Shown here one piece after another: positions 1-41,446 of a stretch of 41,446 nt of DNA. The stretch is from Halobacteriovorax sp. Its GTDB lineage: Bacteria; Bdellovibrionota; Bacteriovoracia; Bacteriovoracales; Bacteriovoracaceae. Under the pieces are notes generated by a model. That model was not told where the DNA came from, did not search any database, and worked only from the letters and a program-made list of their open reading frames with translations. The stretch covers positions 1 through 41,446 of the forward strand of contig PBCC01000030.1 of assembly GCA_002716825.1 (NCBI GenBank), read 5' to 3'. Made by a program: the position numbers and the translations under genes. The stretch's first letter is position 1. Each line of letters begins with the position of its first letter.

Positions 1-124
1 AAAAGCTGCTGCTGCTGCACTTGCTGCTGAGAACGGTGAAACAACAGAAACTACTGAAGCTGCTGTTGAACAAACTGAAGATCAGAGACTTGCTGCTCAG
101 GCTAATGCGATTCTTCGTAGCTAA
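1..124 (+). CDS. 3' end of an unidentified protein, possibly ribosomal protein bL9
   Basis: An open frame enters from the left edge (codons start at base 2) and stops at TAA 122-124. The visible 40 residues are an Ala/Glu/Thr-rich acidic low-complexity tail ending QRLAAQANAILRS. The gene sits directly before dnaB and is closed by a strong terminator. In many bacteria the rpsF-rpsR-rplI ribosomal cluster precedes dnaB, so bL9 (or bS6) with an acidic C-terminal extension is the natural guess, but no conserved ribosomal-protein residues are visible. The identity is inference from position only; the coding frame is well supported. Confidence 0.55.
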   Translation, partial: KAAAAALAAENGETTETTEAAVEQTEDQRLAAQANAILRS

Positions 125-150
125 GTTTATAATCTAACTCTAGATTTTAA

Positions 151-183
151 AGAGTAGGGGGTCTTTTTGGCCCCCTCTTTTTT
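151..183 (+). terminator. Rho-independent terminator before dnaB
   Basis: A GC-rich stem pairs GGGGG (157-161) with CCCCC (171-175), extended by A156-T176 and flanking bases, around a T-rich loop. A run of seven T follows (178-183 plus neighbours). It lies between the upstream stop at 124 and the dnaB start at 200, so it closes the upstream transcript. dnaB therefore relies on readthrough or on a weak promoter I could not identify. Confidence 0.8.
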
Positions 184-199
184 ATCCCTTGGAGTCTGC

Positions 200-1537
200 G
201 TGCAAAAAGAATTTCCTCACGACCTTTTGGCCGAAAAATCTCTGGTTGGTTGCCTTATTATCGAAGGTACCGCATTTGATGAAATTTCCGATTTAAAAAT
301 CACTAGGGAAGACTTCTACGATTCGCGCTATGGAATGGTCTTTGATTCCATTTCAGATTTGGCCATGGCCAATAAGCCGGTCGATTATGTGACGGTATGC
401 TCGCGACTTACTGAAAAAGGTTTCTTAGAGCCTGTCGGTGGACAACAATTTGTAACAGGCATTCTCGATGACATGGCCAGCTCGGCCAATATTTATCACT
501 ACGGTAAAACTGTTCGTGAAAAAAGCTCCCTTCGTCGTATTCTAAAAACTGCGATGCAGGTCTACGAGCAAGGTATGAATCACACAGGTGATGTGGGTGA
601 GTATCTCCAAGAAGTTGAAGGTAAATTCTTTCAACTGACTAATGAAGCAAAAACAGGTGGCATGGGGAAACTTAATGCCTTCCTTAAAAATAATTTACTT
701 GAGCTTGAAGACACTTCAAGAAAAGCCGGTGAGATTCAGGGCTTGCCCACAGGTTATCATCGCCTCGATGAACTTCTCCTTGGGATGCAACCTGGTCAGC
801 TCATTATTTTGGCCGCTCGACCGGCCATGGGGAAGACATCGTTAGCGCTTAATATTGCTTCAAACGCATGTGCTAATACTGGGCTTCCGGTTGCAGTCTT
901 CTCGCTAGAGATGCTTGCAAACGAACTCTCTATGCGTCTGCTTACTTCGCGGGCGAAGGTTGATTCCAAGCGCGTGAGGAAAAAAGAGTTTTTAGCTACT
1001 GATCTTCGAGCTATTGGAAATGCGGTTCAAGAGCTTTCGTCATTTCCTATTTATATTAATGACTCGGGTGGAACGACTATTTTAGATATTCAATCTCAGT
1101 GTCGTAAAATTAAAGCCGAACAAGGGATTGGCCTGATCGTAATCGATTACCTTCAGCTCATGAGTCCAACTGATAAGCGTCTGCCACGTGAACAACAGAT
1201 CTCGGAAATGTCGCGTGGACTTAAAGCAATTGCGAAGGAACTTGAGTGTCCTATTATCGCTCTATCACAGCTTAACCGGTCGGTTGAAACAAGACCGAAT
1301 AAGCGTCCGAATATGTCGGATCTTCGTGAATCAGGCGCGATTGAGCAGGACGCCGATATTGTGATGTTCGTCTATCGCGATGAATACTATAACCCTGACA
1401 CGACGAAAGAGCCGGGTGTTGCTGAAGTGATCGTGGGCAAAAACCGTGCAGGTGAAACTGGTACAGCAAAGATGGCCTGGGTCGGCGCCTATACTTCGTT
1501 TGAAAACTTGGCTTTTGATCGCGATGATAAAAAGTGA
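200..1537 (+). CDS. dnaB: Replicative DNA helicase DnaB
   Basis: Hexameric 5'-3' helicase that unwinds DNA at the replication fork, 445 residues, the usual length and without an intein. The N-terminal DnaB domain (about 5-105) is followed by a linker and the RecA-like motor. Walker A is ARPAMGKTS with Lys212, Walker B is VIDYLQLM with Asp316, then the DLRESGAIEQDADIV motif and a C-terminal GKNRAGETG arginine-finger segment. I chose the GTG at 200 because GGAG (191-194) sits 5 bases upstream; the longer open frame from the TTG at 167 begins inside the terminator. The last 14 bases overlap pabB, so the two are probably co-translated. Confidence 0.95.
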   Translation: MQKEFPHDLLAEKSLVGCLIIEGTAFDEISDLKITREDFYDSRYGMVFDSISDLAMANKPVDYVTVCSRLTEKGFLEPVGGQQFVTGILDDMASSANIYHYGKTVREKSSLRRILKTAMQVYEQGMNHTGDVGEYLQEVEGKFFQLTNEAKTGGMGKLNAFLKNNLLELEDTSRKAGEIQGLPTGYHRLDELLLGMQPGQLIILAARPAMGKTSLALNIASNACANTGLPVAVFSLEMLANELSMRLLTSRAKVDSKRVRKKEFLATDLRAIGNAVQELSSFPIYINDSGGTTILDIQSQCRKIKAEQGIGLIVIDYLQLMSPTDKRLPREQQISEMSRGLKAIAKELECPIIALSQLNRSVETRPNKRPNMSDLRESGAIEQDADIVMFVYRDEYYNPDTTKEPGVAEVIVGKNRAGETGTAKMAWVGAYTSFENLAFDRDDKK

Positions 1538-2639
1538 TTGTCATGCTTATATTAAGCGCGAGGATCTCGTGCTTGAGCTCTCACAGGGCCAGTCAAAGTT
1601 TATAAGCGGTGAAGAGTTTCAGTCATGGTTTTCACTGCTTGAAAATCAGTCTCTTGATTTTAAGCCAGGGCGTCCACGACTTATTCATTTGATTTATGAA
1701 GCAGGGGCAATTCTACTTGGAAGCAAGCCCCGGGCTATGGATTATTATGCTATTGATACGGAGTTTGAGAGCGCTTCTATTGCAACGAGAGGCAATTCAA
1801 ACTTTACGCTCAAGCGCACTCACGGTCCGCGCTTTGGTGACTATCTTAAGTCTTTTGAGCAGGTGCAAAAGCAACTTCATGCCGGTAATGCCTATCAAAT
1901 TAATCTAACTTGTCCATTTGATTACCAGGTCTCTGGAGCTCCAGAGACGGCCCATAATTTTATGTTTGCACCAAGTGCAGCAAGCTTTGCTCAATCAGCC
2001 TATTGGCCAGATAGGAAAATGAGTTTTTTAAGCAATTCGCCAGAGACTCTGTTTACAGCAAGACCAACTCAGGCCGGACAGTGGCGAGTAGCCTCTAAGC
2101 CGATTAAAGGAACTCAGCTTGAGTCAGAACAAGCCTGGGAAATCTTACAAAACTCTACAAAAGATAAAGCAGAACTCTTGATGATTACTGACTTGGTTCG
2201 AAATGATTTGAATCGGTTGAGTCACGGTAAAGCCGTCGTTGATGCCCTTAGGGCGCGTCTCGATGTTCCGGGGCTGGTCCATCAATATAGTGAGGTTTCA
2301 GCCCTCGTAGATGCTAAGACGAGCGTCGGTGAGCTTGTTCGTTGTTTGTTTCCCGGCGGAAGTATCACTGGAGCACCCAAGCTAAGAGTTTTTGAACTCA
2401 TCAATGAAATTGAAGTAGAGCCCAGAGGATTTTATTGTGGTTCAACTTTATTTTGGGATGGAAGTGGGCTTAGTTGCTCGATTAATATTCGCTCGGCCCA
2501 AATTGATTGGGCCCAAGCCTCAGCTCGCTTTAACGCCGGGGGAGGCATTACAGTTCAAAGTGAAGCTTCCAGTGAATGGCAAGAGTTACAATCAAAGCTT
2601 TCAAGCCTTGAGAAAGCTCTTATTCAAGCATCGCCATAA
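1524..2639 (+). CDS. pabB: Aminodeoxychorismate synthase component I (PabB)
   Basis: Chorismate-utilising enzyme, 371 residues, that aminates chorismate to 4-amino-4-deoxychorismate for folate synthesis. Motif PIKGTQ carries Lys195; the PIKGT form is typical of PabB, whereas anthranilate synthase (TrpE) usually has PIAGT. Further family motifs are LLMITDLVRNDLNR, FPGGSITGAPK and the C-terminal FNAGGGITVQS. The family N-terminal region is short, matching the compact PabB class. The ATG at 1524 overlaps the dnaB end by 14 bases, with no obvious Shine-Dalgarno, so translation may be coupled. No glutaminase (pabA) or lyase (pabC) is in the window. The 3' end overlaps the convergent carbonic anhydrase gene by 20 bases. 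Confidence 0.88.
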   Translation: MIKSDCHAYIKREDLVLELSQGQSKFISGEEFQSWFSLLENQSLDFKPGRPRLIHLIYEAGAILLGSKPRAMDYYAIDTEFESASIATRGNSNFTLKRTHGPRFGDYLKSFEQVQKQLHAGNAYQINLTCPFDYQVSGAPETAHNFMFAPSAASFAQSAYWPDRKMSFLSNSPETLFTARPTQAGQWRVASKPIKGTQLESEQAWEILQNSTKDKAELLMITDLVRNDLNRLSHGKAVVDALRARLDVPGLVHQYSEVSALVDAKTSVGELVRCLFPGGSITGAPKLRVFELINEIEVEPRGFYCGSTLFWDGSGLSCSINIRSAQIDWAQASARFNAGGGITVQSEASSEWQELQSKLSSLEKALIQASP

Positions 2640-3252
2640 CGCGCGGAATTTCTTCTTCATCGAGCACAATGAATTTTGACTGAGTTTCATCGTAGCGAAG
2701 AACTTCGGCCTTAGAGATATTAAACCACCAAGCGTGAAGTCTTAATCCACGATTTTTAATCGCATCTTTAACAGCGGGATAGTTTGCGAGACGTCTTATT
2801 TGCAACAGAGTATTAGCTTGTGAAGCTAGGTCGAGCTTACTCCATTCGCCTTTAGGTGGTTCAATAAGCTTCATCTCTGCACCGATTCCAAGCCAGGCAG
2901 CGAGATCACCTTCAAACTTCACATCGTTCATAATGGCAGCAACGGCACCACAGTTTGAGTGACCGCATATGATCACATCTTGCACTTTAAGTTGATTGAC
3001 CGCGAATTCAACGGCGGCACCAACGCTGCCGCGGAATGTCCCGTACTCAGGCACGATATTTCCAACATTTCGAAGCACAAACATATCGCCCGGATCAGTG
3101 GAGGCAAACAAGTTTGGAACAACTCGAGAGTCTGAACAAGCAATTAAAAGTGTGTCTGGGGTTTGAATCTCAGACAGTGATGAGAACAAGTCGGCGTATT
3201 CAGCGCGCTTAGTTTTTCTAAAGTCTAAGATTCCATTTAATAATTTTTTCAT
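2620..3252 (-). CDS. can: Beta-class carbonic anhydrase
   Basis: Cytosolic zinc enzyme interconverting CO2 and bicarbonate, 210 residues, normal for the family. The zinc and catalytic set is complete: Cys39 and Asp41-Arg43 in CSDSR, His98 and Cys101 in GHSNCGA. The segment FVLRNVGNIVPEYG (58-71) is also typical. No signal peptide. ATG at 3252 is preceded by a GGAG (bases 3260-3263 on the plus strand read as CTCC). The 3' end overlaps pabB tail to tail by 20 bases. It is transcribed alone; the 248-base region upstream is shared with the divergent small gene at 3501. Confidence 0.93.
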   Translation of the reverse strand: MKKLLNGILDFRKTKRAEYADLFSSLSEIQTPDTLLIACSDSRVVPNLFASTDPGDMFVLRNVGNIVPEYGTFRGSVGAAVEFAVNQLKVQDVIICGHSNCGAVAAIMNDVKFEGDLAAWLGIGAEMKLIEPPKGEWSKLDLASQANTLLQIRRLANYPAVKDAIKNRGLRLHAWWFNISKAEVLRYDETQSKFIVLDEEEIPRVMAMLE

Positions 3253-3327
3253 AAATCTAACTCCACAGGACCATTCAAGCTGGTTCTACAGAACCCTTGA
3301 AGATCAATAGGTTATATTGAAATATAC

Positions 3328-3349
3328 GTAAGTTCTAATAAAAACTTAC
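3328..3349. repeat. 7-bp inverted repeat upstream of the carbonic anhydrase gene
   Basis: GTAAGTT (3328-3334) and AACTTAC (3343-3349) form a perfect inverted repeat around an 8-base loop. It lies about 80 bases before the carbonic anhydrase start and before the promoter of the divergent gene. It has no T-run, so it looks more like an operator or hairpin than a terminator. Function unknown. Confidence 0.4.
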
Positions 3350-3375
3350 ATGCAAGCACTATAGTTTTTGATTCG

Positions 3376-3405
3376 TTGACAGTGATGAAAATGGCCCGAT
3401 ATGCT
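3376..3405 (+). promoter_or_regulatory. Sigma-70-type promoter for the small gene at 3501
   Basis: A perfect -35 box TTGACA (3376-3381) is followed after 18 bases by TATGCT (3400-3405), four of six to the -10 consensus. Transcription would start near 3412 and leave a leader of about 90 bases before the start codon at 3501. Confidence 0.5.
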
Positions 3406-3500
3406 TGGCTTGTCATTCATAAAAATGATTTCTCGGCATGGATATGTCTTTAAAACTACGATGTTTTAGGGGCGCTGAGTTAACAGCAAAGGAGTGTGGA

Positions 3501-3710
3501 ATGGCCAAGCCAAGTGCTGAGCAGGTGGAGTTAGGGTCTCTAACCGAGGAACAGAAAATTCCTCTAGATTCCCTATCAAGTATGACGGGATTCCCAGTCG
3601 ACTTCATCAAGAAAGAACTTCTTCTTGAAGAAGACCAGCTTTCTCTGGCGGAGCTTCGTCGTTCGATGCTGACCTATTTAGAGTCAAATTCGGAAATGTT
3701 GCAAAATTGA
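3501..3710 (+). CDS. Small conserved-looking protein with HTH-like helix pattern
   Basis: Unrecognised 69-residue acidic protein. Residues 22-62 read PLDSLSSMTGFPVDFIKKEL followed by LSLAELRRSMLTYL, a helix-turn-helix plus helix pattern resembling small excisionase or CopG-like DNA binders, but I cannot assign a family. The ATG at 3501 is chosen over the upstream ATG at 3438 because AAAGGAG (3488-3494) lies 6 bases ahead. It has its own promoter (3376-3405) and terminator (3759-3787), so it is a monocistronic unit. There is no signal peptide or membrane segment. Confidence 0.7.
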   Translation: MAKPSAEQVELGSLTEEQKIPLDSLSSMTGFPVDFIKKELLLEEDQLSLAELRRSMLTYLESNSEMLQN

Positions 3711-3758
3711 TCCCTCTCGATTGTCAGTAGGACTACTGAGTAAGATCAATCTTAAAAA

Positions 3759-3787
3759 GCCCAAGGGTCTCCCTTGGGTTTTTTTTT
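3759..3787 (+). terminator. Rho-independent terminator after the small gene
   Basis: CCCAAGGG (3760-3767), loop TCT, CCCTTGGG (3771-3778), then nine T (3779-3787). A perfect 8-bp stem with a tight loop, so very likely an active terminator. Confidence 0.9.
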
Positions 3788-3841
3788 GTCTTATTTGTAA
3801 GATATCATGGTTTTCAGCCACTAATGACTACGAGGTACACC

Positions 3842-4582
3842 ATGAGAGTTCTAGCTTTTCTTCTTTTCGTAGTTTTGAGCCGCCCGGCCTTTTCTTTTGA
3901 TCATGAGCATCTTAACTTTAGTAAAATTCTGGCTCAAGATGTTAGCGTAAGTGGTGCACAGACTCTGGTGAATTATAAAAACCTCAAAAAAAATCCGGTA
4001 CAACTAGACGAATACTTAAAGACTTTATCAGCAGTCAAAAAGTCTGAGTACGATAGCTTTAGCTCAAGCCAACAGTTAGCTTTCATGATCAATGCCTATA
4101 ACGCCTTTACCATTAAGTTGATGCGCGATCACTGGCCTGTAAAATCAATAAAAGATCTTGGGGGATTATTTAGTTCTGCCTGGAAAAAAGAATTCTTTAG
4201 CTTACTTGGACAAAAGAGACATTTGGACTGGATTGAACATGAAGTCATTCGAAAAGATTTTAATGAGCCTCGCATTCACTTTGCCGTTAACTGTGCTTCT
4301 ATGGGATGCCCACCTTTAAGACAGGAAGCTTTCAGAGCGAGCGCAATTGATCATCAATTAGAAGAACAGGCTAAACTTTTTTTAAACGACACTACAAAAA
4401 ATAAGTATGAAAATGGTGAAGCAAAGCTGTCTAAAATTTTTGATTGGTATGGCAGCGACTTTACTAAAGACGGGGGAGACCTCATCAATGCTCTTAATCA
4501 GTGGCGTGAGAAAAAATTTCCAAGTAATGCCAAAATTACTTTTTTAAATTACGACTGGGCCCCAAACTCAACGGAACAATAA
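3842..4582 (+). CDS. Exported DUF547 protein
   Basis: 246-residue protein with a signal peptide (residues 1 to about 18, MRVLAFLLFVVLSRPAFS). The body matches DUF547: AFMINAYNAFTIKL, then FNEPRIHFAVNCASMGCPPL, the most characteristic motif with two Cys in NCASMGCP, and LSKIFDWYGSDF. DUF547 proteins are periplasmic or surface proteins of unknown activity. The ATG at 3842 has GAGG 6 bases upstream; the open frame extends to 3824 but that start lacks a site. The TAA is followed directly by the ATG of the next gene, so the two are tightly coupled. Confidence 0.85.
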   Translation: MRVLAFLLFVVLSRPAFSFDHEHLNFSKILAQDVSVSGAQTLVNYKNLKKNPVQLDEYLKTLSAVKKSEYDSFSSSQQLAFMINAYNAFTIKLMRDHWPVKSIKDLGGLFSSAWKKEFFSLLGQKRHLDWIEHEVIRKDFNEPRIHFAVNCASMGCPPLRQEAFRASAIDHQLEEQAKLFLNDTTKNKYENGEAKLSKIFDWYGSDFTKDGGDLINALNQWREKKFPSNAKITFLNYDWAPNSTEQ

Positions 4583-6706
4583 ATGCTCAAAAAACTTTTT
4601 CTAGCGAGCTTGGCAGTTCTATCTGTCGCTCTCTTTTTTTACTTTGATCTTGATCAAAAACTTACTTTTTCTTGGCTTAAAGAAAATCAAGAGGCTTTAA
4701 TAAGTCTTGTCGAGACACATAAGCCACTGTCAATCCTAATGTATATTGGTCTCTATATTTTAGCGACAGGACTTAGCCTCCCTGGTGCAACCATCTTAAC
4801 CTTGGCCGGGGGAGCCATTTTTGGCTCTATCATTGGGACCGTGTATGTTTCTATCGCGAGTACCCTTGGTGCGACTTTGGCCATGCTCATTGCCCGAACT
4901 TTTTTGCAAGATTGGGTTGGTAAAAAATTTAGTAAAAAAATTAACTCAATCAATGCGGGCGTTGAAAAAGAGGGAGCTTTTTATCTGCTAACTCTCAGAC
5001 TTGTTCCGGTCTTTCCATTCTTCTTGATTAATCTAGGTATGGGACTAACGCGTATGAAGGTGTTTACCTTTATGTGGGTGTCTCAACTGGGAATGCTGCC
5101 TGGAACTTTCGTTTATGTGAATGCAGGCTCTCAGTTATCAAGACTTGAAAGTGCTGCTGGCATTATTTCACCAGGAGTTCTTGGAGCCTTTGCGCTTCTT
5201 GGTGTTTTCCCATTAGTCGCCAAGAAATTACTAGATTTTCTTAAGGCTAAAAAAGTATACGCAAAGTTTAAAAAACCTAAGAAATTTGGCTTTGATATGA
5301 TCGCCATTGGAGGCGGCTCTGCCGGATTAGTGACGGCCTATATAAGTGCAGCGGTTAAAGCTAAAGTAGCGCTTATTGAAAAACACAAAATGGGAGGTGA
5401 TTGCCTCAATACTGGCTGCGTTCCATCGAAAGCTCTTTTGAAAGCAGCGAAGCACGTCCACCACGCAAGGCATTTGGAAGATTTTGGAGCGAGTGTTTCA
5501 GAAGTCAAAGTCGATTTCAAAAAGGTCATGAGCCGCGTCCATCAAGTGATTAAAGATATTGAGCCTCACGATTCTATAGAGCGCTACACGTCCTTAGGTG
5601 TTGATTGCTTAGTAGGTGAGGCGAAAATAACCTCTCCGTGGGAAGTCACATTAGATGGGAAAACCTATACAACGAAAAATATTACAATCGCCACGGGAGC
5701 CTTTCCCTTTGTTCCACCCATTCCCGGAATTGAGAAAGTGAATTATCTGGTCTCTGATAATCTATGGGACATCAATGAATTGCCTAAAAACCTTATTATT
5801 TTAGGTGGTGGTCCTATTGGACTTGAAATGGCCCAAGCCTTTTCCCGCTTAGGCTCTAATGTAACTATTGTCGAAATGGCGCCTAGGCTAATGAGTAAAG
5901 AAGATGCCGATGTGGCGGAGGTTATATCCAAACGTTTGCAGCGTGAAGGTGTTAAGGTGTTAACTTCCCATAAGGCAGTTCGCTTTGAAGATGAAAAAAC
6001 ATTGATCGTTCAATACGAGGGAAGAGAGATTTCGCTAGAATTTACAGACATACTTGTTGCCGTAGGAAGAAAGGCAAGAGTTCAAGGCTTTGGGCTGGAA
6101 GAGCTTGGAGTTAAGCTACGTGGCAACGGTACAATTGAGACCGACGAATACCTGCGAACCAATTATCCTAATATTTTTGCCTGTGGAGATGTAACTGGAC
6201 CGTATCAGCTCACTCATATGGCGGCCCATCAGGCTTGGTACTGCGCTGTGAATGGGATTTTTGGCTTTCTTAAAAAATTTAAAGTTGATTACTCCGTAGT
6301 TCCTTGGGCGACTTACACTGATCCAGAAGTCGCAACAGTTGGGCTTACCGAAGATAGTGCACGGGAGAGTGGCGTCGACTATGAAGTTTATAAGTATAAA
6401 CTAGATGATCTCGATCGCGCGATCGCGGATGGTGAAACCGATGGCTTCGTTAAGGTTTTAGTCGAGCCGGGTAGCGACAAAGTGATTGGTGCCACAATTG
6501 TTGGAGCTGAAGCCAGTGTCAGTATTCTAGAGTTTGTTCAAGCAATGAAGCAGGGCTTTGGCCTAAATAAAATACTTGGCACGATACACCCTTATCCTAG
6601 TCTTGGTGAAGCCAATAAGTATTTAGCTGGTATTTGGAAAAATGCAACTAAGCCTGCTAAGCTATTAGTGTATTTAGAGAAATTCCACTCGTGGCGAAGA
6701 GGATAG
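4583..6706 (+). CDS. VTT/DedA membrane domain fused to a flavin disulfide oxidoreductase
   Basis: A 707-residue fusion. Residues about 1-215 form a polytopic TVP38/TMEM64 (VTT, DedA-like) domain with LSLPGATILTLAGGAIFG and RLVPVFPFFLINLGMGL. Residues about 235-707 are a class I pyridine nucleotide-disulfide oxidoreductase: FAD motif GGGSAG (243-248), redox pair Cys274/Cys279 in GGDCLNTGCVPSK, NAD(P) motif ILGGGPIGLE, and FACGDVTG. The C-terminal motif HPYPSLGE (669-676) has Tyr671 where lipoamide dehydrogenase has its catalytic His, as in mercuric reductase; however the C-terminal Cys-Cys pair and the N-terminal heavy-metal domain of MerA are absent. The natural substrate is unknown. It starts directly at the stop of the DUF547 gene. 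Confidence 0.88.
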   Translation: MLKKLFLASLAVLSVALFFYFDLDQKLTFSWLKENQEALISLVETHKPLSILMYIGLYILATGLSLPGATILTLAGGAIFGSIIGTVYVSIASTLGATLAMLIARTFLQDWVGKKFSKKINSINAGVEKEGAFYLLTLRLVPVFPFFLINLGMGLTRMKVFTFMWVSQLGMLPGTFVYVNAGSQLSRLESAAGIISPGVLGAFALLGVFPLVAKKLLDFLKAKKVYAKFKKPKKFGFDMIAIGGGSAGLVTAYISAAVKAKVALIEKHKMGGDCLNTGCVPSKALLKAAKHVHHARHLEDFGASVSEVKVDFKKVMSRVHQVIKDIEPHDSIERYTSLGVDCLVGEAKITSPWEVTLDGKTYTTKNITIATGAFPFVPPIPGIEKVNYLVSDNLWDINELPKNLIILGGGPIGLEMAQAFSRLGSNVTIVEMAPRLMSKEDADVAEVISKRLQREGVKVLTSHKAVRFEDEKTLIVQYEGREISLEFTDILVAVGRKARVQGFGLEELGVKLRGNGTIETDEYLRTNYPNIFACGDVTGPYQLTHMAAHQAWYCAVNGIFGFLKKFKVDYSVVPWATYTDPEVATVGLTEDSARESGVDYEVYKYKLDDLDRAIADGETDGFVKVLVEPGSDKVIGATIVGAEASVSILEFVQAMKQGFGLNKILGTIHPYPSLGEANKYLAGIWKNATKPAKLLVYLEKFHSWRRG

Positions 6707-6707
6707 T

Positions 6708-7100
6708 ATGAGCGAACAACAAGAACCCATAGGTGAATTGGCCATCAGAGTCTTAGCCATGCCAGAGCACACCAATCCCGCTGGCGATATTTTTGGTGGT
6801 TGGGTGTTATCGCAAATGGATATAGCCGGTGGACTCTTTACAAAGAAAATTTCAAAAGGTCGCACCGTCACTATCGCAGTTGATTCTATGACCTTTAATA
6901 AGCCGGTATTAGTTGGTGATACACTTTGCTGTTACGTGAGTCTTTTAAAAACTGGGAAAACATCTTTGTCGGTTAAGATTGAGACATGGGTATCAAGACA
7001 GTACAGCGAAGGGCGTGAGAAAGTGACAGAAGGTGTGTTTACTTATGTCGCTGTCTCCTCTGATCGCAAGCCGCGTTTAATTAACGATCAGTACCTTTGA
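6708..7100 (+). CDS. YciA-type hotdog-fold acyl-CoA thioesterase
   Basis: 130-residue cytosolic thioesterase of the acyl-CoA hydrolase (YciA/BFIT) class that releases CoA from acyl-CoAs. The signature NPAGDIFGGWVLSQMD (about 22-37) is present, followed by TVAVDSM-like and FNKPVLVGD segments. Length matches YciA. The ATG lies one base after the preceding stop, with GAGGA (6698-6702) upstream, so it is the third gene of the DUF547 operon. The end overlaps the convergent glycosyltransferase by 13 bases. Its link with the oxidoreductase is only positional. Confidence 0.88.
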   Translation: MSEQQEPIGELAIRVLAMPEHTNPAGDIFGGWVLSQMDIAGGLFTKKISKGRTVTIAVDSMTFNKPVLVGDTLCCYVSLLKTGKTSLSVKIETWVSRQYSEGREKVTEGVFTYVAVSSDRKPRLINDQYL

Positions 7101-7777
7101 TTGAGGTCTAGGCCCTTTTCGTACCAGCGATTCATCATAGTATGGCTTAGTCCTAAAAAATAACCTATTTTTAAAAACTGATTCATCACTGCTTGTCGCC
7201 AAATACCATTTTGTCTAAAACGGATTGATGACGTTGTGGAGCGTGCTTTTAATCTGATCGGGCGGCGAGAGCTTTTGAGCCTTTTACAAAAAATTGTGTC
7301 TTCAAACACATCCACCTCACCAAAAGGGCGGGGTTTATCGCTTAGAAGACTAACGTGACTAAAAAGGCAATGATCTAGGTAGTAAACACCTTGAAGCTCT
7401 CCGCGAATATGGTTGGACCAAAATGAAGTAAATGTTAAAAGCGGGTGGTTATCGTCAAACTTATGAGTGAAGGCTCCCCATGAGGGATTTTTAAGCTCTA
7501 GCAGTTGAGAAAATGCGGTGGGCTCTAGTGTGCTTCTTGGATGATGAAAGATGACCCAAGGGGTGTTTACATACTTGATGCCGTCGTTGAGTCTTCCTGC
7601 GCGATTAATGGCCTTTGACTTTACATAGCTAAAACCACGCTTTTTGCATTCGATCTCCATGCCATCGTCACTAGGCGTATCAATAACAATGACATTTTGA
7701 CCTTGAAGCGTATCAAACAGCGTCTGCGTCCAATCTCTTTTAAGGTCTTTATAGGTTGGAATAACAATGGTTAGCAA
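7088..7777 (-). CDS. Arsenosugar-cluster family 2 glycosyltransferase
   Basis: About 229-residue soluble GT-A glycosyltransferase starting LTIVIPTYKD. It resembles the rSAM/selenodomain-associated transferase 2 family (TIGR04283) now linked to arsenosugar biosynthesis: N-terminal Rossmann half with NRAGRLNDGI (acceptor loop), EDTIFCKRLKSSRRP and the C-terminal RFRQNGIWRQAVMNQFL segment. Start choice: TTG at 7777 with GGAGG 6 bases upstream; the TTG at 7780 in the same frame is the alternative. The start overlaps the arsM end, and the Shine-Dalgarno is inside the last arsM codons. Last gene of the arsS-arsM operon. The sugar donor cannot be read from sequence. Confidence 0.85.
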   Translation of the reverse strand: MLTIVIPTYKDLKRDWTQTLFDTLQGQNVIVIDTPSDDGMEIECKKRGFSYVKSKAINRAGRLNDGIKYVNTPWVIFHHPRSTLEPTAFSQLLELKNPSWGAFTHKFDDNHPLLTFTSFWSNHIRGELQGVYYLDHCLFSHVSLLSDKPRPFGEVDVFEDTIFCKRLKSSRRPIRLKARSTTSSIRFRQNGIWRQAVMNQFLKIGYFLGLSHTMMNRWYEKGLDLNQRY

Positions 7778-8817
7778 CAAGCGCCTCCGCTTGGCGCTTG
7801 ATCGGCTCCATCGTAAGGGACATCCATGCCACAGCCCTTGAAAATACCGTAGTGATTTTTAAAATCACCGACAAACTCAAAATGTTCAGCAAAGCGACTT
7901 TTTTGCAGCATTAAATAGGTATTGCCGCACACTGATTCCCATTTTCCACTTTCAAAAAGATGGTGGTTATCTAGGAGGAAGCCTTTTGGAGCAGTAGTCA
8001 GCGTCCCTTTATATTTTGCAGCTTGACCAAAGTCTTCGCAAGCATCTTCTAGTTCAGGTATTTTAAACAAGCGATAAGTGACAGAGTAAAAACGAGCAGG
8101 AGCAATCTTAGATTTGATTTCATCATCACCTATAATGAGCTCACGCGAACTCACTATACGTGGGTCACTAAAGCCAGACGCCTTAGCAAAACGATTGAAG
8201 TCGTTCCAATAAAGCGCGCCACCAAGGCATTCTCCGCGAATGACGGGATCAATTTGTAATTCATTGGCTAAACGTCTGTCAGTATAAACGTCAGAGAAAT
8301 AGAGCTCTCCGCCTTCCTTGAGTAGGTTATAGGCATCAGTTAAAACTTTTTTCTTATCTTCAACTAAATTAATGACACAATTAGAGACAATAACATCAAA
8401 TGAGTTTGGTGACAGATCAAGCTTATCAAGTCCTTCTATGTCGCCTTCCAAAAATGAGACATTATTAAAGCCAAATTTTTCACTATGAAAGGGAATATTT
8501 CTTCTGGCTACTTCAATTTGACTTGGGGTCATATCTACGCCAACCACTTTTCCCGTTTTTCCAACCAGATATGAGAGGGCAAACACATCGCGGCCAGCGC
8601 CGCTGCCAAGATCTAGAACGTTAGCACTCTCGAGTTGTTGTGGAATGACGAGCCCGCAACCATAATATTTTTGGTGAACCTCATCGGAGAGAACCGATAA
8701 GGCTTTTTTCACGTAGGGGGCAAGTGCTTCATCTGTGCAGCAAGCATCGGTTTTAAGATCGGCATTTGTTTTTAGCGTTTCGCCGTAATAAGTCTTAACA
8801 TCATTCTTAATACTCAT
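7771..8817 (-). CDS. arsM: Arsenite S-adenosylmethionine methyltransferase ArsM
   Basis: 348-residue SAM-dependent methyltransferase converting As(III) to methylated arsenicals. Motif I is VLDLGSGAGRDV (67-78). The arsenic-binding cysteines of the family are in place: Cys54 in YYGCG, Cys147 in SNCV and Cys197 in GECLGG, plus Cys26-Cys27 near the N-terminus. ELYFSDVYTDRR and LEDACEDFGQ are also characteristic. It ends in SGGACC, a terminal Cys pair seen in many ArsM-like proteins. ATG at 8817 shares ATGA with the arsS stop, and a GGAGGA site lies upstream inside arsS. The product probably feeds the ArsS radical-SAM step. Confidence 0.93.
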   Translation of the reverse strand: MSIKNDVKTYYGETLKTNADLKTDACCTDEALAPYVKKALSVLSDEVHQKYYGCGLVIPQQLESANVLDLGSGAGRDVFALSYLVGKTGKVVGVDMTPSQIEVARRNIPFHSEKFGFNNVSFLEGDIEGLDKLDLSPNSFDVIVSNCVINLVEDKKKVLTDAYNLLKEGGELYFSDVYTDRRLANELQIDPVIRGECLGGALYWNDFNRFAKASGFSDPRIVSSRELIIGDDEIKSKIAPARFYSVTYRLFKIPELEDACEDFGQAAKYKGTLTTAPKGFLLDNHHLFESGKWESVCGNTYLMLQKSRFAEHFEFVGDFKNHYGIFKGCGMDVPYDGADQAPSGGACC

Positions 8818-9758
8818 GTGAGACTTCCTCCGCACGATGAACCTGCACCAGCACTACAGCCATGGCAATGTTCTCCCCATACGATTTCATTGTTTATTAA
8901 CTGATCAAAATTTTCGATGGTCCAAATGGTTGGCTTCTTAACTGAGTTTAAATCGAGCATTTGATTAAAGTCGCAGTCATAGATCTGTCCGTCATAACCA
9001 ATAGAAACAAGATTAAAGCACATCATGTTAGCAGCGGCATTTGGGTTAAATGCATTCACCAAGGTTTCAAGATATTCTTCGTATTTTCCTTGGCGATTAA
9101 GATCATCTAGAAAGCGCTTGATGGGCATATTTGTGATGGTGTAGAGATTATCAAAGTCGATATCAAACCATTCTTTCAAATTCTTTTTATAATCAGATTG
9201 TAGCTTGTCTTGAGCTGGAGGAAGAGTTGGCCCAGTAGGATTGTAAACGAGGTCGAGTTGTAGTCCTTGTCCTTTACCGTAACCGAGTTGATTCAGTTGT
9301 CTTAGTGCACGTATGGACTTATCGAAGACACCATTGCCACGTTGCTTGTCGACATTGTCTTGTGAGTAGCAGGGCAGAGATGCAACGATTTGTACTTTGT
9401 GGTCAGCCAAAAACTGGGCAAGGTCTGCTTGTCCTGGTTCGTACATCACAGTGAGGTTGCAGCGATCAAGCACAGTAATATTTCTTTTTCGAACTTCGCT
9501 TACAAACCATCTAAAGTTTGGATTCATCTCTGGAGCACCACCTGTGAGATCGAGCATGGAGATACTGGATTGATCTATTAGGTGCAGTAAGCGATCAAAC
9601 CCTTCTCGCTCCATATTCTCTGTACGTGTTGGGCCAGCTTCTACATGACAGTGGCGGCAAGCTTGATTGCAAAGTTTCCCTACATTGATTTGTAACGTAT
9701 CAATACTTTTTCGTGTGGTTTGAATCTTATTTTGTGTCAGTCTAGTTTTAAAGTTCAT
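8814..9758 (-). CDS. arsS: Arsenosugar biosynthesis radical SAM protein ArsS
   Basis: 314-residue radical SAM protein. The 4Fe-4S cluster motif is CNQACRHC (Cys30, 34, 37), followed by DLTGGAPE (SAM-binding GGE-type motif). The C-terminal DUF3641 region carries CFNLVSIGYDGQIYDCDFNQML and ends in HCHGCSAGAGSSCGGSLT. Family members (radical SAM/selenodomain, TIGR04167) work with ArsM and are proposed to transfer the 5'-deoxyadenosyl group to dimethylarsenic. Some relatives use selenocysteine in this tail; here the positions are ordinary Cys. First gene of the operon. ATG at 9758 has AAGG about 4 bases upstream. Confidence 0.93.
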   Translation of the reverse strand: MNFKTRLTQNKIQTTRKSIDTLQINVGKLCNQACRHCHVEAGPTRTENMEREGFDRLLHLIDQSSISMLDLTGGAPEMNPNFRWFVSEVRKRNITVLDRCNLTVMYEPGQADLAQFLADHKVQIVASLPCYSQDNVDKQRGNGVFDKSIRALRQLNQLGYGKGQGLQLDLVYNPTGPTLPPAQDKLQSDYKKNLKEWFDIDFDNLYTITNMPIKRFLDDLNRQGKYEEYLETLVNAFNPNAAANMMCFNLVSIGYDGQIYDCDFNQMLDLNSVKKPTIWTIENFDQLINNEIVWGEHCHGCSAGAGSSCGGSLT

Positions 9759-9788
9759 ACTACCTTAGTGTTTTGAATGAGAACTTTC

Positions 9789-9803
9789 TTACAGAATTTG
9801 TAA
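9789..9803. promoter_or_regulatory. 15-bp palindrome at the predicted arsS start site
   Basis: TTACAGAATTTGTAA is a perfect 5-5-5 inverted repeat. On the minus strand it spans roughly -4 to +11 relative to the transcription start predicted from the extended -10 at 9806-9814, exactly where a repressor operator would block initiation. No ArsR-family gene is in the window, so the regulator is unknown. Confidence 0.4.
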
Positions 9804-9805
9804 AC

Positions 9806-9814
9806 ACTATAGCA
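9806..9814 (-). promoter_or_regulatory. Extended -10 promoter for the arsS-arsM operon
   Basis: Reading the minus strand, TGCTATAGT gives an extended -10 (TGN plus TATAGT, five of six). No good -35 is visible 16-18 bases upstream, which extended -10 promoters can tolerate. Predicted start near 9799 leaves a leader of about 40 bases before arsS. Confidence 0.4.
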
Positions 9815-9927
9815 GTTTAGTCGGCAATCGCCACTCGATGAACATTGGACTTTGGCCATTTTGACTGAGTGCATAGCTCAGGTACGGGCTATTTTTTCCA
9901 TAATACAACCACCTAGAGAGATTTAGC

Positions 9928-9954
9928 TCAAATCCTTTTCAAGATTTCCGATAC
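9928..9954 (+). promoter_or_regulatory. Sigma-28 (FliA)-like promoter before motA
   Basis: TCAAATCC (9928-9935), an 11-base spacer, then TCCGATAC (9947-9954). Against the flagellar consensus TAAAGTTT-N11-GCCGATAA the -10 matches six of eight and the -35 four of eight, at exactly the right spacing. It lies 39 bases before the motA start, a location that suits flagellar-class control of motor genes. Confidence 0.45.
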
Positions 9955-9992
9955 TTAAAGCATAGAAGTATTTTAGCAACAGGGTAGTCCTT

Positions 9993-10763
9993 ATGGATTT
10001 AGCTACAATTATAGGTTTCGTCCTTTGTATCGGTGCAGTTATCGGTGCCATTTTCGCTGGGGGAGATATTATCGCCTTCATCGATGTCCCCTCAGTTCTG
10101 GTTGTAGGACTTGGGGTCATTGGATCAACATTTATTAAATGGCCTCTAGAAATTGTGACGAATGTTGTTGGTGTTGCTATGAAATCAATTTTCTACGCAC
10201 CAACAGATATCAAAGCAACTATTGATGAGATTGGAAAACTAGCAGAAACAGCTCGTAGGGAGTCTGTCTTTGCTCTCGAGAAAGTACAAATCGACGATCC
10301 ATTTATGAAAAAGGCAATGACTCTGGCTGCTGATAACCGTCCACCTGAAGTCATTAGTTCAATACTTCAACTTGAAATCGATGCCATGGGTGAGCGACAT
10401 AAAGTTGGTCAAGATATTATGCAAAACCTTGCTGATGATGGTCCGGCCTTTGGAATGATTGGAACTCTGATTGGTCTGGTGATCATGCTAGGAAACCTAT
10501 CGGATCAGGCAGCGATTGGTCCCGCCATGGCGGTTGCACTTTTAACTACGTTCTATGGTTCATGTTTGGCCAATATTGTCGCCAACCCAGTTAAAAATAA
10601 ACTTGGTATTCGATCAACCACAGAGATGGCCAGAATGACTATTATTATTGCTGGAACTCTTGGCATCGTTGCAGGTGAGAACCCAAGACTTATTAAAGAA
10701 AAACTTAATGCCTTCTTACCACCAGCTGAGCGCGTAACTGATAACGCAGGCGAAGCTGAGTAA
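9993..10763 (+). CDS. motA: Flagellar motor stator protein MotA
   Basis: 256-residue inner-membrane stator subunit that forms the ion channel with MotB and pushes on the rotor. N-terminal membrane segments include GFVLCIGAVIGAIFAGG and VLVVGLGVIGSTF. The cytoplasmic loop has ARRESVFALE with the conserved charged residues that contact FliG. The second membrane pair starts GPAFGMIGTLIGLVIMLGNL. ATG has AGGG (9981-9984) upstream. A sigma-28-like promoter precedes it, and motB follows after 12 bases. Whether H+ or Na+ drives it cannot be told from this alone. Confidence 0.93.
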   Translation: MDLATIIGFVLCIGAVIGAIFAGGDIIAFIDVPSVLVVGLGVIGSTFIKWPLEIVTNVVGVAMKSIFYAPTDIKATIDEIGKLAETARRESVFALEKVQIDDPFMKKAMTLAADNRPPEVISSILQLEIDAMGERHKVGQDIMQNLADDGPAFGMIGTLIGLVIMLGNLSDQAAIGPAMAVALLTTFYGSCLANIVANPVKNKLGIRSTTEMARMTIIIAGTLGIVAGENPRLIKEKLNAFLPPAERVTDNAGEAE

Positions 10764-10775
10764 TAGGGAGTTTTT

Positions 10776-11624
10776 GTGGCAGAAGAAGCAGTCAATTCAG
10801 TAGTTGGAGATGATGAAGGCGCAGCTCAAGAGCCTGTAAAATGTCCTCCTTGTAAACCAGGTCTGCCTGGTTGGATGGCAACGTTCTCAGACATGGTGAC
10901 GCTACTTCTTACGTTCTTCGTTTTACTACTATCTTTTGCCAAAACTGAATCAGCTAAGTATGAGGCCGCTCTAGGCTCTATTCGAAATGCTTTTGGCGGC
11001 AATGTGCTTAAACAAGGTGAAGTCATTCAAAAGGGTAAGTCTCCCGATGATTCGCCAACCATGATGGAAAGCCAAGATCCAATTAAACCCTTTCCAATTG
11101 AATTTCTAACGACCGAAGGTTTTCTCGATAAGCATGAAGTTAATCGTGAAAGTAGTGAAGACCTAGGTTCAATGAAGCAGGATCTACAAGAACATGGACT
11201 AAGTCAAAATGTTGATGTCTATGAAATGCCCGAAGGAATCAAAGTCGTCGTTAAAGATAAGATCTATTTTAATGAAGGCTCAGTAACGCCCTCGAAGATT
11301 GTAGTTAAAGTTTATGATGATTTAGTAAAGATGCTCAGTACAAAAGATTGGGTGGTTTTCGTTCAAGGGCACGCCTCCGTGGGAGAGAGAGGAAGTGATG
11401 GCAAAGATGCGTTTGATCTCTCCGCCGCACGAGCTAGTGCCGTGGCCAAGTCACTCATTAGAAGAGGGGTTAGGGCCAAGAAAGTTACAACCGTTTTTTA
11501 CGGTGACACGCGAGCAATTTCTATTCCCAGCCGCTCTCAAGATGAAAATGATCGCGCTAGTCGTCGAGTAGAATTTATGATTAGAAAAGCAGATCTTACC
11601 GATATTGGAAACAAAGCCGATTAG
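10776..11624 (+). CDS. motB: Flagellar motor stator protein MotB
   Basis: 282-residue partner of MotA that anchors the stator to peptidoglycan. Its single membrane span (about 32-54) contains the ion-carrying Asp39 in WMATFSDMVTLLLTFFVLLLS. The C-terminal OmpA-like peptidoglycan-binding domain (about 160-275) has VFVQGHASVGERG, DLSAARASAVAKSLI and DRASRRVEFMI. The N-terminus has a CPPCKPG motif just before the membrane. GTG start with GGAG (10767-10770) upstream. Forms an operon with motA; the pseudouridine synthase start is 8 bases after the stop. Confidence 0.93.
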   Translation: MAEEAVNSVVGDDEGAAQEPVKCPPCKPGLPGWMATFSDMVTLLLTFFVLLLSFAKTESAKYEAALGSIRNAFGGNVLKQGEVIQKGKSPDDSPTMMESQDPIKPFPIEFLTTEGFLDKHEVNRESSEDLGSMKQDLQEHGLSQNVDVYEMPEGIKVVVKDKIYFNEGSVTPSKIVVKVYDDLVKMLSTKDWVVFVQGHASVGERGSDGKDAFDLSAARASAVAKSLIRRGVRAKKVTTVFYGDTRAISIPSRSQDENDRASRRVEFMIRKADLTDIGNKAD

Positions 11625-11632
11625 GAGCATTA

Positions 11633-12526
11633 ATGTTTGGCTCACTATGTCCGCTTGAAGATTGGGCCACTCTCTCAGATTTTTTAAAATCACTTGGGAT
11701 TAGTAAAGCACATCAAAAAAGACAGCTTCCTTCAGCAAAGCTCAAGAGAAAACTCAGGGCTAAAGAAGAAATTAATCTCACACTCAACCTTTTGAATCCA
11801 AGTCTTATATCACCAGAGTTTTGCGGTGATCGCCCTTTCATCATTAAAGAAACTACGGACTTCTTAGTTCTACATAAGCCAGCTGGTCTGCATGGCCACG
11901 CACTGAACTATGAAGAACAAGACAATGTTCTGTCTTGGATGCGCTCACAAGGCTTAGGCTCTTTGTTGAATGTTGGCAGAGAAACCCATGAACGAGGATT
12001 ACTCTATCGTTTGGATCAAGCGACATCTGGAGTTTTAATCTACGTTAAAGATCAAAAGCGCTGGAGTGATTTAAGAGAACGCTTTCATAAGGTTGCTCAT
12101 CTCAAGCGTTATGTTGCTGTTGTGAATAAAATGCCAAGTGAAGTGGGGCATTTGAATGCGTGGTTTGATCTACAGGGTAAAAAAGTTAAAGCATCTCTTG
12201 AGCACCGGGCAGGTATGATTGAAGGTAGTCTTTTTCTAAGAGTACTGCGCCAAGATGAGAGCGGTATTGTCTTAGCGATTGATTTGGCCCATGGTCATCG
12301 CCATCAAATTAGAGCTCACCTTGAATCTTTAGGTTGTCCGATTCTGGGAGATACGCTCTATGGTGGAAATGAAGCCGATCGACTTCATCTTCATGCCTAT
12401 CTGTACCAGCTTGGAGAAGAGCTAGAAGCTTGCGACTCTGATCTAGGGTTTGGCACCGACTTCTTGGACTTGGACAGTGACCTTAAGATGCTCAGCAATC
12501 ATAGCGGGATCATTCATGGTCGCTAA
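11633..12526 (+). CDS. RluA-family RNA pseudouridine synthase
   Basis: 297-residue enzyme isomerising uridine to pseudouridine in RNA. The catalytic motif HERGLLYRLDQATSGVL holds the essential Asp after RL. KPAGLHGH and HGHRHQIRAHLESLGCPILGD and LHLHAYLY are the other RluA blocks. The N-terminal 70 residues could be a degenerate S4-type RNA-binding domain. The target base (23S, 16S or tRNA) cannot be read from sequence. ATG with TAGGAG (11622-11627), a site that includes the motB stop codon. The last 84 bases overlap the convergent small membrane protein gene. Confidence 0.88.
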   Translation: MFGSLCPLEDWATLSDFLKSLGISKAHQKRQLPSAKLKRKLRAKEEINLTLNLLNPSLISPEFCGDRPFIIKETTDFLVLHKPAGLHGHALNYEEQDNVLSWMRSQGLGSLLNVGRETHERGLLYRLDQATSGVLIYVKDQKRWSDLRERFHKVAHLKRYVAVVNKMPSEVGHLNAWFDLQGKKVKASLEHRAGMIEGSLFLRVLRQDESGIVLAIDLAHGHRHQIRAHLESLGCPILGDTLYGGNEADRLHLHAYLYQLGEELEACDSDLGFGTDFLDLDSDLKMLSNHSGIIHGR

Positions 12527-12940
12527 TTTGACCACATACTTTCCTTCGCTGACCGAATTAATGGTCATTCTTGGGTGAATTAATCTCACACTTACAATAT
12601 CTGTTCTTTCTAAATTGTCTGAGGGCGAATTAAGAGCAACGGACTTTAAATTATTGGCCAAAGTTCTAAAGAGTACAGTGCGAAGTTCTGCATCTGCAAT
12701 CGGCTTATCTTTTTCTTCTGCAAAGTTCATCGTGATCAAAAGGTTATTGCCGTCGCACTGGGTGGACCAACTGGCAGGAATCCTACGATCAAGTTTAACG
12801 ATGACGGCACGGCATGAAGTAGGGATCAAATTGTCGCGATTAAACCAGCCTTGGCGTCTTCCAACGGTCATAAAGAGAATCGACATCATGAGGATACCGA
12901 CGATTAAAACTGGGTTCTTTGTCAGAGATTTCAATAGCAT
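12443..12940 (-). CDS. Unknown small protein with one membrane anchor
   Basis: About 165 residues from the ATG at 12940; a TTG at 12979 adds 13 residues and is the alternative start. Not recognised. An N-terminal membrane segment (VLIVGILMMSILFMTV) is followed by an alpha/beta soluble part of about 130 residues that would face the periplasm. It has two Cys that might pair (PTSCRAVIV and STQCDGN). The 3' end overlaps the pseudouridine synthase by 84 bases, one of the two long convergent overlaps in the window. The frame is open and codon use looks like its neighbours, so I believe it is a gene. Confidence 0.65.
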   Translation of the reverse strand: MLLKSLTKNPVLIVGILMMSILFMTVGRRQGWFNRDNLIPTSCRAVIVKLDRRIPASWSTQCDGNNLLITMNFAEEKDKPIADAELRTVLFRTLANNLKSVALNSPSDNLERTDIVSVRLIHPRMTINSVSEGKYVVKLATMNDPAMIAEHLKVTVQVQEVGAKP

Positions 12941-13052
12941 GGCCTTATTATCACCGCTTTTAAGGAAAAAAGCACTCAAGGATCTCGAATAAAAAACCGA
13001 CTAGATTGGTACGGAATTGAGGAACAATCCTCTCGTAAAAGGGGCACCTAAG

Positions 13053-14024
13053 GTGACGTTTAAAGATCTTCTGCCTAGAAAAGAGTTTTGGAAGCTATTG
13101 AAATCATTGGAATCATTAGAGAATCCAACCTCTTTAAGCTCATTTGCTATGGCCCACGATACTGAGCCGGCCATGGTGAAGCAGGTTGTCTCTATTCTGC
13201 AAAAGCTCAATCATCCACTTATGATCGACGATCATCATGGACAACATATCTTGATTCCACCTGCACATTCACCCGGGATTCAATTTGAAATGAGTCTGAG
13301 TGAGTGGCTCGCTCTTCAGGCCATGTTCCCGGCCATTGGAACTCAAGAGGGAAAACCCCACTACAATCTAGTCGCCGATAAACTTGAACACCTGGAAGCC
13401 CATTATCCTGAGTACGATATGTATAGACTGCTCGAAGAAGAAGAAGCGCGTGAGGGTGTGCTTGGTCGTCTCGGTGAACAAGCGGTGGAGATGGTTAAGA
13501 AAATTGAAGACGGGCTCTCGCGTGGGCTTATTATCGAGCTCCATTGGGGCAGTAATAAAATCTCAAGTCTCTATCCTCATAAACTGGTTTATCTTGAAGG
13601 GGATCTTTGCTTAGTTGGCGAGGACTCAAATGATCGATGTCTGGTTGCCTTCCCGGTGCAAGAAGTCGAATCAATTCGATTTGATGTCACTAAAAATTAT
13701 CAAGCCAATTTCTCGCCGATTGAAGTCGATGACTTCATCTTGGCCATGAGAGTTGTCTCTGGAAATGAAGAGCGATTAGTGCTGAAACTTAAAACGGCAA
13801 GTGATGTTGATCTCAATCCTCCTTATCATTTTTTAGGAAATCCTTACATTACAACCAATGCAGAAGGCGATGTGATTTGGGCTGCCTCCATTGAAGTTTG
13901 CGATGATCTGTACGCTTGGCTTCACAGTCTTGGTGAGCGAGTTGAGATTATGGACCCGCCGCAAGTAGAGAAGGGTTATAAAGAGTGGTTAGCCCTGTAT
14001 CAAAGTTATAAGAAAGCCTCATAA
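13053..14024 (+). CDS. WYL-domain protein (probable ligand-responsive regulator)
   Basis: 323 residues from GTG 13053, which has AAAAGGGG (13037-13044) 8 bases upstream; the TTG at 13017 is an alternative start. Residues about 20-75 look like a winged helix (SLSSFAMAHDTEPAMVKQVV, then an IDDHHGQHILIPP wing). A helical middle of about 80 residues follows. Residues about 160-320 look like a WYL domain, with SSLYPHKLVYLEGDLCLVGE in place of the usual WYL core. WYL proteins sense nucleic acids or small ligands and regulate transcription, often DNA damage or defence genes. No defence genes are near. Its stop abuts the YciB gene start. Confidence 0.7.
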   Translation: MTFKDLLPRKEFWKLLKSLESLENPTSLSSFAMAHDTEPAMVKQVVSILQKLNHPLMIDDHHGQHILIPPAHSPGIQFEMSLSEWLALQAMFPAIGTQEGKPHYNLVADKLEHLEAHYPEYDMYRLLEEEEAREGVLGRLGEQAVEMVKKIEDGLSRGLIIELHWGSNKISSLYPHKLVYLEGDLCLVGEDSNDRCLVAFPVQEVESIRFDVTKNYQANFSPIEVDDFILAMRVVSGNEERLVLKLKTASDVDLNPPYHFLGNPYITTNAEGDVIWAASIEVCDDLYAWLHSLGERVEIMDPPQVEKGYKEWLALYQSYKKAS

Positions 14025-14618
14025 ATGCAAGGTAAGCAGAAAGGCTTTTTTCTTCTCTCTTTTCTTCCAGCTATTGCTTACTGGATACTAGAAGAAAACT
14101 ATCCCATTCGTATTGCTCTTGGGGTCGGTTTAGGTCTTGCTGTCATTGAAATCTTAATCGAGAAGTTCTGGTTAGGTCATATCCATTCTCTTACAAAATT
14201 CAATTTTATTATCCTAATGTTTCTAGGTGGAATCTCACTGATAGGTGATGAAGGCATCTGGTTTAAACTTCAGCCGGCCTTTACAGGAGTCGGTGTGGCT
14301 TCATTTTTACTCTTTCAAAAAGTACGTGGAAAAAGTTTGATCGGTGAGTTGCAAAAGGACTTTCCACAGAAAATCGCTGTACCGATAGAACTAACCAAAA
14401 ACCTAGAATCTCATATGGCAGCCTTTATGTTTAGTTATGGCTGCTTTATGGCCTATGTCGCTTTTAATATGACGACTGATCTCTGGCTCTTTTATCGTAC
14501 CGTTGGCTTTTATATTTGCGGCGCAATCTTCTTTGGCATCGAAGTGATTGTGATGAGGCGCTGGGTGCGTAGAAATATGAAGCCTAAGTCAGCTCAAACT
14601 AACGATGCAGCATTATAG
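14025..14618 (+). CDS. YciB/IspZ-family inner-membrane septation protein
   Basis: 197-residue protein with about five membrane helices. FLPAIAYWILEENYPIRIAL and LTKFNFIILMFLGGISLIGDEGIWFKLQPA match the YciB/IspZ intracellular septation family, which helps link cell-wall synthesis and division. The ATG follows the WYL gene's TAA without a gap, suggesting translational coupling. The 3' end overlaps pheA by 25 bases. The assignment rests on the overall pattern, so other membrane families cannot be excluded. Confidence 0.75.
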   Translation: MQGKQKGFFLLSFLPAIAYWILEENYPIRIALGVGLGLAVIEILIEKFWLGHIHSLTKFNFIILMFLGGISLIGDEGIWFKLQPAFTGVGVASFLLFQKVRGKSLIGELQKDFPQKIAVPIELTKNLESHMAAFMFSYGCFMAYVAFNMTTDLWLFYRTVGFYICGAIFFGIEVIVMRRWVRRNMKPKSAQTNDAAL

Positions 14619-15424
14619 CTGCCCAAGACCTTAAGAGTCTTTGTCAGTTTTTCTAGTTCGCTCAGGCAAGCTGAAACTTCTGAATTCTTTTGATCGCCGA
14701 TGAAGTCGACAAAGAAAACATATTGAAATGGGTTGATAGGATCAGGTCTTGATTCAATCTTGGTCATATTCAGTTTATGGGCCGAAAAACATTGAAGACA
14801 CTCGAGAAGAGAGCCTGGCTGGTGTGAAGTGGCAAAGGCAATACTTGTTTTATTCTTCTCTAATGTATTGGGGTTTTCTCCAGCGCGAGATATTACGAGG
14901 AAACGAGTGAGATTAGTATCATTGTTTTGAATCTTATCGCTTAGAATTTCTAGATCATAATACTTGGCACATAGCTCACTGGCGACGATAGCCTTTCCGT
15001 TAGACACTTCAGCATTTTGTCTTAAGAGCTTTGCGGCCCCCGCTGTATCGTACTCAGCGTGAGCGCGTATATTATGGCGACTTAAAAAATCTCGACATTG
15101 TGATAGGGCGATAGGGTGAGAGGCGGCTTCTGTAATATCATCTAGGGCAGTACCAGGAAGAGTCATAAGGCAGTGCTTGATTGGCTGAAAGTGCTCTCCC
15201 CAAACTTCCACTTTTTCTTTATAGAGAAGGTCGAGGTTAACTGTCACGTTACCAACGATTGAATTTTCCACTGGTAAAATGGCGTAATCAACTTCCTTGG
15301 CAAGCAGGGCCTCAATAACTTGTTCTGAAAGTGCAAAACCAACCGCAGTTGCTTTTGATTGAAAAAAGTTAATCAGTGCTAGCTCTGAATAAGCTCCACG
15401 TTCACCTTGAAAAGCTACCTTCAT
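14594..15424 (-). CDS. pheA: Prephenate or arogenate dehydratase (PheA-type)
   Basis: 276-residue monofunctional dehydratase making phenylpyruvate from prephenate (or Phe from arogenate). The N-terminal MKVAFQGERGAYSELA, YAILPVENSIVGNV, YDTAGAAKLL and NLTRFLVIS motifs form the catalytic half. The C-terminal ACT domain (about 195-275) has GSLLECLQCFS and the ESRP motif, giving feedback control by phenylalanine. No chorismate mutase domain is fused here; that activity is in the first gene of the operon. ATG at 15424 shares one base with the tyrA stop. Last gene of the operon. Confidence 0.92.
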   Translation of the reverse strand: MKVAFQGERGAYSELALINFFQSKATAVGFALSEQVIEALLAKEVDYAILPVENSIVGNVTVNLDLLYKEKVEVWGEHFQPIKHCLMTLPGTALDDITEAASHPIALSQCRDFLSRHNIRAHAEYDTAGAAKLLRQNAEVSNGKAIVASELCAKYYDLEILSDKIQNNDTNLTRFLVISRAGENPNTLEKNKTSIAFATSHQPGSLLECLQCFSAHKLNMTKIESRPDPINPFQYVFFVDFIGDQKNSEVSACLSELEKLTKTLKVLGSYNAASLV

Positions 15425-16161
15425 TAATCTTCACCAAGTCTAAGTTTTTGATCAATAGCAGTGAGTGAACCAATGAATTTGGCACGGGCTTGATCGGCAA
15501 AACGATTGTACTTATTCATGTCGACAAAAAGCTGCCAACTATCATTTTGAACAACCCCAAGAATCTTCATCAGGCGCTTATAACCCAAGGTCTCGATATC
15601 CTGCCTTGTCGCGCCTGTGTCCATAAGTGTTCGGCCAATAAAATGGGCCAACACCAGCGAATGACTAATTTGGCGATCGTGCTCTTCGGCCGTGGACTCT
15701 ATGACTTTTAAACCGTGACCGTTGAGGTAGCGGGAGATATCGCTATAGAGTTTATCTTCAATGCGAATAGGACAAAGAACGATTTTATGACCAAAGACAG
15801 TTTCTCGTGCCGAGTCGGGACCAAACATGGGATGGGTGGCCAAAATTTGAATATTCTCAGGCAGGTGTTTAAGCATGGCATTGACGGGGAGTTCTTTGAC
15901 CGAACAGACGTCGACTAAAAGTGTGCCAGGTTTTAATTTATCTTTGATTTGAACGATGAGTTTTTCGAACTCGCTGATAGGAACAAAAGGAATAACGATA
16001 GGACAGGCACAAACCTCGTCAAGTGTTCCCTGAGTGACGCCCAATTCTTTAGCTTCTTTTGAAATATCAGAAAGATCACAAACAATAATATCAGCATCTT
16101 CTTTGAGATAACGGGTAATCAAGCGACCGAGTCGACCAAAACCGATGATGCCAACTTTCAT
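15424..16161 (-). CDS. tyrA: TyrA-type prephenate/arogenate dehydrogenase
   Basis: 245-residue NAD(P)-dependent dehydrogenase, short for TyrA because it lacks a C-terminal ACT domain. Rossmann motif GIIGFGRLGRLI (4-15) and the catalytic region ILATHPMFGPDSA; a second His sits in ISHSLVLAHFIGR. The HPMFGP segment resembles plant-type arogenate dehydrogenases, so the substrate may be arogenate. Its ATG overlaps the aminotransferase stop by four bases. Specificity is inference. Confidence 0.88.
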   Translation of the reverse strand: MKVGIIGFGRLGRLITRYLKEDADIIVCDLSDISKEAKELGVTQGTLDEVCACPIVIPFVPISEFEKLIVQIKDKLKPGTLLVDVCSVKELPVNAMLKHLPENIQILATHPMFGPDSARETVFGHKIVLCPIRIEDKLYSDISRYLNGHGLKVIESTAEEHDRQISHSLVLAHFIGRTLMDTGATRQDIETLGYKRLMKILGVVQNDSWQLFVDMNKYNRFADQARAKFIGSLTAIDQKLRLGED

Positions 16162-17306
16162 AGCAGAACCTCACGCATACGACGAAAGGCTTCTCTTAGA
16201 TCAGTCTCACTAGCAGTAAAGGCAAAACGAAGATGTCCTTCCATTCCAAAAGCGGAGCCACCGAGCCCGGCCACACCAGTCTTTTCTAGGAGAAAGGTCG
16301 CCATCTCTGCAGAGTCTTTAAATCTTTCAAAGTAATTTGTGACTTTGGGGAAAAGATAGAAAGCTCCACCCGGAGTCTCTACTTCAAATAATCCCTTGGA
16401 TAGTTCTAAACATAAATCGCGTCTTGAGCGCATAAGTTCAACCATGGGAGGAACAATACTGGTTTCGTTCTCAAGTGCAGCGACAGCACCATATTGAGCA
16501 AAGGTACAATTATTACCCGTTAAATGACTCTGTAGTTTGTTGATGGCACTTACTAACGTTTGATCTGCAATCATGAAGCCGATGCGAAAGCCGGTCATCA
16601 TAAAGGTTTTTGAAAAACTTTGGACATGAATGGTGCGCTTGAAAACCTCATCATCCATCTCTGCAAAACTAAACTTTTCCGCTTCATCATAGATCAAGGC
16701 TTCATAGGCTTCATCGCTTACGATATGAAGATTGTGCTTAACTGCTAGGGCCGCCAATTTTTTCATGTCAGATTTTTTATAAACGACACCTGATGGATTA
16801 TTGGGAGAGTTTACAATGATAAGTTTTGTTTTCTTTGTAATGGCCGCTTCAATCGCGTTTACTGGGAGCTGAAGATCTGGTGCATCGATAAAAACAGGAA
16901 CACCACCGGCCAGTTTGACGGCTTCGGGGAAACTCACCCAGTAAGGGCGAGGAATGATGACTTCGTCTCCAGGATTAAGCATCGCTTGGAAAATATTATA
17001 AAGGGTTTGCTTGGAGCCGTTCGATACTAAAACTTGGCTCGGTGAAATGCTGCGACCAGTTTGTCTTTCAAAACGTTGAGCTATTTTTTCTCTTAGTTCT
17101 GGTATGCCTTCGACGAGAGAGTAGCGCGTATGATTGTCACGCATGGCTTTTGCCGTGGCTTCTTTGACGACGTCTGGAGTTGGCCGATCGGGCTCACCAA
17201 CATTGAGAGCGATGATATCGCGTCCTTCTTTTCTTAGCTTCATTAAAACGGAAGCAAGGCCCACAGATTTTGAGCCTTCGACACCGAGGATTCGATCGGA
17301 GATCAT
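16158..17306 (-). CDS. Class I PLP aminotransferase (aspartate/prephenate type)
   Basis: 382-residue fold-type I aminotransferase. PLP lysine is in SFSKTFMMTGFRIG; NSPNNPSGVVY and SDEAYEALIYD are the other core motifs, and MRFAFTASE-like LRFAFTASETDL near the end holds the substrate-binding Arg. The class resembles the I-beta aspartate aminotransferases, many of which also transaminate prephenate to arogenate. Its place between DAHP synthase and TyrA supports an aromatic amino acid role. Starts one base after the DAHP synthase stop. Confidence 0.9.
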   Translation of the reverse strand: MISDRILGVEGSKSVGLASVLMKLRKEGRDIIALNVGEPDRPTPDVVKEATAKAMRDNHTRYSLVEGIPELREKIAQRFERQTGRSISPSQVLVSNGSKQTLYNIFQAMLNPGDEVIIPRPYWVSFPEAVKLAGGVPVFIDAPDLQLPVNAIEAAITKKTKLIIVNSPNNPSGVVYKKSDMKKLAALAVKHNLHIVSDEAYEALIYDEAEKFSFAEMDDEVFKRTIHVQSFSKTFMMTGFRIGFMIADQTLVSAINKLQSHLTGNNCTFAQYGAVAALENETSIVPPMVELMRSRRDLCLELSKGLFEVETPGGAFYLFPKVTNYFERFKDSAEMATFLLEKTGVAGLGGSAFGMEGHLRFAFTASETDLREAFRRMREVLL

Positions 17307-17307
17307 A

Positions 17308-18405
17308 TTAGTCCTTCAAGTTCTGCACATTCATAAGTTCTGTTTGAATGCGTACTGATTCTTCATGAATCGTATCAAACAATTCTTTGATATATTCAGC
17401 GTTAAGACCAGCACTTTGTCCCTGTGATAGGCGTTTTTCCATAAGTGCGCCCATGCGTTGAAGCTGAAGGGGAGTAACGTTGTTAGCGGCTTTCGCTTTA
17501 CCAATCTCTTCAACGATTTTTAGGCGCATTGATAGCGAGTCTATAAGCTCCTGATCGATTCTATCAATCTTTGCGCGAAGCTCATCAAGTTGTGCTTCAA
17601 AATTTCTATCAGAAGAAAATTCTGTTCTAAGTGACAGGCTTGAAAGTATTTCTTTTAGGGAATCTGGTGTGACTTGTTGAGCGGCATCAGACCAAGCATC
17701 ATTGGGACTCATATGAGTTTCAATCATGAGTCCTTCCATATCAACGTCCATGGCCTTTTGACAGATACTGCCAACAAGATCGCGAACACCTGCGATATGA
17801 CTTGGATCGCAAATCATTGGTAGATCTGGAAGCATACGCTTTAATTCAATAGGGATTTTCCAAATGGGATTATTTCTATATTGAGTTTTTTCATAGCTTG
17901 AAAAACCACGATGAATAGCGCCAATTTTTTTAATTCCGGCGCCTGCAATACGTTCAATCGCTCCCAGCCAAAGGGCCAAGTCAGCATTAATCGGATTTTT
18001 AACTAGAACTGGGATATTGGTACCTTTAAGCACGTCGGCAATTTCTTGAACCGAAAAAGGATTGGCCGTTGTTCTGGCTCCAATCCATAAAATATCAATT
18101 CCATATTTTAAGGCGAGCTCAGCATGCGCCGCCGTAGCAACTTCAGTCGTTGTCAGAAGGCCCGTTTCTTTTTTAGCCTGGGCCATCCATTTTAGACCCT
18201 CTTCACCCACACCTTCAAAAGTATTGGGGCGAGTTCTAGGTTTCCATATACCTGCTCTGAAAATGCGAACATCGTCATTTTTCTTAAGCTCAATTGCAGT
18301 GGTCATGACCTGATCTTCGGTTTCAGCTGAACACGGACCGGCAATTACTAAAGGCTTCTTTAGATTAGGGATCCATTTAGATAGAGGTACGATGTCCAGT
18401 TTCAT
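17308..18405 (-). CDS. DAHP synthase fused to chorismate mutase
   Basis: 365-residue bifunctional enzyme. Residues about 1-265 form a type I-beta DAHP synthase (erythrose-4-phosphate plus PEP): LVIAGPCSAE, KPRTRPNTFEG, LVKNP, GAIHRGF and CDPSHIAG. Residues about 275-360 form an AroQ chorismate mutase: LRAKIDRIDQELIDSLSMRLKIVEEIGKAK and the final ELFDTIHEESVRIQTEL helix. This fusion is typical of Bacteroidetes and some other phyla, and the mutase often controls the synthase by binding prephenate. ATG with GAG upstream. First gene of the operon; a T-rich 176-base intergenic region precedes it. Confidence 0.93.
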   Translation of the reverse strand: MKLDIVPLSKWIPNLKKPLVIAGPCSAETEDQVMTTAIELKKNDDVRIFRAGIWKPRTRPNTFEGVGEEGLKWMAQAKKETGLLTTTEVATAAHAELALKYGIDILWIGARTTANPFSVQEIADVLKGTNIPVLVKNPINADLALWLGAIERIAGAGIKKIGAIHRGFSSYEKTQYRNNPIWKIPIELKRMLPDLPMICDPSHIAGVRDLVGSICQKAMDVDMEGLMIETHMSPNDAWSDAAQQVTPDSLKEILSSLSLRTEFSSDRNFEAQLDELRAKIDRIDQELIDSLSMRLKIVEEIGKAKAANNVTPLQLQRMGALMEKRLSQGQSAGLNAEYIKELFDTIHEESVRIQTELMNVQNLKD

Positions 18406-18479
18406 AAAATGCTCGAAGTTGAAGTATTAGGGCTATAAAAGCAATATTTGTGCCTAAGTTAACACATTTAAGTAGCTGA

Positions 18480-18540
18480 TTTTAGACCTAAGACGGCTTG
18501 GTTCTAAGACTTTGTCTACACAGGTGTCTAAAATAGAGAC
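18480..18540. repeat. Cluster of AGAC/GTCT repeats between aroF operon and PTPS-like gene
   Basis: TTTTAGAC (18480-18487) and GTCTAAAA (18526-18533) are exact inverted 8-mers; CTAAGAC occurs twice as a direct repeat (18488-18494 and 18504-18510); GTCTA occurs at 18514 and 18526 and AGAGAC at 18535-18540. Six such half-sites in 61 bases of a divergent promoter region look like an operator array. Regulator unknown. Confidence 0.35.
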
Positions 18541-18545
18541 GGCCC

Positions 18546-18574
18546 TTCGCAAAAGCAGAATTTAGCGCTATCTT
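18546..18574 (+). promoter_or_regulatory. Possible promoter of a leaderless PTPS-like transcript
   Basis: TTCGCA (18546-18551), 17 bases, TATCTT (18569-18574); both four of six. The A of the start codon is 8 bases after the -10, and no Shine-Dalgarno is visible, so transcription may start at or next to the ATG. Confidence 0.3.
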
Positions 18575-18581
18575 TTGGTCC

Positions 18582-19028
18582 ATGCCAAAAAGATTTACAT
18601 CGACCAAACGTTTTATCGGATTCCCATGCACCCATCGTCAGTGGAAAGCTGATAGTCATTGCAAGTATGTGCACGGCTATTCGCGCGAGTTTTACTTTGA
18701 ATTCGAGTGCAAAGAGATGACGAAAGAGGGTTGGGTTGTCGATTTTGGCGGTTTAAAAGACCTTAAGTCGTGGCTCGATACGATGTTTGATCATACCTTC
18801 TTGGCCTCGGCCGATGATCCGGAACTCGAACTTTTTAAAGAGATGGATAAGAAGGGCATTATTCAGTTAAGAGTTCTTCCCAACGTTGGGATGGAAGGAA
18901 CGGCTGAATGGGTCTTTCATGAGTCTGATCAATTGATTCGCGCTAAGACAAATAATCGCGCTTGGGTCTCAGCAGTTGAAGTGCGTGAGAATGAGAAAAA
19001 CTCTGCCATTTATAAATTAGTCGATTAG
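18582..19028 (+). CDS. 6-pyruvoyl-tetrahydropterin synthase/QueD-like protein with altered zinc site
   Basis: 148-residue T-fold protein of the PTPS/QueD family. The catalytic Cys context is kept (HCKYVHGY), the first zinc His is in PCTHRQW, and VVDFGGLKDLKSWLDTMFDH matches the usual VxDFxxLK...LDH. VEVRE has the conserved Glu. In canonical members the zinc site is HGH; here it is HGY, so the third ligand is Tyr. PNVGMEGTAEW replaces the usual PTxEN motif. It may make a modified pterin or 7-deazaguanine precursor, or have lost zinc catalysis. The end overlaps the convergent gene by 4 bases. Confidence 0.8.
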   Translation: MPKRFTSTKRFIGFPCTHRQWKADSHCKYVHGYSREFYFEFECKEMTKEGWVVDFGGLKDLKSWLDTMFDHTFLASADDPELELFKEMDKKGIIQLRVLPNVGMEGTAEWVFHESDQLIRAKTNNRAWVSAVEVRENEKNSAIYKLVD

Positions 19029-20116
19029 CTAATAGTGCGACTGTATTTGATAAACGTATCAAGTAGTTCTTGATCGTAGTCATAAACGGCGTCATTATCT
19101 TGTAACTTATTTTTCAATGTGGTCAAACAAGAGGCGATTAAGTCTTCGGTTGATGAAGTAGCCTCTTGTAGCTTCTTACTCAGGATCGTGACCAAATGGT
19201 CAACGATGACAAATTTCTTTGTCACAACAAAATAATTGCTCTTCTTACTTTCGATTCTAAATTTTACAGGTGTCTCAAAACTTTTAAATTCTTTAATTGT
19301 TCTGACGGTCCCTGCGTTTTTGGAAAATGAACTTTGGTCAACGGCTTTTTCCATAATGTAGATATGCTTGAGGTAGGCAGAGATGGCGTTAAAATCTTTT
19401 AGCGTGTGACCATCAAAGTGTGCATTGATTGAATCCTTGATGGCCTGCGAATCTTTAATAATATCGATCTTAATGTCCTGCGGACTAAGAAGTTGATGAA
19501 AAACTGTTTTCTTATTTCGATCGACTAAGTACTCCATGGCAAAGCCGTGCAAGAAGGCTACGTGACCTATAGAAGTTAGGTAGTCCATGGTCACGCCCGG
19601 AGTCGCCATCATAAACAGTGACCCAAGAGTCAACAAAAGCTGTGAGTGAGCAGCAAAACGTTCTTCAGATTTACACAGAGTCGTCAGGATATTAAAGTTT
19701 GAAATTTTATCCTTTCTTTGTTCTTCAGAGTCAAAAAGTGCGAGAGATATTTTTTGCGCCTTTTTCATCACATCGTTGATAAAATCTTGATCGCTACAGC
19801 CTTCTTCTCTATAAAGTGCATAACAAAAAAGGTCTTCAGCTTTCTTTATATCAACAGGCTTATTATTTTGTAGTTCTTGTTTTAGCTCTAGAGGAAGTTT
19901 GTCTTCAAAGTATTGCGTGTGTGCTTGCTTGGTGACGAGAATTGATCCGCCAGGATACTTGGCCAGTCTATCAAGATCAGCCTGCGTGACTTCAAAGCCC
20001 GGCTCATAGATCTTAATGACCTTCTTCTCACTGACTTGTAAGAAGACGTCATAAGGGTAGATTTCCCCTAAACAAAATGAAGTGTGTGATATTGAACGAA
20101 GCTTTACATTTGTCAT
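19025..20116 (-). CDS. Degenerate HD-GYP-like protein
   Basis: 363 residues, no signal or membrane segment. Residues about 1-75 (CLGEIYPYDVFLQVSEKKVIKIYEPGFEV...LDRLAKYPGGSILV in part) resemble the N-terminal domain found before HD-GYP phosphodiesterases in deltaproteobacteria-like bacteria. The central part (AHSQLLLTLGSLFM, then LTSIGHVAFLHGFAME) has the helical spacing of an HD domain, but the metal-binding HD pair and the GYP motif are missing. It may be a non-enzymatic c-di-GMP-related protein. It is transcribed in the same direction as the alpha/beta hydrolase upstream, with its own putative promoter in the 89-base gap. Confidence 0.55.
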   Translation of the reverse strand: MTNVKLRSISHTSFCLGEIYPYDVFLQVSEKKVIKIYEPGFEVTQADLDRLAKYPGGSILVTKQAHTQYFEDKLPLELKQELQNNKPVDIKKAEDLFCYALYREEGCSDQDFINDVMKKAQKISLALFDSEEQRKDKISNFNILTTLCKSEERFAAHSQLLLTLGSLFMMATPGVTMDYLTSIGHVAFLHGFAMEYLVDRNKKTVFHQLLSPQDIKIDIIKDSQAIKDSINAHFDGHTLKDFNAISAYLKHIYIMEKAVDQSSFSKNAGTVRTIKEFKSFETPVKFRIESKKSNYFVVTKKFVIVDHLVTILSKKLQEATSSTEDLIASCLTTLKNKLQDNDAVYDYDQELLDTFIKYSRTIS

Positions 20117-20154
20117 GCAAAGCTATCGGTATATTAAGCTTAACCATGAGTAAT

Positions 20155-20183
20155 ATTTTAGGTACTTACGAAATTTGATACAA
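20155..20183 (-). promoter_or_regulatory. Possible promoter for the HD-GYP-like gene
   Basis: On the minus strand TTGTAT (20183-20178), 17 bases, TAAAAT (20160-20155, five of six). Start would be near 20148, about 32 bases before the ATG at 20116. The -35 is weak (three of six). Confidence 0.3.
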
Positions 20184-20205
20184 AACAGTCAGCTTTTATT
20201 TAATT

Positions 20206-20949
20206 TTACGACAAAAATTCTTTAATTTTATTCGACGTCCACTCAGGTGAATTAATGGCAAGATCGTGTCCCGCTTCTGGATGCATTTCTAATTTTCCGC
20301 CCCACACGCTATGAATATTTTCTGAGCATGAGTAATGGCAAAGTCGATCCTTCATCCCCGCTAAAATAAGCAGCTCAGACTTTGGTGGAGTCTTAGGAGC
20401 GTTGTAAGTCATTGCCGCGGTGATCTGGTTGATAAAACTTTTATGCGAAACAGGACGTTCTCTTTGATATTGAATCCAATTCTTTAAAATTGGTGGATGC
20501 TTATCTTTTCTATTAGAGACCATTTCCAAAATACCTTTTTCAACTAGGTCACGATCCCGTGTTAAAAAAAGTTTTAAAAATGTTTTCATACTTTGTGGTT
20601 GCAAACGTTTATGAATAGGACAAATTCCTTTAAAGCTAGTGTTCATTAAAATACATTTTTTAAAATCATCAGGATAAAGTTCCATCCATTGGCGCGCCAT
20701 CATGCCGCCAAGAGAGATTGCGATCAAGACATTTTCCTGAGTTCCATCAAAACAGGACTGGTACTCACTGCGCATGTCTTCAACATAGGCTTTAAAATTT
20801 CTTGGAGAAATCGTTTGATTTTTTTCACCAACACCTGGGTAGTCAAGGCCTATGATTTGGTGACCCGGAAAAGCTGATTGCATTACTCCGACAAAGTCGC
20901 CCCAATGACGCTTCTCTCTGACTAATCCCTTAAGCAAAAAGATGTTCAC
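20206..20949 (-). CDS. Alpha/beta hydrolase
   Basis: 247-residue alpha/beta hydrolase. Nucleophile elbow ISLGGMM (G-x-S-x-G variant A-I-S-L-G-G), HG-type oxyanion region replaced by LLKGLVREKRHWGDF, catalytic Asp in LAGMKDRLC and catalytic His in EAGHDLAIN. Resembles short BioH/esterase-like proteins, substrate unknown. GTG start with AGGG 8 bases upstream. Upstream partner of the HD-GYP-like gene but no functional link is visible. Confidence 0.82.
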   Translation of the reverse strand: MNIFLLKGLVREKRHWGDFVGVMQSAFPGHQIIGLDYPGVGEKNQTISPRNFKAYVEDMRSEYQSCFDGTQENVLIAISLGGMMARQWMELYPDDFKKCILMNTSFKGICPIHKRLQPQSMKTFLKLFLTRDRDLVEKGILEMVSNRKDKHPPILKNWIQYQRERPVSHKSFINQITAAMTYNAPKTPPKSELLILAGMKDRLCHYSCSENIHSVWGGKLEMHPEAGHDLAINSPEWTSNKIKEFLS

Positions 20950-21040
20950 ACTGAATCCCTGTTGAGTTTACGACTTTCACATCCTAATCTATGCAGCGTC
21001 CTTCACCAAGAGTAAATCTAATCTGCCTAGGAGTTGACTC

Positions 21041-21442
21041 ATGCCGTCAGTATTTACCAAGATTATTAATGGCGAATTGCCTTGTTACAAAATATACGAA
21101 GACGATCTTGTGCTTAGTTTTTTAGCTGTTCCCCCAAATCAACTAGGTCACACCTTAGTGATTCCAAAAGCAGAAGTTGATCATATTCTTGATGTTCCGC
21201 GCGAAACATATTTGCGCGTTATGGAGATGGGGCAGCTTATAGGTAAGGCCATTCATCAAGTCACTGGATCAAAGCGTGTGTGCTATATGGTTCAAGGCTT
21301 TGAAGTACCACATTTTCACTTGCACTTGGTCCCTTGCAATCATCCATCAGATTTAGACTTCAAAAATGCTAAGCCTAAGCCCGAGTCAGAGATGAGAGAA
21401 GTTCAAGAAAAAATTATTAAAAGTCTTGAGGCTCTACTCTAG
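21041..21442 (+). CDS. HIT-family nucleotide-binding protein
   Basis: 133-residue histidine triad protein of the HINT/Fhit-type, which hydrolyses nucleoside phosphoramidates or dinucleotides. The triad HFHLHLVP has the spaced catalytic His residues; N-terminal IINGELPCYKIYEDD and PPNQLGHTLVIPKAEVDH are typical. TAGGAG is 7 bases before the ATG. The 3' end overlaps pip by 9 bases. The natural substrate is unknown. Confidence 0.92.
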   Translation: MPSVFTKIINGELPCYKIYEDDLVLSFLAVPPNQLGHTLVIPKAEVDHILDVPRETYLRVMEMGQLIGKAIHQVTGSKRVCYMVQGFEVPHFHLHLVPCNHPSDLDFKNAKPKPESEMREVQEKIIKSLEALL

Positions 21443-22384
21443 AACAAATTTATCTGTTTCTTCGATCAACTTAGATCGAATGCCAACCTCAGCAAGTGCG
21501 TGCCCTGAATCTGGAATGATATGAAGTTCGGCTTCAGGCCATGCCTTCTTAAGCTCCCAGGCATTTTCGACCGGACAAACCACGTCGTAACGACCGTGCA
21601 CGATGACTGCCGGAATGTGGCGAATCTTTTCGACGTCGCGAAGGAGTTGGTCTTCTGGTTCGAACCAACCATTATTCATAAAATAGTGACACTCAATTCT
21701 AGCAAAGGCATCGGCGAACTTGATGTCTTCTTCAAAGCCTTGAATATGAGCTTGATCAGGAATGAGTTTGCTTGTTCTCGCTTCCCACACGGCCCAGGCT
21801 GTCGCAGCTTCTCTGCGAACGTGCGCATCGGGACTAGTCAGTCGTTTGTAGAAAGCCCCCATGAGGTCATGTCGCTCACTCTCTGGAATCGGCTTAATAT
21901 ATTCTTCCCAAAAATCTGGAAATATTTTTGAACAACCTTCCTGGTAAAACCAGTCGAGCTCTTTTTTTCTAAGCATGAAAATACCGCGAAGAAATAATTT
22001 TGTGCAGCTGTAAGGGTGAGTTTGCGCATAGGCTAAAGCGAGAGTCGATCCCCATGAACTCCCAAACACGGCCCACTTGCTAATTTCCAAATGATTTCTG
22101 ATTTTTTCGATGTCGGATACGAGCTCCCAAGTTGTATTGGCTTCGAGCTCGGAGTGGGGCTGAGAACGTCCACAACCACGTTGATCAAAAAGGACGATTC
22201 TGTACTTAGACGGATTAAAGTAACGACGATAATTCTTACCGCACCCGCCACCAGGGCCGCCATGAAGAAAGACGACGGGCACACCTTTTGGATTGCCACA
22301 TTCTTCGACGTACAGAGTATGAAGCTCTGAGACTTTAAGGGAAAACGTATGGTACGGTTCTATTTCTGGATATAATTCTCTCAT
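21434..22384 (-). CDS. pip: Proline iminopeptidase
   Basis: 316-residue alpha/beta hydrolase that removes N-terminal proline from peptides (family S33). HGGPGGGC gives the oxyanion hole; FGSSWGSTLALAYAQ carries the nucleophile Ser in GxSWG, DVVCP-type Asp segment VHGRYDVVCP and PDSGHAL the His. FDQRGCGRSQPH is highly characteristic. The ATG at 22384 begins MRELYPEIEPY as in family members; the open frame to 22420 is longer but lacks a site. Only 29 bases separate it from the divergent polB start. No clear Shine-Dalgarno. Confidence 0.93.
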   Translation of the reverse strand: MRELYPEIEPYHTFSLKVSELHTLYVEECGNPKGVPVVFLHGGPGGGCGKNYRRYFNPSKYRIVLFDQRGCGRSQPHSELEANTTWELVSDIEKIRNHLEISKWAVFGSSWGSTLALAYAQTHPYSCTKLFLRGIFMLRKKELDWFYQEGCSKIFPDFWEEYIKPIPESERHDLMGAFYKRLTSPDAHVRREAATAWAVWEARTSKLIPDQAHIQGFEEDIKFADAFARIECHYFMNNGWFEPEDQLLRDVEKIRHIPAVIVHGRYDVVCPVENAWELKKAWPEAELHIIPDSGHALAEVGIRSKLIEETDKFVLE

Positions 22385-22413
22385 GAACAAGATCATGCCA
22401 TTTGGAGAATGTT

Positions 22414-24819
22414 TTGGCACGAGGACAATTTAGCGGATTTTTAATTAATGGCCATTACGATCAATATTTTGGTCGTCCGGTGTTAGTACTATGGATTCGC
22501 ACGGAAAGAGGTCCACTAAAAGCGATTGTTCAAGAGCCTCAGCTGGTTTTCTTTATTGGTCGAGAAGTCGAAGACGATAAACTTAAAAACTTAGGTCAGT
22601 TTGAACGAAAAAAAATACCACTCAAAGACATGACTTATCGCGACGTGGACGGTCTCTATTTCCAGAACTTGAAAGACTTATTAGATGCAAAAGAAAAACT
22701 TCAAGCTTTAGGTGTTCGTACCTACGAAGCGGATATTCGTCCCTTAGAGCGCTTTCTAATGGAGCGCTTTATTAGTGGAACGTTAGAAGTGATTGGTGAA
22801 GTTAAAGAAACTTCTCCATACATTGTTGTAGAGCAGGCTCAGATTAGAGCAAAGAAAGATATTGCAGTACCTTTTTCCATGCTGTCGCTCGACATTGAAA
22901 CCAGTATGAAGGGTGATCTGCTTTCAATTGCTTTATCTCAAGTTAACCATGACAAGAGTGGTAGCGAGAAAAATATCGTTTTCATGAATGGAAGTATGCA
23001 GGGACAAGTCGAGGAAGCGACACCGGTTGAATGGCTTGAAAGCGAAGCGCAAGTTTTAACCCGCATGCTTGAGACGATTAAACTTTGGGACCCCGATGTC
23101 ATCTCTGGCTGGCATGTTGTTGGGTTTGACTTTAAATTCTTAGAGAAAAAAGCCACTCGCTATGCAATCCCACTGACAATGGGGCGAGAAGGCGATCGCT
23201 TAAATATTTTTGAACGATCCGGCGTGAGCTTTGCCTCTATGCATGGTCGCGTCGTCCTGGATGGACCTTGGGCCTTTAAGTCTAATTTTTATTCGTTTTC
23301 AAATTTTAAATTAGATACGGTCGCTCATGAAGTTTTGGGAGTGGGAAAAGACATCGATGCTAGCGGCATGGCCAAAGTCGCCGAAATCGAACGCCGCTAC
23401 AAAGAAGATCGCGCCGCACTTGCTCGCTATAATTTATTAGATGCTCAGCTGGTCAATCAAGTCGTTATTAAAACAGGCTTATTTGATCTGATGCTTGAGC
23501 GCTCTCGTATCAGCGGCCTGATGATTGAAAAAACCAGGCTGTCCACAGCTGCATTTGATCACTTCTTTCTTCCCAGGCTGCACCGTTTTGGTCACGTCGC
23601 TCCTAACGTCTTGGACATTGAAATGGATGGTGGCGCGAGTGGGGGGCACGTTTTTGATCCAGTGCCTGGACTACATGATCATGTCATCGTGCTCGATTTC
23701 AAGAGTCTGTACCCCTCGATCATGCGAACCTTTCACATTGATCCGTACTCTAGAATCGTTGCTGCTCAAGAAGTCGACAGCGGCGAAAATATAAAAGATA
23801 TTCTTAACACGCCGGCCGGAATCAACTTCTCCAAAGAGCACCATATTTTGCCCGACTTTGTGGCAGAAATGATGACAAAGCGTGCACAAGCTAAAGCCAG
23901 TAAAAATTCGACACTGTCTCAAGCGATCAAGATTTTAATGAATAGCTTTTACGGGGTTATGGGTTCAAGGGGAAGTCGCTTCCATCACGTGGAGTTACCT
24001 GAGGCAATTACGGGAACCGGACGTTGGATTTTAGAAACGTCCAAAAGCATAATCGAAGAAAATGGCAATAAAGTTATATACGGCGATACTGACTCACTTT
24101 TTGTGCAGTTAAAAGTTGGAGAGGCGAGTAAGGCTTTCGAACGAGCAAGTGAGCTTGCAGAAAGTTTGAATATCGAATTGGCTAAGATTATTAAAACTAG
24201 ATTTAAAACAACTTCTTATCTCGAAGTTGAGTTCGAAAAATATTTTAGAAAGGTCTTCTTTGCCCCACTTCGCACAGGAGAGGGAGCGGCTAAAAAACGC
24301 TACGCTGCCTGGAAATGGTCAAAGCATGAACTCGATGAGCAAACGCCGGTGGGAGAGTTCATCTTCAGTGGGCTTGAAGTCGTCAGGCAAGACTGGACAG
24401 ATGTCGCCAAAGTTTATCAACGTGAAATCTACCGTAGACTTTTTTTAGGTGAAGATATTAAAGCTTGGACTAAAGAGTTTATTGACCGGATTAAAAATCA
24501 AGAGTTCAAAGATGAATTGGTTTATAAAAAGCGATTAAGTAAGCCAGCTAGTGAATATAAAAAGAATATTCCGCCTCACGTTCGAGCTGTATTAATGCTC
24601 AGTCAAATCGAAGAGTTTGCTGAAGAAGCAAATAGTGCCCGAGACGTTCAGTATGTTATGACCTCTAGAGGGCCAGTTCCTATTCAATTGAAGCCAGAGG
24701 ATATAGACTTTCAACATTATATTGATAAACAAATCCGTCCTTTGGCCGAAAGCGTCTTATGGTACTTTGATTCGAGCTGGGACGAACTTGAAGGTGGAAG
24801 CCAACTGGATTTATTGTGA
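22414..24819 (+). CDS. polB: Family B DNA polymerase (DNA polymerase II)
   Basis: 801-residue family B polymerase with 3'-5' exonuclease. Exo I is DIET (Asp160, Glu162), Exo II/III lie in NFKLDTVAHEVLG and YNLLDAQLV. Motif A is VLDFKSLYPSIM with Asp428, motif C is YGDTDSLF with Asp558 and Asp560. The layout matches E. coli Pol II, involved in repair and restart after damage. The TTG at 22414 is preceded by GGAG (22404-22407) with 6 bases spacing; TTG 22402 is the alternative. The next gene overlaps by four bases (GTGA). Confidence 0.94.
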   Translation: MARGQFSGFLINGHYDQYFGRPVLVLWIRTERGPLKAIVQEPQLVFFIGREVEDDKLKNLGQFERKKIPLKDMTYRDVDGLYFQNLKDLLDAKEKLQALGVRTYEADIRPLERFLMERFISGTLEVIGEVKETSPYIVVEQAQIRAKKDIAVPFSMLSLDIETSMKGDLLSIALSQVNHDKSGSEKNIVFMNGSMQGQVEEATPVEWLESEAQVLTRMLETIKLWDPDVISGWHVVGFDFKFLEKKATRYAIPLTMGREGDRLNIFERSGVSFASMHGRVVLDGPWAFKSNFYSFSNFKLDTVAHEVLGVGKDIDASGMAKVAEIERRYKEDRAALARYNLLDAQLVNQVVIKTGLFDLMLERSRISGLMIEKTRLSTAAFDHFFLPRLHRFGHVAPNVLDIEMDGGASGGHVFDPVPGLHDHVIVLDFKSLYPSIMRTFHIDPYSRIVAAQEVDSGENIKDILNTPAGINFSKEHHILPDFVAEMMTKRAQAKASKNSTLSQAIKILMNSFYGVMGSRGSRFHHVELPEAITGTGRWILETSKSIIEENGNKVIYGDTDSLFVQLKVGEASKAFERASELAESLNIELAKIIKTRFKTTSYLEVEFEKYFRKVFFAPLRTGEGAAKKRYAAWKWSKHELDEQTPVGEFIFSGLEVVRQDWTDVAKVYQREIYRRLFLGEDIKAWTKEFIDRIKNQEFKDELVYKKRLSKPASEYKKNIPPHVRAVLMLSQIEEFAEEANSARDVQYVMTSRGPVPIQLKPEDIDFQHYIDKQIRPLAESVLWYFDSSWDELEGGSQLDLL

Positions 24820-25766
24820 TCGCTATTAAAAAAAATCCACTTGTTTTAGCTTTTAGAAGATTCATGTTTTTGCGCGGAACAACTTTGGCCGCTGCCAGCT
24901 CCTTTTACTTTATGCTTACCATTGTTCCTATGGTGTTGTTGGTGGTTCGTGCTATTGGCTTTATCTTTGGTGATCTGGCCGGCGCCTTGGAACACGTCTT
25001 TTTAGTAGTTCAAAACTTCTTCCCCGGTCTAACGGGTGGCTTTTTAACGACTGTACGCGAATTGGTTGAAACGGCACTTTTTGGTTCAGTTAAGATTACG
25101 CTTTTTAATCTTTTTGTTTTACTAGTGGGCTCTTTATCTTTTGTAAACTCACTTTGGACGGGAGTTTATCTCATTACTGAAGATAGAAGCTTCTTGTCTT
25201 GGCGCAATTATGTTCGCGCTATTGTGTTACTGGGCTTTTCTTCAATTTTTGTTACTTTGCTTTTCTTGATTCCCTCATTTTTTGTCTCAGTGATCAATTT
25301 TTTGCAGACGAATCAAACTCTGGTCTCAGTTTTTGAAGCGATTCAATTACCCAGAGAGTATTTTCTTGAGCTTGCCATTATCGACATTGATAAGAATTTC
25401 TTACTCAAGTCAGACTTCTTAGCTCTAACTCTCTTTATTATTTATTTCACTTTTACCTTCCGATTTGTTTTTAAATCCAGACTGAAGTGGCGAGATGCCC
25501 TGCTCAGTGCCTCTGGCTTTTCCCTTGGCCTTTTGTTGATGAAAAGAACGTTTTGGCTCTACCTTGAAGCCTCAAAACATTCGCTCATGAGTAGTTACGG
25601 CAAAGCTTATACTTTGGTCCTAGGAACACTTTGGATTTATCTGGGCATGTGTTTGTTCTTTCTTATGGTTTCGCTGGCTTGTGAGCTTTCCTCGCGGCGG
25701 CGCGCCTTGGATGCACAGACCTCAAAGGGCTACCATGGGGATACTTTTGAAGGAGAACAGAATTGA
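24816..25766 (+). CDS. YihY/BrkB-family inner-membrane protein
   Basis: 316-residue protein with about six membrane helices, of the YihY/virulence factor BrkB family (function unclear; often wrongly called ribonuclease BN). LRGTTLAAASSFYFMLTIVPMVLLV at the start and SSYGKAYTLVLGTLWIYLGMCLFFLM near the end are family blocks. GTG start within the polB stop (GTGA), so translation is coupled. The C-terminus is a basic cytosolic tail. The next gene overlaps the stop by four bases. Confidence 0.88.
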   Translation: MIAIKKNPLVLAFRRFMFLRGTTLAAASSFYFMLTIVPMVLLVVRAIGFIFGDLAGALEHVFLVVQNFFPGLTGGFLTTVRELVETALFGSVKITLFNLFVLLVGSLSFVNSLWTGVYLITEDRSFLSWRNYVRAIVLLGFSSIFVTLLFLIPSFFVSVINFLQTNQTLVSVFEAIQLPREYFLELAIIDIDKNFLLKSDFLALTLFIIYFTFTFRFVFKSRLKWRDALLSASGFSLGLLLMKRTFWLYLEASKHSLMSSYGKAYTLVLGTLWIYLGMCLFFLMVSLACELSSRRRALDAQTSKGYHGDTFEGEQN

Positions 25767-25984
25767 TCCGCGTATTAATTGATTTCTACAAATTCTTACT
25801 GATTGTAGACATTATTTTGAGCTACCTTCCTCAGTACCGCCACCATCCTATCGTGGCCAATATCCGTAGGGCCGCAGACTTCACCTGTGCACCCGTTCGT
25901 CGTTGGCTTCCAAAAGATCTACCTTTCGATTTTTCACCACTCATTGTTATTGGTGTTTTAATTATAGTCGAATTGCTCTGGTAA
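25763..25984 (+). CDS. YggT-family membrane protein
   Basis: 73 residues with two membrane segments (KFLLIVDIILSYLP and FSPLIVIGVLIIVELLW) around a loop TCAPVRRWLP, matching one YggT unit; many homologues have two. YggT proteins are poorly understood. TTG start overlaps the YihY stop (TTGA); AAGGAG lies 8 bases upstream. Last gene of the polB-yihY-yggT unit. Confidence 0.85.
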   Translation: MIRVLIDFYKFLLIVDIILSYLPQYRHHPIVANIRRAADFTCAPVRRWLPKDLPFDFSPLIVIGVLIIVELLW

Positions 25985-25985
25985 C

Positions 25986-26015
25986 TTGTCATATCCCTGC
26001 GCCGAGTCGTATCAT
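25986..26015 (+). promoter_or_regulatory. Sigma-70-type promoter for the gene at 26049
   Basis: TTGTCA (25986-25991, five of six), 18 bases, TATCAT (26010-26015, five of six). A start near 26022 fits the Shine-Dalgarno GGAG at 26039-26042. Confidence 0.6.
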
Positions 26016-26048
26016 ATTGTAAGCGTATGACTTATGACCGGAGTTTGA

Positions 26049-26861
26049 ATGGATTCAAGCTTATTACAATTCGATTTGATGGCGAGAGAAACTCTTGAGC
26101 TATCCTTAAATCTCGACTCAAGCATGTTTGATGAGCAAGAACAGATGGCCGACTTTCGTCCTTCTGGTCGCGGCTTCAGACCCCAAGGTCCAGGGATTCT
26201 TTATCGTGTAGTCACGGGGGGAAGTACCTTTAGTTTACGCGGATTTGCTTGCGATAATATCAAGGAGTCAGCTGAAGAACTTGATTCAGGCGACCTATCC
26301 TTAAGATCTACATTGAAAATTGAAGATGATGAAGAAGTTCAGATTCATCACTTTCGCTGCGACTTCATTGAGCAGGCAGAAGTAGTGATTGATCAACTCT
26401 TTAATCGTAGATTCCCACTTTTTGAAGATATGCTTTGTAATTTAAGTGATCCTGGTTATAGCTGGTGGATGGAGCCAAGCGAAGCCAATCTTACTGTCTA
26501 CTTCAAGGCCCATAGTATTGAGCGTGAGAAGAACCTCATCAAGCTTGGTCCTATTGGCGATTATGCTCTTGCTCACAGAAGATTTAGCGAACTTCGTTCA
26601 AGCGTGCGTGGGATGTTCAGCGTGCGTGAGTTTAGTTGTGATGAAAGACGTATGGTGATTAAGCCGGTTGATGCTAATCATGAAGGCTTTAAAGCGCTTA
26701 GAAATATCTTCTCGAAGGGGAGAGCGGCAAACGAACTTCCAGGTTTTGGTGCCGATGAGTTAGGCAGAACATTGTTTTTCTACTTGAATGAGTTAGCGTC
26801 TGTTCGCGCCTTTTGGTGTGAACTTGCGCCAAAGCTTGAGAAAAAAACAAACCTATCTTGA
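26049..26861 (+). CDS. Unknown cytosolic protein
   Basis: 270 residues, not recognised. No signal peptide or membrane segment. It is acidic in the first half and repeats a pattern of a small beta-rich block followed by helix, with Cys at FACD, FRCDF, FSCDE and FWCEL, spaced through the protein. The N-terminal third contains RPSGRGFRPQGPG, a flexible linker. It has its own promoter (25986-26015) and a good GGAG site. The downstream FtsB-like gene has its own promoter overlapping its 3' end. Function unknown. Confidence 0.75.
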   Translation: MDSSLLQFDLMARETLELSLNLDSSMFDEQEQMADFRPSGRGFRPQGPGILYRVVTGGSTFSLRGFACDNIKESAEELDSGDLSLRSTLKIEDDEEVQIHHFRCDFIEQAEVVIDQLFNRRFPLFEDMLCNLSDPGYSWWMEPSEANLTVYFKAHSIEREKNLIKLGPIGDYALAHRRFSELRSSVRGMFSVREFSCDERRMVIKPVDANHEGFKALRNIFSKGRAANELPGFGADELGRTLFFYLNELASVRAFWCELAPKLEKKTNLS

Positions 26862-26886
26862 TGCAAATGCAAGTATAGATTATAAT
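26858..26886 (+). promoter_or_regulatory. Sigma-70 promoter for the FtsB-like gene
   Basis: TTGATG (26858-26863, four of six), 17 bases, perfect TATAAT (26881-26886). It overlaps the last codons of the previous gene. Start near 26893. Confidence 0.65.
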
Positions 26887-26896
26887 TTAACTATCA

Positions 26897-26927
26897 ACAG
26901 GATGTTGGTGGTCTTAAACAGGATGTT
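26897..26927 (+). repeat. Direct repeat ACAGGATGTT in the FtsB-like gene leader
   Basis: ACAGGATGTT occurs at 26897-26906 and again at 26918-26927, 21 bases apart (two helical turns), just downstream of the predicted start site. The spacing would place two protein-binding sites on the same face of DNA. The second copy contains the AGGA that may serve as ribosome-binding site. Confidence 0.45.
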
Positions 26928-26932
26928 TTTTT

Positions 26933-27592
26933 GTGGAAACAGCGACTCACTCTCAAGGTCTAGGTTCAGACCGACTTCGTAAAGCCATTGAACGCAACCG
27001 CGCTAAACAAGCTAAAAGAGATACCATATCAATGTCGAGAGCCACTAGTGGAGCGACTTCTAATACTTCATGGTCTTCACCTTCTGAGTCCACTTCAAGA
27101 CCAACAATTGCTCAGGATGCCGATCAAGTTCGCTTTTCATCTTCACTTAGAAAAGGACCGAGAAAACCTCCAGCACCTGTGAGCTATTCAAAAAGATCAA
27201 CTGCAGTTGTGAAAGCAAAGCCAAGAGCAACGCGAGCGACTAAGACGAAAAGAAGATCAAGTCTGAGTAAACCACTCAACGTTAACGATACAGTGGTTAA
27301 AGTTTTTTGGGCGGTTTGTGGAATCTTGGTTTTAAGACTCATTTTCTCCGGCGGGGGAGTAGTTGACTATTATGATCGCAAAGAAGTCCTAAATAAGCGC
27401 AGTTATGAAAAAGTCCGTTTAGAAGAAGAAAATGTAGCTCTTCGTGGAGAGATCGAGTTGATTAAATCAAACTCTGCTCACCAGAAAAAACTTGTACGTG
27501 ATCACCTGGGCTTTATCGCATCTGATGAATTTTTGATTCTATTTGCGAAAGATTCAAAGGCGACAGCACTTTTAACTGATCCCCGACCTTAA
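26933..27592 (+). CDS. FtsB/DivIC-like divisome protein with long N-terminal extension
   Basis: 219 residues. A membrane segment (about 121-138, VFWAVCGILVLRLIFSGGG) is followed by a leucine-zipper-like coiled coil (KRSYEKVRLEEENVALRGEI and on) ending in VRDHLGFIASDEFLILFAK, the pattern of FtsB/DivIC septum initiators that bridge FtsL and FtsQ. Normal FtsB is about 100 residues; here about 115 extra residues of Ser/Thr/Arg/Lys-rich, probably disordered cytosolic sequence precede the membrane. GTG start with AGGA upstream. The last 80 bases overlap the convergent DUF192 gene. Confidence 0.8.
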   Translation: METATHSQGLGSDRLRKAIERNRAKQAKRDTISMSRATSGATSNTSWSSPSESTSRPTIAQDADQVRFSSSLRKGPRKPPAPVSYSKRSTAVVKAKPRATRATKTKRRSSLSKPLNVNDTVVKVFWAVCGILVLRLIFSGGGVVDYYDRKEVLNKRSYEKVRLEEENVALRGEIELIKSNSAHQKKLVRDHLGFIASDEFLILFAKDSKATALLTDPRP

Positions 27593-28112
27593 TTGCACTG
27601 GCAAAGTCGCTAGCGGATTTGATCTCCAAAACATGCCTGGCCCTGACACTCTTTGAAAACTTAATCGCGGGCGGTTCCTCTCGCCCCGGGTGAGCTTCCA
27701 AATCTTTATCAACATCAATAACTCTGAGCTCTGAATCAAGAAAAACTAAATCTAAATTAAAGTACGTATCCGGCATCCAAAATCGCCTCAAGCCTACAGC
27801 GTCATACCAAAATAAAGCACCTTCATTGTCATCGAACTCATGATCCTTTGTGCCTGAAAGGCCAACCTCATGCTCTTTAACTGAGTAGAGCAAAACAGTT
27901 TTTATTAATCGACCAGAGGGATGAGCAATATTGAAGCGACGCACAGAGTCCAGGGGGTCATTTTTAACGCCGGCGCGAAGTTGCTTAAACGTAGGTTCGT
28001 CGATGGGAGATGTACTCTGACTCTTTATCGTCTCATCTTGGCAGCCATAGAAACTAGAAAAAACCAGAAAAAGGGTGAGTTTTAGCCATATTTGGGGCAT
28101 AAATTTATTCAT
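27513..28112 (-). CDS. DUF192-domain lipoprotein
   Basis: 199-residue protein. N-terminal signal with Cys24 (SSFYGC) suggests lipidation, though the lipobox is not textbook. Residues about 60-185 match DUF192: VGLSGTKDHE, FWYDAVGLRRFWMPDTYFNLDLVFLDSE and ARHVLEIKSASDFASAIKVGDQLKVL; this family has the FWMKNT-like FWMPDT motif. Function unknown, often cell-envelope. ATG at 28112 (the open frame reaches 28148 but that start would be inside aspS). The 3' end overlaps the FtsB-like gene by 80 bases, and the start is only 35 bases from aspS. Confidence 0.8.
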   Translation of the reverse strand: MNKFMPQIWLKLTLFLVFSSFYGCQDETIKSQSTSPIDEPTFKQLRAGVKNDPLDSVRRFNIAHPSGRLIKTVLLYSVKEHEVGLSGTKDHEFDDNEGALFWYDAVGLRRFWMPDTYFNLDLVFLDSELRVIDVDKDLEAHPGREEPPAIKFSKSVRARHVLEIKSASDFASAIKVGDQLKVLSPLNLSQIESKIHQMR

Positions 28113-28113
28113 G

Positions 28114-28130
28114 TCTTCTATCCTAGAAGA
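28114..28130. repeat. Short palindrome between DUF192 and aspS starts
   Basis: TCTTCT (28114-28119), loop ATCCT, AGAAGA (28125-28130). It fills half of the 35-base gap between the two divergent start codons and could affect both 5' leaders or bind a regulator. It may also be chance. Confidence 0.3.
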
Positions 28131-28147
28131 AGCTCTTAGAGGTGACA

Positions 28148-29935
28148 ATGGAATCCAAGCAATCAGAAATCAAGACAGGTCTTATGCGCACACATCATTG
28201 TGGCGAAATTCGCACCAGCGATATCGGAAAAGATGTTGTGGTTGCCGGCTGGGTAAATAAGTCGCGAGATCTTGGTGGACTTCACTTTATGGATTTGCGC
28301 GATAAGTATGGTCTGACACAACTTGGATTTGAAGAATTCAAAGGTGATCTTTCAATTCTTAAAAAGTGTGCCTTAGAGTCAGTCGTTTTGGCGCGCGGAA
28401 AAGTTCGCGCTAGACCTGATTCAGCAAAAAATACAAAAATGGAAACGGGGGAAGTGGAAGTTCAAGTCAGCGAATTAGAACTTCTTTCTCAAAGTGATAT
28501 TAATACGATCCCATTTCTTCCCTACGGTTCTGTTGATGCAACCGAAGACCTTCGTTTAAAGTATCGCTACTTAGATTTGAGGACTCAACGTCTTCAAGAG
28601 ATCTTAAAATTGCGCTCGAATGTAACGACTAAAGTTCGAAATATTTTGGCAAATGAGGGTTTCATTGAAGTTGAAACACCCATTTTGTATAAGTCGACAC
28701 CCGAAGGAGCACGGGATTATATCGTTCCTTCTCGAGTGCACCCTGGCGAGGTCTATGCACTTCCTCAGTCGCCGCAAACACTAAAGCAACTTTTGATGAT
28801 TGGCGGAACTGATAAATATTTTCAAATCTGTCGTTGCTTTCGCGATGAAGATCTTCGCGCCGATCGCCAGCCTGAGTTTAGCCAGATTGATATTGAGGTA
28901 AGTTTTTCAACGCCAGAGTATATCAAGAAGCTAGTTGAACGAATTATCGCAGGGCTGTTTAAATTGCCTGAAGACTTCACGATGCGCACCATGAGTTACC
29001 AAGAAGCTATGGCGGATTGGGGTAGTGATAAGCCTGATGTTCGCTTTGGGCTTAAGCACTACGATGTTACAAGCTTATTTAACGATAGTGAATTCGCCGT
29101 CTTTAGAAGTGTGGCCGATGCAAAAGGATTGATTAAAGCTTCCTTCGTTCCCAGTGAGAATGGTAGCTTTTCTAGAAAAGATACAGATGGCTTTACCGAT
29201 GTGGTTAAACCTCATGGCGGTAAAGGTGTTGCTTTTCTTAAGACTGACGCTGAGGGCGGAATTAAAAAATTCGTATCAGATGAACTTAAGCAAAAGCTTA
29301 TGCAAACATGTGAAGCGACTGGTGAAGGGACATTCTTCTTTTTCGCCGATGCCAATGCCGAAACAGTACACAGCTGTGCCGATGCTCTTCGCCGCCACTT
29401 AGGTAAGAAGCTAGAACTGATCAAGGAAGGTTACGAGTTTCTTTGGGTCTACGACTTTCCACTTCTTGAGTGGGACGGTGAGCTTAAACGCTTCTTTGCC
29501 AAGCACCATCCCTTCACTTCACCAAAACCAGAGCAGTTTGAAACATTCCTTAAAGGTCATGTGGAAGACCTTAAAAAACTTAATGCTAATGCTTACGACG
29601 TCGTATGTAATGGTTATGAACTAGGTGGCGGATCGATTCGTATTTTTAGAAAAGATATTCAAGATAAGATGTTTGAAATTCTAGGGTTCACTCCTGAAGA
29701 TGCGAAAAAACAATTTGGATTTTTTGTTGAAGCTCTCAAGTATGGAGTTCCTCCCCATGGTGGCCTAGCCTTTGGACTGGATCGAATCGTGATGATGCTG
29801 GCCAAAACAGAGTCTATTCGTGATGTCATTGCTTTTCCAAAAACGACGGCCGCGAGTGATCTTATGGCACATGCACCATCAGTGCCCTCGAAAGAGCAGC
29901 TTAAAGAATTACATATGGAGTTTACTAAGAAGTAG
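28148..29935 (+). CDS. aspS: Aspartyl-tRNA synthetase
   Basis: 595-residue class II synthetase charging tRNA-Asp (and tRNA-Asn if non-discriminating). Anticodon OB domain at the N-terminus (VVVAGWVNKSRDLGGLHFMDLRD), motif 2 FRDEDLRADRQPEFSQIDIE, the bacterial-type GAD insertion around 290-420, and motif 3 GLAFGLDRIVMML; also GYELGGGSIRI. I chose ATG 28148 over GTG 28142, because AGAGGT (28137-28142) sits 5 bases ahead. DUF962 follows 8 bases after the stop. No amidotransferase genes are in the window to judge tRNA-Asn charging. Confidence 0.96.
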   Translation: MESKQSEIKTGLMRTHHCGEIRTSDIGKDVVVAGWVNKSRDLGGLHFMDLRDKYGLTQLGFEEFKGDLSILKKCALESVVLARGKVRARPDSAKNTKMETGEVEVQVSELELLSQSDINTIPFLPYGSVDATEDLRLKYRYLDLRTQRLQEILKLRSNVTTKVRNILANEGFIEVETPILYKSTPEGARDYIVPSRVHPGEVYALPQSPQTLKQLLMIGGTDKYFQICRCFRDEDLRADRQPEFSQIDIEVSFSTPEYIKKLVERIIAGLFKLPEDFTMRTMSYQEAMADWGSDKPDVRFGLKHYDVTSLFNDSEFAVFRSVADAKGLIKASFVPSENGSFSRKDTDGFTDVVKPHGGKGVAFLKTDAEGGIKKFVSDELKQKLMQTCEATGEGTFFFFADANAETVHSCADALRRHLGKKLELIKEGYEFLWVYDFPLLEWDGELKRFFAKHHPFTSPKPEQFETFLKGHVEDLKKLNANAYDVVCNGYELGGGSIRIFRKDIQDKMFEILGFTPEDAKKQFGFFVEALKYGVPPHGGLAFGLDRIVMMLAKTESIRDVIAFPKTTAASDLMAHAPSVPSKEQLKELHMEFTKK

Positions 29936-29943
29936 GAGTGAAT

Positions 29944-30255
29944 ATGTCTTCGAAAAAATACGAAACGTTTAAAGAATTCTATCCGTTTTATCTTTCGGAG
30001 CATTCCAATAAAGTGTGTCGCTTGATGCACTTTATTGGCACGACTTTGGTCTTGGCCATTCTTGTCTATGCTCTAGCTAGTCAACAATATAAGCTCTTAT
30101 GGTTCTTGCCTTTAGCTGGTTATGGTTTCGCTTGGATTGGACACTTTGTCTTTGAAAAAAATAAGCCAGCTTCGTTCAAGCAGCCGCTTTTTAGCTTCAT
30201 TGGTGATTGGGTTATGTATGCTCAAATTTGGACAGGAAAAGTTAAGATTTTTTAG
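29944..30255 (+). CDS. DUF962/Mpo1-like membrane protein
   Basis: 103 residues with two to three membrane segments. HSNKVCRLMHFIGTTL and GHFVFEKNKPASFKQPLFSFIGDW are the DUF962 blocks; fungal Mpo1 relatives are Fe-dependent dioxygenases in fatty acid alpha-oxidation, and the His residues conserved here (in EHSNK, MHFIG, GHFVFE) suit a metal site. ATG 29944 with TAGGAG just upstream. Four-base stop-stop overlap with the next gene. The enzymatic role is inference from the family. Confidence 0.85.
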   Translation: MSSKKYETFKEFYPFYLSEHSNKVCRLMHFIGTTLVLAILVYALASQQYKLLWFLPLAGYGFAWIGHFVFEKNKPASFKQPLFSFIGDWVMYAQIWTGKVKIF

Positions 30256-31235
30256 TTCGCTTTTAAATCATTCGATCTGATTGACCAAATAAAACCGTCG
30301 TACCAAAAATGAAGAATACGTATGGCCACAATAATGGCAACACCAACTTCAAACCACTCCTCAACAATCAGATAGATTAAATAGGTACACAACAAAGTTA
30401 CTGCTAGAAAAATGAATAAAGAGGCAATAAGTGGTAGCTTAGAGAAAAGATGTCCTTTCTCTTTATGCCAGACAATCCAATAGTATTGAAGTCCATGTAA
30501 CAGCGCAACCATCGTGATGGCCTGTTCAATTGGCAGAAAAACAAAAGCCATAAATAGACTAATCGAAAGTGTTAAAGTGAAGATGAGCTTGTTTATTGAA
30601 TTGTCTTTAGTAAAAAGTGATTTTTTCAAAACGATTAAGATTATGACACTAAAGATTAAGCTAAGAGCAATAAACTGAGGACTGCCCAGGCTTAGTTCTT
30701 GAATATAATTAAGCTCTCCCCAAGGAGCATTACTTGCGAAAAGCTGATCGAGATCAAGACTTATCGTAAACCTCGTAAGAACAAATGCGGGGATTAAGAA
30801 AATACTCAGATGAATGAGTTGATCACTTAAGCGATTTTTCTGTGTATCTTTTGACGTTTTAACTTCGTAAATTCTAGCCAAGCCAAAGTTTTGCATTGAA
30901 ATATGCCAAAGATCCCAAAGTGCGACTAGACAAGCAAAATAAAAAAGAAGATGAGAGGGTAAAATGACTAAGGCTACTATCAACAAAGGGGACAAAAGCA
31001 TTCGCTTTTTAAACTTGGTAAAGATTTGCTGATTACCGTGGCTGCGCCAAAAAACGAGCAGTAAATGAGAAAAATCAAAGTAGATAATGAGTGAGACAAG
31101 GGGTGCAAACATTTCATTCATGGTAAGCGAATGATTAATACTCACAAAAAAGACTAAGAGGATGATGGGTAGAAAAAGAACAAAAATAGAGTCTTGCGTT
31201 TTATTGACGATATATTGTGTGTTTTTAACATGCAT
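30252..31235 (-). CDS. Polytopic membrane protein with conserved-looking His motifs
   Basis: 327 residues, about eight membrane helices; not recognised. His residues occur in helix-embedded motifs: His57 (FDFSHLLL), His111 (LWHISMQNFGL), His247 (HGLQYYWIVW), His257 (WHKE) and His309 with Asp313 (LHFWYDGFIW). Clusters of HxxxH-like residues at membrane ends recall diiron or heme membrane enzymes, but the spacing does not fit a known desaturase. Monocistronic, with a -10 box (TATAAT) six bases before the ATG, so probably leaderless. Confidence 0.75.
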   Translation of the reverse strand: MHVKNTQYIVNKTQDSIFVLFLPIILLVFFVSINHSLTMNEMFAPLVSLIIYFDFSHLLLVFWRSHGNQQIFTKFKKRMLLSPLLIVALVILPSHLLFYFACLVALWDLWHISMQNFGLARIYEVKTSKDTQKNRLSDQLIHLSIFLIPAFVLTRFTISLDLDQLFASNAPWGELNYIQELSLGSPQFIALSLIFSVIILIVLKKSLFTKDNSINKLIFTLTLSISLFMAFVFLPIEQAITMVALLHGLQYYWIVWHKEKGHLFSKLPLIASLFIFLAVTLLCTYLIYLIVEEWFEVGVAIIVAIRILHFWYDGFIWSIRSNDLKAN

Positions 31236-31241
31236 TAATTG

Positions 31242-31247
31242 ATTATA
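31242..31247 (-). promoter_or_regulatory. -10 box of a probable leaderless promoter (membrane protein)
   Basis: On the minus strand TATAAT (31247-31242) is followed by six bases and then the ATG at 31235. No Shine-Dalgarno is present; the nearest AAGG lies before the -10 box. The A of ATG falls at the expected +1. The -35 is weak. Confidence 0.45.
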
Positions 31248-31380
31248 CCTTCATAACTGGCACAAGAAGTTAGCACAAACATGAATAATAGAAGTGTTTT
31301 AGTCATGAATGAATTCTAGCATAAGTTCTAAAAATTAAGCAGATATCATACTTTATTCATGAATTGTCTCAGGCTTTTGC

Positions 31381-31386
31381 TATACT
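31381..31386 (+). promoter_or_regulatory. Extended -10 of a probable leaderless promoter (receiver protein)
   Basis: TGC then TATACT (31381-31386) forms an extended -10, six bases before the ATG at 31393, so transcription is expected to start on the start codon. No Shine-Dalgarno precedes the gene. Confidence 0.45.
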
Positions 31387-31392
31387 TAGGCA

Positions 31393-32070
31393 ATGAGAAC
31401 CAAGCAGTACAAAATATTCTTCCTCGATGACGACGAGAAAATGACTTCAATGATCAAGAAAGTCCTCGAAGCAGCGGGATATCTTTTTAAGAGTTTTGAT
31501 AGTACTGAAACGATTAGCTCAACTCTTAAAAAAGAATTGCCCGATCTTTTAATCGTCGATCCCGTCTTCGCAAATAATAGTGGTCTTGAGTTTTTAAAAA
31601 CTCGGCAAGAAGTTACATTACTTTCAAAAATACCTGTCTTAGCGTTATCGAAAAAGCTTTCTCGCGATAATGTGAACCAGTTGATGTCTATGGGAGTTGA
31701 AGAGTATCAGATAAAGCCGATCAATTCGAGGCTCCTGCTTGGACTAGTAAGAAAGCATATTGAACTTGATACAGTTAGGAAATTTCACTTTGATGATGTT
31801 GAGGATGCCGTTGCCATCTCACAAATGAATTTCACTAAAGTTTCTGAGACCAATATTGTGGCCGAAATGCCAGTAAAGCTTACTGATGACGAAGATGGAC
31901 AGTACCGAGTTGTTTGTCGTGAGCTAGAAGATCAGGGTGTTATTCCAGATAGTTTAAGTCTGACCCAGAATACCACCTTTGTTTCAGGCGATGGTATGTT
32001 TAGAGCGAACTTTAGGTGGCGTGGTCTTACTGAGTCAATGCTACAAAAAATTCGAGCGGGCAAGTTTTGA
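31393..32070 (+). CDS. Receiver-domain protein with unknown output domain (1)
   Basis: 225 residues. Residues 1-120 are a response-regulator receiver: acidic FFLDDDE (Asp12-14), phospho-acceptor Asp56 in LLIVDPVF, Ser in LALSKK, Lys in YQIKPIN. The last 100 residues are a beta-rich domain I cannot identify; it has no HTH, GGDEF or AAA motif. A divergent PilZ-like fold is possible. No histidine kinase is nearby. The second receiver gene overlaps the stop by four bases (TTGA), so they act as a pair. Probable leaderless start. Confidence 0.85.
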   Translation: MRTKQYKIFFLDDDEKMTSMIKKVLEAAGYLFKSFDSTETISSTLKKELPDLLIVDPVFANNSGLEFLKTRQEVTLLSKIPVLALSKKLSRDNVNQLMSMGVEEYQIKPINSRLLLGLVRKHIELDTVRKFHFDDVEDAVAISQMNFTKVSETNIVAEMPVKLTDDEDGQYRVVCRELEDQGVIPDSLSLTQNTTFVSGDGMFRANFRWRGLTESMLQKIRAGKF

Positions 32071-32765
32071 TAAGTTTAAAGAACAAAACTATTTATCACT
32101 TAGATGATGATCCTGAAGTATTAGCTTTGGTTAAAACTGTTTGCCAAAAACGTTTAGGGATTGATTACAAAGAGTTTACGACCGCCGAATCTTTTCTTAC
32201 GGCAGTCAAGAAGAAGACTCCTGATATGTGCATAATAGATCTTAATCTTAAAGAGAGTGCTGGCGCTGGCTTTATGGTGACCAAGGCAATTCGCAATCGT
32301 GATATTGGGAAAATGCCAATTATTGTCATGTCGAGACGCTCCTACGCTAAGGATATTTCTTTGGCCCTTGAATCTGGAGCGAGTGACTTTTTACCTAAGC
32401 CAGTTGACTTTGATCTTTTGACTGAAAAAATATCATTCTTGCTTAAAGGTGCTGAGACCAATTCGTTTCCTATGCACAAGATAAAGAATCCAATTAGTGC
32501 AAATCTAGAAATACATTTGCGACCAATCATGGTCGACGAAGCGTATCTCTATGTCAGCTCTAAGTTCTTTGTTCTAAAAAATACCAAGTTATTGGTAAAG
32601 CATACGATTATAAAGAAGATCTTTGATGAGCCTTCAAAAGAGTTTGTGGTTCATAACTGCGAATTAGAAAGTCATGATGGAAGCTATACGCTAAAACTTA
32701 TCCCAAAAGATCCAAGTGATGAGTACTTTGAGAAAATTCATAGGTTTTTACTTTTGATGAGTTAA
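32067..32765 (+). CDS. Receiver-domain protein with unknown output domain (2)
   Basis: 232 residues; TTG start overlapping the previous stop. Receiver residues 1-125: Asp13-15 in HLDDDP, phospho-acceptor Asp58 in CIIDLNL, VMSRRS and the Lys in FLPKPVD. The C-terminal about 100 residues form another beta-rich domain without a recognised family; it shares only the general layout of the first protein's C-terminus. Four-base stop overlap with the convergent RDD gene. The pair probably arose by duplication; partners are unknown. Confidence 0.85.
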   Translation: MISLKNKTIYHLDDDPEVLALVKTVCQKRLGIDYKEFTTAESFLTAVKKKTPDMCIIDLNLKESAGAGFMVTKAIRNRDIGKMPIIVMSRRSYAKDISLALESGASDFLPKPVDFDLLTEKISFLLKGAETNSFPMHKIKNPISANLEIHLRPIMVDEAYLYVSSKFFVLKNTKLLVKHTIIKKIFDEPSKEFVVHNCELESHDGSYTLKLIPKDPSDEYFEKIHRFLLLMS

Positions 32766-33313
32766 GCTGCCTCATCGAATAGATCGATCTGTTCACGATC
32801 TGAAACTTTATCTGCACCCTTCATAATATGTTCATTAAAGAAGTCCTCAAATACGACTTCTGTGCTTGAGAACATATCGGGTAAGCCTCTTCTGTCTTTT
32901 CTAAGCATTGGAAGAGCAAAAAGAAACAATCCTGTCGCGTAACAAACAAGATATCCCATTGTTCTTCTAAATGATTCGCCAAGACCAAGATGTAGTTCTG
33001 GCTTTTCTTTCGAATAAACACGAAGGCCAAAAACCATCTTGCCTAAAGTTTTTCCCTCACTTGTGTAGAGACTGAGGAAAAAATAAGAGAAGAAAACTGT
33101 CATTAAAACACTGAAATGGATAACCGGTAGACCAGTCGCTATAGAATCTTGAACTTGATAGCGTAGCTGATGAAAGAAATTTTTAAGAAAGCTTGTGTAG
33201 GTCAACATCACTAATTTCGAAGTAATACCAATCATCATCATATCGAAGGTAAAGGCATAAACTCGATGCTTAAAAAGTAATTGTGAATCTTGCTGTGCTT
33301 TTGCGATTTCCAT
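32762..33313 (-). CDS. RDD-family membrane protein
   Basis: 183 residues with RDD motifs: RVYAFTFDMMMIG (first helix with Arg and Asp), a second hydrophobic pair around VLMTVFFSYFFLSLY, and SEGKTLGKMVFGLRV, followed by RRGLPDMFSSTEVVF. RDD proteins are poorly characterised; some move ions. No Shine-Dalgarno; a hairpin (33314-33342) directly abuts the ATG. It lies 55 bases downstream of mutS on the same strand, so it may be cotranscribed or attenuated from mutS. Confidence 0.88.
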   Translation of the reverse strand: MEIAKAQQDSQLLFKHRVYAFTFDMMMIGITSKLVMLTYTSFLKNFFHQLRYQVQDSIATGLPVIHFSVLMTVFFSYFFLSLYTSEGKTLGKMVFGLRVYSKEKPELHLGLGESFRRTMGYLVCYATGLFLFALPMLRKDRRGLPDMFSSTEVVFEDFFNEHIMKGADKVSDREQIDLFDEAA

Positions 33314-33342
33314 AAAGGACTGATCGGTTAAATCAGCCCTTT
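33314..33342. terminator. Imperfect hairpin between mutS and the RDD gene
   Basis: AAAGGACTGAT (33314-33324) pairs with ATCAGCCCTTT (33332-33342) with one mismatch, loop of seven. It follows the mutS stop by 26 bases on the minus strand. There is only a short T-run, so it could be a terminator for mutS, or a structure controlling initiation of the RDD gene whose AUG it touches. Confidence 0.45.
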
Positions 33343-33368
33343 ATTAAGTAAAAGTGAATTACTCTGGT

Positions 33369-36020
33369 TTAGCTAAGATTTTTAGCTTCTTGCCACGTAG
33401 TTTTAAGCTCATGCAGCTTTTGCAGGGCTTCAAGAGGTGTCATTCTCATCACATCGACCCTAGAGAGCTCTTTTTCAAGACGCATGAGATGGCCCGGAAT
33501 ACTTGGTTGCGAGGCTTCTTCGAAAAAGCTGAGTTGCGTATTTTTAATGCTTCCTGTTGTCTCAACCTGTGAATTCTCTTCTAAGCGGTGAAGAACTTCT
33601 TTTGCCCTGGTGAGAAGTGGGGCCGGAAGACCTGCTAGTTTGGCCACATAGATACCAAAACTTTGTGAAGCACCTTTTTCAACTAGGCGGTATAAAAACT
33701 GAACGTCACCATCGACTGATTTAGTTTCTACAGTTAAGTTTTTAGCGCTGTCTTTCCGCTCCTCAATCAGGTCAATGAGTTCGTGGTAGTGAGTTGCAAA
33801 TAAAGTTGTTGCCTTTGTATTTTCAATCAACCATTCGACGAGGGCCCAAGCGATCGAGAGCCCGTCCCAAGTTGATGTCCCTCTACCGACTTCATCAAGA
33901 ATAATGAGAGAGTTCTCACTGGCGTGGCGAAGAATTTCAGCCGTTTCTGCCATTTCTACCATAAAGGTAGAGTGACCTTTGAGAATGTCATCACTGGCGC
34001 CTAAGCGGGAGAATAAGAAGTCACAAACTCCCAACTCTGCTTGCTTAGCCGGAATAAAGGAGCCAATTTGAGCGAGGAGTTGGATGATGGCAACTTCGCG
34101 CATGACTGTTGTTTTACCGGCCATATTGGGACCGGTGATAAGTCCAAAAGATCTCTCTTTGGTAAGCTCCAAGTCATGGGCCACAAAAGCATCTTTAAGG
34201 TTTGCCTTAATCAAAGGGTGCCATGCACCTTTGAGACTAACGCCTTTGTTTTTAGTGCTAATAAGTGGTTTTGAAAAGCCATCTTGCCAGCAAGTAAATG
34301 CAATTGAACCAAAGGCATCGAGATTTCCAAGTTCTGTCGAAAGTGTGGCGACACTTGTTGATAGGACTTGAACTTCATCGAGAAGAGCTTTAAAAATCTC
34401 TCTTTCAACCTTTTCAAGTCTAACTTTCGCCTGCAGCATATCTTTTTCAAGACTATTGAGTTCATCAGTTATATAGCGTTCAGTATTAACCAGAGTTTGT
34501 CTGCGCTCAAAACTCTTGGGCATTTTATCTGACAAGCTTTTTGGAATTTCTACAAAGTAGCCGAAGATATTATTGCTCTTCACTCGAAGCTTTTGAAATC
34601 CTGTCTCGCTTTGATAGCGCTCTTCTAATTTCTTAAGTTCTTCTTGAGCTCCGCCTGCCAACTTAGCTAACTTGTCTCTGTTTTTATGAGCCCCAGCTCG
34701 AATCAAATTGCCCTTATCAAGCGAAGCTCCCACGTCGTCATTAATGGTGGCTTGAATGACTTCTTTGAGCGCCGTGAGTTCTTTAAGCTCTTTAGGTTTT
34801 AAAGGTGTACGGGCGAATTTAGGAGCGCCCGTTAATAATTTTTCTAAGTTGAGATAAACATCAACGGCGCCAGCAAGGTTGAGCAAATCTCCACCTGTCG
34901 CTTTTCCGGTTGAGATCTTGGCCATAATTCGCTCAAGGTCTCTAACGCCTGCGAGTTCATCGCGCATTTGTTCTAAAGCATCACTATGATCAATCAGGTG
35001 GGACAAAAAGTCTTGGCGATCGCAAATTGCTTTTTCGTCTGTTAGCGGAGCAAGGAAAATTCTTTTAAGCGCTCTAGTACCAAGCGCTGATTGAGAGCGA
35101 TCCATGTAGCCAATGAGAGACTCTTTATAGTGTTCCCGAGATTTTGGAAAGATCTCAAGACCTGTCAACGTTGGAAGAGTCACTTGCATATGGCCGCGAT
35201 CATCACTTAGGCGCAGGGGGCGAATATGCATAAAGCTTTCGTGCTTTTGCGTTGTCCCCACGTAATATGCCAGTGCACCAATCGGTCCTAAGACATCATT
35301 GTGCTTCTTAATCGTTTGATCTCGTCCATAGCCAGGAACCAATTGAGAAAGCCAAGGTTTACTAATTTCTTTGTTAAAATAATCGGCACTCAAATGTGTG
35401 CGCAAAATGTTTTCATGCTCACACAGGCGATTGAGCGACGGAAGATCATCCCACTGTCCCATAAATGTAATGAGTTCGCGCGGAGAATTGAGTCTGAGCT
35501 TTTCAAGAAAAGCATTCTCGTCAACACACGATTGGGCCATGAAATCCCCTGTGGTGAAATCGAGAAAGACTAGCCAGATACAATCTTTTGCTCTGGCCGC
35601 ACAGGCCATGAATTTTTGTTCACTATCAGCGCGTTCTAAATCAAAAGGGAGACCAGGTGATACGACTTGCGTAACGGCCCTTTGGACGATGCCAACAGCT
35701 TCTTTTGGGTCTTGAATTTGTTCAGCTATGGCAATGCGCAGACCTTGACCAGTGAGACGATCAACATATGCAGGGGCGGCGTGATGAGGAATGCCGGCCA
35801 TGGGGATTTCAATGTCGCCAACTTTGCCGCGATGGGTGAGGGTAATATTTAAGCGCTTTGAAACTTCGACGGCATCTTCAAAAAAGACTTCGTAGAAATC
35901 ACCCATCCTAAATAAAACGATAATACCTGGGTATTGGCTTTTAATTTCAAAGTACTGCTCCATCATTGGAGTTAGTTTGACGCCGGCGTTTATGACGTCG
36001 CTAGTAGTTGCAAAACTCAA
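33369..36020 (-). CDS. mutS: DNA mismatch repair protein MutS
   Basis: 883-residue mismatch-recognition ATPase. The N-terminal mismatch motif FRMGDFYEVFFED has the Phe-x-Glu wedge. Walker A is GPNMAGKTT, Walker B/signature DEVGRGTSTWDGLSIAWA, and ATHYHEL follows. The clamp and lever region is normal in length. The TTG at 36020 is used because GGAG (complement of 36026-36030) sits 6 bases upstream; the open frame extends to 36071 without a site. The C-terminus has a short dimerisation tail. No mutL is in the window. Confidence 0.96.
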   Translation of the reverse strand: MSFATTSDVINAGVKLTPMMEQYFEIKSQYPGIIVLFRMGDFYEVFFEDAVEVSKRLNITLTHRGKVGDIEIPMAGIPHHAAPAYVDRLTGQGLRIAIAEQIQDPKEAVGIVQRAVTQVVSPGLPFDLERADSEQKFMACAARAKDCIWLVFLDFTTGDFMAQSCVDENAFLEKLRLNSPRELITFMGQWDDLPSLNRLCEHENILRTHLSADYFNKEISKPWLSQLVPGYGRDQTIKKHNDVLGPIGALAYYVGTTQKHESFMHIRPLRLSDDRGHMQVTLPTLTGLEIFPKSREHYKESLIGYMDRSQSALGTRALKRIFLAPLTDEKAICDRQDFLSHLIDHSDALEQMRDELAGVRDLERIMAKISTGKATGGDLLNLAGAVDVYLNLEKLLTGAPKFARTPLKPKELKELTALKEVIQATINDDVGASLDKGNLIRAGAHKNRDKLAKLAGGAQEELKKLEERYQSETGFQKLRVKSNNIFGYFVEIPKSLSDKMPKSFERRQTLVNTERYITDELNSLEKDMLQAKVRLEKVEREIFKALLDEVQVLSTSVATLSTELGNLDAFGSIAFTCWQDGFSKPLISTKNKGVSLKGAWHPLIKANLKDAFVAHDLELTKERSFGLITGPNMAGKTTVMREVAIIQLLAQIGSFIPAKQAELGVCDFLFSRLGASDDILKGHSTFMVEMAETAEILRHASENSLIILDEVGRGTSTWDGLSIAWALVEWLIENTKATTLFATHYHELIDLIEERKDSAKNLTVETKSVDGDVQFLYRLVEKGASQSFGIYVAKLAGLPAPLLTRAKEVLHRLEENSQVETTGSIKNTQLSFFEEASQPSIPGHLMRLEKELSRVDVMRMTPLEALQKLHELKTTWQEAKNLS

Positions 36021-36130
36021 AACGCTCTCCTGAGTGTGTGTGTATCCGAGCGGTATGCTCAAAAATACCATGAGGCAAACGAAGCCTGCAACCCATGATC
36101 GTGCTAAATTTGTTGTATAATAAGGTACTT

Positions 36131-37123
36131 ATGACCAGATTTAAGCGATCCGATGCCATTCTTTTGCTCTTTATTTGTACCTGCTTAGGGCTGGGAGCTT
36201 TTTCTTGGACAGGCAGCTGGGAAAACGATGAGTTTTCTCCCGATGGCTCGAATATGCAAACACCTGAAAGTGGCTTCACCAGCTTCTTTGAAAAGGCTTT
36301 GTATTTCAAACTGGTCAATGATTCGCCGGTTGTTCATATGGAGGCGAGCCAGCTTTCATTAAACTCGCGCAGTAAGTGGATTTATTTTTTAGATCCCAAA
36401 GGACGCGCTTTCTCATCTTCAGGTTCACCTATTGATTACAACGCTCTCAAGGGTAGTCTTGATCAAAGCGGTGGGCGATTAGCGCTTGAAGAACAAGTTG
36501 AAGTAAATGCTAATAATTCGATTATTAAATCTAAACGCATGAGTTATGTCGCCGGTCAGGATCTTCTTACCAGTACAGGCGATGTCGATGTTCAAAGTCG
36601 CAATGAACTCAATGGCGATACGGTGTGGATTAAAAGCGATCAACTCATCTCAAATCCGCGAAAAAGAGAGGCCGTTTATAGCGGAAATGTGACGGGACGA
36701 ATTCAACGATCGAGAGTTTATGAAGAGGGGATTAGCTTTGCTTCCGATCGAGTCGCGCTTGATTTAAACAGTCAGCACGTGGGTCTGGATGGGAATGTTG
36801 TAATGAAAAAACAGGCACTTACAGCAGAGGCCCGCCGAGGTGAGATATTTCTAGAGAATTATAACAAAAGGCTCAAGTATTTCGCTCTTTATGACGATGT
36901 GAAGCTTAGAGAAAAGGTATCTGCAAAAGGTGAACGCTTGGAGCGAAAAGCCTTTGCAGAAAAATTAGAAGGCGTGATGAGTGAGGACAGAATTGTCCTA
37001 ACCGGTTTCCCTAAAGTGCTCCAACGTGGAGATATTATTAAGGGTAATCGCATCACGCTTAGAGAAAATAATGAAGTAGTAGAAGTTGAAGACGCAAATA
37101 CAAATTTTAAGCTTCGTGAGTGA
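36131..37123 (+). CDS. LptC-LptA fusion for LPS export
   Basis: 330 residues. A single N-terminal membrane anchor (about 8-27, ILLLFICTCLGLGAFSW) is followed by an LptC-like domain (about 40-165, with the VHMEASQL and LEEQVEVNANNSIIKSKR stretch) and then an OstA/LptA-like beta-jellyroll domain (about 170-330: SDQLISNPRKREAVYSGNV, LDGNVVMKKQALTAEARRG, RGDIIKGNRITLREN). In most Gram-negatives LptC and LptA are separate proteins bridging the inner-membrane ABC complex to the outer membrane. ATG 36131 (AAGG upstream) is chosen over 36095, which lacks a site. lptB follows after 24 bases. Confidence 0.82.
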   Translation: MTRFKRSDAILLLFICTCLGLGAFSWTGSWENDEFSPDGSNMQTPESGFTSFFEKALYFKLVNDSPVVHMEASQLSLNSRSKWIYFLDPKGRAFSSSGSPIDYNALKGSLDQSGGRLALEEQVEVNANNSIIKSKRMSYVAGQDLLTSTGDVDVQSRNELNGDTVWIKSDQLISNPRKREAVYSGNVTGRIQRSRVYEEGISFASDRVALDLNSQHVGLDGNVVMKKQALTAEARRGEIFLENYNKRLKYFALYDDVKLREKVSAKGERLERKAFAEKLEGVMSEDRIVLTGFPKVLQRGDIIKGNRITLRENNEVVEVEDANTNFKLRE

Positions 37124-37147
37124 AGCTTAACGTTTAACAAGGATTGA

Positions 37148-37876
37148 ATGGAACAAACTGTTCTGGAAGCACAACATCTGAAGAAGTCTTACGGCGGAAG
37201 AACCGTTGTGAAAGACGTTTCATTAAAAGTTGCTCAAGGAGAAGTTGTTGGTCTGCTCGGTCCAAACGGTGCCGGCAAGACAACATCATTTTATATGATT
37301 GTTGGTTTAGTTCGCGCCGATGAAGGCTCGATTAGAATGGATACGGAAACGCTTACAGAGCTTCCGATTCATGAACGGGCAATTCGCGGAGTTGGGTATC
37401 TTCCCCAGGAAGCTTCCGTCTTTCGCGATTTATCAGTTGAAGAAAATATTTACGCTGTACTGGAGAATAGAAAACTTCCAGTCGTGAAAAAGAAAAGTTT
37501 GCTCGATGGTTTGATTGGCGATTTTGGTCTCGATCATATTCGCAAGTCCCACGGGGGAGCACTTTCAGGGGGAGAGAGACGACGCGTAGAGATCGCTCGC
37601 TGTCTTGCCTTAGAACCAAAGTTTGTACTTCTTGATGAACCTTTTGCTGGAGTTGATCCAATTGCAGTGGGAGATATTCAAGAGATTATAGCTGGATTGA
37701 AACGCCGTAATATTGGAGTTTTGATCACTGATCATAACGTACGTGAAACACTTGGAATTGTTGATCGTGCTTATATCATGAGTGCTGGTGAGTTACTTGT
37801 AAGTGGAACACCGGACGAAATTGTGAACGACGAGAGGGCAAGGAAGTTCTACCTCGGCGAAGAATTTAAAATGTAA
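37148..37876 (+). CDS. lptB: LPS export ABC transporter ATPase LptB
   Basis: 242-residue ATPase of the LptB2FG complex that pulls LPS from the inner membrane. Walker A GPNGAGKTTSF, Q-loop YLPQEASVFR, signature LSGGERRRVEIARCL, Walker B FVLLDEPFAGVDP and H-loop DHNVRET are complete. The length is normal. ATG with AAGG upstream. Located after the lptCA fusion and before rpoN, the usual gene order. LptF and LptG are outside the window. Confidence 0.96.
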   Translation: MEQTVLEAQHLKKSYGGRTVVKDVSLKVAQGEVVGLLGPNGAGKTTSFYMIVGLVRADEGSIRMDTETLTELPIHERAIRGVGYLPQEASVFRDLSVEENIYAVLENRKLPVVKKKSLLDGLIGDFGLDHIRKSHGGALSGGERRRVEIARCLALEPKFVLLDEPFAGVDPIAVGDIQEIIAGLKRRNIGVLITDHNVRETLGIVDRAYIMSAGELLVSGTPDEIVNDERARKFYLGEEFKM

Positions 37877-37934
37877 CTTGAATTTTTTCAATGCATTTTA
37901 GTCTTAGTTGGTAACTGAATTAGGTAGGTACGTA

Positions 37935-39401
37935 ATGGCCCAAAAACTTCATCAAGGTCTTCATCAGACGCAATCTCTTGCAATGACTCCACAGTTGCAG
38001 CAAGCGATTAAACTTCTGACACTGACTCACTTAGAAATGACCAACGTTATCGCCCAAGAGATGGTGGAAAACCCCATGCTTGAGGAAATGTCGGCAGGTG
38101 AGAGTGAGAATCAAACGGCCAGCGAAACTGATTATCAGGCTGAGCGTCTTGAAACGCAAAATGAAGAAGCAAAAGCCGGGGATTTCGACGAAGCTCCCAT
38201 GGTTCAAAAAGATGACTTTGATTTTCAGTCCTATATAGAAGCCTATAACTCGACATCAAGTACGCCCAATATGGCGACTCGTGACCCGGATGAAGCTCCC
38301 AATTACGAGAATATGGTATCAAAGAGTATGACCTTGGCCGAACATCTTGAGTGGCAACTCATGATGGATGAGCTTAGTGAACCTGAAAAGAAAATCGCAC
38401 ATTTGATTATTCATAATATTAATGACGATGGTTATCTGGAAGTTTCATTCGATGAAATTGTGCAAGATAGCGGTTGTGAGCGCGAACAGTGTCAGGACAT
38501 GCTGGAGACAATTCAGTCGCTTGACCCTGTAGGTTGTGGCAGTGCGGATTTAGTTGAGTGCTTACTAGCGCAGGCGCGCATTGCTGAGGAGAGATCTCCT
38601 CTTCTTGAAAAGATCATTCGTAATCACTTAGAAGATCTTCGCCATAACGACTTTGATAAAATTGCCAAAACAATTGGTGTGGATAAAGAGCGCATCAAAG
38701 AAACAGCGATGCTGCTTCAGAATTTTCATCCCAAGCCAGGTCGCCTGGTTAGTCCTGAAGAAACTCATTATATTGTTCCTGATATCTTTGTTGTTGAAGT
38801 GGCGGGAGAGTTTGTTGTGCAAGTGAATGATGAAGGTGTTCCACGTCTTCGTATTTCGCAGATGTATCAAAACCTCTTAAATGCAAACACGGCTAAAGAT
38901 GATCCAACCCGTGAGTTCGTGCAGGATAAGCTTCGCGCCGCTATGTGGTTGATCAAGAGTATTCAAAATCGCCAACAAACGATCAATAAAACGGCGAAAG
39001 CAATTGTTCGTCAACAACAAGAGTTCTTTAAAAAAGGACCTCGTTTTCTTAAGCCTATGATTTTAAAAGATGTGGCCGAAGAAATTGGCATGCACGAATC
39101 AACTGTATCGCGTGTAACGACGAATAAGTATATGCACACGCCAATTGGAACTTTTGAGTTAAAATACTTTTTTAATACTGGTGTTGGCGGTAAAGATGGC
39201 GGCATCGACGTTTCAAGTGAAGTTTTGAGAATGCGTATTAAAGAAATGATTGAAAATGAACCACCTAAAAAGCCATTATCTGATCAAAAGATTGCAGAGC
39301 TTCTTAGTCGGGACGATGTCAATCTTGCCCGTCGAACAGTGGCCAAGTACCGAGAAGCAATGGGAATCCCATCTTCTGCTGTAAGAAAACGTAAAGAATA
39401 A
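37935..39401 (+). CDS. rpoN: RNA polymerase sigma-54 factor RpoN
   Basis: 488-residue sigma factor that needs AAA+ activators and recognises -24/-12 promoters. The N-terminal activator-interaction region has HQTQSLAMTPQLQQAIKLL, the core-binding region spans about 120-300, the HTH contains VAEEIGMHESTVSRVTTNKYM, and the RpoN box ARRTVAKYREAMGIPSS lies near the C-terminus. The ATG at 37935 has AGGTAGG upstream and gives the typical N-terminus; GTG 37908 is an alternative. A positive regulator is needed; none is seen in the window. Confidence 0.96.
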   Translation: MAQKLHQGLHQTQSLAMTPQLQQAIKLLTLTHLEMTNVIAQEMVENPMLEEMSAGESENQTASETDYQAERLETQNEEAKAGDFDEAPMVQKDDFDFQSYIEAYNSTSSTPNMATRDPDEAPNYENMVSKSMTLAEHLEWQLMMDELSEPEKKIAHLIIHNINDDGYLEVSFDEIVQDSGCEREQCQDMLETIQSLDPVGCGSADLVECLLAQARIAEERSPLLEKIIRNHLEDLRHNDFDKIAKTIGVDKERIKETAMLLQNFHPKPGRLVSPEETHYIVPDIFVVEVAGEFVVQVNDEGVPRLRISQMYQNLLNANTAKDDPTREFVQDKLRAAMWLIKSIQNRQQTINKTAKAIVRQQQEFFKKGPRFLKPMILKDVAEEIGMHESTVSRVTTNKYMHTPIGTFELKYFFNTGVGGKDGGIDVSSEVLRMRIKEMIENEPPKKPLSDQKIAELLSRDDVNLARRTVAKYREAMGIPSSAVRKRKE

Positions 39402-39452
39402 TAGAGAAGGACCGAATCGTTATTTAGGACGACAAAGAGGAGAACATCCAAT

Positions 39453-39821
39453 ATGAAAGTTACTATTTCCTTCATTCACATGGAACATACGCCAGCACTA
39501 GACGAACGAATTCACGAGAAATCGAGTAAGTTCGAAAAATATTTCGAAGGAGATGGACGTATTAAGTGGACGTGTTATGTGCAAGATCAAAAGCACTATA
39601 GCGAAGTTCATCTTTATGGACCACACGGTCAGTGGCATGCAACGGCTTCTGCCGATAATCTCTATAAAAGCTTAGACTTGGTTGTCGAAAAACTTGAGAA
39701 ACAAGTTGATAAAACCAAGAGCAAATTTAAAAATAAGATTCATCGCGGTAAAGCACACCTCGAAATTCACGACCCCGTTGAAGCTTGGGGCGATTACGAT
39801 TCTTTCAAAAAAGTCTCTTAA
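39453..39821 (+). CDS. hpf: Ribosome hibernation promoting factor (short HPF)
   Basis: 122-residue ribosome-associated factor that dimerises or inactivates 70S ribosomes in slow growth. The core is VTISFIHMEHTPALDERIHEKSSKFEKYF and a C-terminal helix DLVVEKLEKQVDKTKSKFKNK. It lacks the C-terminal dimerisation domain of long HPF. GAGGAG lies upstream of the ATG. The rpoN-hpf order is common in proteobacteria. A strong terminator follows. Confidence 0.92.
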   Translation: MKVTISFIHMEHTPALDERIHEKSSKFEKYFEGDGRIKWTCYVQDQKHYSEVHLYGPHGQWHATASADNLYKSLDLVVEKLEKQVDKTKSKFKNKIHRGKAHLEIHDPVEAWGDYDSFKKVS

Positions 39822-39830
39822 TAAAGAATT

Positions 39831-39858
39831 AACCCCATCTTAGAATGGGGTTTTTTTT
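39831..39858 (+). terminator. Rho-independent terminator of the lptCA-hpf operon
   Basis: AACCCCAT (39831-39838) pairs with ATGGGGTT (39845-39852) around a six-base loop; the T-run continues to 39858. It closes the lptCA-lptB-rpoN-hpf transcript. Confidence 0.9.
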
Positions 39859-39872
39859 GGCCTGGGCTTTGC

Positions 39873-39879
39873 TTATTAA
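39873..39879 (+). promoter_or_regulatory. -10 box of a probable leaderless promoter (metalloprotease)
   Basis: TATTAA (39874-39879) ends six bases before the ATG at 39886; TGC at 39870-39872 gives an extended -10 for the overlapping TTATTA. No Shine-Dalgarno is visible. The same geometry occurs for two other genes in the window. Confidence 0.4.
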
Positions 39880-39885
39880 GCATGT

Positions 39886-40998
39886 ATGTCCATGCAAGTT
39901 CATAAGTTCAGGTTTCTGGGAAGGCTTTGGCTGTCTATTATTTTGACAGTTGGCTTATTCGTCACAAGTTGCGGCCCAAAAACCGAGAATAAGTCTTTAA
40001 GCGTCTCTAACGCTCTACAACTGTGTCAAAACGATTCAAGCCCGATATTTGAGTCTTTGGACCAGTTATTTTTAAATCATCAGCAGGGGCTAAATTGGCT
40101 GTCTAGACTGACCTTTGAAACACCTAAAAGACAGTATCAAGTTCGCTATCTCTCACGGGCCCAACTAGAAACTCAAGCTTCACTCTTACTTCGTGGAGAA
40201 CTCTCTTCACAGTCGACAGCTCAGATCGATCAAGCTTTTAAGTACAAAGAAGAGCTAAGAAAATTAGCGAAACTTAAAGAGCAAACGGAGCGCTTAGAAT
40301 TTCTTGAATGCCATATGGGAAATTATTATCGTTTGGGTAAAATTCCTTTTAAATCATATGTTGACCTCAAAAATGGAAATACCCATCTCGAGCACGTTGT
40401 TGAGCTTTGCTCTGTGCTTCGTAATAAGCCCTCTTGCTTGGCCGAGTCCCGACTTATTCGAGGAGCTGACTTTAACTCAATGACAGAGAAGTATATTAAG
40501 AAATTTGAACAAAAATTTTTAGATCCGCGATTTAAACTTACAAGTAGGCTCGAGGGAATTGAATGTAAAAAAACAACCGAAGGAAAGAAACTTATATTGC
40601 CCGTGAGTGGAACTGAGCAAGATATTATTGCTGCTCAAACTGCCGCACAGTGGTGGAGTTCTAAAACGGAAAAGTTTCAACTAGAAATTGTGTCTTCAAA
40701 CTCATCCAGCGCTATTAAAATCCAACATATTGATGAAGGGCCGTCCCACGTGAATATGCACGATAGGAACGAAATCAACTTAGGTCCCGGTCTTGCTTCT
40801 CCGTTAATCATTGCTCACGAAATGGGGCATATCCTAGGCTTTCCAGATTGCTATTTTGAAGCTTGGGATAAAGACAGTGAATCATTTATCTATATCGAGC
40901 TCGATCCCACTGGATCAAATCTGATGTGCAATATCAATGGCTCGGCAAAAATTCCAAGCGATTACTTTAAACAGCTCGAAGCAAGTTATTGCGACTAA
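39886..40998 (+). CDS. Lipoprotein zinc metalloprotease
   Basis: 370 residues. Signal peptide with lipobox FVTSC, lipidation at Cys29. About 200 residues with no recognised domain precede a metzincin-like centre: HEMGHILGFPD (His311, Glu312, His315, Asp321) and a Met-turn-like GSNLMCN further on. The third ligand Asp, not His, recalls snapalysin-like proteases. Substrate unknown; an envelope or secreted peptidase fits a predatory lifestyle only as speculation. ATG 39886 (39892 alternative) probably leaderless. The 3' end overlaps the TerB gene by four bases. Confidence 0.8.
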   Translation: MSMQVHKFRFLGRLWLSIILTVGLFVTSCGPKTENKSLSVSNALQLCQNDSSPIFESLDQLFLNHQQGLNWLSRLTFETPKRQYQVRYLSRAQLETQASLLLRGELSSQSTAQIDQAFKYKEELRKLAKLKEQTERLEFLECHMGNYYRLGKIPFKSYVDLKNGNTHLEHVVELCSVLRNKPSCLAESRLIRGADFNSMTEKYIKKFEQKFLDPRFKLTSRLEGIECKKTTEGKKLILPVSGTEQDIIAAQTAAQWWSSKTEKFQLEIVSSNSSSAIKIQHIDEGPSHVNMHDRNEINLGPGLASPLIIAHEMGHILGFPDCYFEAWDKDSESFIYIELDPTGSNLMCNINGSAKIPSDYFKQLEASYCD

Positions 40999-41446
40999 TC
41001 TTTTTTGAGTATTTTAAGGTGGGCTAAAACTGTTGCTCTAGCTGCCACAAATTCATGATGGTCAAGTCTAAGACCATGACCGACATGGCGAATAAATTCA
41101 CTTTCCTCAATATCTACATCTTCATCACTGGCAGCTAACTGGAAGAGCATCTCGAGTACGCCAACGCGCTCCTCATCATTTAAAATCTTATCAAGCGTAT
41201 TAGTGTAATGATGAACATCTAAAGAGGCGAGGGCCTTAACTTCTTCTATGGCCAGAGTCGCTACCGCTTTTGCTTGCTCCTCAGATAATTTGCACCAAGT
41301 TAACAAAGATTTTTCAATTGAGCCTCTTTCTAAATCGCAAACATTGAAGTCAGTATGTGCAACGCATGCCAAAAGGCCGGAAATAGCCGCTATTTTTGCT
41401 CTACTTTGATCGTCAAGCTCAGGCAGTAGCTCGCCTAATTTACTTG
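40995..41446 (-). CDS. TerB-like protein, start outside the window
   Basis: Reading frame continues in-phase to the right edge, so the start lies beyond the window. The visible 150 residues match the TerB/DUF533-like tellurite-resistance fold: LACVAHTDFNVCDLERGSIE, then LFQLAASDEDVDIEESEFIRHV, two helical acidic repeats that can bind metal ions. TerB-like proteins often sit in membranes or stress modules. The 3' end overlaps the metalloprotease stop by four bases. Confidence 0.8.
   Translation of the reverse strand, partial: SKLGELLPELDDQSRAKIAAISGLLACVAHTDFNVCDLERGSIEKSLLTWCKLSEEQAKAVATLAIEEVKALASLDVHHYTNTLDKILNDEERVGVLEMLFQLAASDEDVDIEESEFIRHVGHGLRLDHHEFVAARATVLAHLKILKKD

Follow-up and report, generated by a model that had tools for sequence, protein, structure and literature searches.

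The arsenosugar pathway of Synechocystis involves ArsM and ArsS, and we know of no assigned steps past these two enzymes to arsenosugars or arsenolipids, nor of an assigned source of the reducing power. The Synechocystis arsM gene is slr0303 (PMC4284471), and slr0305 encodes a VTT protein (PMC3836016); judging from their tag numbers the two are presumably neighbours. A DedA domain joined to an oxidoreductase is the commonest fusion architecture of the COG0398 subfamily according to the sections of PMC10127716 that treat it, and these passages on the fusion mention neither arsenosugar genes nor DUF547.

We analyzed a stretch of 41,446 nucleotides from Halobacteriovorax sp. (contig PBCC01000030.1), referred to below as the window. 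As in the Synechocystis pathway, an above-cut-off ArsS and an ArsM-like methyltransferase are encoded in one operon, together with a TIGR04283-like glycosyltransferase. The window differs in that an operon encoding DUF547 and a VTT-flavoenzyme is attached. The features of the locus are as follows.

3438..3710, plus strand: 90-aa ORF 5' of the DUF547 gene, in the same place in the sister genome G135
3824..4582, plus strand: DUF547 gene, 252 aa (the in-frame ATG at 3842 is the start given in the preliminary description)
4583..6706, plus strand: gene for a fusion of VTT (DedA/TVP38) and pyridine nucleotide-disulphide oxidoreductase domains, 707 aa
5402..5419, plus strand: codons of the redox-active pair C274-x4-C279 (MGGDCLNTGC), with Cys at both sites in 30/30 aligned fusions
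6587..6610, plus strand: codons of the His-Glu dyad, H669 to E676, both invariant in 30/30 aligned fusions
6708..7100, plus strand: 4HBT/YciA-like acyl-CoA thioesterase gene (PF03061, 61.2 bits)
7088..7780, minus strand: arsenosugar-type glycosyltransferase gene, TIGR04283-like, under cut-off
7771..8817, minus strand: ArsM-like arsenite methyltransferase gene, with a GTG at 8835 as an alternative possible start
8814..9758, minus strand: gene for ArsS, the arsenosugar radical SAM enzyme (TIGR04167, 445.3 bits)

The plus-strand genes for DUF547, the fusion and the thioesterase are separated by gaps of 0–1 nt and the minus-strand genes for the glycosyltransferase, ArsM and ArsS overlap one another, thus each set is considered an operon. 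The two are convergent and their 3' ends share 13 nt; all six genes of the facing operons named in the preliminary description are present. This convergent layout is limited to the genus, and the other 10 of the 12 ArsS-linked fusions mapped in the window's phylum are co-directional with ArsS. In the sister genome the fusion and glycosyltransferase genes overlap directly, with no thioesterase between them. A family search with the 90-aa ORF returned zero matches.

Profile searches place ArsS well over the TIGR04167 cut-off of 300 bits, with a further match to PF12345 (171.1 bits), and its cluster cysteines C30, C34 and C37 are invariant in the family alignment. The ArsM-like protein matches PF13847 (117.2 bits), and its sequence points clearly to a relationship with arsenite methyltransferases despite a score of 169.8 bits against the best NCBIfam model, NF008823, under the cut-off of 263. 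The glycosyltransferase scores 104.9 bits against TIGR04283 (cut-off 182), and relatives from the same cluster type score 154.7 and 249.7 bits. These three genes are a predicted arsenosugar operon; the set had been recognized as such before, and it does form one tight operon, although only ArsS passes its NCBIfam cut-off.

The fusion protein joins PF09335 (residues 69–184, 89.4 bits) to PF07992 and PF02852 (residues 238–679, 217.8 and 106.2 bits, respectively). In the predicted structure the flavoenzyme half is confident and the VTT half weaker; we place the latter in COG0398, and not in COG0586, on the grounds that published work ties this type of fusion to COG0398. The preference for NADH and the path of the electrons are inferred from motifs, and we take H669 and E676 to have the role of the dyad in dihydrolipoyl dehydrogenase and glutathione reductase. 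The protein exceeds the cut-off of the dihydrolipoyl dehydrogenase model (TIGR01350, 421.6 bits vs. 408.8), as would be expected of a housekeeping E3. Nevertheless, this explanation, or chance adjacency of the two operons, is most improbable, as the co-localization statistics given below contradict chance and a separate E3, 37% identical to the fusion, adjoins an E2 gene elsewhere in the window genome. We therefore rejected the fusion as the housekeeping enzyme.

The fusion had been described as a MerA-like enzyme with an exporter-like membrane part. The first term suits the redox pair only: the C-terminal cysteine pair of MerA is absent and the MerA model TIGR02053 scores 375.9 bits, under its cut-off of 454.45; on these two grounds the fusion was rejected as a MerA. 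Beyond residue 554 the window protein contains no cysteine, and an alignment of 30 fusions shows no conserved C-terminal cysteine column. The second term is doubtful, since the VTT/DedA domain is present but its subfamily has been placed nearer to lipid scramblases (PMC10127716, in the sections available). A direct route, in which the flavoenzyme reduces arsenicals and the VTT half exports them, is consistent with the C-x4-C pair, with the tie of DedA proteins to indium extrusion and, by citation, to selenite uptake (available portion of PMC8679861), and with the lack of an above-cut-off Acr3 match in the window genome (74% complete) or its sister. It appears quite unlikely to us, however, given the low MerA score, the missing C-terminal cysteines and N-terminal metal-binding domain, and the absence of arsenosugar genes near most fusions.

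The DUF547 protein scores 88.6 bits against PF04784 (cut-off 27), and residues N90, Y92, N93, E138, H152, C157 and C162 are invariant in an alignment of 39 sequences. Its N-terminal hydrophobic stretch, judged by eye, looks like a signal peptide. An AlphaFold2 model (mean pLDDT 95.7) gave no recognizable fold match with Foldseek (best E 1.8) or VIA-align (best Z 3.8, none at or above 5), a result that is silent on the novelty of the fold. DUF547 is a recurrent partner of ArsS and fusion loci. The thioesterase, in contrast, is a passenger particular to the window genome and lies outside the conserved set. It scores 150.8 bits against NF007970, under the cut-off of 162, and has only one other match (49 bits) among 81 sequence stretches. 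We rejected it as a conserved third member because no counterpart adjoins the fusion in the sister genome and a single-sequence model found it in 0/80 named ArsS loci (the best 80 of 587).

The fusion is kept together with ArsS in many bacteria. In the window's phylum it is present in 24 of 42 ArsS genomes, and in 12 of these 24 no more than 10 kb separates it from ArsS; the second phylum likewise yields 12 of the 24 genomes with both genes. The numbers expected by chance are 0.19 and 0.15, respectively, on the assumption of uniform positions and independent genomes, and related genomes are not independent. A control that stays inside the same 24 second-phylum genomes is less exposed to the weakness of uniform positions: 12 of 26 fused VTT genes are near ArsS vs. 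0 of 56 unfused ones (Fisher, 1.2e-7). In this phylum 45 genomes carry a full-length fusion, flanks were obtained for 40, and one stop-broken copy leaves 39 counted. Co-occurrence within 10 kb, which had been set as a test in the preliminary description, is thus found in two phyla and far over chance. Of the functional link between flavoenzyme and arsenic proposed there, the part upheld is the genomic linkage, which extends to several more phyla among the named loci.

Neighbour counts in the named ArsS loci (the best 80 of 587 confirmed) come from ad hoc ORF calls and home-made profiles rather than curated annotation, and the 80 include a few Bdellovibrionota contigs also in the phylum sample (e.g. 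L147 and L150). Among these best 80 of 587, VTT/flavoenzyme genes, fused or split, occur in 21, always within 4.5 kb of ArsS though up to 10 kb could be searched, and the two halves are separate adjacent genes in 5. Counting VTT/flavoenzyme and DUF547 genes together, 30 of 32 run in the same direction as ArsS. The remaining 59 of the best 80 have no VTT/flavoenzyme gene within the sequence covered, so the module is dispensable for the arsenosugar pathway. We searched 77 genomes for the named loci (two genomes hold two loci each and one locus was left out) and found a near-full-length fusion (E below 1e-200) in 11. The search combined 41 loci, selected so that those with a VTT or flavoenzyme gene were among them, with the other 39. 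It maps within 10 kb of ArsS in six; the other five are not shown within 10 kb, and in G322 (Parahaliea mediterranea TN14-10), which has both genes, the fusion may sit about 11 kb from ArsS on the same contig. A PF09335 search in five further genomes added nothing and was left out of the counts. On the fusion tree, linkage to ArsS requires at least 12–14 changes, and it is therefore not one inherited block. Gene order around ArsS and the fusion also varies among lineages.

For most fusions in the tree set (68 of 96) the 10 kb on either side contain no ArsS gene, and roughly half of the ArsS genomes with a fusion keep it elsewhere. The module is thus not specific to arsenic, and we rejected an arsenic-only function. 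DUF547 adjoins the fusion with neither ArsS nor ArsM nearby in 9/36 and 13/27 cases (two sets), and Pst and PiT phosphate transporters also occur in these neighbourhoods. Both observations would fit a module with a general redox or stress function in the envelope, drifting into arsenosugar clusters through shared oxidative or phosphate-starvation induction, with no direct biochemical link. However, the co-directional and very short spacing to ArsS in distant lineages exceeds the usual outcome of shared induction, and we regard this explanation as decidedly unlikely.

The main rival is a lipid role of the membrane domain. The VTT half would be of scramblase type and the module would handle unusual membrane lipids; in arsenosugar clusters it would serve the last steps from arsenosugars to arsenosugar phospholipids. 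COG0398 is described as closest to the eukaryotic scramblases TMEM41B and VMP1 and unlikely to be an UndP flippase (PMC10127716, same sections), and Synechocystis makes arsenolipids according to a title cited in PMC12159101. Of the best 80 of 587 named loci, 8 have a fatty-acid hydroxylase gene close to ArsS, at a distance of up to 4.5 kb in 7 of the 8, and a CDP-alcohol phosphatidyltransferase is among the fusion neighbours in an arsenic-free cluster. Nevertheless, the hydroxylase occurs in just 8/50 and 5/39 fusion loci, the genes we examined next to the two operons of the window included no identified phosphatidyltransferase, and the disulphide reductase half is left unexplained. We consider this alternative somewhat unlikely.

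Our preferred reading, held tentatively on the strength of sequence and gene context, is that the DUF547 and VTT-flavoenzyme module may work with the facing arsenosugar operon, the fusion being a membrane-anchored NADH dithiol reductase that keeps methylated arsenic trivalent. Electrons would pass from NADH via FAD to the C274/C279 pair, and the protein would hand them on in dithiol form on the inner side of the membrane. Where the module belongs to an arsenosugar cluster, it could in this way hold arsenic and dimethylarsenic trivalent, as ArsM and ArsS require; alternatively, the fusion could reduce intermediates oxidized by oxygen. On the opposite side of the membrane DUF547 might act as an exported protein, either a thiol protein or an enzyme, and the same module would also serve outside arsenic metabolism. 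That the fusion is a dedicated, unrecognized redox (perhaps membrane-loading) component of arsenosugar and arsenolipid synthesis, an NADH-driven membrane reductase of dimethylarsenic(V) or a dithiol that feeds ArsS, was recruited more than once either as a fusion or as split genes and has DUF547 for an exported partner, seems to us unlikely in so specific a form. Overall, the fusion is a likely missing partner in the arsenosugar pathway. A module that distant lineages keep no more than 4.5 kb from ArsS, mostly co-directional with it, provides a concrete list of candidate genes, and DUF547 and the DedA-oxidoreductase fusion, both families without an assigned role, gain a first testable substrate class.

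Several known systems share parts of this arrangement. The C-terminal cysteine pair of MerA binds Hg(II). The window fusion is likewise an FAD/disulphide oxidoreductase with a C-x4-C pair, but it adds a membrane domain and has neither that C-terminal pair nor the N-terminal metal-binding domain. It resembles E3 in its TIGR01350 score and in keeping the His-Glu dyad; however, it carries a membrane domain and its neighbours encode DUF547 and a thioesterase, not E1 or E2. Thiol relays of the DsbD/CcdA type have conserved cysteines in the membrane domain. Before residue 274 of the fusion no alignment column has cysteine in 10 or more of 30 sequences, so the membrane half cannot relay thiols across the membrane, and we rejected a relay of this type. 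In the arsinothricin cluster arsQML, too, ArsM occurs alongside a radical SAM enzyme and a membrane protein, but the radical SAM enzyme is a different one and the available portion of PMC8552651 mentions no VTT-flavoenzyme for it. Within the open-access literature, as far as its texts were available, we found no report linking DUF547 or a VTT-flavoenzyme to arsenosugars. The window fusion has the same architecture as the COG0398 DedA proteins joined to PF07992 and PF02852, which is already published (PMC10127716, in the sections available).

All six genes of the arsenosugar operon and of the DUF547/VTT-oxidoreductase operon said to face it were found, in the convergent layout reported in the preliminary description:

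3824-4582, plus strand: DUF547 protein (family match)
4583-6706, plus strand: VTT-oxidoreductase fusion (family match)
6708-7100, plus strand: YciA-like thioesterase (family match)
9758-8814, minus strand: arsS (far over the ArsS family cut-off)
8817-7771, minus strand: arsM (clear ArsM relative, below family cut-off)
7780-7088, minus strand: glycosyltransferase (clear relative, below family cut-off)

The plus-strand genes are spaced by 0-1 nt, the minus-strand genes overlap each other, and the last genes of the two operons (thioesterase and glycosyltransferase) share a 13-nt overlap. The genome assembly comprises 2.6 Mb in 83 contigs and is 74% complete. Upstream of DUF547 lies a 90-aa ORF of no known family (3438-3710, plus strand), which is conserved in the corresponding position of the sister genome (L094:15110-15382).

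A functional link between the two operons had been proposed, together with a search for the fusion and ArsS within 10 kb of each other in other genomes. This search was positive in two phyla. The window's phylum was sampled with 290 genomes, 42 of which have an ArsS over the cut-off; 24 of the 42 also carry a fusion, which lies within 10 kb of ArsS in 12, compared with 0.19 expected under random positions. Among 299 genomes of a second phylum (that of a Burkholderiales genome), ArsS exceeds the cut-off in 113 and a full-length fusion (E below 1e-200) occurs in 45. Both genes are found in 24 genomes and are at most 10 kb apart in 12, compared with 0.15 expected. The 82 VTT-domain genes listed for these 24 genomes were all placed relative to ArsS as a control. 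Twelve of 26 fused genes but none of 56 unfused genes lie within 10 kb (Fisher 1.2e-7); the fused genes include one that is interrupted by an in-frame stop.

Genome contigs were also scanned with an ArsS alignment; this gave 587 confirmed loci, of which the best 80 were analyzed with up to 10 kb on each side. The fusion occurs in 8 of these 80, a VTT gene alone in 10, and a flavoenzyme alone (over 300 bits) in 8. Fused or split genes are present in 21 loci in total, and in five (L148, L157, L181, L191, L216) both halves are separate genes of one neighbourhood. By record title, the loci come from Burkholderiales, Thiotrichaceae, Rhodospirillales, Deltaproteobacteria, Isosphaeraceae and Latescibacteria, among others. 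The remaining 59 of the 80 show no VTT, flavoenzyme or fusion gene in the sequence covered. All VTT/flavoenzyme genes in the 80 loci are within 4.5 kb of ArsS, although the 4.5-10 kb zone makes up a large share of the sequence searched, and, with DUF547 counted in, 30 of the 32 such genes in this 4.5-kb range share the strand of ArsS. Known arsenosugar companions in the same 80 loci (ArsM in 28, AhpD-like TIGR04169-type proteins in 18, methylthioadenosine phosphorylase in 7, and in 6 a protein with NCBIfam matches below cut-off that we read as PiT) behave alike and serve as positive controls.

Of the 12 ArsS-linked fusions in the window's phylum, 10 point the same way as ArsS. The convergent arrangement is confined to the window and its sister genome; in the latter the thioesterase is missing and the fusion and glycosyltransferase share a 4-nt overlap. 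In the second phylum six of ten mapped cases are co-directional and four divergent. On a tree of 96 fusions (quick tree method) the ArsS label requires 14 changes, at least 12 on well supported branches, versus 24.5 with shuffled labels. The linkage is thus clustered, yet with many gains or losses. On a different contig of the sister genome (L076, G135:C46) there is a further ArsS-ArsM-glycosyltransferase set, near Pst phosphate transporter genes; the stretch covered around it contains no fusion.

The 707-aa fusion had been credited with a MerA-like redox pair. The C274-x4-C279 pair is indeed present and, like H669 and E676, invariant in 30 aligned fusions. MerA has a C-terminal cysteine pair, however, which is absent from the fusion C-terminus, and the cut-off of the MerA model is not reached, while that of the lipoamide dehydrogenase model is slightly exceeded. 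Position 342 (codon 5606-5608) is a third cysteine outside the redox pair, found in 29 of the 30 fusions; E3 of entry 1ebd lacks a cysteine at the aligned position. C534 is conserved in 26, and no conserved cysteine occurs in the membrane half of the 30. A housekeeping E3 role was ruled out because another E3 in the window's genome, 37% identical, adjoins an E2-type gene (recognised by eye).

The usual arsenosugar scheme consists of uptake by a phosphate transporter, reduction, methylation, adenosylation, adenine removal by a phosphorylase and, last, glycosyl transfer. ArsM and ArsS account for the methylation and adenosylation steps (PMC12159101, PMC8552651). Methylation is described as acting on trivalent arsenic, and pentavalent forms arise in air (PMC8552651). 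The fusion, if it is a membrane-bound and presumably NADH-using dithiol reductase beside ArsS, would meet this need for trivalent arsenic; such a putative role is our tentative first choice.

The fusion also occurs elsewhere: for 68 of the 96 in the tree set no ArsS is found within 10 kb. Because ArsS loci were collected first, this set was not sampled at random. A DUF547 gene is at most 1.5 kb away from the fusion in 16/50, 19/39 and 2/7 loci of the three groups of this set, including loci with neither ArsS nor ArsM nearby (9/36 and 13/27). A recurrent arsenic-free order, seen in six second-phylum genomes (L242, L244, L250, L251, L254, L260), is fusion, DUF547, solute-binding protein, permease, ATPase and CDP-alcohol phosphatidyltransferase, in most with a fatty-acid hydroxylase. 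Its solute transporter probably resembles E. coli YnjBCD. These lipid-type neighbours, together with the membrane half, favour the main rival, a putative role in arsenosugar phospholipids, which we consider rather unlikely. At three loci (L137:6688-8696, L139:6357-7298, L256:7912-8877) a different radical SAM protein, with a best NCBIfam match that is Rv1681-like and far below cut-off, adjoins the fusion and an ArsM relative, as though it stood in for ArsS. A relative of it directly follows the fusion at L249, L253 and L255, where no ArsM was detected. A DUF3179 protein recurs near the fusion at five loci (L225, L226, L228, L253, L255).

The DUF547 protein has a confidently predicted structure (mean pLDDT 95.7) starting with a helix that resembles a signal peptide, and N90, Y92, N93, E138, H152, C157, C162 and P163 are invariant in 39 sequences. 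Comparison of the model with solved structures gave no convincing match. The protein may be exported and work as an enzyme whose C-x4-C takes part in catalysis or binds a metal.

Each half of the association, the arsenosugar genes and the DedA-oxidoreductase fusion, is already known. Such fusions are described as the commonest of the COG0398 DedA subfamily, the members of which are thought closer to lipid scramblases than to UndP flippases (PMC10127716). The open-access literature searched yielded no link of DUF547 or the VTT-flavoenzyme with arsenosugars. In Synechocystis PCC 6803 arsM is slr0303 (PMC4284471). As reported in PMC4010505 it is not induced under short arsenic treatment, which speaks against a simple induction by arsenic. 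One of the three VTT proteins of this organism, slr0305, groups with E. coli YdjX/YdjZ (PMC3836016), and the tag numbers suggest that slr0303 and slr0305 are neighbouring genes.
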